In this document: in pieces, positions 1 through 64,000 of the stretch
Layout of the letters: every line of letters begins with the position of its first letter
Numbering within the stretch: position 1 is the first letter of the stretch
The notes under the pieces: generated by a model
The model's input: only the letters and a program-made list of their open reading frames with translations
Database searches by the model: none
Told to the model about the DNA's origin: nothing
DNA from: Bacteroidota bacterium
Lineage (GTDB): Bacteria; Bacteroidota; Bacteroidia; Cytophagales; Cyclobacteriaceae
Length of the DNA stretch: 64,000 nt
Assembly: GCA_018266055.1 (NCBI GenBank)
Contig: JAFDYT010000019.1
Coordinates: forward strand, 124,001 to 188,000
Reading direction: 5' to 3'
Position numbers and translations under genes: made by a program

Positions 1-1474
1 AATACCGCAGGTACCAGCCCAATTGCATGCCCGACGTTTTTTCCATTACGCGTATGAAATCGTTGGGACTGGGATGCCTCATTTTCCACGTATTGTAGTA
101 GCGAAGCATTCCCTTGTAGAAATTATCATTACCGATAATATATTTGAGTTGCTCCAAAAATACAGCGCCAATGCTATAGGCGGCTGTGCTATACGCCCGA
201 TTGGTGTTGAAGTGGTCAGAATGCTGGCTTGCCGGCTCCTGAAGGCCGCTAGCCACCAGTGAAAAATAGGCGCCGTAGCTGCCGCCGTGAGGGTTGCCGG
301 TATCGTTGATTGAGGCCATTGCTTCGCTGCTGGCAAAGTCGGTAAACCCTTCGTCCATCCAGGCGTAAAGCGACTCGTTGCTGGCCAGCGCCATTTGAAA
401 CCAACTGTGGGAAACCTCATGCGCCATCGTGCCGCACAAGCCGGCCAATGAGCCTTCTCCGAGAATCAGCGTGCACATAGGATATTCCATGCCGCCATCG
501 CCACCTTGAATGATTGAGTAGGTGTCGAAAGGGTATTTTCCAAAATGGGTATTGAGGTATTGAAACACCTTTACAGCTACGTCTTCCATTTTTTTCCAGG
601 TATCGGCAGTTTTATCGTTTTTCTGGTAAAAGAAATGAAGTTCGGGACCGTTGGGAACCTGAGCCCTGTCGTGTGTATAGTCAGGATCTGCCACCCATGC
701 AAAATCGATTACATCCTTGGCAATGAAATTCCAGGTTACATCTTCTGTAGCCCGGGGCACGGTAGTTCCGGATTTTTCGTAACCATACCCAACCTTGTCG
801 GCGTTTTGTAGCTTGCCCGTGCCGGCCACCATGAAGCGCGGATCGATCTTTATCTTTACATCAAAATCACCCCAGACACCGTGAAACTCGCGCGCTACAT
901 ACTGATAGGCGTGCCATCCCTGATAATCATATTCGGCCATTTTTGGGTACCACTGCGTCATCGAAAATGCAATTCCCTCGCGGCTGTCTCTTCCCGATCT
1001 TCTGATTTGCAGCGGCACCTGCGCGTGAAATTTCATTTCAAAAACGGATTTCGTTTTCGGCAACATTGGCTTAGCGAGCGTTACCTCCAGCACAGTTCCG
1101 TTCACCACATATTTCAGATCCTTTCCATCTTGCTTTAAAGAAAGAATATGCTGGTACCCAATTTCCTCATCCGAGAGTTTCACGATTCGGTCTCCAACAC
1201 GACGGTCGGGATCGGAAATATTGCGAGAGCGCACGTCCATCATGCTTCCAGGTTGAAAGGCATTGAAATATAGATGGTAGTAGACTTTATCGAGTGTGTC
1301 GGGGGAGTTGTTGTAATAGACTAGCTTTTGATCGCCGTCGAATTGGTGGTTGGTGACATTCATCTGAATGTTCATGGTGTATTCCACCCGCTGTTGCCAA
1401 TAGGTCTGCTGCGCAATGGATGTTGAAAATGAAGCTACCAGTAAAAGTAACGCAAGTGTATAAAGTCGATTCAT
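1..1474 (-). CDS. M1 family metallopeptidase, 3' end outside the window
   Basis: An exported zinc aminopeptidase-like protein; 491 codons are visible and the C-terminus lies beyond the window start. The start is the ATG at 1472-1474, followed by a signal peptide (hydrophobic LYTLALLLLLVASFS, then AQQ). The substrate-binding motif reads GGMEYP, close to the family GAMEN box. The zinc site is HEVSH at residues 352-356, followed after exactly 18 residues by the third ligand Glu375 in WMDEGFTDF, so the HEXXH-X18-E signature is intact. In Bacteroidota such proteins are usually periplasmic or cell-surface peptidases; the true substrate is not shown here. Confident on family and catalytic site. Confidence 0.93.
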   Translation of the reverse strand, partial: MNRLYTLALLLLVASFSTSIAQQTYWQQRVEYTMNIQMNVTNHQFDGDQKLVYYNNSPDTLDKVYYHLYFNAFQPGSMMDVRSRNISDPDRRVGDRIVKLSDEEIGYQHILSLKQDGKDLKYVVNGTVLEVTLAKPMLPKTKSVFEMKFHAQVPLQIRRSGRDSREGIAFSMTQWYPKMAEYDYQGWHAYQYVAREFHGVWGDFDVKIKIDPRFMVAGTGKLQNADKVGYGYEKSGTTVPRATEDVTWNFIAKDVIDFAWVADPDYTHDRAQVPNGPELHFFYQKNDKTADTWKKMEDVAVKVFQYLNTHFGKYPFDTYSIIQGGDGGMEYPMCTLILGEGSLAGLCGTMAHEVSHSWFQMALASNESLYAWMDEGFTDFASSEAMASINDTGNPHGGSYGAYFSLVASGLQEPASQHSDHFNTNRAYSTAAYSIGAVFLEQLKYIIGNDNFYKGMLRYYNTWKMRHPSPNDFIRVMEKTSGMQLGWYLRY

Positions 1475-1497
1475 GGTTCTGGAATTAAAACAAAGAC

Positions 1498-2478
1498 CTA
1501 TTTAGGTAATTTATAGAAATCAATCAATCCTGATTTTGATTTGAAGTTAAAATACCTGATGAGACTGAACGAGAGGTTTCCACTATTGGCAACACTGATC
1601 TGCTCGCCCGGCAATGCCTGAGGAAAATTATAAGTATAGCTGAGAAGGAAGGTCCAATTTTTCAATGAAATGCTGACAGGTAAACTCATTGAGTAATTAA
1701 GTACCCCAAACTTGTTGTTATCTTCAAGATAGTAAAGCGGAAGGTTATGCCGCACACGGTAAATGATATCAATAAGTCGTGTGGAGTAAGGCTGATAAAT
1801 CTGCCATGACTCATTGCCCAGCAGCACATTGAATGACGGATAGACCAAAAAACGACTCATACCCAGCCAGTTTCTCTTTTCAAGATTGATCATCACCCCA
1901 GGCATGATCCGGTTGGCTGTTTTATCGCCAAAGTAAAGCGCATAATCCAACCGAAAGAGAAATGGCTTCAGATTAAAGTAGTTGCTAAGTCCCAGGGTGT
2001 TAGTATAAGGCGCGCTGTAGGTCGAGTCTGAAAAGGAATAAAAAAAACGACTGTACTCCAGATTGAATGTCCACTTCTTTATTGTTTTAAGATACCCTGC
2101 TGACCCGATAGTAAGGTAAAGGCTGGGAGAATACTCTTGGCTCCAATAGGCGGTACCATCCAGATAAAGCCCTGATTTGTGAAAGTAGGAAAGCCCGCCA
2201 GAAAGTCCAAACTGGCTCAGATTAAGGCTTTCATTGGCAGAGGTAATGTTGCTGTTATATCCTGTTCGCACCACCAAACTGGAGCCCACCTCAAAAAGCT
2301 CGGGCATGTTTACCAGGCTGTCAATTAATTGAAATATAGAAAGCGAATCAGAGGAAAGAAGTGGTAAGACTGCAGCCTCAGTGTTTTTTTTTTGAGTTGT
2401 TGAGTCTGGCTTTTGGGCGCAGGCAACCCTGGCCATGAGGAATACGCAAACGAAAAAGAAAATGTATTTACGCTCCAA
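1498..2478 (-). CDS. Predicted outer-membrane beta-barrel protein, unknown function
   Basis: A protein of about 326 residues with an N-terminal signal sequence (IFFFVCVFLMARVACAQ). The rest is rich in alternating aromatic and polar strands such as GLYLDGTAYWSQEYSPSLYL, typical of an outer-membrane barrel. No enzyme motif was found. The reading frame has no upstream ATG; a TTG at 2476-2478 placed just before the signal peptide is the best start. It follows the Spy-like gene by 26 bases on the same strand, so it may be the last gene of the sigma-factor operon, which would fit an envelope role. The barrel call is inference from composition. Confidence 0.7.
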   Translation of the reverse strand: MERKYIFFFVCVFLMARVACAQKPDSTTQKKNTEAAVLPLLSSDSLSIFQLIDSLVNMPELFEVGSSLVVRTGYNSNITSANESLNLSQFGLSGGLSYFHKSGLYLDGTAYWSQEYSPSLYLTIGSAGYLKTIKKWTFNLEYSRFFYSFSDSTYSAPYTNTLGLSNYFNLKPFLFRLDYALYFGDKTANRIMPGVMINLEKRNWLGMSRFLVYPSFNVLLGNESWQIYQPYSTRLIDIIYRVRHNLPLYYLEDNNKFGVLNYSMSLPVSISLKNWTFLLSYTYNFPQALPGEQISVANSGNLSFSLIRYFNFKSKSGLIDFYKLPK

Positions 2479-2504
2479 AAAAAATAGAATATGAATTTGA
2501 AGTA

Positions 2505-3032
2505 TTACTTCTTTCGCTCGCGCAACTTCATATTCCTATCCCTAAAATTCTCCTTCCTGTCTTGCTGCAACCTGCGGTTGTTGAGCATGTTGATGATGAT
2601 GTTTCTGAAGTCGCGCTCGGCTTGATGCAAATTTAGCATTTGTTGGGCAGTAATCACATTCATGAGTTTGCCAGAATACTCTTTTTCGAGCGTCAATTCA
2701 TCTTGTTTCACTTTCAACCCTAAATCGACAAGCGCCTGGTTTTGTTTTGGGTCGGCAGTTTTAGGATCGGTGGCCCTCTCCGCATCCTTTAGCGGCTTGC
2801 GAAGTTCGGTTCTCTTTTCGGTAAACTCATTGTAGATAGGCCAGAACTTTTCAGCTTGTTCCGGTGTGAGTCCAAGGCGTTGGGTTATAAAACCAATCCG
2901 TGCGGCTTTGATTTTTTCTTTTGCAGCACTCTGAGTGGGTTGGGTTTCATCGCCTTCCTGCGCAACTACAGTAGTAGCAGCGCAAACCATGATGAGTATG
3001 TAAAGTATCTTGTTCATTTTCTTATAATTCAT
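2505..3032 (-). CDS. Periplasmic Spy/CpxP-like (LTXXQ-type) protein
   Basis: A small exported, highly charged helical protein of 175 residues. A signal peptide (ILYILIMVCAATTVVAQ) is followed by a long helix with the motif LGLTPEQAEKFWPIYNEF, which is close to the LTxxQ motif of Spy and CpxP envelope chaperones and sensors. The C-terminus is strongly basic (RDRNMKLRERKK). The ATG at 3030-3032 overlaps the anti-sigma stop codon by 11 bases, so the two are translationally coupled; an internal ATG at 3015-3017 is an alternative. Its position behind an ECF sigma factor and a membrane-anchored partner is a common Bacteroidota arrangement. Chaperone or stress-sensing function is inferred from the family. 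Confidence 0.75.
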   Translation of the reverse strand: MNYKKMNKILYILIMVCAATTVVAQEGDETQPTQSAAKEKIKAARIGFITQRLGLTPEQAEKFWPIYNEFTEKRTELRKPLKDAERATDPKTADPKQNQALVDLGLKVKQDELTLEKEYSGKLMNVITAQQMLNLHQAERDFRNIIINMLNNRRLQQDRKENFRDRNMKLRERKK

Positions 3033-3438
3033 TTTCCAACTCGCCGTTCAATTCATTTTCTTTTACTCCTCCAAGCAGGAAATCTGAATGCATTTGTAAA
3101 TTTAATGAGTCTGCATCGATTTCGTCAAACTTTACGGCCTCCAGAAGCTCCGATTCGGTGAGGTCGCTTTCATCGAGGTAGGCGATTAGATTTTCTGTAT
3201 TGATGGAAGCCAGCAGATCTTCTGTGCCACCTGAAACTTTAGGATTAAGGAAGTAAATTACCCCTACAATCAGGATCAGCGCAGGCAAGGCAAGCCGAAG
3301 CGCAAGACTCCATTTGGCCGTTGCAGGTGCTGGCCTGGAAGCCTCAATCCGCGACTGAATTTTCATCGGCAACCGATCAAAGTACCCGTCGGGCACTTCG
3401 AAGATGTTTTGTTTCGGTATGTCGTCCAGTTTTTTCAT
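3022..3438 (-). CDS. Putative anti-sigma factor, single-pass membrane protein
   Basis: A protein of 138 residues with a short cytosolic N-terminus carrying the motif FEVPDGYFDRLP, which often begins anti-sigma-like proteins in this phylum, then one membrane helix (LALPALILIVGVIYFL, residues about 49-64) and an acidic C-terminal part. It lacks a zinc-binding HxxxCxxC motif. It starts 32 bases after the ECF sigma gene and overlaps the Spy-like gene by 11 bases. Its position strongly suggests that it holds the sigma factor inactive at the membrane; the sequence itself does not prove this. Confidence 0.7.
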   Translation of the reverse strand: MKKLDDIPKQNIFEVPDGYFDRLPMKIQSRIEASRPAPATAKWSLALRLALPALILIVGVIYFLNPKVSGGTEDLLASINTENLIAYLDESDLTESELLEAVKFDEIDADSLNLQMHSDFLLGGVKENELNGELENEL

Positions 3439-3470
3439 TTGTAGGTAAGATTTAGTTGTCCTTCTAAAGT

Positions 3471-4010
3471 TTAATCTTCTGACAAAAATTCTTCGATTTT
3501 CTTCACCGCATGGTGAAAGCTGGCCTTTAGCGCTCCCACACTGGTTTGGGTCACATTGGCCATTTCTTCGTAGGGCATCTCTTCAAAGTATTTAAGGTTA
3601 AAAACCAGGCGCTGCTTATCTGGCAGCGTGAGCAGGGCCTTTTGAAGTTTCTTTTGAATATCATCGCCATTGATATGTGCAGAACTGTCAAGCTTTGACG
3701 TGAGCACTTCGCCCATGTCTTCAATGGGGATGAAGAAACGCCTTTTCTTTTTGCTTAAATAAGAAAGGCACTCGTTGGTGGCGATGCGGTAAATCCAGGT
3801 GAAAAGTTGGGAGTCTTCCCGAAAGTTGTCGATGGCTTTGTGAACTTTGATGAATATCTCCTGAGTAAGGTCGTCGGCATCGTCATGGTCAATCACCATT
3901 TTTCGTACGAGCCAATACACACGCTGCTGATAGGTGCGCACCAGCATATTGAAACCGTAATTTCTCGATTCCGGATTCCGGATTTTTTGCAGGAGTTCTT
4001 TGTCTTCCAA
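3471..4010 (-). CDS. ECF-family RNA polymerase sigma factor
   Basis: A sigma-70 family protein of 179 residues with regions 2 and 4 only, the extracytoplasmic-function type. Region 2 is seen as DADDLTQEIFIKVHKAI followed by FTWIYRIATNECLSYL; region 4 as LLTLPDKQRLVFNLKYFEEM and the helix-turn-helix ANVTQTSVGALKASFHHAVKKIEE. The frame opens at a stop near 4038 and contains no ATG before region 2, so a TTG at 4008-4010 giving MEDKELLQKIRNPESRN is the best start; that N-terminus matches the usual family beginning. It is the first gene of a sigma / anti-sigma / Spy-like operon, likely autoregulated as in related systems. The trigger is unknown. Confidence 0.92.
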   Translation of the reverse strand: MEDKELLQKIRNPESRNYGFNMLVRTYQQRVYWLVRKMVIDHDDADDLTQEIFIKVHKAIDNFREDSQLFTWIYRIATNECLSYLSKKKRRFFIPIEDMGEVLTSKLDSSAHINGDDIQKKLQKALLTLPDKQRLVFNLKYFEEMPYEEMANVTQTSVGALKASFHHAVKKIEEFLSED

Positions 4011-4067
4011 AAGAAGGCAATGGTTTAGATTGACCGGTTAGACCAACGGACTTACCAAAGGTTTAAT

Positions 4068-5147
4068 TTACTTCAATTTCTCAAGACTATCCACGAGAAG
4101 CTCGTACTGCTCGCGCGAGTGCGCTGGGAAATTGGCAAACCGAAGCTGCGTTTTTTTCAATTCGCCGTAGCCATCGCCCGGGCTCATGCCCAGTTCTGTC
4201 AGATAGTTGGTGATCTTACCCACATGTTCACCGCAATCAGCCACAATAACCGTTTTTGACTGCGCATTTTTATCCTTTACGAACGGAGAAAGGAGAGGGT
4301 GGTTTTCGAGCAGGTTGCAAAGAATGGCTGCTTTGTACTCTGTTTCCTTTCGTAAGGATTGAATTCCCCTGCGCAGAAAATCTTCGACCACTTTTGAGAG
4401 AAGATAAATGCCAAGCACATTGGGTGTTTCGGGTGTTTGGTTCTTCTTAGCGTTTTGAAGGTAAAACGGAATAGAATGGTAGGTACCGATTTTCTTCCCG
4501 TCTGACAAAAGTTTCTCAGCTTTGGCCACACAGCGATCATTCACCACCCACACGCCAAGCCCGGCCGGCAAACCAAATCCTTTTTGTACAGAAAAGAAAA
4601 CGGAATCGACTTTAGTATAATCAAACGAAGGGTAGGGCAGCGACGACACGGCGTCTACAACAATCAGTGCCTCAGGGTTTGATGTTCTGTATTGATTGAT
4701 GAACTCTTGCGTCAGTGAAACGCCTGTGCTGGTTTCGTTATGAGTGAGTCCGATCATTTCGGTGCCAGCAGGAACGGATACGCTGTCTCCAAATGATTGA
4801 CCCAACGGAACGGCGTGCTTCTCAGAATTTTTGCCCAGCAGCACAGCAATCTCATAAAAGCGGCTGGAGAAGGCTCCATTCACCAGGTGAAAGGATTTTT
4901 CGGATACAAGATTCTGAACCGAACGTTCCCAGATTTCGGTGGCCGAAGCGGCAAAGAAAATATGAAAGCCGGCGGGGATGCCGAGCAATTCCTTTAAGCC
5001 GTCTGTGGCGCTTTTGAAAATCGCTTCAAACTCTTTGGTACGATGACCAAGGGACGGAATTCCATCGCGGAAAGCCTGGCGCATGTGATCTTCAACCGTG
5101 AAATAAATCTGCGACGGACCGGCCGCGAAGGTGACAGTAGGTTTCAT
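4068..5147 (-). CDS. Class V aminotransferase, phosphoserine aminotransferase-like
   Basis: A PLP-dependent fold-type I enzyme of 359 residues resembling SerC-type phosphoserine aminotransferases. Visible marks are the N-terminal FAAGPSQIY, the PLP-contacting HNETSTG, the aspartate in VVDAVSS and the Schiff-base lysine in SVQKGFGLPAGLGVW. The ATG at 5145-5147 is preferred over an upstream in-frame codon because it begins directly with the conserved GP region and lies just 10 bases behind a good promoter. The sequence differs from the commonest Bacteroidota SerC (NFNAGP type), so substrate assignment to 3-phosphohydroxypyruvate is plausible but not certain; an alanine-glyoxylate type enzyme is the alternative. 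Confidence 0.82.
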   Translation of the reverse strand: MKPTVTFAAGPSQIYFTVEDHMRQAFRDGIPSLGHRTKEFEAIFKSATDGLKELLGIPAGFHIFFAASATEIWERSVQNLVSEKSFHLVNGAFSSRFYEIAVLLGKNSEKHAVPLGQSFGDSVSVPAGTEMIGLTHNETSTGVSLTQEFINQYRTSNPEALIVVDAVSSLPYPSFDYTKVDSVFFSVQKGFGLPAGLGVWVVNDRCVAKAEKLLSDGKKIGTYHSIPFYLQNAKKNQTPETPNVLGIYLLSKVVEDFLRRGIQSLRKETEYKAAILCNLLENHPLLSPFVKDKNAQSKTVIVADCGEHVGKITNYLTELGMSPGDGYGELKKTQLRFANFPAHSREQYELLVDSLEKLK

Positions 5148-5156
5148 AATTATGCT

Positions 5157-5188
5157 CAAAGCTATCGGTAAACTCAACTTTTTACAAA
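5157..5188 (-). promoter_or_regulatory. Bacteroidota-type promoter for the aminotransferase gene
   Basis: Read on the minus strand there is TTTG (5188-5185), a 20-base spacer and TAGCTTTG (5164-5157), matching the -33/-7 consensus TTTG-N19-21-TAnnTTTG of this phylum. The expected start of transcription near 5151 leaves a leader of only about five bases before the ATG at 5147. Confidence 0.65.
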
Positions 5189-5208
5189 CCCAATTTTCAT
5201 TCTTACAG

Positions 5209-5244
5209 TTTTGTAAAAATGAAATCGGCAATTGCTTATCTTTG
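5209..5244 (+). promoter_or_regulatory. Promoter of the 6S-like RNA
   Basis: TATCTTTG at 5237-5244 matches the -7 box TAnnTTTG exactly. The nearest upstream TTTTG (5209-5213) is 23 bases away, slightly longer than ideal. The expected transcription start, about 5250, falls just before the closing stem of the RNA. Confidence 0.5.
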
Positions 5245-5249
5245 TATCA

Positions 5250-5466
5250 ATAATTCCCACTCGGATTTGGGACACGTTTGCTGAACCTAACAATTGTTAC
5301 AATACCGGGTTAAGCTTTTTTCTAAAATCAGGCCTCATACTGACGGAAACGTCAGTACCTCGCCCTAAAAGCAGGTTAACAGTGGAAGATTGCGGAAACC
5401 GGCAGCCCAAAACTTGTCTTCATGGGGTTCAGAAACCACCACCAAGTCCAGTGGGTTTTATTTTTG
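5250..5466 (+). ncRNA. ssrS: Structured RNA, probable 6S RNA (6S-Flavo-like)
   Basis: A gene-free interval that folds as one long rod. The ends pair: 5256-5261 with 5450-5455, and 5263-5270 with 5442-5449, with only C5262 bulged, giving a 14-pair closing stem. Further in, CTGAACC (5281-5287) pairs with GGTTCAG (5426-5432), extended by UUU/AAA across a one-base bulge. A perfect eight-pair hairpin with a GAAA loop lies at 5338-5357. The 3' end runs straight into TTTTATTTTT, as in an intrinsic terminator, and a matching promoter precedes the 5' end. Length, rod shape and closing stem fit 6S RNA, which sequesters RNA polymerase; signatures of tmRNA, RNase P RNA and SRP RNA are absent. The structure is seen; the 6S identity is inferred. 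Confidence 0.6.
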
Positions 5467-6261
5467 CAGGCTCTTTAGTTTTTGTTCGGTGAGCTTTCGT
5501 TTCGTGTCGAGCGGAAAATCGCCATTCATCATCCAATCGTAATAGGCGGGCTCTTCTTTAAATACTTTGTGAACGAGTTTGCCTTTGTGTTTTCCAAAAT
5601 TGAATATCACTTCGCCTTTTTCATTTCGCACCATGCGTCCGGCCAAGTCCACCAGGTCGTCACTCACCAGTTTGGCGAGCGCCTCCATGTCGTTTTTGAT
5701 TTGCCCAATCTTCCGTTCCAGGCTATCGGTTACAGGCTGGCCATCGTACTTCTCAATCTGTGCAAGCAGCACTTCCATCGAAGCTTGTGTATCGGCCTCG
5801 GCGGAATGCGCATTTTCCATCTCGCGGTTGCAGTAAAATTTATACGCTGCCGCCAGCGTGCGCTTCTCCATCAGGTGAAAGATGCGCTGCGAATCAATGA
5901 TCTTTTTACGGCTGTAATCAAACTCCACATCGGCGCGAAGAAATTCTTCCACGAGCATCGGTACGTCGAACTTCAATACGTTAAAGCCGGCCAGATCGCA
6001 GCCTTCCATAAAGCGGGCGTAGTCTTTAGCCACTTCTTTGAAGACCGGCTTGTCTTTTACCTGCTCGTTGGTAATTCCATGAATTGCGGTGGACTCCGGT
6101 AAGATAGGAATCGTCGGGTTCAGGATATTGCTCTTGCGAATGATCTCTCCATTCGGCATTACTTTTATCACAGCAATTTCGATGATCCGATCGTGTGCAA
6201 TATTCACCCCCGTGGTTTCAAGATCAAAAAAGCAAAGCGGAATCTTCAGGCTAAGTTTCAT
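5458..6261 (-). CDS. 3'-5' exonuclease, DnaQ/DEDDh family
   Basis: A 267-residue exonuclease of the DNA polymerase III epsilon type. Exo I is FFDLETTGVNIAHDRIIEIA with the catalytic Asp and Glu; Exo II is seen in LAGFNVLKFDVPMLVEEF; Exo III is NAHSAEADTQASMEVL, carrying the His and Asp of DEDDh. After the nuclease domain (about residues 8-170) comes a C-terminal part with FNFGKHKGKLVHKVF and YYDWMMNGDFP, the short domain that often follows this nuclease in Bacteroidota. The stop codon lies in the T-run at the 3' end of the convergent 6S-like RNA. It is 24 bases downstream of the Mur-like gene. Probably DNA repair or proofreading-related. Confidence 0.92.
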   Translation of the reverse strand: MKLSLKIPLCFFDLETTGVNIAHDRIIEIAVIKVMPNGEIIRKSNILNPTIPILPESTAIHGITNEQVKDKPVFKEVAKDYARFMEGCDLAGFNVLKFDVPMLVEEFLRADVEFDYSRKKIIDSQRIFHLMEKRTLAAAYKFYCNREMENAHSAEADTQASMEVLLAQIEKYDGQPVTDSLERKIGQIKNDMEALAKLVSDDLVDLAGRMVRNEKGEVIFNFGKHKGKLVHKVFKEEPAYYDWMMNGDFPLDTKRKLTEQKLKSLQK

Positions 6262-6285
6262 GCAATAGGGGAAAGATAAAATTGG

Positions 6286-6852
6286 TTATTGGAAGGAAGC
6301 AATAGCCCTGTAAAACTGGCCGGAGGAGATTCCTATTTTCTTTAACAGTTCTTTAGCAGCGCTGGCACTTTGTAAATCTTCCTTGGCCAAGTTCGTAATA
6401 AATCGTTCGCCCGTACTTGAGATTAACGTCACTTTTCCATTAGACATCTCGTGTTTGGGAGTGGCGTAGGCAATTCCTGAAACGTCGGCGCGCTCGGCCT
6501 TACCAATTTCTTTGGAAAGAGCATCCGATTCATCGTAAAGAATTATTCCGCTTTTGGGTGTGGCATTAGCTAGAGTGCTGATAAAGGCTTTGTCTGTGGA
6601 AGCTAAAGTGCTGATTATGAGAATATGATGATGATATTCCAGCAATGAAGCTGAAGTAGAAGCAGGTTCAAAAACGATCACTGAAGCATCTGCAATCTGC
6701 TCTTTGGCAGAAGTTGAAAAATCGCATTTGCGATTGTTGCGATCCAGAACGAATAAAATAAGTTGGGCTATTCTAGAACGATGAGCACCGACGATGATGA
6801 TTCTCTGTTTGTCAGCACTTTGGCTATAAATGGCTGAGGGCGTTGATTGCAT
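6286..6852 (-). CDS. Degenerate Mur-ligase-like protein, probably not catalytic
   Basis: A 188-residue protein resembling the N-terminal and central part of the Mur ligase family, notably the Bacteroidota Mpl/MurC-like proteins. RIIIVGAHRSRIAQLILFVL aligns with the GTHGKTT ATP-binding loop, but Gly-Lys-Thr is replaced by Arg-Ser-Arg; HHHILIISTLASTDKAFIST aligns with the region where active enzymes have a DH metal-binding pair, also lost. It ends at FYRAIASFQ, where active enzymes continue to the C-terminal domain. Start: ATG at 6850-6852. A pseudoenzyme or decaying paralogue is the best reading. The homology claim is from family memory, not a search. Confidence 0.5.
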   Translation of the reverse strand: MQSTPSAIYSQSADKQRIIIVGAHRSRIAQLILFVLDRNNRKCDFSTSAKEQIADASVIVFEPASTSASLLEYHHHILIISTLASTDKAFISTLANATPKSGIILYDESDALSKEIGKAERADVSGIAYATPKHEMSNGKVTLISSTGERFITNLAKEDLQSASAAKELLKKIGISSGQFYRAIASFQ

Positions 6853-7002
6853 GCGAAGCAAAGTAAAACAAATTGCAGAAGGTTTGAAAATGAATTTTAT
6901 TGTCTAATGGTTAAAAGAAATAAGAATTTATCAACAAAGAATTGTGTTTATTGAATGTGCACAAGTTGCCTCAGATGGGGATAGTAATTTGAATTGCAAA
7001 AG

Positions 7003-7010
7003 TAGGTTTG
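7003..7010 (+). promoter_or_regulatory. -7 promoter box for dnaB
   Basis: TAGGTTTG matches TAnnTTTG and would start transcription about 43 bases before the ATG at 7059. No convincing -33 element is present at the right distance. The box argues against the earlier in-frame TTG at 7008 as translation start. Confidence 0.4.
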
Positions 7011-7058
7011 TCTCCGTTTTATAAAAAAGCAACTCGTACCAACAACCACAAAGTAAGT

Positions 7059-8561
7059 ATGGAGCAAAGATCAACGCCAGTGAGGTTAAGTTCTGCCATC
7101 AGCGGAGCGGGCAATAAGACCCGAGGGCTTGCCAGAGACATTTCTGAGAGCCTTGGAAAATTGCCGCCTCAGGCGCCTGATCTGGAAGAAGCAATCCTCG
7201 GTGCATTGATGCTTGAAAAAAATGCGCTTACCGCTGTGGTGGAGTTTTTGCGCCCCGATCATTTTTACACGGATCAGCACAAAGAGATTTTTACGGCCAT
7301 CATTGACTTGTTCAAAGCGTCAGAGCCGGTGGATATGCGCACGGTGGTGGCGCAGCTCCGCAAGAATGGCAAACTTGAAGTTGTAGGTGGTGCTTATTAC
7401 ATCGCCGAACTTACGTCGAAGGTAAGTTCAGCAGCCAACATCGAGTACCACGCCAGGATCATCATTGAGATGGCCATCAAGCGCGACCTGATTCAGATCG
7501 CCTCGCAGGTGCATCACGATGCCTACGAAGACACCACCGACGTATTTGAATTGCTTGACAAAACTGAGCAATCTATTTTCCAGATTTCAGATTCCAACCT
7601 GCGCAAGAATTACGACAACATGAAGTCGTTGATGTTTCGAGCGATTCAGGAACTTCAGGAAAAGAAAAATCATAAAGACGGACTTACCGGTGTGCCCAGC
7701 GGGTTCTCGCGGCTCGACCGACTTACTTCTGGCTGGCAGCGATCTGACCTTGTTATCATTGCAGCCCGGCCTGGTATGGGTAAAACGGCATTCATCGTTT
7801 CGGCTTTGCGCAATGCGGCTGTAGACTTCAACCATCCGGTAGCAATTTTCTCACTTGAAATGGCTTCACTTCAGTTGGTGAATCGTCTGATCTCCGCGGA
7901 AGCGGAACTGGAATCTGAAAAAATCAAAAAGGGAAACCTGGCCGAATTTGAGTGGCAGCAGTTGGTGCACAAAACCAACCGACTGTCGTCGGCGCCGATC
8001 TTCATTGACGATACGCCTGGTCTCTCTATTCTTGAGTTGCGTGCCAAGTGCCGTCGACTTAAAGCAGAACACAATATTCAAATGATTGTGATTGACTATC
8101 TGCAGTTGATGAAAGGCGAAGCGACCGGAAACCGCGAGCAGGAAATTGCCTCCATCTCTCGTGCGTTGAAAGGAATTGCCAAAGAATTGAATGTACCGGT
8201 TATTGCACTTTCGCAGTTGAGTCGCGGTGTGGAAACCCGCGGTGGTGATAAACGTCCGCAGCTTTCTGACTTGCGTGAATCGGGATCTATCGAGCAGGAC
8301 GCCGATATCGTAATGTTCCTTTATCGTCCTGAATATTATAAGATCACGGAATACGAAGACGGTACGCCATCGCAAGGAGTAGCCGAAGTCATTATTGCCA
8401 AACATCGCAACGGTTCGCTGGATAGCGTGAAGCTGAAGTTCATCGGCAAGTATACCAAGTTTGCTGATTACGATTCGCCCGATGGTTTCATCCCGATGAG
8501 CAACATCCAAAGCCGCGTTAACCGTGACGAACCTGAGGCAAACGACGATATGCCATTTTAA
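7059..8561 (+). CDS. dnaB: Replicative DNA helicase DnaB
   Basis: The hexameric 5'-3' helicase that unwinds DNA at the replication fork. The N-terminal DnaB domain begins at PPQAPDLEEAILGALMLE; the RecA-like domain has Walker A ARPGMGKTAF with Lys242, Walker B MIVIDYLQLM and the downstream arginine-rich SQLSRGVETRGGDKRPQLSD. C-terminal IIAKHRNG is typical. About 500 residues, the usual length, with no intein. The ATG at 7059 is chosen; an in-frame TTG lies at 7008 but overlaps the predicted -7 box. It stands alone in its transcription unit. Confidence 0.97.
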   Translation: MEQRSTPVRLSSAISGAGNKTRGLARDISESLGKLPPQAPDLEEAILGALMLEKNALTAVVEFLRPDHFYTDQHKEIFTAIIDLFKASEPVDMRTVVAQLRKNGKLEVVGGAYYIAELTSKVSSAANIEYHARIIIEMAIKRDLIQIASQVHHDAYEDTTDVFELLDKTEQSIFQISDSNLRKNYDNMKSLMFRAIQELQEKKNHKDGLTGVPSGFSRLDRLTSGWQRSDLVIIAARPGMGKTAFIVSALRNAAVDFNHPVAIFSLEMASLQLVNRLISAEAELESEKIKKGNLAEFEWQQLVHKTNRLSSAPIFIDDTPGLSILELRAKCRRLKAEHNIQMIVIDYLQLMKGEATGNREQEIASISRALKGIAKELNVPVIALSQLSRGVETRGGDKRPQLSDLRESGSIEQDADIVMFLYRPEYYKITEYEDGTPSQGVAEVIIAKHRNGSLDSVKLKFIGKYTKFADYDSPDGFIPMSNIQSRVNRDEPEANDDMPF

Positions 8562-8683
8562 AATTTCAAAGTGATCGTAGAAAGTAGCACGAACAGAAAA
8601 CATCCAAGAGACTTTCTGCTTTACGTTTTAAACTTTCCACGTAAAAGCATAACTTCCGCTCCAAACAAATTAACCTCGATACT

Positions 8684-9676
8684 ATGAAAGCACTCGTGCT
8701 GACCAGTACTAGTAATATCGAAATGAAAGACGTGCCCGTGCCTGCTTTATCTCCTGGCAAGGCACTGGTGAAAATCAAAGCCGTAGCGCTCAACCGTCGC
8801 GACGAATGGATCCGTGAGGGAAAATATCCTAACATAAAAACAGGAATGGTCATGGGCTCCGACGGCGCGGGCGTGGTGGAAGCCGTTCACAACGAAGAGC
8901 ATAAAGAATGGGTAGGAAAAGAAGTGGTGATCAATCCTAACATCGACTGGGGGCCAAACTCAGAAGTACAGTCTTCGCGATACACTATTTTAGGAATGCC
9001 AAACGACGGGACTTTTGCCGAATACGTTGCTGTACCCGTCGATCGACTACACCATGTTCCTTTTCATCTCGACTTGCTGCAAGCAGCGGCACTTCCACTC
9101 GGTGGCCTGACTGCGTTCCGAGCATTGTTTAACAAAGGCGAATTGCAGACTGGCCAAAATGTATTGATATCCGGTTTCGGCGGCGGCGTTGCTCAGTTTG
9201 CTTTTCTTTTTGCCAAAGCCGCTGGCGCGAATGTGTACGTTACCTCGGGCAGCGACGAGAAGCTGGAGAAAGCCATGAAGATGGGAGCGAAGGGCGGCTA
9301 CAATTACAAAAAGCAATCGACCTACGAAGACCTCTGGAAAACGAAAGGTGGCTTTGACCTGATCATCGATAGCGCCGGTGGCGACCAGATCAACACGTAC
9401 ATTAAAATGCTACGTTCCGGCGGGAAGATTGTGTTTTATGGTGCTACCAACGGACGCCCTTCCAACATCGACTTTTACAGAATGTTCTGGCATCAGCTTT
9501 CAGTGATCGGCACCACGATGGGCAGCGATCAGGAGTTTAGCGAGATGCTCACCTTCATAGGCAAACATCAGATCCGGCCATTGGTTGATTCGATCCGACC
9601 GTTTTCAAAATTGGCAGAGTCATTTCAGGATGTGACCAAGCCAAACAAAGTCGGTAAGATCGTATTTCAGGTGTAG
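8684..9676 (+). CDS. Zinc-independent MDR oxidoreductase, quinone oxidoreductase-like
   Basis: A medium-chain dehydrogenase/reductase of 330 residues. The N-terminal GroES-like domain contains ALNRRDEWIREGKYP and GSDGAGVVEAV; the NAD(P)-binding Rossmann fold has the glycine-rich VLISGFGGGVAQFAFLFAKA. The zinc-ligand cysteines of alcohol dehydrogenases are missing, which places it with the quinone oxidoreductase / acryloyl-CoA reductase-like groups that use NADPH. The substrate cannot be read from the sequence. It ends three bases before the convergent TPR gene. Confidence 0.85.
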   Translation: MKALVLTSTSNIEMKDVPVPALSPGKALVKIKAVALNRRDEWIREGKYPNIKTGMVMGSDGAGVVEAVHNEEHKEWVGKEVVINPNIDWGPNSEVQSSRYTILGMPNDGTFAEYVAVPVDRLHHVPFHLDLLQAAALPLGGLTAFRALFNKGELQTGQNVLISGFGGGVAQFAFLFAKAAGANVYVTSGSDEKLEKAMKMGAKGGYNYKKQSTYEDLWKTKGGFDLIIDSAGGDQINTYIKMLRSGGKIVFYGATNGRPSNIDFYRMFWHQLSVIGTTMGSDQEFSEMLTFIGKHQIRPLVDSIRPFSKLAESFQDVTKPNKVGKIVFQV

Positions 9677-9679
9677 AGA

Positions 9680-9991
9680 TTAATCCATTTCGTCCAGCAA
9701 CGACCTCAATTCATTGACTGCTTTGAGGTTGTTTTGTTTTTGAGCCTGCGCAATGCCCGCTTCGATGACGGCAGCGGCCTCTTTGTTTAATGAAAGGTCA
9801 ATGTAAATCAGTGAAGCTTGATAATAGGCGGGAACATAGTCTGGATTTGAAGCCATCAACTGATCAAAAATTTCTTTGGCTTTCGCTTGATCTGACTTGG
9901 CCAGTTCCAGGGCCAGCGCATAGCGATTAAAAGGGTCGGTCGGGTCTTCGGCGACAAATTGTTCGAGCATTTTTATTCGTTCAGAATTCAT
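9680..9991 (-). CDS. Small TPR protein
   Basis: A soluble protein of about 103 residues made of roughly two to three tetratricopeptide helices (DPFNRYALALELAKS, YVPAYYQASLIYIDLSLNKEAAAVIEAGIAQA). It has no signal peptide and no catalytic domain. The start is the ATG at 9989-9991; a TTG two codons upstream is less likely. A scaffold role in protein contacts is all that can be inferred. Confidence 0.8.
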   Translation of the reverse strand: MNSERIKMLEQFVAEDPTDPFNRYALALELAKSDQAKAKEIFDQLMASNPDYVPAYYQASLIYIDLSLNKEAAAVIEAGIAQAQKQNNLKAVNELRSLLDEMD

Positions 9992-10089
9992 CGCCAAACT
10001 ATTCTGTTTTTTTGCTATTTATCCTTTATCTTGAGCCCAAAATTAGTTCCTAATTGTTAGGAAATTGATAATCACCCGATTGAAATTTT

Positions 10090-10821
10090 ATGAAGATATT
10101 AGTTTGTATTTCCAACGTGCCCGACACAACCTCCAAGATCGCATTCGTAGAGAATAATACGAAGTTTGATACCACAGGAGTTCAGTTTATTATCGGTCCG
10201 TATGATGATTACGCGTTGGCCCGGGCCATCGAATTAAAAGAGGCTTCTGCGGCTACTGTTACCGTGCTGAATGTCGGTCTGGCCGACACCGAACCGACCA
10301 TCCGCAAAGCGCTAGCCATTGGCGCCGACGATGCCATTCGCGTCAACGCAGATCCTAGCGATTCATTTTTTGTGGCTTCACAAATTGCGGAGCATGCCAA
10401 AGGTTATGATTTGATTTTGATGGGCCGCGAGTCGATTGACTTCAACAGCGGTGTAGTGCATGCCATGGTAGGCGAGTTGCTAGGTATTCCCTCGGTATCG
10501 CCGGTGATGAAGCTGGATATCGACGGCACAAAAGTGACCATGACAAAAGAAATCGAAGGAGGTAAAGAGCAGGTAGAGGCGAGTCTTCCGCTGGTGGCAG
10601 GCTGTCAGGAGCCGATCGCCGAATGGAAAATTCCCAACATGCGTGGAATTATGTCGGCGCGTACCAAACCTTTGAAAGTGGTAGAACCCAAAGGTGTTGA
10701 TCAGATCGTGGCGACAAAGAAATTTGAATTGCCACCGGCAAAAGGAGCAGTGAAAATGATTAGCGCCGACAACGTAGGCGAGCTGGTAAACTTACTGAAG
10801 ACCGAAGCCAAAGTGCTTTGA
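10090..10821 (+). CDS. etfB: Electron transfer flavoprotein, beta subunit
   Basis: Beta subunit of the FAD/AMP-containing heterodimer that takes electrons from acyl-CoA dehydrogenases and passes them towards the quinone pool. The 243 residues begin with MKILVCISNVPDTTSKI and contain the family stretches GPYDDYALARAIELKE and VLNVGLADTEPTIRKALAIGADDA, then LMGRESIDFNSGVV. Length and motifs are normal. It is followed after 56 bases by the alpha subunit, as in most bacteria. Confidence 0.96.
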   Translation: MKILVCISNVPDTTSKIAFVENNTKFDTTGVQFIIGPYDDYALARAIELKEASAATVTVLNVGLADTEPTIRKALAIGADDAIRVNADPSDSFFVASQIAEHAKGYDLILMGRESIDFNSGVVHAMVGELLGIPSVSPVMKLDIDGTKVTMTKEIEGGKEQVEASLPLVAGCQEPIAEWKIPNMRGIMSARTKPLKVVEPKGVDQIVATKKFELPPAKGAVKMISADNVGELVNLLKTEAKVL

Positions 10822-10877
10822 TAGTTTTAAGAATTAGAAGGTGAAAGAATATAGAGACAACGATTTAACTGACAACG

Positions 10878-11831
10878 ATGAATATTTTAGTTTTTGTAGA
10901 AACATCTGAAGGCAAAGCAAGAAAGACCTCGCTAGAGGCAGTGGCTTATGCGCATAAAATGGGCGGCACAGTAACGGCCATTGTGTTGGGTGCTGCCGAT
11001 GCGAATGACCTTCAAAATATAGGGAAATACGGAGCCACAAAAGTGCTTCATGCATCTGATTCAAAACTAAACGAGCCGGTGCTGCAGGCCTATTCTTCTG
11101 TCATCAGCAAAGCGATGGCTGACGAGGCTGCCGATGTGCTGGTGTTGGCCAACTCATCACTCGGTACTCCACTTGCTGCCAAGGTGGCGATCAGAAATGG
11201 TGCAAGCTTCGCTAGCAACGTTACCGAATTGCCAGATACAAGTGCGGGGTTTGTGGTGAAGCGGAGCATCTACACGGGCAAGGCTTTTGCCATGGTAGAA
11301 TTAAAGAATGCCAAAAAAGTAATCGCCATAAAAAAGAACGCAGCCGAATTGAAAGAAGTAGCCGGCGCCGCGCAGGTTGCAAACTATGCAGTGACGTTGA
11401 ATGACGCAGATTTTAATACAAAGGTACTGTCGTCTGAAAAAGCAACCGGCGATATCCTTTTGCCAGAAGCTGAAATTGTGGTATCGGGTGGACGAGGCAT
11501 GAAAGGTCCTGAGCATTGGGGAATACTGGAAGAGCTTGCCAAAGCACTTCATGCGGCTACCGGTTGCAGCAAGCCCGTGAGCGACATGGGCTGGAGACCG
11601 CATCACGAGCACGTTGGCCAGACCGGAGTGAAAGTGGCGCCACAATTGTATATCGCTATAGGAATATCCGGTGCGATTCAACACCTGGCCGGAGTAAATT
11701 CATCGAAGTGCATTGTGGTGATCAACAAAGATGCCGACGCACCTTTTTTCAAAGCCGCTGATTATGGCATCGTAGGCGATGCCTTCGACGTGTTACCTAA
11801 ACTCACACAAGCGGTTTTGGCAGCGAAATAA
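10878..11831 (+). CDS. etfA: Electron transfer flavoprotein, alpha subunit
   Basis: Alpha subunit of the electron transfer flavoprotein, which carries the redox-active FAD. The C-terminal FAD-binding domain is intact: VVSGGRGMKGPEHW, then VSDMGWRPHHEHVGQTG, LYIAIGISGAIQHLAG and the end INKDADAPFFKAADYGIVGD. It has 317 residues, the usual length. It lies directly behind etfB, and together they serve fatty-acid or amino-acid oxidation; the dehydrogenase and ETF:quinone oxidoreductase are not in this window. Confidence 0.97.
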   Translation: MNILVFVETSEGKARKTSLEAVAYAHKMGGTVTAIVLGAADANDLQNIGKYGATKVLHASDSKLNEPVLQAYSSVISKAMADEAADVLVLANSSLGTPLAAKVAIRNGASFASNVTELPDTSAGFVVKRSIYTGKAFAMVELKNAKKVIAIKKNAAELKEVAGAAQVANYAVTLNDADFNTKVLSSEKATGDILLPEAEIVVSGGRGMKGPEHWGILEELAKALHAATGCSKPVSDMGWRPHHEHVGQTGVKVAPQLYIAIGISGAIQHLAGVNSSKCIVVINKDADAPFFKAADYGIVGDAFDVLPKLTQAVLAAK

Positions 11832-11863
11832 TTTTTTCAACTATTTTCATAAAATAAAGTTCA

Positions 11864-12484
11864 GTGGCTGCTCCAAAGAAAATAAAACTTGAAATTCTGG
11901 GCCTATCGTCGAGCCAATCCCAGACAGGATCGTTTGCGTTGGTGCTGGGCGAAACAGAAGGAAACCGGCGGCTTCCGATCATCATCGGCATGTTTGAAGC
12001 GCAGGCCATAGCCATTGAAATCGAAAAGATTATTCCCAACCGCCCAATGACGCACGACTTGTTCAAGTCGTTCGCCAGTGCGTTTCATTTTCATGTAGAA
12101 GAAATCATCATCTCTGATCTTAAAGAAGGCGTGTTCTTTGCCAAGATCGTGTGTAGCGACGGGCTGAAGAAAATGGAAGTAGATGCTCGCCCATCGGATG
12201 CCATTGCCATCGGCTTGCGTTTTGATTCCTCGATTTATACCTACGAAACAATCCTTGCCGAAGCGGGAATTGTATTGACCGACCAGGAGGAAGATGAAGA
12301 AAAGGAAAAGACAGTGCCGAAGCCGGAAGCGAAGCCCAAGGTGAAGAAAGAGCCAGTGAAAAAAGGAGAGGACTTCAAGAGTTTTACTACCGATAAGCTT
12401 CGTGACCTTTTGAAAGACGCTATCGACAAGGAAGACTACGAACGTGCGGCCAAAATCCGCGACGAGCTCGGTAAAAGAAACTAA
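11864..12484 (+). CDS. Bifunctional nuclease (BFN/DUF151) domain protein with UVR motif
   Basis: A 206-residue protein in two parts. Residues 1-135 are the BFN (DUF151) domain, with LVLGETEGNRRLPIIIGMFEAQAIAIE and VDARPSDAIAIGLRF; family members have reported DNase and RNase activity. After a charged linker (residues about 140-170) comes a UvrB/UvrC-type motif, LRDLLKDAIDKEDYERAAKI, typical of protein contacts in repair and stress proteins. The start is a GTG at 11864; no ATG is available before the conserved domain. The combination is common in Bacteroidota. It lies 32 bases after etfA and may be cotranscribed. Confidence 0.85.
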   Translation: MAAPKKIKLEILGLSSSQSQTGSFALVLGETEGNRRLPIIIGMFEAQAIAIEIEKIIPNRPMTHDLFKSFASAFHFHVEEIIISDLKEGVFFAKIVCSDGLKKMEVDARPSDAIAIGLRFDSSIYTYETILAEAGIVLTDQEEDEEKEKTVPKPEAKPKVKKEPVKKGEDFKSFTTDKLRDLLKDAIDKEDYERAAKIRDELGKRN

Positions 12485-12549
12485 TTCTCTGTTGGGTATT
12501 TTCCTTTTTGAATAGCGCCCCTGATTTAACCAATCGCATCCATTAGTTT

Positions 12550-13794
12550 ATGAACACACGACAACGACTTATCGTGATGAACTTCCTTGAGTTCTTTATC
12601 TGGGGCTCCTGGCTAATTTCGTTGGGCGGGTATATGATCATCACTTTAAAATTTACCGGAGCGCAGGTGGGTAGCATTTACGGTACGATGGGTATCGCTT
12701 CATTGTTTATGCCGGCCTTGATGGGCATAGTAGCCGACCGCTGGGTTAATGCCGAACGTGTACTAGGGCTCTGTCATCTCATTGGCGCAGGGCTACTATT
12801 CTGGGCATCGACAGTGAAGGATGCTTCGACCATGTTCGTCATTATGTTGCTTAACGCGATGTTTTACATGCCGACTATTGCTTTGAATAACACCGTTTCC
12901 TACGCCGTGTTAAAAAAAGAAGGGATTGATGTGATCAAAGTATTTCCGCCGATCCGTGTGTGGGGAACTGTCGGGTTTGTTTGCTCTATGTGGGTCATCG
13001 ATTGGGGCCACTGGACGCTCAGTCCATTTCAATTGTATGTGAGTGCTTTTTCTGCTTTAGTGTTAGGCATTTATGCATTTACTATGCCTGCCTGCCCGCC
13101 AGTACGCGCCACTAAAAAGAGCAGTTGGCTTTCAACCCTTGGGCTCGATGCTTTTGTGCTTTTCAAGAACAGACGCATGGCGGTCTTCTTTTTGTTCGCC
13201 ATGTTGCTAGGGGCTGCCCTTCAGATCACCAATACGTTCGGCGGCACTTTCCTCGAAGATTTTAAATTGAACTATGCCGATTCATTTGGGGTAAAACATC
13301 CGAACCTTTTGCTTTCAATTTCTCAGATTTCAGAAACCCTTTTTATTCTCACCATTCCTTTTTTCCTCAAGCGATTTGGTATTAAAAAAGTAATGACCAT
13401 AAGCATTTTTGCCTGGGTGCTTCGCTTTGGATTGTTCGGTGTAGGAAACCCCGGTGATGGTTTAATACTCCTGGTGCTCTCAATGATCATTTACGGAATG
13501 GCTTTCGACTTCTTCAACATATCGGGCTCGTTGTTTGTAGAGCGCGAAGCCGATCGCAGTATCATGGCCAGTGCACAAGGATTGTTTATGCTAATGACCA
13601 ACGGCATCGGCGCTTTTTTGGGCGGCGCGATCAGCGGAAGGGTAGTTGATTATTTTACTGTGGAAGGCGTACGTAATTGGCCCTACATTTGGTTTACGTT
13701 TGCAGCGTATGCGCTGTTGTTAGGCTTGGTTTTCCCTTTTGTGTTCAACTATCGTCATGACCCAGAGAAGAGCGCCAAAGTAGCGGCTCATTGA
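12550..13794 (+). CDS. MFS nucleoside transporter, NupG-like
   Basis: An integral membrane protein of 414 residues with about twelve hydrophobic helices. The N-terminus (RLIVMNFLEFFIWGSWLISL) and the stretch NNTVSYAVLKK, VFPPIRVWGTVGF match the nucleoside:H+ symporter branch of the major facilitator superfamily (NupG/XapB type). It ends with a short basic cytosolic tail. It likely imports nucleosides by proton symport; exact substrate is inferred from the family. No linked nucleoside-catabolism gene is present. Confidence 0.85.
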   Translation: MNTRQRLIVMNFLEFFIWGSWLISLGGYMIITLKFTGAQVGSIYGTMGIASLFMPALMGIVADRWVNAERVLGLCHLIGAGLLFWASTVKDASTMFVIMLLNAMFYMPTIALNNTVSYAVLKKEGIDVIKVFPPIRVWGTVGFVCSMWVIDWGHWTLSPFQLYVSAFSALVLGIYAFTMPACPPVRATKKSSWLSTLGLDAFVLFKNRRMAVFFLFAMLLGAALQITNTFGGTFLEDFKLNYADSFGVKHPNLLLSISQISETLFILTIPFFLKRFGIKKVMTISIFAWVLRFGLFGVGNPGDGLILLVLSMIIYGMAFDFFNISGSLFVEREADRSIMASAQGLFMLMTNGIGAFLGGAISGRVVDYFTVEGVRNWPYIWFTFAAYALLLGLVFPFVFNYRHDPEKSAKVAAH

Positions 13795-13843
13795 TTTACG
13801 TAGGTTCATTATCAACCAAAATAGTAGCTTACTCTGGGCATCA

Positions 13844-13873
13844 TTTGATTGTCACAATTGATCACTAACTTTG
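13844..13873 (+). promoter_or_regulatory. Promoter for the TPR gene, probably giving a leaderless message
   Basis: TTTG (13844-13847), an 18-base spacer and TAACTTTG (13866-13873) match the phylum consensus well. The expected transcription start coincides with the ATG at 13878. Confidence 0.6.
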
Positions 13874-13877
13874 TAGT

Positions 13878-14483
13878 ATGGCCAAAGTGATCCAATTTCC
13901 GAGCCCAGGTCCCGAAAAATTCGGATTTAAACCGGTACGGAAAAAGGGGAAAGCTCCCAAGGCAATTCCCGGCCAACTCAATCTGTTTTCTTCTGCAAAA
14001 ATCGTAAGCCTTCACTCGCTTTCGTCATTTGACGAGGCGCTGATGCTTGATGATCGCGGTGATAAAAAAGCTAAAGCACTTTATCAGAAAGCGATTGAGG
14101 AAGGAGACTCATCCGCCGATGCATATTGTAATTGGGGAATACTTGAATCGCAGGAAGGCAATTTTGCGAAAGCGATTGATTGCTTTACGCAATGCCTCAA
14201 GGAAAACCCGCGCCACTTTGAAGCACATTACAATCTGGCCAATCTATATGCCGAAGCAGGAAACCTGGCCCTCGCCAAAGTTCATTATCAGGTGTCAATT
14301 GAATTGGAACCATACTTTCCCAACAGCCATTACAATCTTGCACTGACTTTGGCGATGAACAAAGAAATAGATCTGGCGATCCAGGCTCTTCAAAATTACT
14401 GTCGACTGGTTTCGGCGGATGAAAAAAGACAGGCGCTTGATCTGATTGCCGGATTATCTCAAACGCTGCGGTCTGTTAAATAG
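13878..14483 (+). CDS. TPR-repeat protein
   Basis: A 201-residue soluble protein. The basic N-terminal 40 residues (PEKFGFKPVRKKGKAPKA) are followed by about four tetratricopeptide repeats from residue 55, for instance ADAYCNWGILESQEGNFAKAI and FEAHYNLANLYAEAGNLALAK. There is no signal peptide. The basic head could bind nucleic acid or another partner, but nothing shows which. It is expressed from a promoter that leaves almost no leader. Its stop overlaps the end of the convergent DUF3667 gene by eight bases. Confidence 0.82.
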   Translation: MAKVIQFPSPGPEKFGFKPVRKKGKAPKAIPGQLNLFSSAKIVSLHSLSSFDEALMLDDRGDKKAKALYQKAIEEGDSSADAYCNWGILESQEGNFAKAIDCFTQCLKENPRHFEAHYNLANLYAEAGNLALAKVHYQVSIELEPYFPNSHYNLALTLAMNKEIDLAIQALQNYCRLVSADEKRQALDLIAGLSQTLRSVK

Positions 14484-15312
14484 ACCAGATCGTAACAAAG
14501 AAAAGCACCAGCCGGTAAAGCTCCAGTGCGACCTTCAATACCACGACCATCAATAAAGACTTTACAATGAGTCGCCAGCTTTTCTCTTTGTAGAATTCAC
14601 TTCCCGAGCGAATCAGAAAGTAGAGGTTGGTGGTGATGAAAATTACAGTAAGGGAGAGTTCGTTCAGGTATTTACCCACCCCAAGAAATGCCGCGAAAAT
14701 CGAAAGCACGATAGCGTTGATAAACAAATTAAAACATGCCAATTCCACCATATACCCCACGTGGTCGGTAAAGTAGCGGTTGTGCTTGCGATAAAGCACA
14801 TTGAGCGGCAGCGAGCCGATCACGACGAACACCATAACCATGAGCTTGGCAAAGCCAACAGTTTTTAAATTGTAGATCAGGCTGAACGAAGACAAATCCA
14901 TGCCCAGCGAAACCATTTTGGTGGCTACAATGCTTTGAAAGAATTTACTGACTGCCGGAAAAGCCCTGAATGGCGATGCCAGTTGGGTATTGAGCGAAGC
15001 ATTGAACAGTTGGATGACCGGAAAGAAAAAATACACCAGATTTAATACAAAAAACAAGGACAAAGGCTTGAGGTAATTTACACGCCGGCCTTCTATAAAT
15101 TCACGGGTTATGAAGCCCGGCCTGCTAAGGGTAAGCCAGAGTGTTTTTAGCAGTTTGGAGTCAGCGAAAGTAATCGCCTCCAGAATGTTGCTTAGGAGTT
15201 TTTTGAACGAGCGATCGGCGGCATGCAACACTTTTTCGCCACAGCGGTTGCAATAGTTTCCTTCAAACTCATGGCCACAACTCTTGCACGTATGCGCGAT
15301 TAACTTTTCCAT
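14476..15312 (-). CDS. DUF3667 membrane protein with zinc ribbon
   Basis: A protein of 278 residues with an N-terminal zinc ribbon, CKSCGHEFEGNYCNRCGEKV (two CxxC pairs), then a DUF3667-type region with LSRPGFITREFIEGRRVNYL and about five membrane helices. The start is the ATG at 15310-15312; a TTG six codons upstream is less likely. The family is widespread in Bacteroidota and has no known function. It lies 19 bases after the HEAT-like gene on the same strand, so the two may form a unit. Confidence 0.8.
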   Translation of the reverse strand: MEKLIAHTCKSCGHEFEGNYCNRCGEKVLHAADRSFKKLLSNILEAITFADSKLLKTLWLTLSRPGFITREFIEGRRVNYLKPLSLFFVLNLVYFFFPVIQLFNASLNTQLASPFRAFPAVSKFFQSIVATKMVSLGMDLSSFSLIYNLKTVGFAKLMVMVFVVIGSLPLNVLYRKHNRYFTDHVGYMVELACFNLFINAIVLSIFAAFLGVGKYLNELSLTVIFITTNLYFLIRSGSEFYKEKSWRLIVKSLLMVVVLKVALELYRLVLFFVTIWSI

Positions 15313-15331
15313 TGGTAAAAGAGGGCGCAAA

Positions 15332-15847
15332 TTAAGCCTTAAATGCTTTCAAGATTTTTTTTCCCCGCGAAATAAAACCGGCGCTTCCAAAGGGCAATTC
15401 GTCTTCGATGTAGGGGATTAATTCATTCTTCAATTCAGGTACTTCCGGCACGAGATTGGCCAGCACGGTCATTGAAAATACCCTGACTGCGATTGGCTGC
15501 TTGCGATCCTTCAATAGGGCAAAACAATTGTCTATCGTTCGGCCTTGCGCCGACTTTGGGATGGCCACGAATTGCAACAACCGTACGATGTTTCTCTTCA
15601 CCGCATCATGCGAATTTGGCCGCTCCAGTTCTTTAAGGATTCTGGTGAGGTGGGGCTTGATCAGGGAGGGTTCACGCTCCACGCATATACTGATCGGCCA
15701 TGACGCACGCTGAGTAATTCGGTAGGGGCCAGCCAGAAAGATGTCCATAAGGTCGGCAAACCGCTTGGGATTACTCCCTACAAAGTCAGCAGCGCGGGCA
15801 TATTGGTGCTGATAGTGCTCTTCGCTAAGAAACTTTCTCAAATCCAT
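15332..15847 (-). CDS. Hypothetical protein, HEAT-like helical repeats
   Basis: A 171-residue, probably soluble and all-helical protein. Segments such as IKPHLTRILKELERPNSHDAVK, NIVRLLQF and PIAVRVFSMTVLANLVPEVP look like HEAT or adenylosuccinate-lyase-type alpha-solenoid repeats, which usually serve protein binding. No signal peptide or enzymatic motif. It starts with an ATG at 15845-15847. I recognise no specific function. Confidence 0.65.
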   Translation of the reverse strand: MDLRKFLSEEHYQHQYARAADFVGSNPKRFADLMDIFLAGPYRITQRASWPISICVEREPSLIKPHLTRILKELERPNSHDAVKRNIVRLLQFVAIPKSAQGRTIDNCFALLKDRKQPIAVRVFSMTVLANLVPEVPELKNELIPYIEDELPFGSAGFISRGKKILKAFKA

Positions 15848-15931
15848 TGACTTAGATTATTTAACTCATTGATATTAGGTTAATTAAATAATTTTACTTT
15901 AACTTTATATTCAACTTAAACAGATGGAGCT

Positions 15932-16024
15932 ATGCCGCTATTTTTTACCATCATTGCTACTGCACTTTTTCAACTAGGCCTGTGCTTTTTTTGCTTTTAT
16001 GCAAAGCAATCTAAAGCCGCCTGA
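15932..16024 (+). CDS. Possible 30-residue membrane peptide
   Basis: A short frame from ATG 15932 to TGA 16022 encoding one hydrophobic helix (FFTIIATALFQLGLCFFCF) and a basic end (YAKQSKAA). A GGAG lies four bases upstream of the ATG, unusual in a genome where such sites are rare. It sits in the 191-base gap between two minus-strand genes. It could be a real single-pass peptide or chance; no further support is visible. Confidence 0.35.
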   Translation: MPLFFTIIATALFQLGLCFFCFYAKQSKAA

Positions 16025-16038
16025 TCGAAACCCAACCC

Positions 16039-16455
16039 TCATTTTTGCAGTAGGTCTTTTATGTCCTGCCCGATTCTCCGTGGCTTTAAGCTTTTGGCGT
16101 CGATAAGACACCAGCTAGTTTTGGCCTCGGCAATTTTCTTTTCTCCCACCATAAACCGCACGTGCCTCATTGACTGAGCGCCTTCTGCAGTACTCACCCA
16201 AGTATCGGCTAAAATTTCATCGCCCAAAAATGCGGCATTGAAATAATCGATTTCGTGGCGAAGCACTACCCAGCGATAGTTGTCTCTGATTTCTGGTGAA
16301 GCCATGGCCAACCAATGCGCTGTAGCTACCTGCTGCACCCACTGCAAATACACCACATTGTTTACGTGATCCATCTCGTCGATGTCGGCGGGGCTTACCT
16401 GAATCTTCACCTGAAATGGAGTACTATTTGGATGATAAGTTGGTTCTGAGCTCAT
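16039..16455 (-). CDS. Acyl-CoA thioesterase, hotdog fold (YbgC/4HBT type)
   Basis: A 138-residue single hotdog-domain thioesterase. The motif PADIDEMDHVNNVVYLQW carries the catalytic Asp and the conserved His-Val-Asn-Asn-Val-Tyr of the 4-hydroxybenzoyl-CoA/YbgC group; FLGDEILADTWVS and KTSWCLIDAKSLKPRRI are further family marks. It hydrolyses an acyl-CoA or acyl-ACP thioester; chain length is not readable. It is cytosolic and monocistronic. Confidence 0.87.
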   Translation of the reverse strand: MSSEPTYHPNSTPFQVKIQVSPADIDEMDHVNNVVYLQWVQQVATAHWLAMASPEIRDNYRWVVLRHEIDYFNAAFLGDEILADTWVSTAEGAQSMRHVRFMVGEKKIAEAKTSWCLIDAKSLKPRRIGQDIKDLLQK

Positions 16456-16558
16456 GGGAATAACGGAGCGTTTTGGTCAGTAAAAGATAGTTCTATTTTT
16501 TCATTCAAAAAGGTGAACAAAAGTGATTTAAAGATGCGGATAAGGCATATAAAAACCT

Positions 16559-16566
16559 TATTTTTG
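16559..16566 (+). promoter_or_regulatory. -7 promoter box for gyrB
   Basis: TATTTTTG fits TAnnTTTG and lies 19 bases before the gyrB ATG. No clear -33 element accompanies it. Confidence 0.35.
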
Positions 16567-16579
16567 AAGGTTAGAATAA

Positions 16580-18547
<1,968 letters not shown>

Positions 18548-18604
18548 CACCCAGGTGTGAGAAGGAATGTGGCGGAATAGTTTAATGTAATCTTGAGTCA
18601 GGAT

Positions 18605-20740
18605 ATGGAAATTCAGCAAGAACAATCATCAGCTCTGGATTTTGTTGAGAAGCAAATAGTAGAGAGTAATTACGTAAGTCGTGATTTAAGTTGGTTGCAG
18701 TTTAATTACCGTGTGCTTGATCAGGCCAAGCACATGGACCGAAGTATTTTCGACCGGCTGAAGTTCTTGTCTATTACCGCTTCCAACCTCGATGAATTTT
18801 GCACCATCCGTTTGGGTAGTCTTTACAATTATCTCGATTTTAATAAAGAGCGTTTCGATTACAGCGGGCTTCGTGAAGAGCCTTTTCATCAATACCTCAT
18901 GGCCGAGTTACACCGGTTTGTAGCCGAGCAGTGCGACTATTACATCAAAAAACTAAAGCCGCTTTTTGAAAAGAATAATTTTCGGATAGTAGAGTATCCG
19001 TTTCTGAGCGCCGATGATAAGGCTAGGGTTGACGCTTATTTTCAGCGCACCATCTACCCGATGCTCACACCGATGATGTTTGACAATTACCACACCTTTC
19101 CGGTGTTGAAGAATAATCGGCTATTGTTTGGTGTGGTGACTAAGGCACCGCATGATCACCAGAATCAACTGCGTGTTTCGTTCATTCAGGTGCCTAGCAA
19201 TATTCCGCGCTTCTATGAAATTCTGAATCAGGATAACTCCATTTCGTTTATTTCAGTAGAAGAAATCATTCGGAACAATATTCATCACTTGTTCAGAAAC
19301 ATTGAGATATCCAGTGTGAATTTATTTCGCATTAATCGCAATGGTGATTTTACATTGGAAGAAAGCGAAGACATCGAAGCTAACTTTCTGGAAGAACTGA
19401 AACGAAAACTTCAGACCAGAAGAACCGGTAGGGTAGTCCGTCTGGATATTGAGGAGAACCCCGATCCGTGGATGATGCGCGTGCTGAAAATCCAGTGGGA
19501 CCTTGACGATCAGAATATTTTTATCATTCCCAAAGAAGCGATGATTGATTTCTCAGGGATTAATCAGATTGTCAATCACGGTGAGTTTAAATCCAAACGC
19601 TTTCAACCGCGGCCACCGGTAAAACCGTTGTCATTTCCCGAACAAGGGTCGGCTGATTTGTTTGAGATATTGAAAGGCAGGGATATTCTTTTGCAACATC
19701 CTTACAACTCAATGGAGCCTGTACTTGAGTTGCTTGAGAAAGCAGCCGACGATCCTTATGTGCTCTCAATTAAAATTACAATCTACCGCCTGGCGCGCGA
19801 ATCTCGTGTTAGTGCGGCGTTGCTCAAGGCCGCTGAAAATGGTAAGCATGTGTCCGTGTTGTTTGAAGTAAAAGCCCGATTTGATGAGGAGAATAACCTT
19901 CGTGAAGCGCAGAAACTTCAAAAGGCAGGATGCTTTGTGATTTATGGAGTGAGCAGTTTGAAAACTCACACCAAGTTGCTGCTGATCGTTCGCAATGAGC
20001 CGGATCGCGTGTATCGTTACGTTCATCTTTCGAGCGGCAACTATAACGAAACTACCGCGAGGTTTTATACAGACATCGGTCTTTTAAGCACCAATGAGAC
20101 CTATGCGCATGATGTGTCTGAATTCTTCAATGTAATCACAGGACATTCGCATCCCACCTCTTACATCAACCTGATTACCTCGCCGCGCGACATGCGCAAT
20201 CAACTTTGCAGCCTTATCCGAAAAGAAGCGGAGACTGCAAAACAAGGGTTGCCTGCCGGTATTATCATTAAACTAAACTCGTTGCAGGACAAAGAGCTTA
20301 TTGATACCCTGTACGAAGCTTCTCAGGCTGGCGTGGTCATTAAATTAATCGTTCGTGGAATTTGCTGCATACGCCCTGGCCGTAAAGGCGTGAGCGAAAA
20401 TATTGAAGTGATATCTGTGGTGGGTGAATTTCTAGAACACTCGCGAATCTATTATTTCCATAACCTGGGAAACCCCAAAGTGTATATCGGCAGTGCCGAC
20501 GCAATGGTGCGCAGTTTTGATCGTCGTATCGAATCACTCTTTCTGCTTGAACAAGAGATGTTGCGCAAGCAAGCGATGAATATTCTGCGGTACAACCTTC
20601 GCGACAATGTGAATTCATACACGATGCAAGAGGATGGTTCTTATCGCATTAAAGAACTCAACGGCGAGGCGCCGTTCAACATGCATAAGGAGTTTTACAA
20701 CGTGACCCGACAGATCATTCAGGACGTAAAACTTCTCTAG
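18605..20740 (+). CDS. ppk1: Polyphosphate kinase 1
   Basis: Makes inorganic polyphosphate from ATP, reversibly. The 711-residue protein has the N-terminal domain beginning SRDLSWLQFNYRVLDQAK, the head domain, and two phospholipase-D-like C-terminal domains. His455 in LKTHTKLLLIV is the expected autophosphorylated residue and His612 in LEHSRIYYFHN the second catalytic histidine. HLSSGNYNETTARFYTDIGL is also characteristic. ATG at 18605 is chosen over a TTG at 18593. The next gene follows after four bases, so they form an operon. Confidence 0.96.
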   Translation: MEIQQEQSSALDFVEKQIVESNYVSRDLSWLQFNYRVLDQAKHMDRSIFDRLKFLSITASNLDEFCTIRLGSLYNYLDFNKERFDYSGLREEPFHQYLMAELHRFVAEQCDYYIKKLKPLFEKNNFRIVEYPFLSADDKARVDAYFQRTIYPMLTPMMFDNYHTFPVLKNNRLLFGVVTKAPHDHQNQLRVSFIQVPSNIPRFYEILNQDNSISFISVEEIIRNNIHHLFRNIEISSVNLFRINRNGDFTLEESEDIEANFLEELKRKLQTRRTGRVVRLDIEENPDPWMMRVLKIQWDLDDQNIFIIPKEAMIDFSGINQIVNHGEFKSKRFQPRPPVKPLSFPEQGSADLFEILKGRDILLQHPYNSMEPVLELLEKAADDPYVLSIKITIYRLARESRVSAALLKAAENGKHVSVLFEVKARFDEENNLREAQKLQKAGCFVIYGVSSLKTHTKLLLIVRNEPDRVYRYVHLSSGNYNETTARFYTDIGLLSTNETYAHDVSEFFNVITGHSHPTSYINLITSPRDMRNQLCSLIRKEAETAKQGLPAGIIIKLNSLQDKELIDTLYEASQAGVVIKLIVRGICCIRPGRKGVSENIEVISVVGEFLEHSRIYYFHNLGNPKVYIGSADAMVRSFDRRIESLFLLEQEMLRKQAMNILRYNLRDNVNSYTMQEDGSYRIKELNGEAPFNMHKEFYNVTRQIIQDVKLL

Positions 20741-20744
20741 AAAA

Positions 20745-21809
20745 ATGCAATCCAGAAGAGCATTCTTAAAAAAATCAGCGGCTGCATCCTGCGGAATGGC
20801 TTTGCTCGGTTTCGGCGCTGCCAATGCTGAATCACATGTAATCGACTATCCAACTTTTGATTTTCATTGTCATCCTGGATTATTTCCAACGCGCGGCGTT
20901 CCCGGTTTTGCCGGCGAGGCGATGCTTCAGAAAACAGTGAAGGAAATGAATGAAGGTAAGCTGTCAGGTGCGTTCTTCAGTCTTGTCGCTGACCTGCCGA
21001 ACATAAGACCTGGAGCGACAGGGATACAAATTACAGGTTCATACAAGCCCGGTGACGGATGGAAGGAATACAAACGCCAACTGGCGATTTACAAGGATAT
21101 ACTGGCTGCGTTACCTGTGCGCGGAGCTGTCAATGCAGCTGATCTTGATAATTCGTTCAAAGAGCATCGTGTAGCCGCTTTTCTTTCGTGTGAAGGAGGC
21201 GATTTCATAGAAGGAAGTAGCGATCGCATTGATGAAATGTATGCCGATGGAGTGCGTTCCATTCAGTTAGTGCACTATCACCCGAATGAATTGGGCGATC
21301 TTCAAACAGAAGCTCCAGCGTATAATGGACTTTCTTCTGCAGGTAAGGATGCGGTGCGCAAGATGAACAAATTAGGGATGGTGATCGACGTTGCTCACGC
21401 TACCTATGAAACCACAAAGACCGTTTGTGAGCTAAGTACAAAACCTGTGATCTTATCGCACAGTATTTTGAAGCTTGATGACTCCAGGCCACTTGCAAAG
21501 CGGGCTATTACCAAAGAGCACGCAAAAGTGGTAGCAGAAACAGGCGGAGTGATTGGCGCATGGCCAAGCGGCTTTAATACCAGCTTTGATGATTTTGTTG
21601 AGAATACGTTGAAGCTTATCGAAGTAGTTGGTGCAGATCACGTGGGATTGGGCACTGACATGGATGGAAATTTCAAGCCTGTGCTTAACTCTTATCTACA
21701 ACTTGACTCGTGGGCAGCTGCCTTGCAAGCCAAAGGATTGTCGCGTGAGGAAACTGCCAAAGTTTTAGGTGGCAACGCAAGGCGTGTACTGCTTCAAGTA
21801 TTGCGTTGA
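20745..21809 (+). CDS. Exported membrane dipeptidase (peptidase M19)
   Basis: A zinc dipeptidase of the renal dipeptidase family, 354 residues. The N-terminus has a twin-arginine signal (SRRAFLKKSAAASCGMALLG), so it is probably exported folded by the Tat system. Metal-site motifs are DFHCHPG, the bridging glutamate in FLSCEGGDF, histidines in VIDVAHAT and VILSHSI, and aspartate in GLGTDMDG. It cleaves dipeptides, possibly with D-amino acids; the substrate is unknown. It starts four bases after ppk1, an unexplained pairing. Confidence 0.93.
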   Translation: MQSRRAFLKKSAAASCGMALLGFGAANAESHVIDYPTFDFHCHPGLFPTRGVPGFAGEAMLQKTVKEMNEGKLSGAFFSLVADLPNIRPGATGIQITGSYKPGDGWKEYKRQLAIYKDILAALPVRGAVNAADLDNSFKEHRVAAFLSCEGGDFIEGSSDRIDEMYADGVRSIQLVHYHPNELGDLQTEAPAYNGLSSAGKDAVRKMNKLGMVIDVAHATYETTKTVCELSTKPVILSHSILKLDDSRPLAKRAITKEHAKVVAETGGVIGAWPSGFNTSFDDFVENTLKLIEVVGADHVGLGTDMDGNFKPVLNSYLQLDSWAAALQAKGLSREETAKVLGGNARRVLLQVLR

Positions 21810-21810
21810 T

Positions 21811-22221
21811 TTACTTTGTGGCTAGGTATTCTTCAATCTCTTTCAGAATTGCACCAATCATTCCTTTAATCTGAGTGAAGATAGAAAACGACTGCTCGTG
21901 GTTTTCGCTTTGTGCCGCCTTCTCCAGATTTCCAACCAGAATAGTGAGGGCATTGACGCCAATGTAAGCACCAGTGGGCTTCATCGCATGAGCAGCCTTT
22001 TGAATGAGCTTGTATTCATTGTGCGTTAGCTGACTATTCAGTTGAGAAATGAATCGACGAGCTTCATCCTGAAAGGTCATCAAAAGCACTTCTATGAAGG
22101 CTGGATTCCCAACCGATATGTCGTTCAGGTAGTCCTGATTGATGTAACGGAAATTTTCCATCACGGCATTTGACTTGCGGTTGACTTTATAATTTTCGGA
22201 GATAGATTTATTCGGTACCAT
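21811..22221 (-). CDS. Stand-alone histidine phosphotransfer (Hpt) protein
   Basis: A 136-residue four-helix Hpt protein, the phosphate shuttle of multi-step phosphorelays. The phosphorylatable His78 lies in IQKAAHAMKPTGAYIG, followed by the glycine and the NLEKAAQ helix expected for the bundle. It closely resembles the Hpt domain at the end of the hybrid kinase in the same operon (KKNAHAFKPLGSYVG). It is the last gene, 22 bases after the LytTR chimera. It probably passes phosphate between the hybrid kinase and receivers such as the CheY-like protein two genes upstream. Confidence 0.88.
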   Translation of the reverse strand: MVPNKSISENYKVNRKSNAVMENFRYINQDYLNDISVGNPAFIEVLLMTFQDEARRFISQLNSQLTHNEYKLIQKAAHAMKPTGAYIGVNALTILVGNLEKAAQSENHEQSFSIFTQIKGMIGAILKEIEEYLATK

Positions 22222-22243
22222 GTTGTGTATTCTGTTTAGAGGT

Positions 22244-22798
22244 TTATAGAATATTCAGTCTTGCCATTAATTCATTGCGGTATGATTCTCCTATCGGGAT
22301 TAATTTCTTTCCAATCTGAATCAGCGACTCTTCAATCAAATCAATTTTATCAGGTCTTACGATAAACGAACGATGCACACGTGCAAACTGATCGGCGGGA
22401 AGTTTGCTTTCAATGCCCTTCATAGTTGAGTGAACCAGGTATCTGGTCTTTTCAGTAAAGAAGTTTACATAGTCGCCGTACGCTTCCACCCAAAGGATAT
22501 CGGCTAGGCGTACGTTAACGATCTGATCGTTGGCTTTGATGAAAATTGAATCTGCTTTTGGTTCAGGGTTCTTCTTGGCCAAGGTAAGATCAACCAACTT
22601 CTCAGCTTCTTGCCAGAATGTGTTGAGCAGTGCCATCAGCGGTGATGGATTTTCAAGTACAAGCGCTTTCAGATAGTCGGCATTCATAAAATTGCGACTA
22701 TCAATTTTCAGCACTGCCTGATTTTCATCGGACTGATGGATAGTAAGACGAGGATTCAGAGCCTTGATCTGTCCTTTTGAATGTGTGTTTGTTGCCAT
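22244..22798 (-). CDS. LytTR DNA-binding protein with a truncated Hpt-like N-terminus
   Basis: A 184-residue protein without a receiver domain. Residues about 85-184 form a LytTR DNA-binding domain (ILWVEAYGDYVNFF, FARVHRSFIVRPDKI, KLIPIGESYRNELMARL), very similar to that of the neighbouring response regulator. Residues 37-70, NADYLKALVLENPSPLMALL onwards, match the first helices of the adjacent Hpt protein (NQDYLNDISVGNPAFIEVLL) but the His-bearing helix is missing. The protein thus looks like a chimera of its neighbours. It could bind DNA while docking with Hpt partners rather than being phosphorylated; that is inference. Confidence 0.85.
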   Translation of the reverse strand: MATNTHSKGQIKALNPRLTIHQSDENQAVLKIDSRNFMNADYLKALVLENPSPLMALLNTFWQEAEKLVDLTLAKKNPEPKADSIFIKANDQIVNVRLADILWVEAYGDYVNFFTEKTRYLVHSTMKGIESKLPADQFARVHRSFIVRPDKIDLIEESLIQIGKKLIPIGESYRNELMARLNIL

Positions 22799-22959
22799 GA
22801 GTTCTTTTTTGTTTTCGTTGAACCAAAAGTGAAGAACTGGCCCACTGAAACCATCAGCAAAAAACCGATTTTAGGAAATAAGGTATTTTCTTAGTCAAAG
22901 CCAAAAAAGGCCGTTTTTAGCTAAATTTTGATAAGAAAAACTCGCAGAGGAGAGGCCTT

Positions 22960-23649
22960 TTACAAGAACTTTAGCCGACTCATTAGTTCTGTCTTAAAGG
23001 ATTCACCGATCGGAATAAGCTTTTTACCAATCACAATCAGGGTATCTTCAATAGCGTTGATCTTATCAACGCGAATGATGAACGACCGGTGAACGCGTAG
23101 AAACTGGTCGGAGGGAAGCTTTCCTTCGATGCCTTTCATAGTGGCATGAATCACGTACCGGTCCTTATCAGTGAAGATGCTTACATAATCACCGTAAGCT
23201 TCCACCCACAAGATGTCCTGTAGCATGATTTTTACCACTTGATTATTCGCCTTGACGAAAACGGAATCGGCGGTGGAATAATTTTCATTATCGCTGGCCA
23301 GGCGATTTTCAATTCGAGTAACAGTTTTTAAGAAGCGCTCAGGACTTACCGGCTTCAGTAGATAGTCAGTTACTTCATATTCAAAAGCATCGAGCGCATA
23401 TTTCTCTTTAGAGGAGACAATCACCACCTCCGGAGTATCGGTGAGCATTTTCAAGAATTCAAGACCAGTGATATCAGGCATCTCTACATCCAGAAACAGC
23501 ACATCGATGGAATAATTTTGGAGATGATCACGCGCCTCGATCACGTTGCTGCATGAGGCGATTAGTTTCCAATTCTTGATTTTTTTTATCAGTTCTTCGA
23601 GTGTCCTGCGTGACATCTCGTCGTCATCGACCAAAAGGCAATTTGGCAT
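22960..23649 (-). CDS. LytTR-family response regulator
   Basis: A 229-residue regulator of the LytR/AlgR type. The receiver (residues 1-120) has the acidic pair VDDD, phospho-acceptor Asp54 in LFLDVEMPDITG, a Ser in VVIVSSKEKYALDAF and the lysine in DYLLKPVSPERF. The LytTR domain (about 130-229) has ILWVEAYGDYVSIF and FLRVHRSFIIRVDKI. It directly binds DNA to set expression of targets. It follows the CheY-like gene by 15 bases in the phosphorelay operon. A gap of 161 bases separates it from the next gene. Confidence 0.93.
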   Translation of the reverse strand: MPNCLLVDDDEMSRRTLEELIKKIKNWKLIASCSNVIEARDHLQNYSIDVLFLDVEMPDITGLEFLKMLTDTPEVVIVSSKEKYALDAFEYEVTDYLLKPVSPERFLKTVTRIENRLASDNENYSTADSVFVKANNQVVKIMLQDILWVEAYGDYVSIFTDKDRYVIHATMKGIEGKLPSDQFLRVHRSFIIRVDKINAIEDTLIVIGKKLIPIGESFKTELMSRLKFL

Positions 23650-23664
23650 ACTAGAGATTCTTGT

Positions 23665-24051
23665 TTATCGTATTCTGCGAAGGATGGCATTGATGCGGGC
23701 GTTGAGCTCTTCTGGATTAAAAGGTTTGATAACAAAATCATCAGCACCAGAATTGAGACAGTTGATCCTGTCTTTGCTACTCTCTGCGGAGGATAAAACA
23801 AGAATAGCCAGTTTATCCCATTTGGAATTACTACGTATCTTTTTGATCACCTCAACTCCGCTCATGTCGGGCATGTTCAGGTCAATGATCAGCACCTGTG
23901 GCTCATCTTTTTCTTCCAGGTATTTCAGGCAAGCGAAGCCGCCTTCGAGAGTAACGATGGTAAAATTTTTTTGAAAGAACTGATTTAATAAAAGGCGAAG
24001 CGCCGGCTCATCATCAACAATGAGGAGTATGGGCATTTTATTTTTTGACAT
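23665..24051 (-). CDS. Single-domain response regulator, CheY-like
   Basis: A 128-residue receiver domain with no output part. It has the acidic pair in LLIVDDEPALRLLL, the phospho-acceptor aspartate in VLIIDLNMPDMSG, the Ser of VLSSAESS and the lysine in DFVIKPFNPEEL. The start overlaps the end of the hybrid kinase by 14 bases, so the two are coupled. In this operon it probably carries phosphate between the kinase and an Hpt protein, or acts as phosphate sink. Confidence 0.92.
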   Translation of the reverse strand: MSKNKMPILLIVDDEPALRLLLNQFFQKNFTIVTLEGGFACLKYLEEKDEPQVLIIDLNMPDMSGVEVIKKIRSNSKWDKLAILVLSSAESSKDRINCLNSGADDFVIKPFNPEELNARINAILRRIR

Positions 24052-27000
24052 GACTTATTGTGTTTTTATAAATGAAGGCTTCTACTTCAGGTTTAACTTT
24101 CTCTAACATCTCCTGAATTTTTTGGATCAGGTTTTCTAAATGTACTGATTTTGTTCCGGAATTCATGGCATCGTTTTCGAGCTGGCCTACTATTTTGGTT
24201 AGCGAGTTTATTCCAACGTAAGACCCCAGTGGCTTGAAGGCGTGCGCATTTTTTTTGAGGCCAATTAAGTCATTTTCTTCAAATGCAAGCCTGATTTTAC
24301 TCATATACTGTGCTGACTGTTTTTGAAACAGCTCAATCATTTCCAGTTGAAAGGCTATATTGTCTGGGGAGATACTTTCAAGGAACGCCAGATCCAGGTA
24401 GGATTCAATTTCCTTTGCCGGTGCCTGCTCCAATTGACTCGACGACGGCTTTAAGTATTTGGTGAGCAAAGAATTTAAATCACTAAGCTTAAATGGTTTT
24501 GAGATATATTCATTCATGCCGGCTGATTTCACGCGAACTTCTGGATCAAAAAGTACAGAGGCAGTCATCGCAATGATCGGTATGGATCGAAGGGGCTCTT
24601 CCATTTCCGTTCTGATCTTGTGCGTGGTCTCGTAGCCATCCATTTCTGGCATCTGCACGTCCATAATAATCAGATCGAACTTATGCTTCTTTAATAGGTC
24701 CAGTGCAATTAATCCGTTATCGGCTACAGCCACATTTATCTTCCATTTCTCGAGCGTTTTTTTCGCCACGGTTTGGTTGATAAGATTATCTTCCACAAGA
24801 AGTACTGACCTCCCTTCAAAAATATCGTGATTTGTCCACGAGTTACCATCGTCTACTTTGGTAGATACCGCGATTCCTTCCTCATAGGGTATAATCACCT
24901 CAAAGGTTGTTCCCATACCCAGCACACTTTGCACATGTACATCACCATGTTGCATCTCTGTCAGTTGCTTTACGATAGTGAGCCCTAAACCGGTTCCGCC
25001 GAACTTAGTAGCAGTCGGCTGGTCAGCTTGTGTAAAGCGTTCGAAAATCATTTGAAGCTTGTCTTCAGGAATACCAATTCCGGTGTCCGTAACGGTAAAC
25101 TTTAAATAATATTTCTTGTCATTTTGCCTCACCACTGTGCAAGTAAGACCAACAGAGCCCTTGCTTGTAAACTTGAGCGCGTTAGAGAGCAGGTTGAGTA
25201 GTATTTGGCTTAACCGAACTGGGTCTCCCTTTAGGTATTCGGGTGCGCCGCTAAAGATTTTTACATCAAGGGAAATATTTTTCTCAACAGCTTGAGGCTG
25301 AAGATTTTTTACCAATTGTGTGATTACTTGTTTGGGATTGAAGTCAATATAATCAAGTGTCAGTTTACCGGCTTCAATTTTTGAAAGATCGAGAATATCA
25401 TTGATGATCGAGAGAAGCTGTTCGCCAGACGATTTAATTCCCTTCAGGTATTCCAGATTTTCAGAAGAAAGTGAGCTATTGAACATGAGGTTGGTAAGTC
25501 CCAATACACCGTTAATCGGAGTACGAAGTTCATGACTCATCTTGGCAAGGAAATCTTGCTTGGCGTTGCTGGATTCTTCGGCTTGCTGCTTGGCTTTAAG
25601 TAAATTTTTCTCTACCTCCTTAATTTCGGTGATGTCGCGGTAAAGCCACATGTGTCCTTTGTAAACGGTATCCACAAAAATGGGCACATAATCTCTAGCA
25701 TAAACCTTACCCGACACCATTTCCAATTCTTCGTTAACAACCGTTTCACGATTCTTTAGTAGCTGATTGATCCGCTCCACAAATTCTTCGGGTTCCCGGA
25801 ATAGCATTTTACTATTTTCAGCAGCATTGGAGCAGTCCATTCCTGTTAGAACTTCCGGAGGCGCCGGGATCATAAACATGTCGCAGAATTTCTGGTTGGT
25901 TAGAACAATTCTTCTGTTTTCATCTTCAACCAATACGCCTGCCTGGATAGTGAGGATCAAGTTTTGAAGGCGTGAGGTAGCAGACTTTAGGCTTTCCTGG
26001 CCTTGCTTCCGTTCGGATATATCTCTAATAATAGCGCTAAATATCTTCTTTCCATTGGCCACTGCTTCACCGAAACTAATTTCCAAAGGAACCTGGTGTC
26101 CTTCCTTATGCAAACCAGGGAATTCGAGAGACGACCAACTTCCGTGTTTGCGAACCCCTGTCTTATTGTAATTCGCAAAAGCGGCTTCATGAATTTTTTT
26201 GAGATAATCGGGAATGATGGTTTGTAATGATTTCCCGTTAAGCTCAGATGAAGAATATCCAAAGATTTTTTGAGTCACTTCGTTGCAGTAAATAATCCTT
26301 TCTTTATCATCTACAGTAATCACAGCATCTGAGATGGTGTCCATCACAACCTGCTTGAGGGCTTGTGTATCTTTCAACTCTTCTTGCGCCCGATGGATTT
26401 CAGTAAGATCGCGCGTGAGTAGCAGGCATTCATTTTTTGAAAAAGGAATAACACGAGCTTCGTAATGTTGAAGCCCGTTTTCAAAAGGGATGTTGAAGTT
26501 GAATGTCTCGGGAGTATTTTTAGCTATGACATCGACAATAGAAGTGAGGAATTGTTGCGCTACAGATGCTGGAAAGATTTCCTGCAGTGACGTCTTCTTT
26601 TCGTCATACCAATATGATCCATCTACAATAGCTCCATTGGAATTAACCTTAATTGGGTTGTCAGGAATGGCGTCAAGTAAGGCGCGCAGGTTACGCTCTC
26701 TTTCCTTCACCTGATCGATGAGTCGGATATTATTTAAGGCTAACGAAGCATAGGAAGCGAGGAACCGCGATGTCTCAAATTCTTCTTCCGTAAAGAAGAC
26801 CCCTGACATCCGGTTCATCACCAAGGCACCCCAACAAATGGTGCCCATGTTTAGCGGAATGACGATCAGCTGCTCTTCTTTTATATTAGCTCCTTCAGGG
26901 TAGAGTGCCCTTTTATCAAGGTGCGCATTTTCAATGCGTTCACTTTTCCCAATGGCTATTATAGATCCGATAATTCCCTTATCAAAAGGAATACACCACT

Positions 27001-27250
27001 TTGTTAAGTCAGGATTGTCCCACGAAGGCCCCTCTACAATGATTGGGCAAAGTTCTTTGCGATCGTGATTGGCCAGATAAATGGCCATGGTATCATAATC
27101 GATTAAGCCTGAAAGGCCCTTTGCCAAAAGCCTTGCCACCAGCGCGGAGTCTAAAGACGACGCAATCTGCGTTGAAATTTCCAGAAGTTTCTGGCGTTCG
27201 GCTGAACTATTGAGTTTTGATTCCACAAATACAATTAAATGGTAGCACAA
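24038..27250 (-). CDS. Hybrid sensor histidine kinase: GAF-PAS-PAS-PAS-HisKA-HATPase-REC-Hpt
   Basis: A soluble hybrid kinase of about 1,070 residues. Domain order: GAF (about 20-170), PAS (190-290), PAS (300-415, with a GYSSSELNGKSL core), PAS (425-545), HisKA with His573 in KMSHELRTPINGVLG, HATPase with NLLSNALKFT and GTGLGLTIVKQL, receiver with LLVEDNLINQ and LIIMDVQMPEMDG, and Hpt with His1003 in KKNAHAFKPLGSYVG. No membrane helix is seen, so it senses a cytosolic signal. The frame opens at a TTG (27250); a GTG at 27226 is equally possible. It heads an operon with a receiver, a LytTR regulator, a LytTR chimera and a second Hpt protein. Confidence 0.93.
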   Translation of the reverse strand: MCYHLIVFVESKLNSSAERQKLLEISTQIASSLDSALVARLLAKGLSGLIDYDTMAIYLANHDRKELCPIIVEGPSWDNPDLTKWCIPFDKGIIGSIIAIGKSERIENAHLDKRALYPEGANIKEEQLIVIPLNMGTICWGALVMNRMSGVFFTEEEFETSRFLASYASLALNNIRLIDQVKERERNLRALLDAIPDNPIKVNSNGAIVDGSYWYDEKKTSLQEIFPASVAQQFLTSIVDVIAKNTPETFNFNIPFENGLQHYEARVIPFSKNECLLLTRDLTEIHRAQEELKDTQALKQVVMDTISDAVITVDDKERIIYCNEVTQKIFGYSSSELNGKSLQTIIPDYLKKIHEAAFANYNKTGVRKHGSWSSLEFPGLHKEGHQVPLEISFGEAVANGKKIFSAIIRDISERKQGQESLKSATSRLQNLILTIQAGVLVEDENRRIVLTNQKFCDMFMIPAPPEVLTGMDCSNAAENSKMLFREPEEFVERINQLLKNRETVVNEELEMVSGKVYARDYVPIFVDTVYKGHMWLYRDITEIKEVEKNLLKAKQQAEESSNAKQDFLAKMSHELRTPINGVLGLTNLMFNSSLSSENLEYLKGIKSSGEQLLSIINDILDLSKIEAGKLTLDYIDFNPKQVITQLVKNLQPQAVEKNISLDVKIFSGAPEYLKGDPVRLSQILLNLLSNALKFTSKGSVGLTCTVVRQNDKKYYLKFTVTDTGIGIPEDKLQMIFERFTQADQPTATKFGGTGLGLTIVKQLTEMQHGDVHVQSVLGMGTTFEVIIPYEEGIAVSTKVDDGNSWTNHDIFEGRSVLLVEDNLINQTVAKKTLEKWKINVAVADNGLIALDLLKKHKFDLIIMDVQMPEMDGYETTHKIRTEMEEPLRSIPIIAMTASVLFDPEVRVKSAGMNEYISKPFKLSDLNSLLTKYLKPSSSQLEQAPAKEIESYLDLAFLESISPDNIAFQLEMIELFQKQSAQYMSKIRLAFEENDLIGLKKNAHAFKPLGSYVGINSLTKIVGQLENDAMNSGTKSVHLENLIQKIQEMLEKVKPEVEAFIYKNTISHVKK

Positions 27251-27340
27251 AAATCAACCTCTTAGGTTTCTCAAAAAAGGTCTTAATCGAATAATAGACT
27301 GGTTTAATCGAAAAAAGAATCTGCGCCTTCACTTTCGCTA

Positions 27341-27348
27341 TAAGTTTG
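27341..27348 (+). promoter_or_regulatory. -7 promoter box for the sugar-nucleotide operon
   Basis: TAAGTTTG matches TAnnTTTG, 20 bases before the ATG of the epimerase gene at 27369. No good -33 element was found. Confidence 0.35.
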
Positions 27349-27368
27349 AGCCATAAAACAGAAAAGTT

Positions 27369-28400
27369 ATGAAAAAATACGTATCGCTTGTTACTGGCTG
27401 CTCAGGGTTTATTGGATCACATGTGGCTAAGGAGTTACTTTCCATGGGTCACGAGGTCATAGGTGTAGACGACCTTTCAGGAGGTTTTCTAATCAACAAC
27501 CCTGAAGGAATGAAATTCATAAAAGGCTCCGTCGCTGACGCCGATTTTATTCAGCAGTTGTTTGCCACCTACCGATTTGATTATATCTATCATCTGGCGG
27601 CTTATGCAGCAGAGGGATTGAGTCATTTCATTCGTCATTTTAACTACCAAAATAATCTGGTCGGTAGTATCAATCTGGTCAATGCGGCTGTAAACCAGGG
27701 CACAGTAAAAACATTTGTGTTCACTTCATCTATTGCTGTCTATGGAAGCAACCAAACTCCGATGACCGAAGCCTTAACCCCGATGCCTGAAGATCCTTAC
27801 GGTGTATCAAAATATGCAGTTGAGTTGGATCTTGAATGTGCCCATCGCATGTTTGGATTGAACTATATTATCTTCCGTCCGCACAACGTGTATGGTGAAG
27901 GTCAGAACATTGGCGATCCTTATCGCAATGTCATTGGAATTTTCATGAACCAAATCATGCAGCGAAAGCCCATGACGATTTTTGGTGATGGTACACAAAC
28001 CCGGGCATTTAGCTACATCGCTGATGTTGCACCGATCATTGCCCGCTCTGTAAATGTAACTGAAGCGTATAATCAGGTTTTCAATGTAGGGGCAGATAAA
28101 CCATACACTGTCAATGAACTCGCAATTCAGGTGGCGAGGGCCATGGGAGTGAAGCCAGATATCAACTACCTCGACGCACGGAAAGAAACACTTCATGCGT
28201 ACTGCACGCACGACAAAGCACATCAATATTTTCATTCCCTATTTTCTAATGTTTCACTGGAAGTGGGATTAGGTAAAATGGCGCGGTGGGCCAAAAAGAC
28301 TGGCGCGTTGCCAGGCCAGGTGTTTGAAAAAGTGGAAATTGAAAAGAACATGCCGCCTTCGTGGGCACGCATGATTAAACGTGAAAAAATTGCTGCCTGA
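27369..28400 (+). CDS. NAD-dependent epimerase/dehydratase, UDP-glucose 4-epimerase-like
   Basis: An extended short-chain dehydrogenase of 343 residues acting on a nucleotide sugar. The Rossmann fold starts with VTGCSGFIGSHVAKELL; the catalytic Ser lies in FTSSIAVYGSN and the Tyr-Lys pair in DPYGVSKYAVE. FRPHNVYGEGQN and GDGTQTRAFSYIADV are shared with 4-epimerases. It begins a four- or five-gene cluster with two glycosyltransferases and another SDR enzyme, so it probably supplies a sugar for a surface glycan. The exact substrate cannot be read. Confidence 0.85.
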   Translation: MKKYVSLVTGCSGFIGSHVAKELLSMGHEVIGVDDLSGGFLINNPEGMKFIKGSVADADFIQQLFATYRFDYIYHLAAYAAEGLSHFIRHFNYQNNLVGSINLVNAAVNQGTVKTFVFTSSIAVYGSNQTPMTEALTPMPEDPYGVSKYAVELDLECAHRMFGLNYIIFRPHNVYGEGQNIGDPYRNVIGIFMNQIMQRKPMTIFGDGTQTRAFSYIADVAPIIARSVNVTEAYNQVFNVGADKPYTVNELAIQVARAMGVKPDINYLDARKETLHAYCTHDKAHQYFHSLFSNVSLEVGLGKMARWAKKTGALPGQVFEKVEIEKNMPPSWARMIKREKIAA

Positions 28401-28401
28401 T

Positions 28402-28533
28402 ATGATCACGAATACACTAATAATACTAATGCTCGCTGTGGTGTTTTACACCTATGTGGGTTATGGACTGGTGGTTTGGGTGATGCTTAGATTCAGAAAG
28501 ATAAAACACCAGTTATGGAACTCCCCAAAGTAA
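28402..28533 (+). CDS. Membrane-helix peptide, probable out-of-frame N-terminus of the next glycosyltransferase
   Basis: A 43-codon frame from ATG 28402 to TAA 28531, one base behind the epimerase stop. It encodes one strong membrane helix (LIILMLAVVFYTYVGYGLVV) then basic FRKIKHQ. This is the usual N-terminus of membrane GT2 enzymes in this phylum, which continue with a short linker and PKVTLLIAAYNE. Here that continuation is in the -1 frame, overlapping by 19 bases. One extra A in the AAAA run at 28503-28506 would join the two as RKIKTPVMELPKVT. It is either a frameshift mutation, a sequencing error, ribosomal slippage or a split gene with re-initiation. Confidence 0.6.
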   Translation: MITNTLIILMLAVVFYTYVGYGLVVWVMLRFRKIKHQLWNSPK

Positions 28534-29552
28534 CGCTATTGATTGCGGCGTACAATGAACGCGATATCCTGATGGAAAAAGTAAGGAATACGTACTCGCT
28601 TAATTATCCTGCGGATTTGATGGATATTGTATTCGTAACCGATGGATCGACTGATGGATCGGAGGAAATGCTCTATGACCTACCTCTTGTAAGAGTATTT
28701 CACCTACCGAGGCGTGAAGGCAAGTTGGCCGCCGTAAATCGTGTCATGGAGAAAGTTACGTCGCCGATAGTAGTGCTTACTGATGCAAACTGCATGCTTA
28801 ATAAAGAAGCACTCTTCAACATCGTTCGTCATTACCGCGATCCGAAAGTAGGAGCGGTCTCTGGTGAGAAGAGAGTCTTCGCTGAAGGCAACTCATCGGG
28901 AAAGGGTGAGGGACTGTATTGGAAGTACGAGTCCATCTTAAAGAAAATGGATAGTGAATTGTACTCCGTGGTTGGCGCTGCAGGCGAATTGTTCTCATTT
29001 CGAAGAGAGCTCTTCGTCCCACTTCCTGCAGGCACTATAATTGAAGACTTCGTTTTGTCGATGGACATTGCTGCCAAAGGATACCGCGTAGTGTATGAGC
29101 CTTGCGCGATTGCCCAAGAAGCTCCCTCAGCAAATTTAAAAGAAGAGTGGAAAAGAAAAGTCAGAATTTGTGCAGGTGGCTTCCAGGCGATTGGCGTCTT
29201 CTCATACTTGTTAAAGCCAGCGCGGTTCTCTGTGTTAAGCTTTCAATTTTTCTCCCATCGTCTGCTTCGGTGGGCGGTTGCTCCGTTCCTGTTGCCTTTG
29301 ATATTCGTACTCAGCGCATGGAGCGCGGCTCAAGGAAATGTGTTCTATGGGTACTTCTTCGCAGCACAGGTCATCCTATACTGCCTGGCGGCACTAGGCC
29401 TTCTGTATACCAATGAAAATCAACTACCTAAATTCATCAGCATTCCATTTCAGTTTTTAATGATGAATGCAGCTGCTTATGCCGGGCTAATTCGGTTTTG
29501 GCGCGGCAGCCAAAGTTCAGTATGGGAAAAAGCAAAACGTCAATCAATATGA
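28515..29552 (+). CDS. Family 2 glycosyltransferase, membrane type, N-terminal helix in another frame
   Basis: A GT-A processive-like transferase of 345 residues. It starts with PKVTLLIAAYNERDILMEKV, has the nucleotide-sugar aspartate in VLTDANCML, a second acidic site in GTIIEDFVLSMD, and an RLLRW motif like the QxxRW of processive enzymes. Three or four membrane helices fill the C-terminus (APFLLPLIFVLSAW, VILYCLAALGLLY). The expected N-terminal helix is encoded just upstream in a different frame. ATG 28515 could be an internal start. The end overlaps the next gene by ATGA. It probably builds a surface polysaccharide. Confidence 0.88.
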   Translation: MELPKVTLLIAAYNERDILMEKVRNTYSLNYPADLMDIVFVTDGSTDGSEEMLYDLPLVRVFHLPRREGKLAAVNRVMEKVTSPIVVLTDANCMLNKEALFNIVRHYRDPKVGAVSGEKRVFAEGNSSGKGEGLYWKYESILKKMDSELYSVVGAAGELFSFRRELFVPLPAGTIIEDFVLSMDIAAKGYRVVYEPCAIAQEAPSANLKEEWKRKVRICAGGFQAIGVFSYLLKPARFSVLSFQFFSHRLLRWAVAPFLLPLIFVLSAWSAAQGNVFYGYFFAAQVILYCLAALGLLYTNENQLPKFISIPFQFLMMNAAAYAGLIRFWRGSQSSVWEKAKRQSI

Positions 29553-30436
29553 AAAACAAACCTCGGGTATCCGTCATTCTTTTAAATATGAATCAGCCGG
29601 CACTGACTGTAGCGTGTGTTGAATCATTGCAAAGGTGTACTTATCCTAATCTCGAAATTATTATTGTAGATCAAGCTTCGAAAGACAACTCAGTTGAGCT
29701 TCTTCGTCGTCAATTCCCTTCAGTAAACTTAATTGCAAGTAAAATCAATTTGGGTTTTACGGGAGGTAATAACTTAGGAATGTTGAGCTCTACGGGCGAT
29801 TATTTTTTTCTACTCAACAACGACACTGAAGTTGATCCTGGATTTCTTGAGCCGCTTATTGATGCGCTTGAAGCAGATCCAAGTGCAGGAGCCGCTTCGC
29901 CGTTGATTCGATTTTATCAGGATAAAAATAAAATTCAATACGCCGGTGGACCAGCCAAAATCGATTTGATACGCGGAAGGAATTCCTGGCGCGGATGGAT
30001 GACGGATTATCCTGGAAACTTCAGAACCACCGAATCAACAACGGCGGCCCACGGCGCTGCTTTTATTATTAAAGTTAAAGCGGCGTCTGAGGTAGGGCTC
30101 CTTGATGATAATTTCTTCATTTATTTTGAAGAACTGGATTGGAGCCTTCGCCTAACCAAAGGAGGATACAAGATTTTATTTGTGCCTGCATCAGAAGTCT
30201 TCCATAAGGAATCGATGACAATGCCTAAAGAACATCCTTTCCGCGTTCGTCAAATGACGCGCAACAGGATTCTGCTCAGCCGCAAGCACCTCAACAAACT
30301 AGTATTTGGGATTAGCTTGGCTTACGCTTCGTTGATTTCCTTTCCGCGAAACTGCATGCGTTATGTCATGTCGCGGAACAAAGAGTTGCTTAAGGCTTAC
30401 ACAAAGGGTTTCTATCAAGGTCTGATCAATCAATAA
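29549..30436 (+). CDS. Family 2 glycosyltransferase, rhamnosyltransferase-like
   Basis: A 295-residue GT2 enzyme of the kind seen in O-antigen and exopolysaccharide clusters. PRVSVILLNMNQPALTVACV begins the GT-A domain; the DxD region is FLLNNDTEVDP; the acceptor-side motif is YFEELDWSLRLTKGGYKI. It is cytosolic without clear membrane helices. The ATG at 29549 overlaps the TGA of the previous gene (ATGA), so translation is coupled; two earlier in-frame starts are less likely. The sugar donor is not known. Confidence 0.9.
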   Translation: MKNKPRVSVILLNMNQPALTVACVESLQRCTYPNLEIIIVDQASKDNSVELLRRQFPSVNLIASKINLGFTGGNNLGMLSSTGDYFFLLNNDTEVDPGFLEPLIDALEADPSAGAASPLIRFYQDKNKIQYAGGPAKIDLIRGRNSWRGWMTDYPGNFRTTESTTAAHGAAFIIKVKAASEVGLLDDNFFIYFEELDWSLRLTKGGYKILFVPASEVFHKESMTMPKEHPFRVRQMTRNRILLSRKHLNKLVFGISLAYASLISFPRNCMRYVMSRNKELLKAYTKGFYQGLINQ

Positions 30437-30443
30437 TTGAATT

Positions 30444-31421
30444 ATGAAAAGAATATTAATTACAGGAGGAGCCGGTTTTTTAGGCTCACACCTTTGCGAT
30501 CGTTTTATCAAAGACGGCTATCATGTCATCGCGATGGATAATCTGATTACGGGCAGCCTAAAAAATATTGAGCATCTCTTCAAACTTCCTCAATTTGAGT
30601 TCTACCATCATGACGTTTCTAAGTTCGTGCATGTGCCAGGGCCTTTGGATTATATTCTGCACTTTGCCTCACCGGCCAGCCCGATTGACTACCTGAAAAT
30701 ACCAATTCAAACATTGAAGGTAGGCTCACTGGGTACGCACAATTTGTTAGGCCTAGCGCTTGAAAAAAACGCTCGTATAGTGGTTGCCTCAACTTCCGAA
30801 ATTTATGGCGACCCTTTAGTACACCCGCAAACCGAGGAGTATTATGGGAATGTCAATACAATTGGCCCACGGGGTGTGTACGATGAAGCCAAGCGATTTC
30901 AGGAAGCGATAACAATGGCGTACCATACGTATCATAAAGTGAATACGGGTATTGTACGAATATTTAATACCTACGGACCTCGTATGCGTCTCAACGACGG
31001 CCGCGTGTTACCAGCCTTTGTCGGTCAGGCGCTTCGTGGCGAAAACCTTACTGTTTTTGGTGATGGCTCCCAAACCAGGTCGTTTTGTTATGTGGATGAT
31101 TTGGTAGAGGGAATTACCAGACTCTTGTTGTCGGACTACCACCAGCCAGTAAACATGGGAAATCCCGCAGAGATCACAATACTTCAGTTTGCTCAGGAGA
31201 TTATAAAGTTGACACATACAGATCAAAAGATTGTTTTCAAACCGCTTCCGAAGGACGATCCAAAGCAACGGCAACCTGATATTTCCAGAGCTAAAGAGTT
31301 ATTCGGATGGGAACCAAAAGTATCTCGACAAGATGGGTTGAAAATTACTTATCAGTACTTTACCTCGTTATCGCCGTCTGACTGGAATGAAAATCATCGC
31401 GAATTCAAAAAAGCAGTATAG
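30444..31421 (+). CDS. NAD-dependent SDR, UDP-glucuronate decarboxylase-like
   Basis: An extended SDR of 325 residues that resembles UDP-xylose synthases. Features are the NAD loop [46 protein letters not shown] and the catalytic [12 protein letters not shown] with Tyr and Lys; [17 protein letters not shown] is near identical to that group. It probably makes UDP-xylose from UDP-glucuronate, supplying one of the two neighbouring glycosyltransferases. It follows the previous gene by seven bases. Confidence 0.87.
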
Positions 31422-31607
31422 TCTTTTTAGCCTGACCTCAAGTAAATTTTCATAAGGTTATCCCTAAATGAATGGCGAAATTTGGGCTGATTCGGTATTT
31501 TTCCGCTGATTCAGGGGAAATTATTACCTGCCCGGCTAGGCATCTGTTTTGAAATTACTTATTTTAGAGATGACAGTTCTAGGGTTTCTAATTGATAAAC
31601 AAAGACT

Positions 31608-32279
31608 ATGAATAAGACGGAGCGAATTAAAGTAGTATTAGTAGATGATCATACATTAGTCAGGGATTCCATTGCGTTAATGCTTCAACAAATTGATGAT
31701 ATTCAAATCGTCGGTTCCGTATCGAGTGGAGAAGAGATCGTAAATAAGTTTAGGGCATTCAATCCAGATGTAATCATCATGGATATTATGATGAAAGGCA
31801 TGACGGGTATAGAAGCAACTCGTTGGCTAAAAGAGAGAAGCAGTACGATCAAAATTATTTTGTTGTCGTCTGAAATCAAAAAGGAGTTTGTCACTGCGGG
31901 AATTCAGGCTGGCATTGATGGATACCTGCCTAAGGACATAGAAAAAGATAATTTGATTGATGCCATTCATACTGTAATGAAGGGTGAGAAATACTTTAAT
32001 CAGGCTATCACTACCCTTGTATTTGAAGATTTTTACAAGAAGGAAAAAACCCACCACCACGCCGAGAAACAGCTTGTTCTTACTGACCTCTCCAAACGTG
32101 AACTGGAGGTACTTGCGTTAATCGCGAATGGTAAAAGCAATAAGGAAGTAGCCGATGAGCTTTTTATAAGCATCAAAACAGTGGATACTCACAAAATGCA
32201 TATTCTTGACAAATTAGGCCTGAAAAATACAGCCGAGTTGGTGAAGTATGCCATTAAGAACAACCTGATCTCTCTTTAG
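31608..32279 (+). CDS. LuxR/NarL-family response regulator
   Basis: A 223-residue transcription factor. The receiver has LVDDHTLVRDSI, phospho-acceptor Asp59 in VIIMDIMMKGMTG, serines in ILLSSEIKK and the lysine in GYLPKDIEKDN. The GerE-type helix-turn-helix is at the C-terminus (LSKRELEVLALIANGKSNKE, SIKTVDTHKMHILDKLGLKN). It precedes a set of exported proteins and a small histidine kinase; the kinase at 33,307 is a likely partner, though they are not directly adjacent. Confidence 0.93.
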   Translation: MNKTERIKVVLVDDHTLVRDSIALMLQQIDDIQIVGSVSSGEEIVNKFRAFNPDVIIMDIMMKGMTGIEATRWLKERSSTIKIILLSSEIKKEFVTAGIQAGIDGYLPKDIEKDNLIDAIHTVMKGEKYFNQAITTLVFEDFYKKEKTHHHAEKQLVLTDLSKRELEVLALIANGKSNKEVADELFISIKTVDTHKMHILDKLGLKNTAELVKYAIKNNLISL

Positions 32280-32521
32280 GTTTGTCAAATCCCTGAAGGA
32301 AACTCTTACCACTCAGAAAAACCCTGACTCCTCGTTAGGGTGATTACCTTATCCGGCTTAGTGCATAAACCCTCTTTGTACATTTTCTATTTATCAAAAA
32401 GCCCAATTCTGGTCTCTTTTTACACTTTTTGATGAGATAATTCTGATTTTTTGGAATCCTCCTATTCTGATTGCTGAAGGGATTCTTTGGTGCATGTTTG
32501 ACTCAACAAAACCAAAGAATT

Positions 32522-33304
32522 ATGTCACAAGCAAGAATGAATGAGAACGGGATCAAAGGGATGATCATTCTCGCCATGTTTATCGTGTTGAGCTTAAAGT
32601 CATGCATGCTCCGCGCACAATCCTTTTCCAGAGAAGCCATTGACCGCAAAATATACCAGCGCGTGAGAGCCTGGGAAGATAGCGTGAAGAAGGCGAAGCC
32701 TCATCAAAAGCCAATCTATCTTGGTGGTGAACTTTCCCTTGCTTTTCCACAGTCTGACCTGAAGAGTAAAATCAGTCAGCTCAACGGACTTCGCATGAGC
32801 TACATCGGTACCAACCTGGCCGGTGTGATGGGCAACGCCATTGGCAAACTGAAAGCACAAGCCGGACTCTATTATTCAGAGCCTTCGGTACCCTACACGA
32901 TGACCATGTTGCAAGGCGGCCTTTCAGCCAGCGTGTATCCGCTGCGGTTGAAGAACAGAACCTATCATCGCTTTGAGCCTTATCTGCAGGCGGGCGTGTC
33001 GTATCAGCAAACCAAATATTTCGGTACGTATTTATTGTCAGACGCAGGAGCACAAGCTACTCCATACAACTACAGCACCACCGAACAACCACTGCTGGGC
33101 AGAACAGGATATACCCAGATGAACATGGCTGCCGGCGTGGAGTATCAACTGGAAAACAACAACGACCTATTCATCCATCTGTTTGCCGAAGTAGGATACG
33201 GTGCAGGCATTAATGCCACAGCGTCGAACCGAAACTTCGCAGGCACTACAGTGGCCAATCCGATGTGGATATCGGTAGGTATCAATTTTGGGATCATCAA
33301 ATAA
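32522..33304 (+). CDS. Predicted outer-membrane beta-barrel protein
   Basis: A 260-residue exported protein. A signal peptide (MIILAMFIVLSLKSCMLRAQ) is followed by a short helical part (REAIDRKIYQRVRAWEDSVKK) and then strands of barrel type: IYLGGELSLAF, FEPYLQAGVSY, LFIHLFAEVGYGAG, ending WISVGINFGIIK. The architecture resembles the barrel at 35,134 (IYIG-EGTLS, FEPYLVAT, FLNLFAEV), so the two look paralogous. The ATG at 32522 is chosen; an earlier in-frame TTG would add 17 unlikely residues. Function unknown. Confidence 0.75.
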   Translation: MSQARMNENGIKGMIILAMFIVLSLKSCMLRAQSFSREAIDRKIYQRVRAWEDSVKKAKPHQKPIYLGGELSLAFPQSDLKSKISQLNGLRMSYIGTNLAGVMGNAIGKLKAQAGLYYSEPSVPYTMTMLQGGLSASVYPLRLKNRTYHRFEPYLQAGVSYQQTKYFGTYLLSDAGAQATPYNYSTTEQPLLGRTGYTQMNMAAGVEYQLENNNDLFIHLFAEVGYGAGINATASNRNFAGTTVANPMWISVGINFGIIK

Positions 33305-33306
33305 CA

Positions 33307-34032
33307 ATGAGTATGAAAACGACTGCCGAAGTAGCCACTCAGGAACTGGACAAAGCCAAATCGATTATCGATCAGTTCATCAACAGTTGCTCGCACAATC
33401 TCAAAAGCCCGCTCACTTCCATTGAAGGCCTGGTGATGATCGCAGAATACTGTTCTGATCGTGATGAGATTAAGCAATGCCTTGAATTGATTCATCATTG
33501 CGCAGTAAACATGCAGGAGATGATCAAGAGTTTGGAGGATTACACCATCAACTTGCAACGTGAGTTAAACCATGAGGAAATATTCGCCACAGATCTTGTC
33601 GATAAAATATTAAAAGAATACGCCCAACATATTGAAGAAAACAATATTGCATTCTCTACAAGCATCTCACAACCCTTCAATTGGATATCTGATCGTCAAT
33701 GCAACTACCTCATCCTTAAAAATCTGGTGGATAATGCTATTCAGTTTTCAGATCCCACAAAGGAAAACAAGAAAGTGAACGTAACTGTAGGTGTGCAGGT
33801 AGACCAGGTCAATATGGAAGTTTCTGATAATGGAATTGGAATTGCTGAGGACGAAATCGAAAAAGTATTCGAGCCCTTTCATAGAAGCTCCTCGCACTCC
33901 AAAGGAAATGGGCTTGGGTTGTTCCTTGTAAAAGGAATTGTAAACAAGTTAAAGGCTTCTATCTCAGTAAAATCAAAGGAAAAAGTAGGTACATCTTTTA
34001 GTCTTTCACTCCCTAACCATCAACTTATATGA
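33307..34032 (+). CDS. Small soluble histidine kinase (HisKA-HATPase)
   Basis: A 241-residue kinase with only dimerisation/phosphoacceptor and ATPase domains. The H-box is FINSCSHNLKSPLTSIEGL; the N-box LKNLVDNAIQFSD; G-boxes SDNGIGIAEDE and GNGLGLFLVKGI. No sensor or membrane domain exists, so it must take its signal from a partner protein. It lies two bases after a barrel gene and overlaps the next exported protein by ATGA, which ties it to this surface-protein cluster. The LuxR-type regulator at 31,608 is a candidate target. Confidence 0.9.
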   Translation: MSMKTTAEVATQELDKAKSIIDQFINSCSHNLKSPLTSIEGLVMIAEYCSDRDEIKQCLELIHHCAVNMQEMIKSLEDYTINLQRELNHEEIFATDLVDKILKEYAQHIEENNIAFSTSISQPFNWISDRQCNYLILKNLVDNAIQFSDPTKENKKVNVTVGVQVDQVNMEVSDNGIGIAEDEIEKVFEPFHRSSSHSKGNGLGLFLVKGIVNKLKASISVKSKEKVGTSFSLSLPNHQLI

Positions 34033-34460
34033 AAAAAATAATTCTACTCATTCTTGAAGTTACCTTCTTTGCGGTGGTCGCCAATGCTCAGCATATCTCA
34101 TTAGTGCCAACAGTAGAGAAAACAGTAGCTGGAAACCAGTATGGATCATTACTGGTATTTCAAACCAAGCGATTGTGGAGCATAGGCGGCTTCTATCAAA
34201 GTTCCGTCACCCGGACTAGTGAGGGCATTCAGACAAGTAATCCCTTTTATGGTGTTTCTATCAGCGCTCCTCTGGTTCGTTCAGGAAAAATAAATCTGCT
34301 CGCCAATGGCAGGGTAGGAGTAGTGAATGAAGATTTTCTTGTGGTAGTGCCAGGGCTTGAAACAGAAGTAAAGATTAGCCGATCTATTAGCGTCTCCTCG
34401 CTAATGAGTATACGGATGAGCTATCCGTCAGCCGCCTTACGAATTGCTATTAAAATTTAA
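34029..34460 (+). CDS. Exported protein, small barrel-like, unknown function
   Basis: A 143-residue protein with a signal peptide (IILLILEVTFFAVVANAQ) and a beta-rich remainder (YGSLLVFQTKRLWSIGGFYQ, INLLANGRVGVV). It ends in SYPSAALRIAIKI, with alternate hydrophobic residues as in barrel strands. It may be an eight-stranded barrel or a periplasmic beta protein. Its ATG overlaps the TGA of the kinase gene, so the two are made together. I recognise no family. Confidence 0.65.
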   Translation: MKKIILLILEVTFFAVVANAQHISLVPTVEKTVAGNQYGSLLVFQTKRLWSIGGFYQSSVTRTSEGIQTSNPFYGVSISAPLVRSGKINLLANGRVGVVNEDFLVVVPGLETEVKISRSISVSSLMSIRMSYPSAALRIAIKI

Positions 34461-34472
34461 ACTACACGAGCC

Positions 34473-35114
34473 ATGGAAAACGAATATAACATCATGAACG
34501 AGATTTACTTCGAAAGAATAAAGCATTCGAGGATCATGAGTTGGATGCTCTTCATAGCAAATCTGATCCTTGTTCCAATGGTTGTGTTAATGCTCTGGGG
34601 CTGCGAACCTGCGGTAGAGCCTACGCGCGAGTTTATCATCCGCAAAGGAGACCACTATGCTTCACCCACATTGTCAGAGAGCTTGCAAAGCCGCAAACTT
34701 GTGTTCGAAGCTAAATTTAATGAGAGTGCAGTTTATGATTTTGGAAGTGATGCTTTGCAGAGCAACAAAAACAAGTTAATGGGCTTTTGCGATAGCAACT
34801 CTCTGCCGCATCAAAACAGCGCACGATTTGCCTGGCAATGGTACAACAATCGTCTTGAGATTTATGCCTACTGCTATTTTAAGGGCGAGCGTCAAGAGCA
34901 ATTCATTGGCGTGGTGCCTATCAACGAGTACAGCCATTATGAACTGGAACTTAGCAATGACCATTACATCTTTAAGCTGAATGATCAGGCACCTGTGCTG
35001 ATGAAGAGGGCCAATACAAATGAGGTGGGCACCTACTTTAAGTTATGGCCTTACTTTGGCGGACACATTGCTGCACCTCATGACGTGACTATTGACATTA
35101 AAACTATTTACTAA
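34473..35114 (+). CDS. Putative lipoprotein, unknown function
   Basis: A 213-residue protein with a late hydrophobic segment (MSWMLFIANLILVPMVVLML) ending in WGCEP, which could be a lipobox although Trp before Gly-Cys is unusual. If the start is the ATG at 34536 instead of 34473, the segment becomes a normal lipoprotein signal; the longer form would have a 21-residue cytosolic head. The mature part is beta-rich with an ending like a carbohydrate-binding or lectin-like sandwich (FKLWPYFGGHIAAPHDVTI), a guess only. It is 12 bases after the preceding gene. Confidence 0.6.
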   Translation: MENEYNIMNEIYFERIKHSRIMSWMLFIANLILVPMVVLMLWGCEPAVEPTREFIIRKGDHYASPTLSESLQSRKLVFEAKFNESAVYDFGSDALQSNKNKLMGFCDSNSLPHQNSARFAWQWYNNRLEIYAYCYFKGERQEQFIGVVPINEYSHYELELSNDHYIFKLNDQAPVLMKRANTNEVGTYFKLWPYFGGHIAAPHDVTIDIKTIY

Positions 35115-35133
35115 ACAAACAAAACTATACCTT

Positions 35134-35967
35134 ATGAAAACAAATGTTCACTCGAATGTAAATGCAACCAAATGGGTGTTGTACTTACTGGTTACTTTCC
35201 TTACACTGTTATTGGTTGGCAGAGTAAACGCGCAACGAAATTTAAGTGGTCCTTCTAATCTTTATATTGGGATTGAAGGAACACTAAGTACCCGCAACTT
35301 TCATATCAACAGCGACCTCGCGAATCTCAAAGGAATCAATACAACCCAGACTGGTCAAACTATTGGTATTGTAGGTGGAGGAAACCTCTTTATGTCTCGC
35401 GTATCTATCGGTTCGTTCCATGCTCAAAGCAACGATAACTCTCCGTTGAAGTTGAGCACCATTGAAGTGGGTACTAACTTTTTCCCTTTTCAGGCCATGA
35501 AAGAAAAACCAAGATTTTTTGAGCCATACCTTGTGGCTACAATAGATCAAAGTAGTGTAAAATCTACAGGAACATTTACGCCTGTAAATTTGGGTTCAAG
35601 CTCTTCTGGCACTGGATGTGGTTGCCCCGGAAATCCTGGTTCAGGGTCGAGCAGCGGAAGCGGTATTTTGCCTGATCCTGACCAACCTGGAGTGACTGCA
35701 ACACCCGTGTCCGAAGCTTATTCGGGTAAGATAATTACACGGCGAGTAAACTTCGGTGTAGGTTTACGGTTCCATGCGGTTCAGGGAAATCACTTCTTAA
35801 ATCTTTTCGCTGAGGTAAGGAAGGGCCTCTCAATAGGCACTGAGACAACTTCAGTAGCATTGGGTAACACATCCTCTTCTGGTCAGTTGGCTGTTAATTT
35901 TGGGTTAGCCATCGGCCTTACTAAATCGAGAAACGGAGCTTTCTTTATGCATGCACGAAGAAAATAA
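35134..35967 (+). CDS. Outer-membrane barrel protein with a Gly/Ser/Cys-rich loop
   Basis: A 277-residue exported barrel protein. A long signal region (VLYLLVTFLTLLLVGRVNAQ) precedes strands such as LYIGIEGTLSTRNFHI, FEPYLVATID and GVGLRFHAVQ, FLNLFAEVRK. In the middle, from about residue 165 to 193, is a low-complexity loop with GTGCGCPGNPGSGSSSGSG, two or three cysteines in it. Such a loop is likely exposed outside the cell. The start is the ATG at 35134. It is the last gene before a strong terminator. It resembles the barrel at 32,522. Confidence 0.72.
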   Translation: MKTNVHSNVNATKWVLYLLVTFLTLLLVGRVNAQRNLSGPSNLYIGIEGTLSTRNFHINSDLANLKGINTTQTGQTIGIVGGGNLFMSRVSIGSFHAQSNDNSPLKLSTIEVGTNFFPFQAMKEKPRFFEPYLVATIDQSSVKSTGTFTPVNLGSSSSGTGCGCPGNPGSGSSSGSGILPDPDQPGVTATPVSEAYSGKIITRRVNFGVGLRFHAVQGNHFLNLFAEVRKGLSIGTETTSVALGNTSSSGQLAVNFGLAIGLTKSRNGAFFMHARRK

Positions 35968-35976
35968 AATTATAGT

Positions 35977-36007
35977 GTAGCCCTGGGAAAGCCCCGGGGC
36001 TACTTTT
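35977..36007 (+). terminator. Intrinsic terminator of the surface-protein cluster
   Basis: An 11-pair G+C-rich hairpin, GTAGCCCTGGG with CCCCGGGGCTAC, loop of about five bases, then TTTT. It follows the barrel gene stop by nine bases and separates it from the convergent DUF4249 gene. Confidence 0.8.
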
Positions 36008-36015
36008 ATGTAGAT

Positions 36016-37179
36016 CTACTTCCAAAAAACTGGTTTGGCAGTAACCCCGCCGTGAAGTCGGCAATCAACACAAAAGGCTGTTGATTTTTTATATCCTAAC
36101 AATCGATCATCAAGCGGGCTATACACCGCTGTAGTCAACAACTCAACACCGGAAAAACTTGCAAGATCAGCGATAGGTAAAAATGTTTCTTCACAGTCGC
36201 CGTATACTGTGAGAGCCACGGCCGAGGAATTGTAAGGTAGCTGAAGTGGAGAAATAAAAAGTCTTTTGGTTTGTACAGTCGATCCTCCGAAAAAACCTAT
36301 CACAGGCTCTTCTTTGTCAGAAACAGAATACATATTCGAGATGCTTCTCGATGGCTGCGGGCCGAAGATTGTTCCCACGTTTTCATTGTTCTTTTGTAGC
36401 TCGCTCCAATATTCGAATGCTTCTTTTGTGATGGCGTATTGTTGTACCAAAATGCTGTAACCAATCCCAAATTTTTCTGAAGTTAAAGGAACCGACTGAA
36501 TCAGGTAGTCATTCACCTTGTCTTCAGACAACTGCGTGGTTGAGTTTACCAACACCTGAGTAGACGGGGTATCCTTCCAGCATGAATATACCAGCTCTGA
36601 TGGGCTGCGAACACGAACTTTACCATTCTCAAAAAGGAAGTTGGAATAAAATGCAGAGTGATACTCCCATGTTTCTAGAAAATTCCAGAAGTAATAATGC
36701 GTTTGATTTTTTTCATCGTGAGTATTAAGATAAATATTCAAAAACTTTCCTTCGATTCGCCAGTGCAAAGAATCAATGGGAGGTGTAATTTTAAGTTTAA
36801 CAAAATCAGATCGATAGCTTTTATTAAATCGTGTCGTGATTTTAAGTTGATATTTTAAGGCCGTGTCCAGCGTGAGATTGCCAGAATAAATACCTCCTAA
36901 AGATCCAACTAATGGGTAACTTTTTCCACCAATATCGACAACCTCAACGTTGGCTTCCTCTTCCGTCATCACACGGTCTGCTGAGTCAAGGGCCTGAGTA
37001 CGGCTCAGACGGACAGTGCTCGTCGCTCCAATCGGATTTATAAAACCTTCGACAACCAGATACCCTTCGGGAGCTGCCAATCGTGGCGTTGCGTAAGGAT
37101 CGAGGCAACCAGACCAGAGGCAAACCCAAACAGGGACCATCACTGTCTGAATAAATTTCTTACGAAATTGATATTTCAT
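36016..37179 (-). CDS. DUF4249 lipoprotein
   Basis: A 387-residue predicted lipoprotein of family DUF4249. The lipobox is LWSGCLD. The N-terminus continues LVVEGFINPIGATSTVRLSRT, which is characteristic, with later FGPQPSRSISNMYSV and GFFGGSTVQTKRLFI. The C-terminus has a CVDCRLHGG motif near the end that may bind metal or form a disulphide. These proteins are usually encoded beside a TonB-dependent receptor; no such receptor is in this window. The gene stands alone. Confidence 0.85.
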   Translation of the reverse strand: MKYQFRKKFIQTVMVPVWVCLWSGCLDPYATPRLAAPEGYLVVEGFINPIGATSTVRLSRTQALDSADRVMTEEEANVEVVDIGGKSYPLVGSLGGIYSGNLTLDTALKYQLKITTRFNKSYRSDFVKLKITPPIDSLHWRIEGKFLNIYLNTHDEKNQTHYYFWNFLETWEYHSAFYSNFLFENGKVRVRSPSELVYSCWKDTPSTQVLVNSTTQLSEDKVNDYLIQSVPLTSEKFGIGYSILVQQYAITKEAFEYWSELQKNNENVGTIFGPQPSRSISNMYSVSDKEEPVIGFFGGSTVQTKRLFISPLQLPYNSSAVALTVYGDCEETFLPIADLASFSGVELLTTAVYSPLDDRLLGYKKSTAFCVDCRLHGGVTAKPVFWK

Positions 37180-37357
37180 TTATCATTAAAACTGAAACGA
37201 GTTTAGTATTTAATGATAGCTTTTAAAGCTAAAATGCTGTGAATATCAATATCCATTATTTGGAAGGGTAATTTCACATTGTAGCAGCAAATATCTAACT
37301 ATCTAGAAGTTTGGTGGTAAATAAGATCTGCTAATAAGCAGTGGCAGCAGGTCTAAA

Positions 37358-37882
37358 CTATTGCCTCCTAAAACGGCGATAAATCCTTATCGCTAAGACT
37401 AAAAATAGTGCAAACACAATTAGCCCAGTTAGGCCCCAGACCAGACTCATTCCTTCTTTCACTGATACCAACATGACAATGGCAACCAGGAAGAGCGTAG
37501 CTACTTCATTCCAAATGCGTAATGCATTGGAGGAATATGCGAAGATATTTCGTCGTTGTTGAAGATAGATCACATGAATGGATGCATGATATAACAACAA
37601 GGCAGCCACTAAAACAAGTTTTAGCATTAACCACACTGGAATACTTCCGTAGAGAACCAACATCCACGATCCGAAAATCAATGTGAGCACACACGAAGGC
37701 CAGGTTATCCCGAGCCATAAGCGTTGTATCATAATGCCGAACTGTTGCTGAAGAATGATTCGCTCAGACTCTGGTTTGTCACAGGCTTCCCGGTTGTAGA
37801 TGAACAATCGAACTATATAGAATAGGCCTGCGAACCAGGTGACCACAAAGATGATATGCAATGCCTTTACGTAGAAATACAT
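37358..37882 (-). CDS. hemJ: Protoporphyrinogen IX oxidase HemJ
   Basis: Oxidises protoporphyrinogen IX to protoporphyrin IX in the membrane, the second-last step of heme synthesis. The 174-residue protein has about four or five helices; it begins KALHIIFVVTWFAGLFYIVR, the HemJ signature with the conserved His. MLKLVLVAALLLYHASIH and WNEVATLFLVAIVMLV follow. Position confirms the call: it is the final gene of the heme operon and no hemG or hemY is present. The electron acceptor of HemJ is not known from sequence. Confidence 0.93.
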   Translation of the reverse strand: MYFYVKALHIIFVVTWFAGLFYIVRLFIYNREACDKPESERIILQQQFGIMIQRLWLGITWPSCVLTLIFGSWMLVLYGSIPVWLMLKLVLVAALLLYHASIHVIYLQQRRNIFAYSSNALRIWNEVATLFLVAIVMLVSVKEGMSLVWGLTGLIVFALFLVLAIRIYRRFRRQ

Positions 37883-37885
37883 TCC

Positions 37886-38953
37886 CTACTGATTAGACAG
37901 TTTCCACTCCATTTCCACTTCATTTAGCTCTCTTGTAAAATTTTCGGCAACTAGACTTGCCAGCGCTGAAACCCAATCGGAATTATTATTAAGACAAGGC
38001 ACGACGAGAAATTCTTCACCGCCATTTTTTAGAAATATTTCTTTGCCTTCGACTTGAATTTCTTCAAGCGTTTCGAGGCAATCGCTCACAAACGCCGGGC
38101 AGGCTACTACTAATCGCTTTATGCCTTGCTTAGGAAATTGAGTTAGTTGTTCCGCTGTGTATGGTTTTAGCCATGCATCAGCACCGAGTCGTGACTGAAA
38201 GGAAGTACTGAACGTTCCTTTTTTTAGGTCAAGTTTCTCTGCAACCATTTGGGTTGTAGTAAATACCTGATGCCTATAGCAAGTTTGATGTGCCTCGCTA
38301 CTTTCTGAACAACAATTTTCCCTAGTCAGACATATCGATTTGGTCGGGTCTGATTTTCGGACGTGCCTTTCGGGAATACCATGATAGCTAAATAAAACGT
38401 GGTCATACGATTTGGCTAAGTGTGGTTTCAGGCTATTGGCCAGGGCAGAAATATACAGTGGGTGATTGTAGAATGGGGGCAAAACCCTTAGCCTAAAAGG
38501 ATACCTTTTTTTTGTAAAAGCGGTTTGCACATGCGCCACAGCTGTTTCGTAGCTACTCATTGCATAATGAGGATAAAGTGGCACCAGCACTATTTCTTTG
38601 AGATCAGGATTTTCGTTTGCTAATTTTTCGATAGCCACTTCTGGTGAAGGGTTGCCATAGCGCATGCAAAGTCCTACTGGTAACTTGGTTCTCTGTGCCA
38701 GATCATTTTGCAGTAACTTTGATAAGTGAATTAGAGGAGAGCCGTTTTCCGTCCAGATGCTTTTGTATTTAAGTGCGCTTTTGGGCGATCGGAAAGGCAC
38801 AATGATTCCCCTTACCAATAGCAACCTGGCCAGATAGGGGATATCTATCACACGCTCATCCATCAAAAACTCACCAAGGTATTTCTTCAGATCTTTAACT
38901 TCATAAGAATCTGGTGAACCAAGATTTGTCAACAGTACTGCTTTCTTCGTCAT
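37886..38953 (-). CDS. hemH: Ferrochelatase
   Basis: Inserts ferrous iron into protoporphyrin IX to give protoheme. 355 residues; the N-terminus KKAVLLTNLGSPDSYEVKDL and the catalytic-His region LFSYHGIPERHVRKSDP are diagnostic. A later ACPAFVSDCLETLEEI carries the conserved glutamate patch. The ATG at 38951-38953 is two bases behind the hemN stop; a TTG two codons earlier is less likely. It is three bases upstream of hemJ. Confidence 0.96.
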   Translation of the reverse strand: MTKKAVLLTNLGSPDSYEVKDLKKYLGEFLMDERVIDIPYLARLLLVRGIIVPFRSPKSALKYKSIWTENGSPLIHLSKLLQNDLAQRTKLPVGLCMRYGNPSPEVAIEKLANENPDLKEIVLVPLYPHYAMSSYETAVAHVQTAFTKKRYPFRLRVLPPFYNHPLYISALANSLKPHLAKSYDHVLFSYHGIPERHVRKSDPTKSICLTRENCCSESSEAHQTCYRHQVFTTTQMVAEKLDLKKGTFSTSFQSRLGADAWLKPYTAEQLTQFPKQGIKRLVVACPAFVSDCLETLEEIQVEGKEIFLKNGGEEFLVVPCLNNNSDWVSALASLVAENFTRELNEVEMEWKLSNQ

Positions 38954-38955
38954 GA

Positions 38956-40320
38956 TCAAATGGCTTTACTGAAAATAGCGTTTGCATTATTTTTGCGCCA
39001 CAACCGCGCATCAAGGGCGGAACAAATGTTGCGGATAAACGTACCGCCCTGCGCAGTCACCTCAATCAACCCGTCCTCAAACTTTACTAAACCATCGTTG
39101 CTAAGATTGATCATCTTGGCAACAATTGATTCGTAAAATGACTTCTCCAGCTTTTGCTCGTCAATTCTGGTTTGGTTTGTACAGATTAGCTCTAGAATTT
39201 TTTTTCGCAAGTAGATGTCTTCCTCGTTAAGCTTATGCCCCGTAATGATTGGGAGTTGTTCATTTTCGATTTTCTCTTCGTAAGCCTCTACTTCTTTTTC
39301 GTTTTGCATGAAGGCACCCCACGCATCGCTGATCGAAGAGGCACCGAGTCCGATGATCAACTTGTTTTGTGTGGTCGTATATCCCATAAAATTGCGATGC
39401 ATTTTTCCAGCTTGTGCTGCCAACCGGAGTTTGTCGCTGGTGAGCGCAAAGTGATCCATACCGATGGCATAATATCCTTGCTTTAGCAAAAGAGCTCTGC
39501 CTGTGGAATACATCTTCAATTTGTCGGATGCTGCAGGTAAATCAACTTCCGAATACCGCCGTTGTCCTTTGCTCTTCCATGGCACATGAGCATACGAATA
39601 GAAGGCAATTCTATCTGGCAGTAATTGATTGATCCTATCAATAGTATACTCGATATGGTTTACTGTTTGGTGCGGAAGTCCGTAAACAAGGTCAACGTTG
39701 ATGCTGTCATACCCGAGCTCACGAGCCCAGTCGACAACCTCTTTTGTTTTTTCATATGACTGAAGACGGTTGATCATGTATTGAACCTTAGGGTCAAAAT
39801 CCTGAACGCCAAGGCTAATTCGTTTAAATCCAACCTTTCGCAAAGCGTCGAGATGAGCCCGCGTAGTATAGTTGGGATGTACCTCTACACTAAATTCATG
39901 TCCATCGGCAATGTTACAACCATCGGTAAGACCTGACACCAGCCGGGTAAGATTTTCAGGACTGAAGAAAGTTGGTGTTCCCCCTCCAAGATGAATCTCG
40001 CGGATAGTAGGCTGGGTACTTAGAATCTCCAGGTATAACTTCCACTCCTTTAAAACAGTTTGAATGTACTTGTCTTCTACGCTATGGTTTTTGGTGATTC
40101 GCTTATTGCAAGCGCAAAAGGTGCATAGATTTTCGCAGAAGGGGAGATGTACGTAAATGCAGAGCTCTCCATTTTCATTGACAAAAGTATCTCTGACTGA
40201 TTGCTTCCATAGTTCGAACGTGAGAGTCTCAGCCTCCCAATACGGCACCGTCGGATAGCTCGTATACCGGGGAGTTGACTTGTCGTATTTTGTAAGTAAG
40301 GAAAGTATCGTGTTGCTCAT
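38956..40320 (-). CDS. hemN: Oxygen-independent coproporphyrinogen III oxidase
   Basis: A radical SAM enzyme that converts coproporphyrinogen III to protoporphyrinogen IX without oxygen. The cluster motif is FCENLCTFCACN, with CxxxCxxC and the extra Cys of true HemN; the N-terminus has YDKSTPRYTSYPTVPYW, also typical of HemN rather than HemW. HLGGGTPTFFSPENL is present. 454 residues, normal. It lies between hemL and hemH, ten bases after hemL. The cell may also have an oxygen-dependent enzyme elsewhere. Confidence 0.96.
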   Translation of the reverse strand: MSNTILSLLTKYDKSTPRYTSYPTVPYWEAETLTFELWKQSVRDTFVNENGELCIYVHLPFCENLCTFCACNKRITKNHSVEDKYIQTVLKEWKLYLEILSTQPTIREIHLGGGTPTFFSPENLTRLVSGLTDGCNIADGHEFSVEVHPNYTTRAHLDALRKVGFKRISLGVQDFDPKVQYMINRLQSYEKTKEVVDWARELGYDSINVDLVYGLPHQTVNHIEYTIDRINQLLPDRIAFYSYAHVPWKSKGQRRYSEVDLPAASDKLKMYSTGRALLLKQGYYAIGMDHFALTSDKLRLAAQAGKMHRNFMGYTTTQNKLIIGLGASSISDAWGAFMQNEKEVEAYEEKIENEQLPIITGHKLNEEDIYLRKKILELICTNQTRIDEQKLEKSFYESIVAKMINLSNDGLVKFEDGLIEVTAQGGTFIRNICSALDARLWRKNNANAIFSKAI

Positions 40321-40329
40321 GCTTTGTTT

Positions 40330-41613
40330 CTAAGCTTCAAATTCTTCAACAGCGGCCAGTGTCTGATGGATATCATCCACAGACAATGCATTGCTAATAA
40401 ACCAACTTTCAAAGGCCGATGGGGGTAGGTACACACCCCTCTGCAGAAGATGATGAAAGAACCGATTAAACAATTCCCCGTCACAAGCCTTTGCACTTTC
40501 AAAATCTCTAACCACACCTGCACCAAAATGTACGCTCAACATACTTCCTACCTGGTTTATGGTGTGGGCTATTCCTTTTCTCTTAAGAATTTCTGAAAGC
40601 CCTTCACAGAGCAACTTACTTTTCTCGTTAAGTGCCGTGTATAAATCTGGGGTGTTATTTAATTCATTCAGCAGTGTATAGCCGGCAATCATGGCAATGG
40701 GGTTTCCACTTAATGTTCCTGCTTGATATACATTACCAAGTGGAGCAATCCTTTCCATAATTTCCTTTTTGCCCCCGAATGCGCCAACAGGCATTCCTCC
40801 ACCGATTATTTTTCCGTAGGTAACAAGGTCTGCTTCAATTCTATAGAGTTCTTGCGCTCCTCCTCGTGTCAATCGAAAGCCAGTTATTACTTCATCTAAA
40901 ATGAAAATGATTCCTTGCTGTGTGCATAACTCACGAAGCCCTTGTAAAAAACCTGGGGCAGGTGGAATGCATCCCATGTTTCCACCAACAGGTTCAATAA
41001 TTATAGCGGCGATTTCCTTTCCATACTGCCGTACTACCTTCTGAACTTCCTCTAGATTATTATACGGCACCGTGATGGTATCCTGAGCTACGTAACTTTG
41101 TACGCCTGGAACTGACTGGATATCTAAAGTAGCCAACCCACTTCCTGCTTTGACCAAGAATGCGTCGGCATGACCATGGTAGCATCCTTCAAATTTTATA
41201 ATCTTATTTCTTCCGGTAAATCCTCTGGCTAATCGGATGGCGCTCATACAAGCTTCAGTACCGCTATTTACCATTCGGATCAGATCTACATTAGGCACCA
41301 TTTTTTTGATGAGCTCTGCCATTTCAATTTCCAATTCAGTTGGCGCACCAAACGAAGTGGAGTCGGCAGCTTTAGCCTGGATTGCCTGCACAACCGGAGG
41401 ATGCGCATGGCCCAGTATCATTGGTCCCCATGAATTGATATAATCAATGTAGCGGTTACCATCTTCGTCGTATAAATAAGCTCCCTTTGCTCGTTTGATA
41501 AAGAGAGGATGTCCTCCTACACTTTTAAAAGCACGGACCGGGGAGTTCACTCCTCCAGGAATATGATGCTGTGCGCGTTCAAATAAGGCTTGGCTAGTTT
41601 TGTAACTCCGCAT
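40330..41613 (-). CDS. hemL: Glutamate-1-semialdehyde 2,1-aminomutase
   Basis: PLP enzyme that turns glutamate-1-semialdehyde into 5-aminolevulinate, second step of the C5 pathway. 427 residues; HIPGGVNSPVRAFKSVGG at the start, VNSGTEACMSAIRLAR, IILDEVITGFR-like aspartate and the Schiff-base lysine in YGKIIGGGMPVGAFGG are all present. It lies three bases after hemB. Its presence with hemA shows that the organism makes 5-aminolevulinate from glutamyl-tRNA and not by ALA synthase. Confidence 0.97.
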   Translation of the reverse strand: MRSYKTSQALFERAQHHIPGGVNSPVRAFKSVGGHPLFIKRAKGAYLYDEDGNRYIDYINSWGPMILGHAHPPVVQAIQAKAADSTSFGAPTELEIEMAELIKKMVPNVDLIRMVNSGTEACMSAIRLARGFTGRNKIIKFEGCYHGHADAFLVKAGSGLATLDIQSVPGVQSYVAQDTITVPYNNLEEVQKVVRQYGKEIAAIIIEPVGGNMGCIPPAPGFLQGLRELCTQQGIIFILDEVITGFRLTRGGAQELYRIEADLVTYGKIIGGGMPVGAFGGKKEIMERIAPLGNVYQAGTLSGNPIAMIAGYTLLNELNNTPDLYTALNEKSKLLCEGLSEILKRKGIAHTINQVGSMLSVHFGAGVVRDFESAKACDGELFNRFFHHLLQRGVYLPPSAFESWFISNALSVDDIHQTLAAVEEFEA

Positions 41614-41616
41614 AAT

Positions 41617-42594
41617 CTATTTAGTTCGGGTGAGAAGTTGAGCTGCCGCTTTGGCGAAATACGTGGCGATAAGGTCAGCACCTGCTCTTTTGATGGAGGT
41701 TAAAACTTCCATCATGGCCTGTTCTTCGTTGAGGTAGCCTGCCTTCGCTGCCGCTTTTATCATTGAGTATTCACCGCTGACGTGATACGCGCTTACAGGC
41801 AAGTGAACCGAGTTTTTTGTTTCGCGAATCACATCAAGGTAAGCATGAGCTGGCTTCACCATAATAATATCTGCACCTTCATTCACATCCATCAACACTT
41901 CTTTCAAAGCTTCATGGCGGTTGCTTGGATCCATTTGATAAGTTTTTTTGTCACCGAAACCAGGTGCGCTATCAAGCGCATCCCGGAAAGGGCCATAGAA
42001 ACATGACGCGTATTTTGCCGCATAGCTCATGATGCCCGTTCGATGAAACCCTTCCTTTTCCAGCGCCTCCCGGATGGCAGCAATTCGACCATCCATCATG
42101 TCGCTTGGGGCCACAAAATCGGCACCTGCTCTCGCGTGACTGACGCTCATGCGTGCAAGCACTTCCACAGTTTTATCATTCACAATTTGATCACCCTCCA
42201 CAATGCCATCATGCCCGTAAGAGGAGTAAGGGTCCAGAGCTACATCTGTCATTACGACCAAGTCAGGCAAGGCTTTTTTTATGGCCCTAATGCTCCGGTG
42301 CATCAGCCCTTGTTCGTTAACGGCTTCTTTTCCTTCGTTGTCCTTCAAAGCATCAGGAACCTTTACGAAAAGCAAAGCACATCGAATTCCAAGTTTATAG
42401 CATTCTTGCAATTCCTTTACGGCCAGGTCTAGTGAATACCTATAGAAATCAGGCATAGAAGAAATCTCCTCCTTTTTATTTTCGCCTTCAGTAATAAATA
42501 CTGGCAAAATAAAATCGGAGGGATGTAATCTCGTTTCCTTCACCAGTTCTCGCACTCCGGAAGATTGGCGGAGTATTCTATTTCTTCTATTCAT
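41617..42594 (-). CDS. hemB: Porphobilinogen synthase, non-zinc type
   Basis: Condenses two 5-aminolevulinates to porphobilinogen. 325 residues; DFILPVFITEGENKKEEISS near the start, active-site lysines in SYAAKYASCFYGPFRDA and IIMVKPAHAYLDVI. The metal segment reads VALDPYSSYGHDG, with Asp and Ser where zinc enzymes have three Cys, so it is expected to be the magnesium-responsive zinc-free type. The ATG shares one base with the hemE stop (TAATG). Confidence 0.96.
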   Translation of the reverse strand: MNRRNRILRQSSGVRELVKETRLHPSDFILPVFITEGENKKEEISSMPDFYRYSLDLAVKELQECYKLGIRCALLFVKVPDALKDNEGKEAVNEQGLMHRSIRAIKKALPDLVVMTDVALDPYSSYGHDGIVEGDQIVNDKTVEVLARMSVSHARAGADFVAPSDMMDGRIAAIREALEKEGFHRTGIMSYAAKYASCFYGPFRDALDSAPGFGDKKTYQMDPSNRHEALKEVLMDVNEGADIIMVKPAHAYLDVIRETKNSVHLPVSAYHVSGEYSMIKAAAKAGYLNEEQAMMEVLTSIKRAGADLIATYFAKAAAQLLTRTK

Positions 42595-43628
42595 TAGTTG
42601 CTCTCTTTATATTCCTTCACTACATCTACAAATGCTTTTGCATGATCTACTGGAATATTGGGTAAGATGCCATGGCCTAAATTGGCGATGTAGCCTTGCA
42701 CTCCAAACCGGCGGATCATTTGAGTTACTTCTTTTTTTATTTCGGTTACTGACATACCTAATTTGCTTGGATCGAAATTGCCTTGTAATGCTACCCGCTT
42801 ACCAGCTTCATGGCGTGCCGTTTCAGGCAAAACTCCCCAATCAATTCCTATTCCCGAGACAGATTTTTGATGCGATAAAGAAGATAAGGCGTAACTGCTT
42901 CCTTTTGGGAAAAGAATGACTGGTGCAAGTGGCGCCAGTGCGTCTGCAATTTCAACAAGATAAGGAGCGGCAAAACGATCGAAATCGTCCGGGCTCAGCA
43001 ATCCACTCCAGCTGTCGAAAACCTGTATAACATCGGCACCAGCTCGCACTTGCTCTTTCAAGTATGAAATTGTAGCCCTTGTAATCTTACTAAGCAATGC
43101 CTTGGCAAGTTCAGGATTTGTAAAACAAAATGCCTTTGCCTTTTCAAAGCCTTTGCTTCCTTTACCTTCCACCATGTAACACAGCAACGTAAAAGGAGCT
43201 CCGGCAAAACCGATCAAAGGAACTTGATCATTCAATTCACGTTTCGTCAACGAAATAGCGCTGAATACATAGTGAAGTTTTTCTACGATTGCATTTTCAT
43301 TGAGTAGGTCAATATCTTTCTGGGTGCTGATGGTGTGGGGCAGGAGAGGACCTTTTCCTTCCTCCATTAAAACAGTCATTCCTAACGCCTGAGGGATCAC
43401 AAGAATGTCAGAAAAAATAATAGCTGCGTCTACACCAACTCTATGAATAGGTTGAAGTGTGATTTCGCACGCAAGCTCCGGAGTTTGGACTCTGGTGAAA
43501 AAATCATACTTACTTTTCAGAACCTGATATTCGGGCAGATATCTTCCCGCTTGTCTCATCATCCAAACCGGTGGGCGGGTTACACTTTCTCTGCGTAGCG
43601 CTTTAAGTAATAAATCGTTTTTTAACAT
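42594..43628 (-). CDS. hemE: Uroporphyrinogen decarboxylase
   Basis: Decarboxylates the four acetate groups of uroporphyrinogen III to coproporphyrinogen III. 344 residues with the signature RPPVWMMRQAGRYLPEYQ, the catalytic Asp in AIIFSDILVIPQALG and FDSWSGLLSPDDF; ends with NLGHGILPNIPVDHAKAFV. All key residues are in place. It overlaps hemD by seven bases and hemB by one, so it is in the core of the operon. Confidence 0.97.
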   Translation of the reverse strand: MLKNDLLLKALRRESVTRPPVWMMRQAGRYLPEYQVLKSKYDFFTRVQTPELACEITLQPIHRVGVDAAIIFSDILVIPQALGMTVLMEEGKGPLLPHTISTQKDIDLLNENAIVEKLHYVFSAISLTKRELNDQVPLIGFAGAPFTLLCYMVEGKGSKGFEKAKAFCFTNPELAKALLSKITRATISYLKEQVRAGADVIQVFDSWSGLLSPDDFDRFAAPYLVEIADALAPLAPVILFPKGSSYALSSLSHQKSVSGIGIDWGVLPETARHEAGKRVALQGNFDPSKLGMSVTEIKKEVTQMIRRFGVQGYIANLGHGILPNIPVDHAKAFVDVVKEYKESN

Positions 43629-44314
43629 GTTACTTTATAGAAGTCGTGGATTAAACTGATAATAGATTTCTGTGTAGGCTTTTCCGCAACACAAATTGTA
43701 GTGAAGCCTGAATCGCGCGCACATGCGGCTGTTGTGTGTCCTATGCAAAATGCCACACAGTCTTTATTAGAATTAGCTGATAAAAAACTTTTAATAGCGC
43801 TTGGGCTAAAAAAAATTACGCCCTGATAAGCGTTTTTTATTACTACAGGATTTGTGCTTGTTTTATAGGCTGCAATTTCGTGAACTCGCACTCCGTGGCT
43901 TCTGAGCTTGGTGGGCAGTTCGTCTCTGCGAATATCGCTACACACAAAATTGATAGAAGTAATTGAACGATCCTTAAGGATTTCGTCGGCAAGGAGGGAA
44001 GCATTTTCTGCACTCGAAATTATCGGTAGCCTTTCCCGCAAGGCAGCACCGCATGTAGCATTGGCCAAACAAAAGACGGGGAAATTTTCTTTTAAAAGAT
44101 TTAGCTGATCAAGAATCTTTATCCAGGCAAGCACGCCCGTTTCACTGGAAATGGCTACCATTGGAAATAGTTCCTGATGATTAAGCTTGATGGGCAAATC
44201 AATTTTAGTAGAAATAAAATCGTGTTGAGTCAGTTGAATCCCCAAGGAAGACAATTGATCAGCACTTTCCGGTGTAAGTACTTTTGTGGAAACTATATGA
44301 AGGTCAGTCTTCAA
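43622..44314 (-). CDS. hemD: Uroporphyrinogen III synthase
   Basis: Cyclises hydroxymethylbilane with inversion of ring D. HemD proteins are poorly conserved; here 230 residues show the two-lobed pattern with SSETGVLAWIKIL, FVCSDIRRDELPTKL and GVIFFSPSAIKSFL, the last being typical. CIGHTTAACARDSGF near the end is also a family mark. Position between hemC and hemE supports the call. It seems to start at a TTG (44312-44314) within the last codons of hemC, as no ATG is available near the conserved start. Confidence 0.88.
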   Translation of the reverse strand: MKTDLHIVSTKVLTPESADQLSSLGIQLTQHDFISTKIDLPIKLNHQELFPMVAISSETGVLAWIKILDQLNLLKENFPVFCLANATCGAALRERLPIISSAENASLLADEILKDRSITSINFVCSDIRRDELPTKLRSHGVRVHEIAAYKTSTNPVVIKNAYQGVIFFSPSAIKSFLSANSNKDCVAFCIGHTTAACARDSGFTTICVAEKPTQKSIISLIHDFYKVTC

Positions 44315-45230
44315 AATTCGGGCGAAATGTTTTTATAATTTTATTAGCGCCTAATTCAAGAATCTTTTGTGCCGCTATTTTTCCAACATCTTTGGCTTGA
44401 TCAAGATTCAAGGTGAGCTCGACTTCACATTTGTCTTTAGCATCAAGAGAAAATACATTGCCTCTAAAGGAGATGCGGTTATGATCAATTGTTGCCAATG
44501 CGGCAATGGGTACGGAACACCCACCGTGAAGGGCTGCAAGAAAATCTCGCTCCGCTGAAATGCACAATTCTGTCCATGTGTGATTGATCGAAGAACAGAT
44601 AGTTCTTGCGAAAGCATCGTCTTCGCGGCATACCACGCCAATAGCACCCTGCGAGGGCGAAGGCAGCATCCAATCCAGAGTAATAAATTGGTGGGTAGAG
44701 ACAGCTAAACGTTCGAGTGCCGCTTGCGCGAAAAGAGCTCCGTTCCATCCAGAATGATCAAGTTTAGACAAACGTGTCTGTATGTTTCCTCTGAGGTTTT
44801 CAGTGCGATGATGCGGATATCGATGCAGCCATTGTGACTTCCGGCGCATACTGCTCGTACCGATTACACACTCTTTGTCCAGCTCAATAGTTTTTCCTTT
44901 TGGCAAGACTAGACAATCAAATGGAGTTCCGCGCTCAAGCAACGCTGAAAGACTAAGTCCTTGCGCTAGTCGGGTCGGAATATCCTTCGAAGAATGAACA
45001 GCCACATCAATCTTGTCCTGCAGTAGAGCACTATCAAGTGATTTGGTAAAAATTCCCTGAATGCCCATTTCATAAAGAGGAGTTACGAGATCCACGTCTC
45101 CATCCGATGTAATTTGAATAATTTCAGAATGAAACCCCTGATCCTTAAATTTTTTCTGCACAGTTCGTGCCTGGTACATCGCCAGTGAACTTTCACGTGA
45201 GCCAATTCGTATCGACTTAGTCACTTTCAT
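44304..45230 (-). CDS. hemC: Porphobilinogen deaminase (hydroxymethylbilane synthase)
   Basis: Joins four porphobilinogens to hydroxymethylbilane. 308 residues starting MKVTKSIRIGSRESSLAMYQ; VAVHSSKDIPTRLAQGL, SSMRRKSQWLHRYP and the dipyrromethane-cofactor Cys in LAALHGGCSVPIAALA are conserved. The ATG shares its first base with the hemA stop (TGATG), preferred to a TTG one codon earlier. It is the second gene of the operon. Confidence 0.97.
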   Translation of the reverse strand: MKVTKSIRIGSRESSLAMYQARTVQKKFKDQGFHSEIIQITSDGDVDLVTPLYEMGIQGIFTKSLDSALLQDKIDVAVHSSKDIPTRLAQGLSLSALLERGTPFDCLVLPKGKTIELDKECVIGTSSMRRKSQWLHRYPHHRTENLRGNIQTRLSKLDHSGWNGALFAQAALERLAVSTHQFITLDWMLPSPSQGAIGVVCREDDAFARTICSSINHTWTELCISAERDFLAALHGGCSVPIAALATIDHNRISFRGNVFSLDAKDKCEVELTLNLDQAKDVGKIAAQKILELGANKIIKTFRPNFED

Positions 45231-46414
45231 CAATCTTGGCCGATGAGTTCATTCACTGTTTCAATCACAGAGCAACCTTTGTAGCCTGCAGTTTTGATTT
45301 GCTTGATCAATCCGGAGAATTTTTTATCTATTCGATCAGAAGTTAAACTTTGGGGAGCGATTCTGGCAACTTTTTCCTTATAGCTCAGCAAAACATCTCT
45401 ATGCAGATAAATAGTCTGCCATTCCATCAATCGCTGAATGTATTCTTCCAAAATACTTTCGGCTTTTGGAATTTCTGTTTGTCGTTGCGCAATCAGTGTA
45501 TTGTGGAAAGAAGAAATTTCATCCAACGAAAAAAGTCGTACACCAGAAATTCTTTTGATAGACGGATCTATAACCTGTGGCACACTTAAATCCAGGAACA
45601 ACCTTTTTCCATCTGGTACATTATCGTGGCGAATCAGATAACCATTCGCCTGAGCTGTAGTAAGAACTGTGTTAAATGATTGAAGCTGTTGGGGAAATGA
45701 TTCGAACGGTATTACTTCTGCTCCGATTTCCGCGGCCAGCGATTGCGCATGAGTTAGGGTACGATTGGTGACAGCGATAGCTCGTGTTGGAAAATATTCG
45801 CGGAGATTTCTAGCCACAGCTTGACCCATTTCTCCTGTGCCAATAATTAATATTTTTCCGTTTTGATCAGGTTCGTTAGCTAAGATTAATTCTGAGGCTG
45901 CATAGCTAACTGAATATTTGCCGTGACTGAGATTCGTTTTTACCTTAACCTCTTTTGAAGCATGAAAAGCAAAGGAGGTAATGCGGTCAGTGAGCGTACC
46001 AGTTAATCCGTACTGTCGTGACACCTGTATTGCCTTTTTTACCTGGCCTACAATTTCATAATCGCCAATAATTTGTGAATTAAGGCCACAAACCACTTTG
46101 AAGAAGTGTGAGATCGCATCTCTGCTGAATTCGAAATAGAAGTACTCTCCAATTTGTTTCTCGGAAATCGAAAGTTGATCGCACACTAACTCCTTGAGTA
46201 ACGACATCGGCGCACAGGCATAAAACTCAGTGCGATTACAGGTTGAAAGGACGAAGAAATCCTTTAGCCCCAGGTTCAATGCCCGGGCATAGACTTCTGC
46301 GGTAGAATCTCCATTGAGCGCAAAGTGACTTCTTGTTTGGATATCAGCCTTGGTAAAGTTGGTGCCGATCAACGTCCAATTAGTTAAGTGATGATATTGT
46401 ATATGCGAAGTCAT
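45230..46414 (-). CDS. hemA: Glutamyl-tRNA reductase
   Basis: Reduces glutamyl-tRNA(Glu) to glutamate-1-semialdehyde with NADPH, the first committed and usually regulated step of C5 heme synthesis. 394 residues; the catalytic Cys is in VLSTCNRTEFYA, the NADPH fold is ILIIGTGEMGQAVARNL and FLDLSVPQVIDPSI follows. The ATG at 46412-46414 is preferred to a TTG six codons earlier. It is the first gene of the nine-gene heme operon, but no convincing TAnnTTTG box is visible upstream. Confidence 0.96.
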   Translation of the reverse strand: MTSHIQYHHLTNWTLIGTNFTKADIQTRSHFALNGDSTAEVYARALNLGLKDFFVLSTCNRTEFYACAPMSLLKELVCDQLSISEKQIGEYFYFEFSRDAISHFFKVVCGLNSQIIGDYEIVGQVKKAIQVSRQYGLTGTLTDRITSFAFHASKEVKVKTNLSHGKYSVSYAASELILANEPDQNGKILIIGTGEMGQAVARNLREYFPTRAIAVTNRTLTHAQSLAAEIGAEVIPFESFPQQLQSFNTVLTTAQANGYLIRHDNVPDGKRLFLDLSVPQVIDPSIKRISGVRLFSLDEISSFHNTLIAQRQTEIPKAESILEEYIQRLMEWQTIYLHRDVLLSYKEKVARIAPQSLTSDRIDKKFSGLIKQIKTAGYKGCSVIETVNELIGQD

Positions 46415-46821
46415 TTCCTTTTGATCTCGCAAATTTCTTGTTGTCCGCTTTAAGAAAATACCGCAATCCGTATCATTAATGACTCTAAATGGTTTATTTT
46501 CTTTGAATAACTAATGTTCATCATATCGCCTTTTGAGGAACGTCAGCATTCTTGAATTTTCACTTGGAGTAGGGAAGGGTTTCCCCATGATTAGAAGTAA
46601 AAATCAAAATTCAAAATGACGATTCCACTTAGAATTTTAGAGGTTCAGAAAGGGGCGACTAAAGCTCCAACTAACGATTAGAAAACAAATCACTGTTGAT
46701 TAGCAAACAGTTGAGCGTCTAACCACTTCTAAAATCTTCATTTTTAGCTCAAAAACAAGGTTTTCAGTTTTGGCTCGCCCTTTGAGTAAGGGTTTGGCAT
46801 AACAATAAAAACTTAAAACCT
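46415..46821. other. 407-base gap between hemA and a small lipoprotein gene
   Basis: No frame longer than about 25 codons was judged real in this stretch and no stable hairpin with a T-run was seen. It must hold the divergent promoters for the heme operon (leftwards) and for the small lipoprotein (rightwards), but neither matches the consensus exactly. Short repeated motifs such as GATTAG occur but form no clear array. Confidence 0.4.
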
Positions 46822-46986
46822 ATGAGTAAGTATTTGATTATTTTCCTGGCTGTGATGTTAGTTTCTTGTGGCACAGTTTCTCTTTGCCCTTCTTATGGTA
46901 CCTACAATAAGTCAACCGACTATGGTCAAAAGAAGCAGAAGAAATTTCATGCAAAAAGTAGAATGTCTGTTCCCTTTCGATTCTAA
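46822..46986 (+). CDS. Small lipoprotein of 54 residues
   Basis: ATG 46822 to TAA 46984. A signal of lipoprotein type (YLIIFLAVMLVSCGTVSLCP) with lipobox LVSC is followed by a Tyr-rich then very basic tail (YGQKKQKKFHAKSR). The length is below usual gene-calling limits, but the lipobox placement argues for a real gene. Such short lipoproteins with a CP motif after the lipid Cys are frequent in Cytophagales; function unknown. It stands alone between the heme and chemosensory operons. Confidence 0.6.
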   Translation: MSKYLIIFLAVMLVSCGTVSLCPSYGTYNKSTDYGQKKQKKFHAKSRMSVPFRF

Positions 46987-47172
46987 ACTATTTTTCCTTC
47001 GGGTCCCCTTGGTCTGATTGTTTAGTTGTATTGAAGGCAAACCTTGGTATCGCTGCAGAATTTTGCAGGTCCATACGGAAACCTGCAAACCCATTGGTTA
47101 GAAATGCTTGAGCTTGATGATTTTTATTTATGAAATTTAAATCTCGCCAGGTTTTCTGAAGACCAAGTCAAT

Positions 47173-47313
47173 ATGCCAAAAATCACCGAAAGCGTTTTAT
47201 TTAACCAATACTCCAATGGATCTCATGAAATTATGATCAACTACCTGATTAAGATCAGCAAAATTCACAAAGGGCTGGAGTGTCCCTCATATTGGGTAAC
47301 AGAGCGCACTTAA
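47173..47313 (+). CDS. Possible small protein of 46 residues
   Basis: ATG 47173 to TAA 47311, encoding a mixed peptide with YLIKISKIHKGLE and a Cys-Pro-Ser-Tyr-Trp end. It has no signal or known motif. It fills most of an otherwise empty 362-base stretch (46987-47348) between the small lipoprotein and the convergent cheR. Only length and lack of competing features support it. Confidence 0.28.
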   Translation: MPKITESVLFNQYSNGSHEIMINYLIKISKIHKGLECPSYWVTERT

Positions 47314-47348
47314 CATAATATAAATTATATAACGTTGTGCGTATTCTG

Positions 47349-48188
47349 TCATATTTTAACAAAAATCTTCGCGTCCATATCTAGTACTTTAAATTTGTTC
47401 GGATCAATCAGCGGCAAGACTGCATCATAAAAACCGATGATAAACAAGCCGCCCGGATTAAGTGAGTCGTAGAATTTGTTGAACAGTTTTTTCTTGGCCT
47501 CATTATCGAAGTAGATCATCACATTTCGACAGAATATAATATCAAACTTTCTTACAAACGGCCCGGTAATTAAATTGTGATGTTCAAACCGGACATGGCG
47601 GATAAGCCTGGCCTCAAACTGAACATTTCCATCTTTTACCTTGTAATATTTGCTCAGTGAATTCGAGGCATTAAACTGTTGATAGTTTTTTGCGTATTCC
47701 TCAATTTTCAATTCATTGTATTCGCCCATTTGAGCGATCGCCATGGCCTGATTACTTATATCTGAAGCAACCGCCTCGACAGGCCTCGCATAGAATACTT
47801 CATTTAATACAATGCCCATGGTATAAACTTCTTCACCGGTGGAACAACCCGCATGCCAAATCGCAAGTCTTTCCTTTACTGCCAATTCGGTAGCAAGTAG
47901 TTTACTTAATTTTTTCCACAGGATTGGATCACGAAACATAGAGGTAAGCCCTACGCTGATTTCATCCATAAATGGATAGATGAACGAATGATCTTTCAGA
48001 ATTTTTATCCAAAGCTCATGTACTGCTCTTAGCTGAAAAATATGTAGCGCTCTAATTACCCTACGTTTTAATGATTTCGGTTCATAACAACTGAAATCAA
48101 TGCCGTGTCTTTGATGAATAGCGTCGGTAAGCGACTTCAGCTCTTCGTCGGAAATATCAACAGCATCTGAGGTAGTCTTTGTTTCCAA
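47349..48188 (-). CDS. cheR: Chemoreceptor methyltransferase CheR
   Basis: Methylates glutamates of chemoreceptors with SAM, giving adaptation together with CheB. 279 residues: the N-terminal helical domain (DISDEELKSLTDAIHQRHGI, YEPKSLKRRVIRAL) and the SAM-binding fold with LAIWHAGCSTGEEVYTMGIV and FDIIFCRNVMIYFD. The frame starts at a TTG (48186-48188) one base behind the previous stop; there is no ATG before the conserved domain. It lacks the C-terminal TPRs of some CheR. It is the last gene of the chemosensory operon. Confidence 0.94.
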   Translation of the reverse strand: METKTTSDAVDISDEELKSLTDAIHQRHGIDFSCYEPKSLKRRVIRALHIFQLRAVHELWIKILKDHSFIYPFMDEISVGLTSMFRDPILWKKLSKLLATELAVKERLAIWHAGCSTGEEVYTMGIVLNEVFYARPVEAVASDISNQAMAIAQMGEYNELKIEEYAKNYQQFNASNSLSKYYKVKDGNVQFEARLIRHVRFEHHNLITGPFVRKFDIIFCRNVMIYFDNEAKKKLFNKFYDSLNPGGLFIIGFYDAVLPLIDPNKFKVLDMDAKIFVKI

Positions 48189-48189
48189 A

Positions 48190-49896
48190 TTATAGTTCGT
48201 TGCGCAAAACTAGGAGACCCTTTTTGCTATTGTTGCTGGTGTTTATTTTTATAAAAGTAGAGTTGTGCTTCTTCACCATCCCGTTCTTATTTTTCAATTC
48301 GAGCGCAAATGTTCCCGCACGTTCTTCGCTTCGGGCAAGGTATTCTTGTATCTGATGAAAGGATCCATTCAAGAAAAAATCCTTCATGGCAGATCGCTTT
48401 AGTTCAATTCTTTTGATTCCCATTTCACTCAGAAAAAGATCATTGGCCGACTTGAATGTCATGTCCGGATTAATTTCGGCCACCGGGAAGCAATGTTTAA
48501 TAGCCGCAATGGTTTCCTGAAGTTCAATCGTCTTTTCCTTTTCCTGGGTATTGAACAGCGAGACCAGCATTATTTTAGTCGGCTTACCGTCATCTCCATT
48601 TATCGGTGTAAAATTTCCAGACATCCAGATGTGTTGACGCTGCTTGTTCAGAATTCGAAACTCGCCCGAAAAAGTCTGGCCCGAGGCTATGCTGCCCCAC
48701 ATGGTTTCAAATTGTCTTCGGTCGAGACCTTCTTCCACCAGCGTTTCCATATATCCTTTTCCCTGAATGTCGGAAAGCGCATATCCGGCAATGCCCAAAA
48801 ACACCGGATTGGCATTGATAATTTGTCCGTTCAAATCCAGCTCAAGCGTAGAAAGCGTTGAGAGTATCGCCTCCATCTCTTCTTGCTTTCGCTTCATTAA
48901 CTGTTGGGTTATCTGAAGCTTATCAACGTTCTGTTGAATTTCATTCTCTCTTGATTTCAGATCATCCGTCATTTTTCGCGACTGTTCCAAAAGACGCTCT
49001 GTGTTGATGTGATTTTGTACAGACCGAATGGTATTCCCGATAACTTCTCCTGCCTTTCTAAAATAATTGATATGCGTTGGCGTAAAAGGATGGAAAGAAG
49101 CGATTTCCATAGCTCCGTATATTGCTCCTTCAGCAAGTAAGGGAACAACACAAACGGCGCACGGACTCCCCTGCCCTAACCCTGATGAAATTGTAATATA
49201 ACCTTTTGGCAGGTTGGCAAGATGCATCACTTCCTTTTCGTAAAACACTTGGCCTATCATTCCCTCGCCAATACCGAACCTTAGCTTTGTGGAGGAACGT
49301 TTATCGAAAGCATAGCCTGCAGCTAATTCGAAGTAGGTATCACCTTCTTCTTCTTTCAGCAAATAAATAGTACCCAGTTTCGCCTGTACATAATTTACAG
49401 ATCGCGCAACCGCATTCTCCAAGTAATGCGACAGATCATTATCCGAATGCTTCAACTCCGCCATAGCAGCAGCTCCCATCGCTACCCAATTGCTCCCTTT
49501 TTCATGGCTAAGAAGTGTGCTGACTTTGCGATGAACGGCATCCAAAGAAACACGCAATTCAGGATCGGAAATTTCTTTCACGACAATTTCAAAATCATCA
49601 TCGCCAACATTTTTGATCTTATCAAAAGCGAGATAAAGTTCATTTATTCGTTCCTTTGTCTGGTTGATCTTCTGTAACGCTAATTCTTCTGAATGATTTC
49701 CGGCAGGGCCATGGCCCAACCATAAGAACATTTCGCTCAGAAACTTATTACGTTGCGCATATAAACTTAGTATGAACAAGAGATTAACAATCAATGCCAG
49801 GTTGGACCAATTCCAAAGACCATTCGCGCGGCTACTCAATCCCAGTAGAAAGACAGAGAACAATAAGGCTAACCAAAAAATAAACTTGCTTTTCAT
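48190..49896 (-). CDS. Membrane GAF-PAS sensor protein without output domain
   Basis: A 568-residue protein: two membrane helices (residues about 5-22 and 28-48), a helical region, a GAF domain (about 160-310, with FGIGEGMIGQVFYEKEVMHL and CAVCVVPLLAEGAIYGAMEI), a coiled coil (310-340) and at least one PAS domain (about 345-460), then a second PAS-like end. No kinase, cyclase or MCP signalling domain is present. It is in the chemosensory operon between the CheC-like gene and cheR. It may act as an accessory sensor or scaffold for CheA; that is inference from position. Confidence 0.8.
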   Translation of the reverse strand: MKSKFIFWLALLFSVFLLGLSSRANGLWNWSNLALIVNLLFILSLYAQRNKFLSEMFLWLGHGPAGNHSEELALQKINQTKERINELYLAFDKIKNVGDDDFEIVVKEISDPELRVSLDAVHRKVSTLLSHEKGSNWVAMGAAAMAELKHSDNDLSHYLENAVARSVNYVQAKLGTIYLLKEEEGDTYFELAAGYAFDKRSSTKLRFGIGEGMIGQVFYEKEVMHLANLPKGYITISSGLGQGSPCAVCVVPLLAEGAIYGAMEIASFHPFTPTHINYFRKAGEVIGNTIRSVQNHINTERLLEQSRKMTDDLKSRENEIQQNVDKLQITQQLMKRKQEEMEAILSTLSTLELDLNGQIINANPVFLGIAGYALSDIQGKGYMETLVEEGLDRRQFETMWGSIASGQTFSGEFRILNKQRQHIWMSGNFTPINGDDGKPTKIMLVSLFNTQEKEKTIELQETIAAIKHCFPVAEINPDMTFKSANDLFLSEMGIKRIELKRSAMKDFFLNGSFHQIQEYLARSEERAGTFALELKNKNGMVKKHNSTFIKINTSNNSKKGLLVLRNEL

Positions 49897-49905
49897 TTTA
49901 AAAGG

Positions 49906-50499
49906 TCAGGCCTGCTTCTTGATTCTTTTCATTGTGGAGCAATCCAGCACCCAAACAAAAAGGGGTGTGATGGATGGATGATCGCTGAATGAAAAATAAA
50001 TGGAATTAATATAGACTAGGTCTGTCGCCTCGCAAAAATCATCGGCTATGATATCTTCAGTATTGCAACTGGTTCTCCCGATAAGATTGGGAACATCTCC
50101 GTACATTTTAACACCGAGTTCATTCGATAACTTTGTAATCACCGCAGCAGAAATGATGTTGTCCACCTCCTTGACAAACTCTTCTTTCAGGCTAACCGAT
50201 TGATTCCTACTTTCAGGGATTCTTTGCGTAAGAAGGTCCAATTCCCTTTCGGAAAGGAACAGATAACTTTTTCCAGACCAATCTCCGAAAAGTTCGGTGG
50301 TTAATAAAATTGACGGCTCTTTGCTGTGCTGATAGTTTTCATTGGTAAGGTAGCCTGATGCAAGGGGACAGGTTCCATAATGAAAATTATTAAAGTATAT
50401 TTTATTGCCGGTCAATTTGGCAAGTGAAGCTGTAGCATTTGAAAATCCTGACTCAAAGGCTTCACGCAGTTCTCTTTCAAGAGTATCCATTTTTTCCAT
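49906..50499 (-). CDS. CheC-like phosphatase-type protein
   Basis: A 197-residue protein resembling the CheC/CheX/FliY phosphatases that dephosphorylate CheY. The first motif (LREAFESGFSNATASLAKLT) aligns with the usual EIGNIGAGNAATAL but lacks the catalytic Asn; the second, VKEVDNIISAAVITKLSNEL, keeps Glu-x-x-Asn and a following GVKMYGDVP. ELFGDWSGKSYLFL is also typical. It therefore appears to have one active site. It lies between cheA and the GAF-PAS gene with short gaps, and cheD, its usual partner, is in the same operon. Confidence 0.75.
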   Translation of the reverse strand: MEKMDTLERELREAFESGFSNATASLAKLTGNKIYFNNFHYGTCPLASGYLTNENYQHSKEPSILLTTELFGDWSGKSYLFLSERELDLLTQRIPESRNQSVSLKEEFVKEVDNIISAAVITKLSNELGVKMYGDVPNLIGRTSCNTEDIIADDFCEATDLVYINSIYFSFSDHPSITPLFVWVLDCSTMKRIKKQA

Positions 50500-50506
50500 A
50501 GCTCAC

Positions 50507-52267
50507 TCAGGCATTAATTGTTTTACTGGTTTGATTGTTCAGAATACTATTGATAATCCCGGGTATGCTCAGTGAAAGGCATACATTCCCGTTTCCTAGA
50601 ATTGTAACACCACTTAAAAATGGAATTGAATCGTAAGGCTTTTTTAAAGGCTTTTCAACGATCTCTTTCTGCTGCAGAAGTTTATCAACCACAAAACCTA
50701 TCCGCTTGCCATTGAAAAATACCACCACGATTTCCAATTTCTGCTCTTGGTGGAGTTGATCAAATTTTTGATAGCGTTTTTTCTTAGGCTCAGTATGTGT
50801 AGCAAACAGATCGGCAAGAAAAACCACATGAATCGTATGACCAAGATGGACGGCAATCAACCCATTTGCCGCTTTGTGAATCTCCGATTTATAAATAGAA
50901 ATTACCGACTCAGTGTAGGAAAGCGGAATAGCATAGGTTTGATTTTCCAGATCGAACAGCAGTGTTGACTTCACTGCCATAGAAGAAGGCAAACTAAGTG
51001 TAAAAATACTTCCTTCGCCGATCATGGAATCAACATTCACCGTGCCACCAATGGAATCAAGAGCTTTCTTGACAACGTCCATCCCTACTCCTCTTCCCGA
51101 AATTGCGGTCACATGATCCATCGTGGAGAATCCAGGCTCGAAAATCAGTCCTATCAAATCCCGATCACTCATCTGGTTGGCATCGGCGGCAGAGATGACA
51201 CCTTTTTCAATTGCCTTTGCTTTTATTTTGGCAGGGTCTATTCCTGCGCCGTCGTCTTTAATTTTAATGATCACATTATCCGATTCACTGGAAGCCGATA
51301 AGGTTACTGTTCCTTCCTCGGGCTTTCCTTTCGTTTTTCTTTGATCCGGTTTTTCAACGCCATGACCAACTGAGTTTCGTATTAGGTGAATCAATGAATC
51401 GCTGATTACCTGCAGGACGTTGCGATCGATTTCTGTTTCCGTGCCTTCCAGCTTCAATTTTACCACTTTACTTTCTTTGTTCGCTGCATCACGTACAATC
51501 CTGTGAAACTTGTTGAATAGAAATCCAACTTGCACCAATCTCACGTCCATCACCGAATATTGCAAATCCGAGGAAATCCTGTTGAGTCGTGAGTATTCAT
51601 TGGAAGAATGGCCGCTGGCTGTATTGGCGATGATACGATCTCGCTCAATCACCAGTTCACCGACCAGGTTTAACAGGTTGTCGAGCTTCTTTACCGGAAC
51701 CTGAACGAGATCTGAAAAAGTAACATTGGTTGACTCAACTTCATGCTCTGCTTCGTTGTTGACTTCGGGTTCGGGAGTTTCCTCGGTGCCCAAAGTAGTT
51801 ATCTGCTCATTTTCTTTGGAAGCAACTACATTGCCAGGCTGGGTCTTTGCTGCGGAAGAATCCTTATCCGCCGAAGGTTTTGCATTCTTGATTACAATTT
51901 CAAGTTTGGTTTTTATCCCACGGTATTTTACATCCCGGGGAGTTTTGATCGCTTCAATCAATTCACCAAGTACGTCGGCAGCTTTGAATACAGAAGTGAA
52001 AATTTCATTTCCGAGCAAGATCCTACCTTCGCGAACCTCGCCAAAGAAATCCTCCATGACATGAGCCATCTCAGCTATTTTATCAAAGCCCATCCCTGTG
52101 GCATTTCCTTTCAACGTGTGTGTGATTCGAAACAAAGCCTGAACAGAACTTGCGTCGTGAACATTCTTTTCAACTACTGTAAGTAGTCGGTTGATTTCGG
52201 TATAGTTTTCAAGCGCTTCCGCCAAAAATATCTCGCGGTATTCCTGATCTTTGTTTTCGTTGCTCAT
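50507..52267 (-). CDS. cheA: Chemotaxis histidine kinase CheA
   Basis: The central kinase of the pathway, 586 residues. P1 Hpt domain with His50 in FRITHTLKGNATGMGF; a linker (about 135-185) in place of a clear P2; P3 dimerisation (VPVKKLDNLLNLVGELVIER); P4 ATPase with LIHLIRNSVGHGVEKPDQRK, IKDDGAGIDPAKI and GRGVGMDVVKKA; P5 CheW-like end. The stop codon lies in the gap before the CheC-like gene, and the start overlaps cheB by ATGA. It phosphorylates CheY and CheB of the same operon. Confidence 0.96.
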   Translation of the reverse strand: MSNENKDQEYREIFLAEALENYTEINRLLTVVEKNVHDASSVQALFRITHTLKGNATGMGFDKIAEMAHVMEDFFGEVREGRILLGNEIFTSVFKAADVLGELIEAIKTPRDVKYRGIKTKLEIVIKNAKPSADKDSSAAKTQPGNVVASKENEQITTLGTEETPEPEVNNEAEHEVESTNVTFSDLVQVPVKKLDNLLNLVGELVIERDRIIANTASGHSSNEYSRLNRISSDLQYSVMDVRLVQVGFLFNKFHRIVRDAANKESKVVKLKLEGTETEIDRNVLQVISDSLIHLIRNSVGHGVEKPDQRKTKGKPEEGTVTLSASSESDNVIIKIKDDGAGIDPAKIKAKAIEKGVISAADANQMSDRDLIGLIFEPGFSTMDHVTAISGRGVGMDVVKKALDSIGGTVNVDSMIGEGSIFTLSLPSSMAVKSTLLFDLENQTYAIPLSYTESVISIYKSEIHKAANGLIAVHLGHTIHVVFLADLFATHTEPKKKRYQKFDQLHQEQKLEIVVVFFNGKRIGFVVDKLLQQKEIVEKPLKKPYDSIPFLSGVTILGNGNVCLSLSIPGIINSILNNQTSKTINA

Positions 52268-53292
52268 AATGCTGTGACGATAAAATTTGGAATTTCATGT
52301 AATGCAACCTGATGCATGGATGCGCCTGTTTCAAAGGCTACTTTGGGCATTCCATAAACAACAGAAGATACTTCATCTTGAGAAATCGTAAGACCTCCCG
52401 CATCCTTTATTTTGCGTAGCCCTTCCGCCCCATCTTTCCCCATACCCGTGAGGATTACCCCGATGGCTCGTTGGCCGAACGCGAATGCGACTGATTCAAA
52501 AACACAGTCTATAGAAGGGTGATTAAATTCTTTGTACGGTTCGAGGGTGTACTTCGCGACGATGGCAGCGCCAACACGACTAACCTGAAGGTTGGCTGTG
52601 CCCGGTGAAAAATAAATGTGATTGGGTAGTAATGCCTCGCCATTTCTTACCACATTTATAGAAAGTCCTGTTGTTTCAGCAAGGCGCAGTGCAAAAGATT
52701 CAATAAACCGCTCAGGCATGTGCTGTGCGATGATCACCGGCACTGCCAGATTTTTAGGAAGGTGATTGATAATATGTTCCACTGCATTGGGGCCACCCGT
52801 AGAAGCACCGATGGCAATGATGTCATAGTTTACACGGGTATCAAACGAGTGAACAAATGTGTTTCTCCCTTTTGTAATTTGCCGGAGTTTGACGTAGTCA
52901 GTAAGGGAAGCCTCTCTGACCATGTGCATCAGCGGTGGATACCCTTCTGCGACCTGCTGTTCCTGTGGTTTATCAACAAAGTCAAAAGCACCTTCCTTTA
53001 GAGCATCGAATATCTTGGGATCGGTCCGGTCGAGTGAACTCAGAAGGATAATAGGCAACGGCATGTCTTTCATGAGATGCTGAACCACAAAGAGTCCGTC
53101 AAACTGAGGCATAATCATATCAGTGATCACCACATCAGGCTTCAGCAACTTTACTTTGTCCACACCATCCAGCCCATTGGTCGCGGTCGCGACTAACTCA
53201 ATCTGATCGTCCTTTCTCAATAGGTCTGACAAAAGTATTCGCATGAATCCTGAATCCTCGATCAGCAAGGTTTTGATTTTAGCCCGCTCCAT
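52264..53292 (-). CDS. cheB: Chemoreceptor methylesterase CheB
   Basis: Demethylates or deamidates receptors when phosphorylated by CheA. 342 residues: receiver with Asp58 in DVVITDMIMPQFDG, linker, and methylesterase domain with the catalytic Ser in IGASTGGPNAVEHI, His in IIAQHMPERF and Asp in TGMGKDGAEGL. All catalytic residues are present. It overlaps cheA by four bases and follows cheY by 21. Confidence 0.96.
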   Translation of the reverse strand: MERAKIKTLLIEDSGFMRILLSDLLRKDDQIELVATATNGLDGVDKVKLLKPDVVITDMIMPQFDGLFVVQHLMKDMPLPIILLSSLDRTDPKIFDALKEGAFDFVDKPQEQQVAEGYPPLMHMVREASLTDYVKLRQITKGRNTFVHSFDTRVNYDIIAIGASTGGPNAVEHIINHLPKNLAVPVIIAQHMPERFIESFALRLAETTGLSINVVRNGEALLPNHIYFSPGTANLQVSRVGAAIVAKYTLEPYKEFNHPSIDCVFESVAFAFGQRAIGVILTGMGKDGAEGLRKIKDAGGLTISQDEVSSVVYGMPKVAFETGASMHQVALHEIPNFIVTAL

Positions 53293-53313
53293 ATTCGATG
53301 CGCTATAAAAAAA

Positions 53314-53670
53314 CTATAGCTTACTGATTTCCTGGATTAGCTGATCTGAAGTAAATGGTTTAACGATGTAGGCTTTGGCACCAAGCGTTAATCCTTCTTG
53401 GATCACCGACTCCTGCCCTACCGCGCTAATCATGATTACTTTTGACGCTAATCCTTCCTGTGTATAAACTTTGAGGATATCGGTTCCAATCATGTCGGGT
53501 AGTATATTGTCGAGCGTGATAACATCGGGTTGAAGTTCAAAGGCCATGTCAATCGCCTCTTCACCATTGGAGGCCTGACCTACTACTTTCCATCCCGCTT
53601 GCTCAAGTGCATCCTTAATTACCGTCCTCATGTACAAGGAATCATCAACGACTAATACATTCTTTGACAT
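53314..53670 (-). CDS. cheY: Chemotaxis response regulator CheY
   Basis: A 118-residue receiver. Acidic pair in VLVVDDSLYMR, phospho-acceptor Asp54 in ITLDNILPDMIG, Ser in VIMISAVGQE and lysine in AYIVKPFTSDQL. With no flagellar gene seen, its target could be gliding machinery, a pilus or a regulator. It lies between cheD and cheB with gaps of 11 and 21 bases. Confidence 0.93.
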   Translation of the reverse strand: MSKNVLVVDDSLYMRTVIKDALEQAGWKVVGQASNGEEAIDMAFELQPDVITLDNILPDMIGTDILKVYTQEGLASKVIMISAVGQESVIQEGLTLGAKAYIVKPFTSDQLIQEISKL

Positions 53671-53681
53671 TGCTAATAAAT

Positions 53682-54149
53682 TTAAATTCTATATTTTTTT
53701 TGTTCAGACGTTGAAATCAATACCTCGCCGGTATCGCTGTAAAACCGGGCCGTGCGAGATACTTTGCCTCCTACATCTTTAGCGGCCACAAAAATTTTTC
53801 GCTCCACTAATTCTTTCATCACCGCTTCTTCATTTTGTGATCCCACACTTTCGGTTGATTCATAGATCTGTGCGCCTCCTGTGACTTTTGCCCGGAGGCT
53901 GCTCAGGTCACTTCCTTGATATTCCAAAGAAGCGAGCAATTCATCGATCAGTTTTTTCGCTCCCAGGAAGTCAGCATTTCCCAACGGCTTGGGCAACGGA
54001 ATATGCGCTCCTCCCGATAGCCCTTTTACGCGGTCCGTAACAAACAGCCCAATGCATGACCCCAAACCATAACATGTGTAAATGACCGGATTAGACGTCA
54101 CGTGCGTATCATTGATGCCAAGGACGACATTTCTATGCTGCAACTTCAT
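53682..54149 (-). CDS. cheD: Chemoreceptor glutamine deamidase CheD
   Basis: Deamidates receptor glutamines and binds CheC. 155 residues; the catalytic Cys is in TCYGLGSCIGLFV, the His in LSGGAHIPLPKP and VTGGAQIYESTESVGSQNEE follows. The ATG at 54147-54149 overlaps the cheW end by 17 bases; an earlier in-frame GTG is less likely. Pairing with a CheC-like protein three genes away suggests the known CheC-CheD adaptation loop. Confidence 0.93.
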   Translation of the reverse strand: MKLQHRNVVLGINDTHVTSNPVIYTCYGLGSCIGLFVTDRVKGLSGGAHIPLPKPLGNADFLGAKKLIDELLASLEYQGSDLSSLRAKVTGGAQIYESTESVGSQNEEAVMKELVERKIFVAAKDVGGKVSRTARFYSDTGEVLISTSEQKKYRI

Positions 54150-54651
54150 CTTGCTTCTTAAAAAGTTGACCTTCTTGTTCACTTATGACTTTGAAAATAT
54201 CAATCATGATGATCAATTGTTTTTCCAGTTTTACGATACCAACGATGTACGATTGCTCCGCCTGCTGATCGCCGGTAAAGATCGAATTCTCTATGCTAGA
54301 AGTAGATATCGAAAGTGTATTGGGCACCTCGCGAACAAGAATTCCCATTTTATACTCGTCACTTTCGATCACGAGCGTATAGTTGTTTCCTTTAAAATCA
54401 GCATCGGTATTTCTTACCAATCCGAATTTCTCTTCGAGATCAAGGATGGCAATCACGTTTCCCCGGATGTTTGCTACGCCTTTCACATAAGCAGGAGTCT
54501 GAGGCATGCGGGTCACTGTCGGTGTGATTACTACTTCCTTGATCTGATCAATCGAAAGACCATATTCTTCCTGACCCAGTTTAAAAACAACGATCTGTTG
54601 ATTGCGCGCCAGGGTTTGTCCTGCCGCTGTACTATGATTTACTTCGCTCAT
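54133..54651 (-). CDS. cheW: Chemotaxis coupling protein CheW
   Basis: Couples CheA to receptors. A 172-residue protein with one CheW domain: QIVVFKLGQEEYGLSIDQIK, VVITPTVTRMPQTPAYVKGV, NIRGNVIAILDLEEKFGL and later GILVREVPNTLSIST. It is 29 bases behind the receptor gene. A single coupling protein and single receptor in the operon fit a one-receptor pathway, although others may exist in the genome. Confidence 0.95.
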   Translation of the reverse strand: MSEVNHSTAAGQTLARNQQIVVFKLGQEEYGLSIDQIKEVVITPTVTRMPQTPAYVKGVANIRGNVIAILDLEEKFGLVRNTDADFKGNNYTLVIESDEYKMGILVREVPNTLSISTSSIENSIFTGDQQAEQSYIVGIVKLEKQLIIMIDIFKVISEQEGQLFKKQDEVAA

Positions 54652-54680
54652 ACTTTTCAGGTTTAGTTGTCAACGAAGAA

Positions 54681-56912
54681 TTATTTTTTCAATTTGAACT
54701 GAGTCGCTCCGGCCTGAAGTTCAGCTGCCACCGCGGAGAGTTCATCACCGGCTTTTGCTATCTCCATCATGCCGTTGTTCATTTGCTGACTCGAACTAGC
54801 TACCTGTTGTGTTCCGGCTGCTGTTTCTTCAGAGACCACTACAATTTGTTCAATGTTCTTCACCACGCTACCGATGGAATCTTTCTGCGTGGACGTAGCC
54901 AATTGAATTTCCTTCGAGGCGCTAAAAGTTTCCTCACTTGACTTCGCAATTTCCTGGAATATTTTCTCCGCCTCGATGCTGGATTTATTTCCCTCTTTTA
55001 CGCTCGCCTCCATCGTATCGATCGCTTTTCCTGCTGCGGTGGTATCCTTTTGCACATCACCAATTATTTTTTCAATTTCCACCGCCGACTTTCTTGAATC
55101 TTCCGCCAGCTTGCGGATCTCTTCGGCCACTACCGCGAAACCTCTTCCTGCGTCTCCTGCACGGGCCGCTTCAATCGCCGCGTTAAGCGCCAACAGATTC
55201 GTCTGACTTGCGATGTCCGTAATCACGTTCAGTGTTCTACCAATCTCCTCGGTACGTTGCGTTAATATTCCGATGGATTTTGAAGTTTGTGTTGCGGAAG
55301 TTTTTATCTCATCCATGTTTTCTACCAACACTTTTACTGTTTTCATTCCCTGATTGGAGCTTTCCAATCCACGCTCAGCAGCCTTGTTAATCACGTTTGC
55401 CTTTTTCTCCATTTCATTGGCAGAGGCCATCACATGGTTCACGAGTTTAGATGACTCATCCGTCTTTTGGGCCTGGTCTTGCGCACCTTTCGCCATCTGC
55501 GCAATTGCAGTAGCTACTTCGGTAGTATTGCGTTTCATGTCATCTACTTTTTTCTGCAGCAAGTCCGACGACTTGGCCACCACTTCGGACCCCTGGCTGA
55601 TGTTACTCATCACAGAGTTAAGGTTTTCAAGCGCTTTGTTGATTTCAGCGGTGAGTCCTTCATTATCAACAGACGTATCACACCGTAAGCTTAGATCGCC
55701 GTTGGCCATCGCCTTGATGACACGGATTACCTCGGTCATATCAAGAGCATACTTTACCACTTTAAAGGGCTTGCCGTTCAAATCCATAATGGGATTGTAC
55801 GACGCCTGAATGTAAACTTCCTTCCCGCGTTTATCAATGCGGGTAAAGGTTCCCACAAAGAATTCGCCATTATTTAGTTTTCTCCAGAACTCTGCGTATT
55901 CATTGCCTCGTGCATAAGAGGGATCCACAAACATCCGGTGGTGCTTTCCTTTTACTTCGTTGAGCGAGTATCCGCCAAGAGCCGAAAGAAAGTTGTCATT
56001 CGCATCAATGATTGTACCGTCCATATTAAACTCGATGACCGCATTTGATTTGCCTATGGCATTCAATTGTCCTTCGTAATCGGCGTTTTTGAGTTTCTGT
56101 GCAGTCACATCGGTAGCAAATTTTACCACCTTAAATGGCCGACCATTCATATCAAAAATAGGATTGTAACTGGCCTGAATCCAGACTTCCTTTCCACCCT
56201 TGCCAATGCGCTTGAATTCGTCGGCTACAAATTCGCCGCGGTTAAGCTTTGCCCAAAATTCTTTGTAGGCTGCGCTTTGTCCATAGCCGGTTTCTACAAA
56301 AAGGTTATGATGCTTTCCTTTTACTTCCGGCAAGGAATAACCCAGCGCACTTAAAAAATTGTCATTGGCCTCGATGATCGTTCCGTCCATGTTAAACGAA
56401 ATGACCGCTTGCGATTTACCAATCGCATCTACCTGGCCCTGAAAGTCAGCATTCCTTAGTTTTTGAGCGGTTACATCAGTGGCAAACTTCACTACTTTAA
56501 AGGGTTTGCCTTTCGCATCAAGAATAGGATTGTAGGTCGCTTGGATCCAAACTTCTCTGCCTCCTTTGCCAATGCGCTTAAACTCATCGGCTACAAATTC
56601 GCCACGGTTAAGTTTCGTCCAGAAGTCAGCGTACGCACTGCTGCGGGCGTAACTATCTTCTACAAAAATACGGTGATGCTTACCCTTCACCTCTTCCAAG
56701 GTGTAGCCGCCGAGTGCATTCAAAAAATTGTCGTTTGCATGAATGACTGTACCATCCATGGTAAAAGAAATCACCGCTTGGGATTTGTTGATGGCGTCGA
56801 TCTCGCCTTGCATTTCCTGGAGGGCTATCTTTGCTTTTGAATTTTCTGATGAATGGTTTTCGTCTTTACCATTCTGCTTTCGTTTTGGCTGGGCAATTTC
56901 TAGTGTTTCCAT
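54681..56912 (-). CDS. Soluble methyl-accepting chemotaxis protein with three PAS domains
   Basis: A cytosolic receptor of 743 residues with no membrane helix. Three near-identical PAS domains (about 38-148, 160-270, 282-392) are followed by a HAMP-like stretch (396-440, [19 protein letters not shown]) and the MCP signalling coiled coil, whose tip is intact: [40 protein letters not shown]. It has no C-terminal CheR-tethering pentapeptide. Each PAS has ANDNFL and ASYNPI-like cores, close to the BdlA and Aer-2 kinds of receptors, which sense redox state, oxygen or heme. The signal here is not known. Confidence 0.93.
55737..56801 (-). repeat. Tandem triplication of a PAS-domain unit
   Basis: Three copies at about 56801-56469, 56435-56103 and 56069-55737, period about 122 codons. 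The first two share runs such as [15 protein letters not shown] and [15 protein letters not shown]; the third has drifted ([20 protein letters not shown]). The pattern shows internal duplication within the gene. Confidence 0.85.
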
Positions 56913-56947
56913 AAGGTGGTTTATAAGGGTTTTTAAATCAAGATTTT

Positions 56948-57337
56948 TTATAAAACAGATTTATATTGAAAGTCTTTCAGGTGATTATTGAATTCTACGA
57001 GCGTCTTTATCGGGTGCATTCTGAAAAAGTCAATCACATCGGGTTGGTAATTCAATTGCTTTGCAATACGCTTGGCCAGTAAAACTTCTGCCGGATGAAA
57101 ATGATTGTCCGCGGCAATGAGTCGCAGTACCCAAAAAAGCAACTCTGCCCTTTCTTCTATTCCCCCTATCTCATCATAATCAATGGGTACCAGCTGATGC
57201 TCTTGAAGATAAGACTCTTTCAAACCATTCTCAGTAAGGATTTCTACCAGAATATTCCTTTCTGATTGAGCAAACCTTCCATCCACATGGGCCAGGTGCA
57301 ACAGAAGATTTATCTTTTTTACCAATAAGCTGTTCAT
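56948..57337 (-). CDS. TerB-like (tellurite resistance-like) protein
   Basis: A 129-residue helical, acidic protein resembling the TerB domain: [40 protein letters not shown], with the paired acidic repeats ([10 protein letters not shown] and ADNHFHPAE) that bind metal ions in TerB. It precedes the receptor gene by 35 bases and lies directly behind the predicted promoter, so it seems to be the first gene of the chemosensory operon. TerB-like proteins occur in stress sensing at membranes; what it does for chemosensing is unknown. Confidence 0.72.
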
Positions 57338-57366
57338 AATCTTATTTCTTAATGATTGCTACATTC

Positions 57367-57374
57367 CAAAAGTA
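57367..57374 (-). promoter_or_regulatory. -7 promoter box for the chemosensory operon
   Basis: Read on the minus strand the sequence is TACTTTTG, a match to TAnnTTTG, placed 29 bases before the ATG of the TerB-like gene. No clear -33 element. Confidence 0.45.
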
Positions 57375-57505
57375 GTGCGTCGCTAATCATTTTACCTTGT
57401 GCTTTATTCCTTAGAAGATGATCAATAAAATACATAGTTTAACATCCGTATTTTTACCTAAGGTATTTTCTTTACTACATACACGGCAGTGCTTATGCTT
57501 TTCTA

Positions 57506-58606
57506 TCATGGTGCCGGCAAATTATTTTTCCAGTCAGGAATGGCCGCCACGATGGATGTACCTACACCAAAGTCGGATTGTACTTCAATGCTTCCTTTAA
57601 CTTTTACGAGTGCCTCCTGCACCAGGTATAGACCCAAGCCTGCTCCTTTCGAAGAGGCGGTGGCACGGTAAAACATTTGAAAAATACGCGTCACAAATTC
57701 GCGTTCAATACCAATTCCGTTATCAACGATCTCGATTTTGGTCTGATGATTAAGGTTAATCACCTTTACTGAAACAAAGGATTTCGGTTTGCGCAAATCC
57801 GCGTAGTCATACACATTTTTCAAAATCTGATATAGAATTGTGTTCACCGAAACATAATCTGAATGAATTATGGCGTTACCAACAAACACTTGCCTGTATT
57901 GCACCCGATCGTAATTAGGATGCGTATTCAACTCGTTCTTTATTTCCAATAACATACCCCGTAAATCAACTTCATCGCACGATATGGGCTCATTCGTAAT
58001 TTTTAGGAAGTCAACTAGTTTCTTGACGTGCGACTCTAACCGACCAAGCGTAGATTTCATCAATGTAATGTACTCGCTATGTTGCGTGGAGGAATCCATC
58101 TTCATAATAGAAACCAATCCTAACATGGTGCTGATTGGAGCACGCAAATCATGCGATGCGCTATACACAAAGCGATCCAATTCGCTATGTACTTTCTCCA
58201 GCAGGTGGGTTTTCTCAGCCAGCTTATGTTCTTTCTCTACCTCCGAGGAGATGTCCACGATCACTTCGTCATACACCAACTCACCATTGATGACTAACTC
58301 AACACTCGTTAGCCGCCCCCAAAAATTGGTACGATCACAACGATGAAAAAGGATACGTTCATTTTGAATTTTCCCATAGGCTCTCAACTTCATCTTGACA
58401 TGGTAGTACGAATCAGAATCAGCGAATATTTGCCGCCGGGGCAAGGCATGCGCCTCGTCCATGGATTCAATTTGAAATGCAGTTAGGGCTTCCTCATTCA
58501 TATAAGAAAACCCCTTGTCGGTACTCCTCAAAATAAGGACGGGTAGAATGTTCCTTACTGAATCAATGATCGCAAGTTCCAATTTTTCCGTCATGATGTT
58601 AGGCAT
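57506..58606 (-). CDS. Sensor histidine kinase (PAS-HisKA-HATPase)
   Basis: A soluble kinase of 366 residues. A PAS-like domain (about 12-130) is followed by HisKA with the His in VYSASHDLRAPISTMLG and an ATPase domain with ILYQILKNVYDYADL (atypical N-box, Asn retained), VDNGIGIEREFV and GAGLGLYLVQEA. No membrane helix. It lies between the chemosensory operon and a divergent receiver protein whose gene starts at 58,747, which could be its partner; direct evidence is lacking. Confidence 0.9.
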   Translation of the reverse strand: MPNIMTEKLELAIIDSVRNILPVLILRSTDKGFSYMNEEALTAFQIESMDEAHALPRRQIFADSDSYYHVKMKLRAYGKIQNERILFHRCDRTNFWGRLTSVELVINGELVYDEVIVDISSEVEKEHKLAEKTHLLEKVHSELDRFVYSASHDLRAPISTMLGLVSIMKMDSSTQHSEYITLMKSTLGRLESHVKKLVDFLKITNEPISCDEVDLRGMLLEIKNELNTHPNYDRVQYRQVFVGNAIIHSDYVSVNTILYQILKNVYDYADLRKPKSFVSVKVINLNHQTKIEIVDNGIGIEREFVTRIFQMFYRATASSKGAGLGLYLVQEALVKVKGSIEVQSDFGVGTSIVAAIPDWKNNLPAP

Positions 58607-58746
58607 ATCACAAAGGTGCCTAATCCCTGATTTGAATGAAATACAACTTACTACTAACAGGAACCTAAGTAATTCTACTGATATCCCACTAAAGTGAATT
58701 CGGAGTCGGTCATTCGACTACTTTAAATGGTTTAATTTGAAATAAC

Positions 58747-59550
58747 ATGATGGGTGATTTTGATTTAGCTGAGACGTGCAATTCGTTGATCCGGTCTCTG
58801 GAAAAGGAATTAGGGTCTAAAAGTATTTTGCGATTGAGTTTGGATGTCCAACTTCCTAACCGGATTATTGGAGACCAGGAAGGCTTACGTAGTTCCATTG
58901 TTCAAATCTGTGAATTTCTTACTAGCCACCTCATCAATGGGCTTGTGGATATTGAAATTGTTAAGACCGGACAACACAACGGGAGTATTACACTCACGGT
59001 GGAAGTGCGCGGCTCTGATTCTTCAAATGAAGAAAAAAGGGCTATGAAAGCCTTGTCGGAAATGAATATGAACTGGCTTTCAACGATGCCGTACAAAACA
59101 TCGTTTTCGATTCATCATGAATTCTATCATTTCTCCTTTCGAATGACCTTTGATCGGGTCAAAAAGGAAGAAAAAGAACCTCGTCCTCGTTTCGCGGATG
59201 CAAAAATTCTAATTGCTGAAGACAACGAAACTAACGCAATGGTTTTTACCTCCTTCCTCGAAGACTGGGGGTGTGAAGTCACGGTCGTTGCCAATGGTGA
59301 AGAAGCTATTTCAAAAATAAATCAACAGGTTTTTGACCTTGTGCTGATGGACATCTACATGCCTAAGATGAATGGCACAGCATCCACACGACTTATCCGA
59401 CAGGTAAACAAAACAATTCCAATCATTATCCTTACGGCTTCGTCTCTTGAATTGGATATCAACGAATGCTTCTCGGCCGGAGCCAACGACTTTCTCCTGA
59501 AACCCATTAGTAGCAGTCAACTGAGATCGGTTATTGAAAAGTATTTGTGA
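58747..59550 (+). CDS. Response regulator with decayed HATPase-like N-terminus
   Basis: A 267-residue protein. Residues 152-267 are a receiver with LIAEDNETN, phospho-acceptor Asp202 in LVLMDIYMPKMNG, ILTASS and the lysine in DFLLKPISSSQL. The N-terminal part (about 10-138) has VQLPNRIIGDQEGLRSSIVQ, which aligns with the LP-x-x-v-x-GDp-x-RLrQil start of hybrid-kinase ATPase domains, but its N-box has no Asn and G-boxes are missing. It seems to be the remains of a hybrid kinase. It ends 15 bases before the next kinase. Confidence 0.85.
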   Translation: MMGDFDLAETCNSLIRSLEKELGSKSILRLSLDVQLPNRIIGDQEGLRSSIVQICEFLTSHLINGLVDIEIVKTGQHNGSITLTVEVRGSDSSNEEKRAMKALSEMNMNWLSTMPYKTSFSIHHEFYHFSFRMTFDRVKKEEKEPRPRFADAKILIAEDNETNAMVFTSFLEDWGCEVTVVANGEEAISKINQQVFDLVLMDIYMPKMNGTASTRLIRQVNKTIPIIILTASSLELDINECFSAGANDFLLKPISSSQLRSVIEKYL

Positions 59551-59565
59551 GTTAATACAAAGCGA

Positions 59566-62313
59566 ATGAACCGGTTAAACCGCCTTATCGAGTCCGTGCA
59601 CAAATCGCTCATCCACAGCGATGCAGGTGAACTTGAGTTTGAGCGTGCGCGGCAAAACCTTACCATTACTTTAATTACGTTTATCACCGGCCTAATTTAT
59701 GGCATTTCCTTTTTGCCATCTGGCCAATATCTGCTTGCGTTGATCTGCATTATTAATTCCCTTTTAGTATTGCTTATTCCTATTGGTTTTAAATTTTTCT
59801 CCGCACGGCAGAACAATATTTTGTTTCATTTCTTTGGGTTGGCCTTTTTAAGTTTTAACATTTTCGGTAGCGGCAACCACTACAGCATTGGCATACTTCT
59901 TTGGATAATCCTGGTCATTAATTTAGCCTTTTCATTGCTGGATCGAAATGCAGCAGTTGCCTTTGGCTTAATAGCATTAATCATGCTTATCGTCCGGCAA
60001 ATCCTGGTCGATTCGCCAGTCCATTTACCTTATGTTATCCCACAAGAAATTATCGATTCACCGCGAGCCATTGATATTGCTATTCCCGGACTGATCAATC
60101 TATTCATTATTTATTCTACCTACGGCCTGTATGAGAAATCCTTATCCTTACTTCAGCACTCCAACCAAAACGTTAACCTTCTCAACAAAGAACTTTTCAA
60201 AAGCAAGTTAGCCTACTGGACCATCGTTGAAAAAAGTCCCGGGTTCATCTTTACTCATACACTATCGGGCAAGATTCTGTTTGTGAATTCCGCCTTAGAA
60301 AAACAAATTAACGCCTCTATTAGTCAACTTATCCACAAACCCATTCAAGTACTTCTTCCCAACATCTCCTGTGATTACATCGAAAAGTACCTTCATAGTT
60401 TAAATCAAGCGGGCCACTGCGAAGGTTTCTTTAAGATCGGCGATGAATGTAATCCTCAATACTATTCATATCGGAGCACCTTATTCTCTGACGATACAGG
60501 TGATCGTGTGGTCATCTGTTTTGCAGAAGACTCCACCGAGAAAGAAGCCAACCGGCTAAAAGTAATAAAGAGGGAAGAAGAACTAGAGGCTACCATATCT
60601 TCTTTGAACGACGCCGTCATTTTGATTAATAATCAGAACCGTATTTTTAGGTGCTGGTCTACACTAAGTTTTCTTCCTCAGCCTGAAGCATGCCTCGGGA
60701 AGACAATTAATGATGCCTTCGGGACGCCACTTCAGGATCAATTCGAATTCTTTATTGAATCCTTTCACCGATCTAGGAAAAACAATACGCAAGAAGTAAT
60801 ACAAATTCCAGCCTACTTCACGGAAGAAAAAAAATGGCTGCGATTCAAAATCTCACCGGTGAATGGACAGGAACTTAATATCGCTGCTTCAATCTATATT
60901 TCTGATATCACTGAAGAGCATCTGGAAGAAGTCAGTTCAAGAATAAGGCTTGAAAAACTACAACGCTACCAGACTTGCCTTAGCAGGTTGTCGCACTCCG
61001 ATCTTGTCTCCAATGTCAATCTCAACCAAAGTATTGCGCTGATTTTGAAAGAAGCAGCCGAAGCAATGAATGTACAGATCGCAAAGTACTGGGAAATTGA
61101 TCAAAACCTAGCATCTATGGATTGCAAGATGATTTGGATGAATCATACCCTTCGTTATCCCAACACCACTATTCGTCCGGCGCAGGAGGGAATACTGAAC
61201 TACTTTTCCCCCCTTAGAAACGGGAAGCCTGTTTATTCCAACGATGTCCATCGCGATATCGGAGAAACAAAATTTTGCCGAAACACCCTAACACCACTCC
61301 ACGTTAAGTCATTTCTTCTTACGCCTATTTTCATGCACGGCCAATTGCACGGAGGACTATGCGTAGATACCATCGACGAGAAAGTAACGTGGGACGAACA
61401 GGACATTTCCTTTGCCGAGTCTATCGTCACCATTATGTCATTAACCATCGAAGCGGATGTGAGAAAGAAAGCCACCGAAAAATTAAAAGAGTACTCTCAG
61501 CAGACGCTGGAGTATTCGCGGCAACTTCAGATCACCAACAGCGAGATGGTCACAGTAATGGAAAACCTGGCGGAGGCACGAAAGAAAGCCGAAGAATCGG
61601 AGCGGTTGAAGTCGATGTTTCTTGCCAACATGTCTCACGAAATCAGGACTCCCATGAATGCCATCATGGGCTTTTCTGAATTGCTGGAGAGCCCACGAAC
61701 GAGCGAATCAAAAAGAAAAGAGTTTACGCGGTTGATACGCGTTCATTCGCAGGATTTGCTGGCGATACTAAACGACGTGCTCGATTATTCAAAACTTGAA
61801 TCAGGCCAGGCATCCCTTATTGAAATAGAAGGCAACATTGATGAATTAATTGAGCGGCTCATCAATGGCATGCGGGCCGAGACGCATTACCTCAATCATA
61901 AGGAAGTCGTTCTTCAAAACTCGAACCAGCTTTCCCCGGAAAGAAACTTTATTAAAGCTGATTTTATAAGGTTGTTTCAGGTATTGAACAACCTGTTAAC
62001 CAATGCCGTGAAGTTTACTGACTACGGCAAGGTGAGCATAGGGTGCAAAGACGAAGTCGATCATCTTCTTTTCTTTGTGTCGGATACGGGAATAGGAATA
62101 CCAAAAAACAAAAAGGAGATTATTTTCGAATCCTTCCGGCAAGCCGACGATTGGGTTCATCAGAAGCATGGAGGCTCAGGCTTGGGACTAGCCATCTGCA
62201 AGGGAAATGTAGAGATGTGGGGAGGAAAAATCTGGGTAGAATCTGAAATAAACGTAGGCAGTACTTTCTATTTCACGCTTCCGATCCGGAAGAAAAACCG
62301 CAGACTCTCGTAG
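59566..62313 (+). CDS. Membrane sensor histidine kinase (6TM-PAS-PAS-GAF-HisKA-HATPase)
   Basis: A 915-residue kinase. About six membrane helices (residues 28-200, such as LITFITGLIYGISFLPSGQY and IGILLWIILVINLAFSLL) are followed by two PAS domains (about 211-325 and 340-455), a GAF domain (470-625, with SFLLTPIFMHGQLHGGLCVD), a coiled coil, HisKA with His691 in LANMSHEIRTPMNAIMGFSE and HATPase with NNLLTNAVKFTDYG, VSDTGIGIPKNKK and GGSGLGLAICKGN. It lacks its own receiver, so it may pass phosphate to the receiver protein encoded 15 bases upstream or to the LuxR regulator that follows. Confidence 0.92.
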   Translation: MNRLNRLIESVHKSLIHSDAGELEFERARQNLTITLITFITGLIYGISFLPSGQYLLALICIINSLLVLLIPIGFKFFSARQNNILFHFFGLAFLSFNIFGSGNHYSIGILLWIILVINLAFSLLDRNAAVAFGLIALIMLIVRQILVDSPVHLPYVIPQEIIDSPRAIDIAIPGLINLFIIYSTYGLYEKSLSLLQHSNQNVNLLNKELFKSKLAYWTIVEKSPGFIFTHTLSGKILFVNSALEKQINASISQLIHKPIQVLLPNISCDYIEKYLHSLNQAGHCEGFFKIGDECNPQYYSYRSTLFSDDTGDRVVICFAEDSTEKEANRLKVIKREEELEATISSLNDAVILINNQNRIFRCWSTLSFLPQPEACLGKTINDAFGTPLQDQFEFFIESFHRSRKNNTQEVIQIPAYFTEEKKWLRFKISPVNGQELNIAASIYISDITEEHLEEVSSRIRLEKLQRYQTCLSRLSHSDLVSNVNLNQSIALILKEAAEAMNVQIAKYWEIDQNLASMDCKMIWMNHTLRYPNTTIRPAQEGILNYFSPLRNGKPVYSNDVHRDIGETKFCRNTLTPLHVKSFLLTPIFMHGQLHGGLCVDTIDEKVTWDEQDISFAESIVTIMSLTIEADVRKKATEKLKEYSQQTLEYSRQLQITNSEMVTVMENLAEARKKAEESERLKSMFLANMSHEIRTPMNAIMGFSELLESPRTSESKRKEFTRLIRVHSQDLLAILNDVLDYSKLESGQASLIEIEGNIDELIERLINGMRAETHYLNHKEVVLQNSNQLSPERNFIKADFIRLFQVLNNLLTNAVKFTDYGKVSIGCKDEVDHLLFFVSDTGIGIPKNKKEIIFESFRQADDWVHQKHGGSGLGLAICKGNVEMWGGKIWVESEINVGSTFYFTLPIRKKNRRLS

Positions 62314-62555
62314 TATCGGCAATCGTCTGCTCGACCAAAAAGAATTTATTAAAAGTCAAAATGTGTCTTGCCAAACTGACAACACTGCAGAGGATTGAAT
62401 CCACTAGACTCTGCGTACTCCAAATTACACATAACCTAACTTTCCGACTCCGTCTCCCACATCGTCAACGTTAGCTTTCCGGACACAGAGAGTTTATTTA
62501 AGTTTTAGCGAGAAGCTAAATTGTTAGTGCAGCGGGCGTTTCGGCTACCCACGCG

Positions 62556-63185
62556 TCAGAACTGAATCTTCTGCTCAATTATCTTTTTAATAAGCTCAGT
62601 GGTGTTTTTCAAATTGAACTTGTTCAACACGTTGGCTCTGTGGGTTTCTACGGTGCGTGGACTCACATCCAGCTTGTCGGCGATTTCCTTACTAGAGTAA
62701 CCTTCCATCAGAAAGCTGATGATTTCCTTTTCCTTGTTGGTAAGAAAAGGAAGGCCTCCTTTCGGGCGGTTGTACACATTGTTAATCAGAAGACTCGATA
62801 TTTCAAGCGAAAAGAACCTCTCACCCCTAATTACTTTTTGAACTCCTTTTAATAGTTCATTGGGTTCAACGTCTTTGTGAATGTATCCATCCACCTCGGC
62901 TTCCAGCGCGTTCACAATATAAAACTCTTCCTTATGTGCGCTAAGGATGATTACTTTCAGCGCCGGGTTTACATTCTTTATGTATTTTGCTACATCCAAA
63001 CCGCTTTCGTCGCCCAGAGAAATATCCACAAATATAATATCAGCCGAGAGGGTTGGCACCAGAGGTTTTAACTGAGCGAAGGATTTGTACTCGCCTGTAA
63101 TTTCAATCTCCGGATCCATTTTTAAAATCGCGATTAGACCCATGCGAAACAAGGTGTGGTCGTCCAAAAGTACTATCCTGGTCAT
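62556..63185 (-). CDS. LuxR/NarL-family response regulator
   Basis: A 209-residue regulator: receiver with VLLDDHTLFRMGLI, phospho-acceptor Asp54 in IIFVDISLGDESG and lysine in GYIHKDVEPNEL; GerE-type DNA-binding end LTNKEKEIISFLMEGYSSKE, SPRTVETHRANVLNKFNLKN. ATG at 63183-63185 is chosen over a TTG six codons earlier. Convergent with the large membrane kinase, separated by 242 bases that hold no evident gene. Its architecture equals that of the regulator at 31,608. Confidence 0.93.
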   Translation of the reverse strand: MTRIVLLDDHTLFRMGLIAILKMDPEIEITGEYKSFAQLKPLVPTLSADIIFVDISLGDESGLDVAKYIKNVNPALKVIILSAHKEEFYIVNALEAEVDGYIHKDVEPNELLKGVQKVIRGERFFSLEISSLLINNVYNRPKGGLPFLTNKEKEIISFLMEGYSSKEIADKLDVSPRTVETHRANVLNKFNLKNTTELIKKIIEQKIQF

Positions 63186-63430
63186 AGGTGGTTTAGATCC
63201 CAATTTATACTAATTTTTCACACCGCAAACAATTTATGTTCGGCTTCGTCTATGAAATCCTTAAAATGGTTGGGAACCAGCCATCCAAGGCGGGATTTAA
63301 ATACTTCTTACGTTTAAGGAGGAAGGGTTCTAACCTTAAAAAACAAAAAGAATTACTTGTCTTTTTTAGACTTAAACGAGTTCTTTCCCTTATAAATCGA
63401 TAAGTTTAGAGAAGCAATTTAAATGAATCA

Positions 63431-63991
63431 ATGCCTACTATGAACGCGAAGGAATGGAGTAAGCGCATATTGATTTTTCTGATCGTATTCAGTTGCCAAA
63501 CTTGCACTAACAAAAAGGCTGATTCAGAATCAAAGACAAAGGAAGCTTTTGTATTTTTTTCAAGTACGGAAGGGAAAGATCGCTTTACTATTGAACTAAT
63601 TGGCAACAAAGCGATTACAAGCAGTTTTAGAATAAGGATTTACAACCCCGCTGGAGCTAAAATTTACGAATACAATTGGGCTGCAGGCATTTCATTTATA
63701 ATCGAAGAGAGCCGAATCAACGAGCGGAAAATGGTGAGAAAAAAAATCCTGTCATTTTATGATAACTTCTTTAACAAAAATAACTTCTGTAAAATCTCAG
63801 ACATGAAAATTACCGGACTCTTTCAGTCAAGTGATTCGGCGGTAATGAAAAATATATTAAAGGATTACAATAGTCAGGTCTTTATTATGGGGATCCAGGA
63901 CTTTTGTCTTAGCTACTCACAAAAAAATCAGAAAGTATTGACGTTTAAAGCTATGAGGAAAACGACGTTAAAAAAACACAGTCTCCTTTGA
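63431..63991 (+). CDS. Putative lipoprotein, unknown function
   Basis: A 186-residue protein. The signal (ILIFLIVFSCQTCTNKKADS) contains Phe-Ser-Cys and Gln-Thr-Cys as possible lipobox cysteines. The mature part is charged and mixed alpha-beta, with no known motif. The first ATG (63431) and a second (63440) both fit. The stop overlaps the next start as TGATG, so a downstream gene belongs to the same operon. Confidence 0.62.
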   Translation: MPTMNAKEWSKRILIFLIVFSCQTCTNKKADSESKTKEAFVFFSSTEGKDRFTIELIGNKAITSSFRIRIYNPAGAKIYEYNWAAGISFIIEESRINERKMVRKKILSFYDNFFNKNNFCKISDMKITGLFQSSDSAVMKNILKDYNSQVFIMGIQDFCLSYSQKNQKVLTFKAMRKTTLKKHSLL

Positions 63992-64000
63992 TGAAAAAAC
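63991..64000 (+). CDS. Start of the next gene, cut by the window end
   Basis: ATGAAAAAAC overlaps the previous TGA by one base (TGATG). A Met-Lys-Lys start is common for exported proteins. Only three codons are visible, so no product can be named. Confidence 0.4.

Follow-up and report, generated by a model that had tools for sequence, protein, structure and literature searches.

A diverged rod-shaped RNA, very probably the 6S RNA of a Chryseolinea-like bacterium of the Cytophagales

Introduction

Does a gene-free interval in the genome of a Chryseolinea-like Cytophagales bacterium hold the 6S RNA of this organism, as a sequence-only reading had proposed from its rod-like fold? The interval lies in a 64,000-nucleotide stretch of contig JAFDYT010000019.1 (referred to as the window; all positions are counted from its first letter). 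Few regulators of bacterial RNA polymerase are as widespread as 6S RNA. Its rod mimics an open promoter and keeps the holoenzyme occupied until the polymerase, copying the 5′ side of the bubble, sets the RNA free (PMC8876501). Within the Bacteroidota, 6S RNA and pRNAs of Bacteroides were detected by dRNA-seq (PMC7366714), and Flavobacterium psychrophilum has likewise been found to make a 6S RNA (PMC9723704); these loci may correspond to the Rfam families RF01693 (Bacteroidales-1) and RF01685 (6S-Flavo), respectively. No earlier report of a 6S RNA in Cytophagales or Cyclobacteriaceae was found in the literature searched; Wehner et al. (2014) may list copies.

The analysis below leaves us confident that the rod-shaped RNA of ∼210 nt is the 6S RNA gene of this bacterium. 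The element is an ordinary type of molecule that has diverged beyond what the standard RNA family library reports.

Results

Location and Secondary Structure of the RNA

The predicted 6S-like transcript (5250..5466, + strand, running from about 5248-5252 to the U-run) was delimited by its fold and by its matches to RF01685 and to the genus model R1 (see below). It is located between two minus-strand genes named by the look of their translations, a divergent serC-like gene (ORF 4068-5231, start about 5148) and a converging 3′-5′ exonuclease-like gene (5458-6261). Judged from the sequence and the list of open reading frames, the interval contains no plausible gene, as had been claimed, and the 86-aa frame at 5232-5492 is mechanical. 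A protein-coding reading was rejected, given that the core lengths of the relatives fall into all three classes modulo 3 and that in 24 of the 29 genus sequences no open + strand frame spans the core.

The folding energy of the RNA was −70.1 kcal/mol, against a mean of −51.5 kcal/mol (sd 4.87) for dinucleotide shuffles (z −3.82), and none of the 200 shuffled sequences folded as well. The stems described in the sequence-only reading were recovered. The outer stem appears in the centroid as 6 + 8 = 14 pairs with one bulged C, and AUAA/UUAU pairing is added at its very end. The inner stem of seven pairs (CUGAACC, 5281-5287, with GGUUCAG, 5426-5432) is found in the centroid as well as in the relatives' consensus; the minimum-energy fold of the single sequence pairs part of this stretch and of the middle otherwise than the centroid does.

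From the 5′ end, the RNA is composed of the 5′ arm of the terminal stem (5250..5275, placed by the centroid and by duplex energies in 29 sequences), the 5′ strand of the inner closing helix (GUUUGCUGAACCU, 5276..5288), the 5′ side of the central bubble (AACAAUUGUUACAAUACC, 5289..5306, from the consensus structure) and the 5′ strand of the helix above the bubble (GGGU, 5307..5310). The apex carries a hypervariable hairpin (5338..5357), which in the window copy is the perfect GAAA hairpin reported earlier, UACUGACG-GAAA-CGUCAGUA, and which covaries and differs in length among relatives; it is followed by a second hairpin, CCUCGC...GCAGG (5358..5375), with 100% of cells paired in the 29-sequence alignment. 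The descending side consists of the 3′ strand of the helix above the bubble (5405..5408, paired with 5307-5310 in the covariation alignment), the 3′ side of the bubble (5409..5424), the 3′ strand of the inner closing helix (GGGUUCAGAAAC, 5425..5436, paired with 5276-5288 on the basis of the genus alignment and covariation) and the 3′ arm of the terminal stem (5437..5466). This last arm faces the 5′ arm from about 5250 and ends, as noted before, in a U-run (5456-5465, with one A inside), likely an intrinsic terminator. Inside the bubble, a short helix ACAA/UUGU (5299-5302 with 5414-5417) is predicted, and it hardly varies in the genus. All of these parts lie on the + strand. Fold, consensus and duplex energies thus agree with a rod of ∼200 nt that has a closing stem, a central bubble and an apical arm, the features that define the 6S class in PMC8876501.

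Conservation and Covariation Within the Genus

A BLASTN search detected the RNA in 35 of the 36 genomes of the genus, counting its own, and in none of 22 genomes from other families of the order. Thirty of the 35 genus loci were taken, and 29 sequences, the window copy among them, were aligned without structural guidance (alignment A1); one locus, L029, escaped the anchor search and is therefore absent from it, and R1 scores this locus at 117.6 bits. RNAalifold placed 42 pairs on the 29 sequences. The sequence-only reading had counted a lack of compensatory changes in aligned relatives, along with a lack of covariance hits, against its proposal; such changes proved abundant, with 14 of the 42 pairs showing at least one sequence changed on both sides in the genus, and with further changes in the phylum-wide alignment described below. 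Paired cells amounted to 97.6%, compared with 91.5% when partners were shuffled and 25-47% when partners were slid by 1-3 columns; the covariation score was 0.240, compared with 0.122 (shuffled) and at most 0.085 (slid).

The clearest compensation was observed in the first apical hairpin, where 4/4 counted pairs changed on both sides, and in the helix above the bubble (GGG/CCC to GAG/CUC), in which one pair is A-U in 17 sequences, G-C in 11 and G-U in 1. The inner closing helix showed 99.7% of cells paired and little variation within the genus. The outer stem lies outside the genus covariation alignment, and the duplex energy of its arms averaged −26.1 kcal/mol in the 29 sequences (range −31.1 to −21.4), compared with a mean of −8.6 and a lowest value of −19.3 kcal/mol for shuffled arms. 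With mononucleotide shuffles, z was below −2 in 28 of the 29 RNAs of the genus set. In one relative (L030:1531-1705), the second apical hairpin is drawn out by an insertion to a long stem with almost perfect pairing, which demonstrates this helix in a natural variant.

Searches With Rfam Models

The cmscan search that the sequence-only reading had named as a check, with the 6S, 6S-Flavo and Bacteroidales-1 models at curated thresholds, turned out negative, and the gathering-level Rfam scan of the whole window matched no family. In sensitive mode (601 bases, 4227 families, E<=10), only two matches were obtained. The best was RF01685 6S-Flavo, which matched over its full length at 5285-5430 on the + strand with 27.3 bits and E 0.09, below its gathering score of 85; the other was a microRNA model outside the element (15.5 bits; gathering 101). 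RF01693 (gathering score 60) did not match at the window even in sensitive mode. RF00013, the 6S family of Proteobacteria, Firmicutes and others, shares with the window RNA a length of ∼200 nt, a closing stem, a central bubble and an apical arm (PMC8876501), but it differs in that its model (gathering 46.4 bits) had no match in the whole genome at E<=0.001; as a control, this model matched in 5 of 14 control genomes.

RF01685 matched nothing in the genome of the window at E<=0.001, and the control genomes were silent too, so this negative alone shows nothing. At the curated cut-off it was silent in all 194 genomes of the order. Weak RF01685 matches (E<=1), which were not used as a guide, numbered 13 in these 194 genomes. 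One fell on an R1 locus, in the relative G002, where it is the one listed whole-genome match (E 0.026) and lies at the orthologous locus; in two genomes (G178, G206) RF01685 and R1 match different places, and the other 10 genomes had no R1 match. When 20 R1 loci were scanned in sensitive mode, RF01685 matched at none and RF01693 at six, with 24.5-35.2 bits. The RNA is homologous to 6S-Flavo, and it is not a member of that family as Rfam curates it.

Reciprocal Matches With the Genus Model R1

R1 is a covariance model built from the 29 genus sequences alone. In the genome of the window it gave a single match (G000:C10:129276-129436, equivalent to window 5276-5436) with E 9.6e-34, the window copy being part of the model. 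In 296 genomes of the phylum, RF01685 identified 36 loci, 12 of them above the cut-off, and 29 genomes of family f26, presumably Flavobacteriaceae, were matched. Thirty of the 36 loci were taken first, and R1 matched all 30 at the same place and on the same strand (E 1.8e-7 to 0.023); with two loci added later (L202, L203) the count is 30 of 32. The two that R1 missed score 49.3 and 49.8 bits with RF01685, equal to L103, which R1 found. One locus (L079) carried an extra R1 match on the opposite strand. When R1 was run blind on the 296 genomes (E<=0.1), 28 matches were returned, 8 in its own family, 18 in f26 and 2 elsewhere, and all 18 in f26 fall on RF01685 loci.

RF01693 carries the Rfam text '6S-Bacteroidales RNA suggested'. 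Its model gave 21 matches in the 296 genomes at E<=0.1. Two were over the cut-off (166.6 and 184.4 bits), and R1 matched at both of these loci, at one with 27.7 bits (E 3.2e-4) and at the other weakly (16.3 bits, E 0.12). Below the cut-off, 14 matches fell on RF01685 loci and three on own-family R1 loci (in G070, G085 and G126). At the loci of the remaining two, L211 and L212 (in G311 and G346), R1 had no match on re-scoring. The two blind R1 matches elsewhere, in distant members of the phylum (L117 and L118, in G284 and G437), are weak, at 28.3 and 28.2 bits with a GC of 0.61, possibly arose by chance and are not claimed as copies; none of L117, L118, L211 and L212 has a gathering-level Rfam match.

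These crossed matches make a single homologous group the best reading of RF01685, RF01693 and the RNAs behind R1. The sensitive search and the reciprocal matches to both Bacteroidota 6S families support the 6S identity that the sequence-only reading had proposed from size and shape, and the element as a homologue of both families that the Rfam cut-offs miss; homology to the RNAs taken as the 6S of the phylum was thus found. In a phylum-wide alignment of 38 R1-aligned copies (A5; without L079, L082, L083, L088, L201-L203, L211, L212, L117 and L118), 38 of the 42 pairs changed on both sides, compared with 13-20 when partners were slid, and 90.9% of cells were paired, compared with 28-46%, in an alignment that follows the model and is biased towards it. 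All 12 pairs of the inner closing helix changed on both sides in this model-fitted alignment.

The likeness extends to particular motifs. 6S-Flavo (described in PMC2864571) has the same inner closing helix as the window RNA. Its 5′ bubble motif is similar (CUCAAC; CCUAACA in the window RNA), the 3′ bubble motif CAAAACUUGUC is identical in the 6S-Flavo locus L097 and the window, and the models of the two RNAs match each other at identical places. 6S-Flavo differs in its short apex and, at the f26 loci, in having no TAnnTTTG at the equivalent place. Bacteroidales-1 resembles the window RNA in its sub-threshold matches at loci of family mates, its two apical hairpins and the shared 3′ bubble motif. 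Over window 5408-5417 this motif reads C-(A/U)-A-A-(A/U)-C-N-U-G-U, and C5408, A5410, A5411, C5413, U5415, G5416 and U5417 are invariant across nine aligned copies (window, Cytophagales, flavobacterial type and Bacteroidales type). The idea that the motif copies the −7 box TAnnTTTG was considered and is not claimed, its sequence support being weak since the copies keep C-N-U-G where the box has T-T-T-G.

The reading that survives best beside a 6S RNA is a conserved structured sRNA of the Cytophagales that descended from 6S RNA, or resembles it, and took on another role, for instance as a base-pairing regulator or as the binding partner of a protein at the conserved apical junction. Scores below every Rfam gathering score and an apical junction among the most conserved parts of the molecule speak for it; whole-genome matches at exactly the positions of two independent 6S families, together with the shared bubble motif, speak against it. 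R1 finds one copy in the genome, so a changed function would leave the genome without a 6S RNA visible to these searches. We regard such a role as improbable and retain the 6S RNA as the preferred reading.

Strand and Neighboring Genes

A second reading would place the element on the minus strand, as a cis-acting leader of the serC-like gene. This gene is the divergent neighbor in 30/30 loci (L001-L030) and in 68 of 76 named contigs, and it also lies beside the RNA in the sister genus g23 (L046, L048). Moreover, the minus strand folds better than most shuffles (z −2.13; 5 of 200 shuffles as good), and the terminator pattern scan placed two minus-strand sites inside the element. The genus alignment, however, contains 86 G.U cells and 8 A.C cells, which fits the + strand only, and the RNA is therefore assigned to that strand; the promoter box, the U-run and the 6S-Flavo match all lie on it as well. 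In addition, serC was not found within about 1.5 kb in the same-genus L049, nor in L050-L123 (the family genera g24-g27 and other families), except for a 46-aa stretch of 35% in L055. A leader would be a structured RNA on the serC strand with serC beside it wherever the RNA occurs, which is not what was found. Because the G.U cells point to the + strand and serC was not found to accompany the RNA beyond the genus and g23, we reject this reading as very improbable and keep to a + strand 6S RNA.

Promoter and Terminator Signals

The −7 box upstream of the RNA that had been pointed out earlier was confirmed by direct reading: TATCTTTG (5237..5244, + strand) is of the Bacteroidota sigma-A type. 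A TTTG at 5210-5213 could, we presume, be the −33 element. In PMC9723704, the −7 box consensus of Bacteroidota sigma-A is given as TAnnTTTG. Among 75 genus-like loci with distinct cores, TAnnTTTG occurs 30-70 nt upstream of the core in 43, compared with 1.8 expected from shuffles, and 39 of these 43 boxes lie at 34-39 nt. Among 26 further A2 loci, mostly from other genera or families, the box was found in nine (0.9 expected). A U-run within 60 nt downstream of the core was present in 73 of the 75 loci (36.3 expected from shuffles) and in 26/26 of the further A2 loci (16.8 expected). Two loci are outside this tally, L073 (18.9 bits) and L183 (cut off). On the + strand, the pattern scan returned no terminator here; its short-loop pattern excludes a stem closed by the whole RNA.

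At the equivalent place, TAnnTTTG was found in 0/30 6S-Flavo loci of family f26 (L074-L102 and L103). In L074-L102, many loci show, upstream of the RNA, a conserved GTTCTTTAcAtA / GTTCTTTAAAATA stretch instead. We take this stretch to resemble a boxA antitermination element. It may reflect a different promoter or a longer 6S precursor in that family.

Distribution in the Order

In the order, strong R1 copies were found in 29 of 194 genomes. The own family is represented by 16/16 genomes among those listed, two of which (the genome of the window and G002) are in the model, and the other 13 genomes belong to families f6, f16, f17 and f19. A thirtieth match (E 0.88) was not counted; each carrier genome has one match at E<=1, and R1 had no match in 164 of the 194 genomes. 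Among named genomes, a pattern scan picked out 76 contigs, all of which R1 matches (76/76, one cut off by a contig end). The carriers include Chryseolinea, Ohtaekwangia, Chryseotalea, Pseudochryseolinea, Chryseosolibacter, Dawidia and Parachryseolinea, with the cultivated species Chryseolinea serpens and Ohtaekwangia koreensis among them, and they put the window in this group of Cytophagales or close to it. Full-length copies were also observed in MAGs labeled 'uncultured Bacteroides sp.' (L153, 174.7 bits) and 'uncultured Chitinophaga sp.' (L192, 178.5 bits); these score among the best, so the metagenome labels may be loose. That the element is a chance inverted repeat or an unexpressed relic is scarcely credible in view of the covariation, the conserved promoter and terminator signals and the presence in 16/16 listed family genomes.

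Structure of the Apex

The apex of the window RNA spans 61 nt and carries two hairpins, whereas 20-41 nt lie between the flanking columns in 12/12 flavobacterial-type copies. In A5, both apical hairpins are represented by letters in all 25 Cytophagales copies, and in five f19 copies the second hairpin has them for 3 or 4 of its 5 pairs; none of the 12 flavobacterial-type copies has letters for either hairpin, and in the Bacteroidales copy L200 the first hairpin has letters. The strands of the apical junction are among the most conserved parts in Cytophagales. A two-hairpin apex unique to Cytophagales was considered and rejected, as the Bacteroidales-1 model also draws two apical hairpins, with three pairs each and thus shorter than those of the window. 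The two-hairpin apex is common to Cytophagales and Bacteroidales, and it was reduced, or never gained, in flavobacteria.

A wider proposal is put forward only tentatively, and we think it rather less likely than its negation: a single Bacteroidota 6S superfamily, split and partly missed by Rfam, in which Cytophagales and Bacteroidales would keep an apical module that is reduced in flavobacteria. Its conserved strands (AAAAUCAGGCCUCA, CCUCGCCC and UAACAGUGGAAG in the window) would hold two hairpins, the first free to vary, and the module would offer RNA polymerase or a partner protein a second point of contact in addition to the promoter-like bubble.

Discussion

We infer from homology that the RNA is expressed, binds RNA polymerase and directs pRNA synthesis from the start point given here. 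In the proposed mechanism, the sigma-A promoter TATCTTTG would drive transcription from near 5250 as far as the U-run near 5465. With its long closing stem, its bubble (5289-5306 / 5409-5424) and its apical arm, the rod could pass for an open promoter. It would then sequester the sigma-A holoenzyme and reduce housekeeping transcription as nutrients become exhausted. When growth resumes, the polymerase would take the 5′ side of the bubble as a template, and the 5′ strand at 5276..5288 is likely the template of the pRNA. The pRNA is predicted to begin opposite U5288, at about nucleotide 39-40, to open with AGGUUCAG and to read AGGUUCAGCAAAC, as placed by position; nt 40 of B. subtilis 6S-1 (PMC8876501) agrees with this start. 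The template is conserved, and 27 of 29 relatives would give AGGUUCAGCAAAC. As the pRNA is made, the inner closing helix would come apart and the enzyme would be released. A candidate release hairpin in the 3′ bubble (A1 columns 150-155 with 172-178) was predicted in 0/29 sequences, whether the template was blocked or not, so release may take another route; this hairpin is of the E. coli type and not universal (PMC8876501).

The locus supplies a covariance-ready alignment in an order where 6S-Flavo stays silent across 194 genomes at its cut-off. It links 6S-Flavo and Bacteroidales-1 as one group and maps the copies in part of the Cytophagales. It also offers a direct test of a 6S RNA working with the unusual sigma-A promoters of the phylum.
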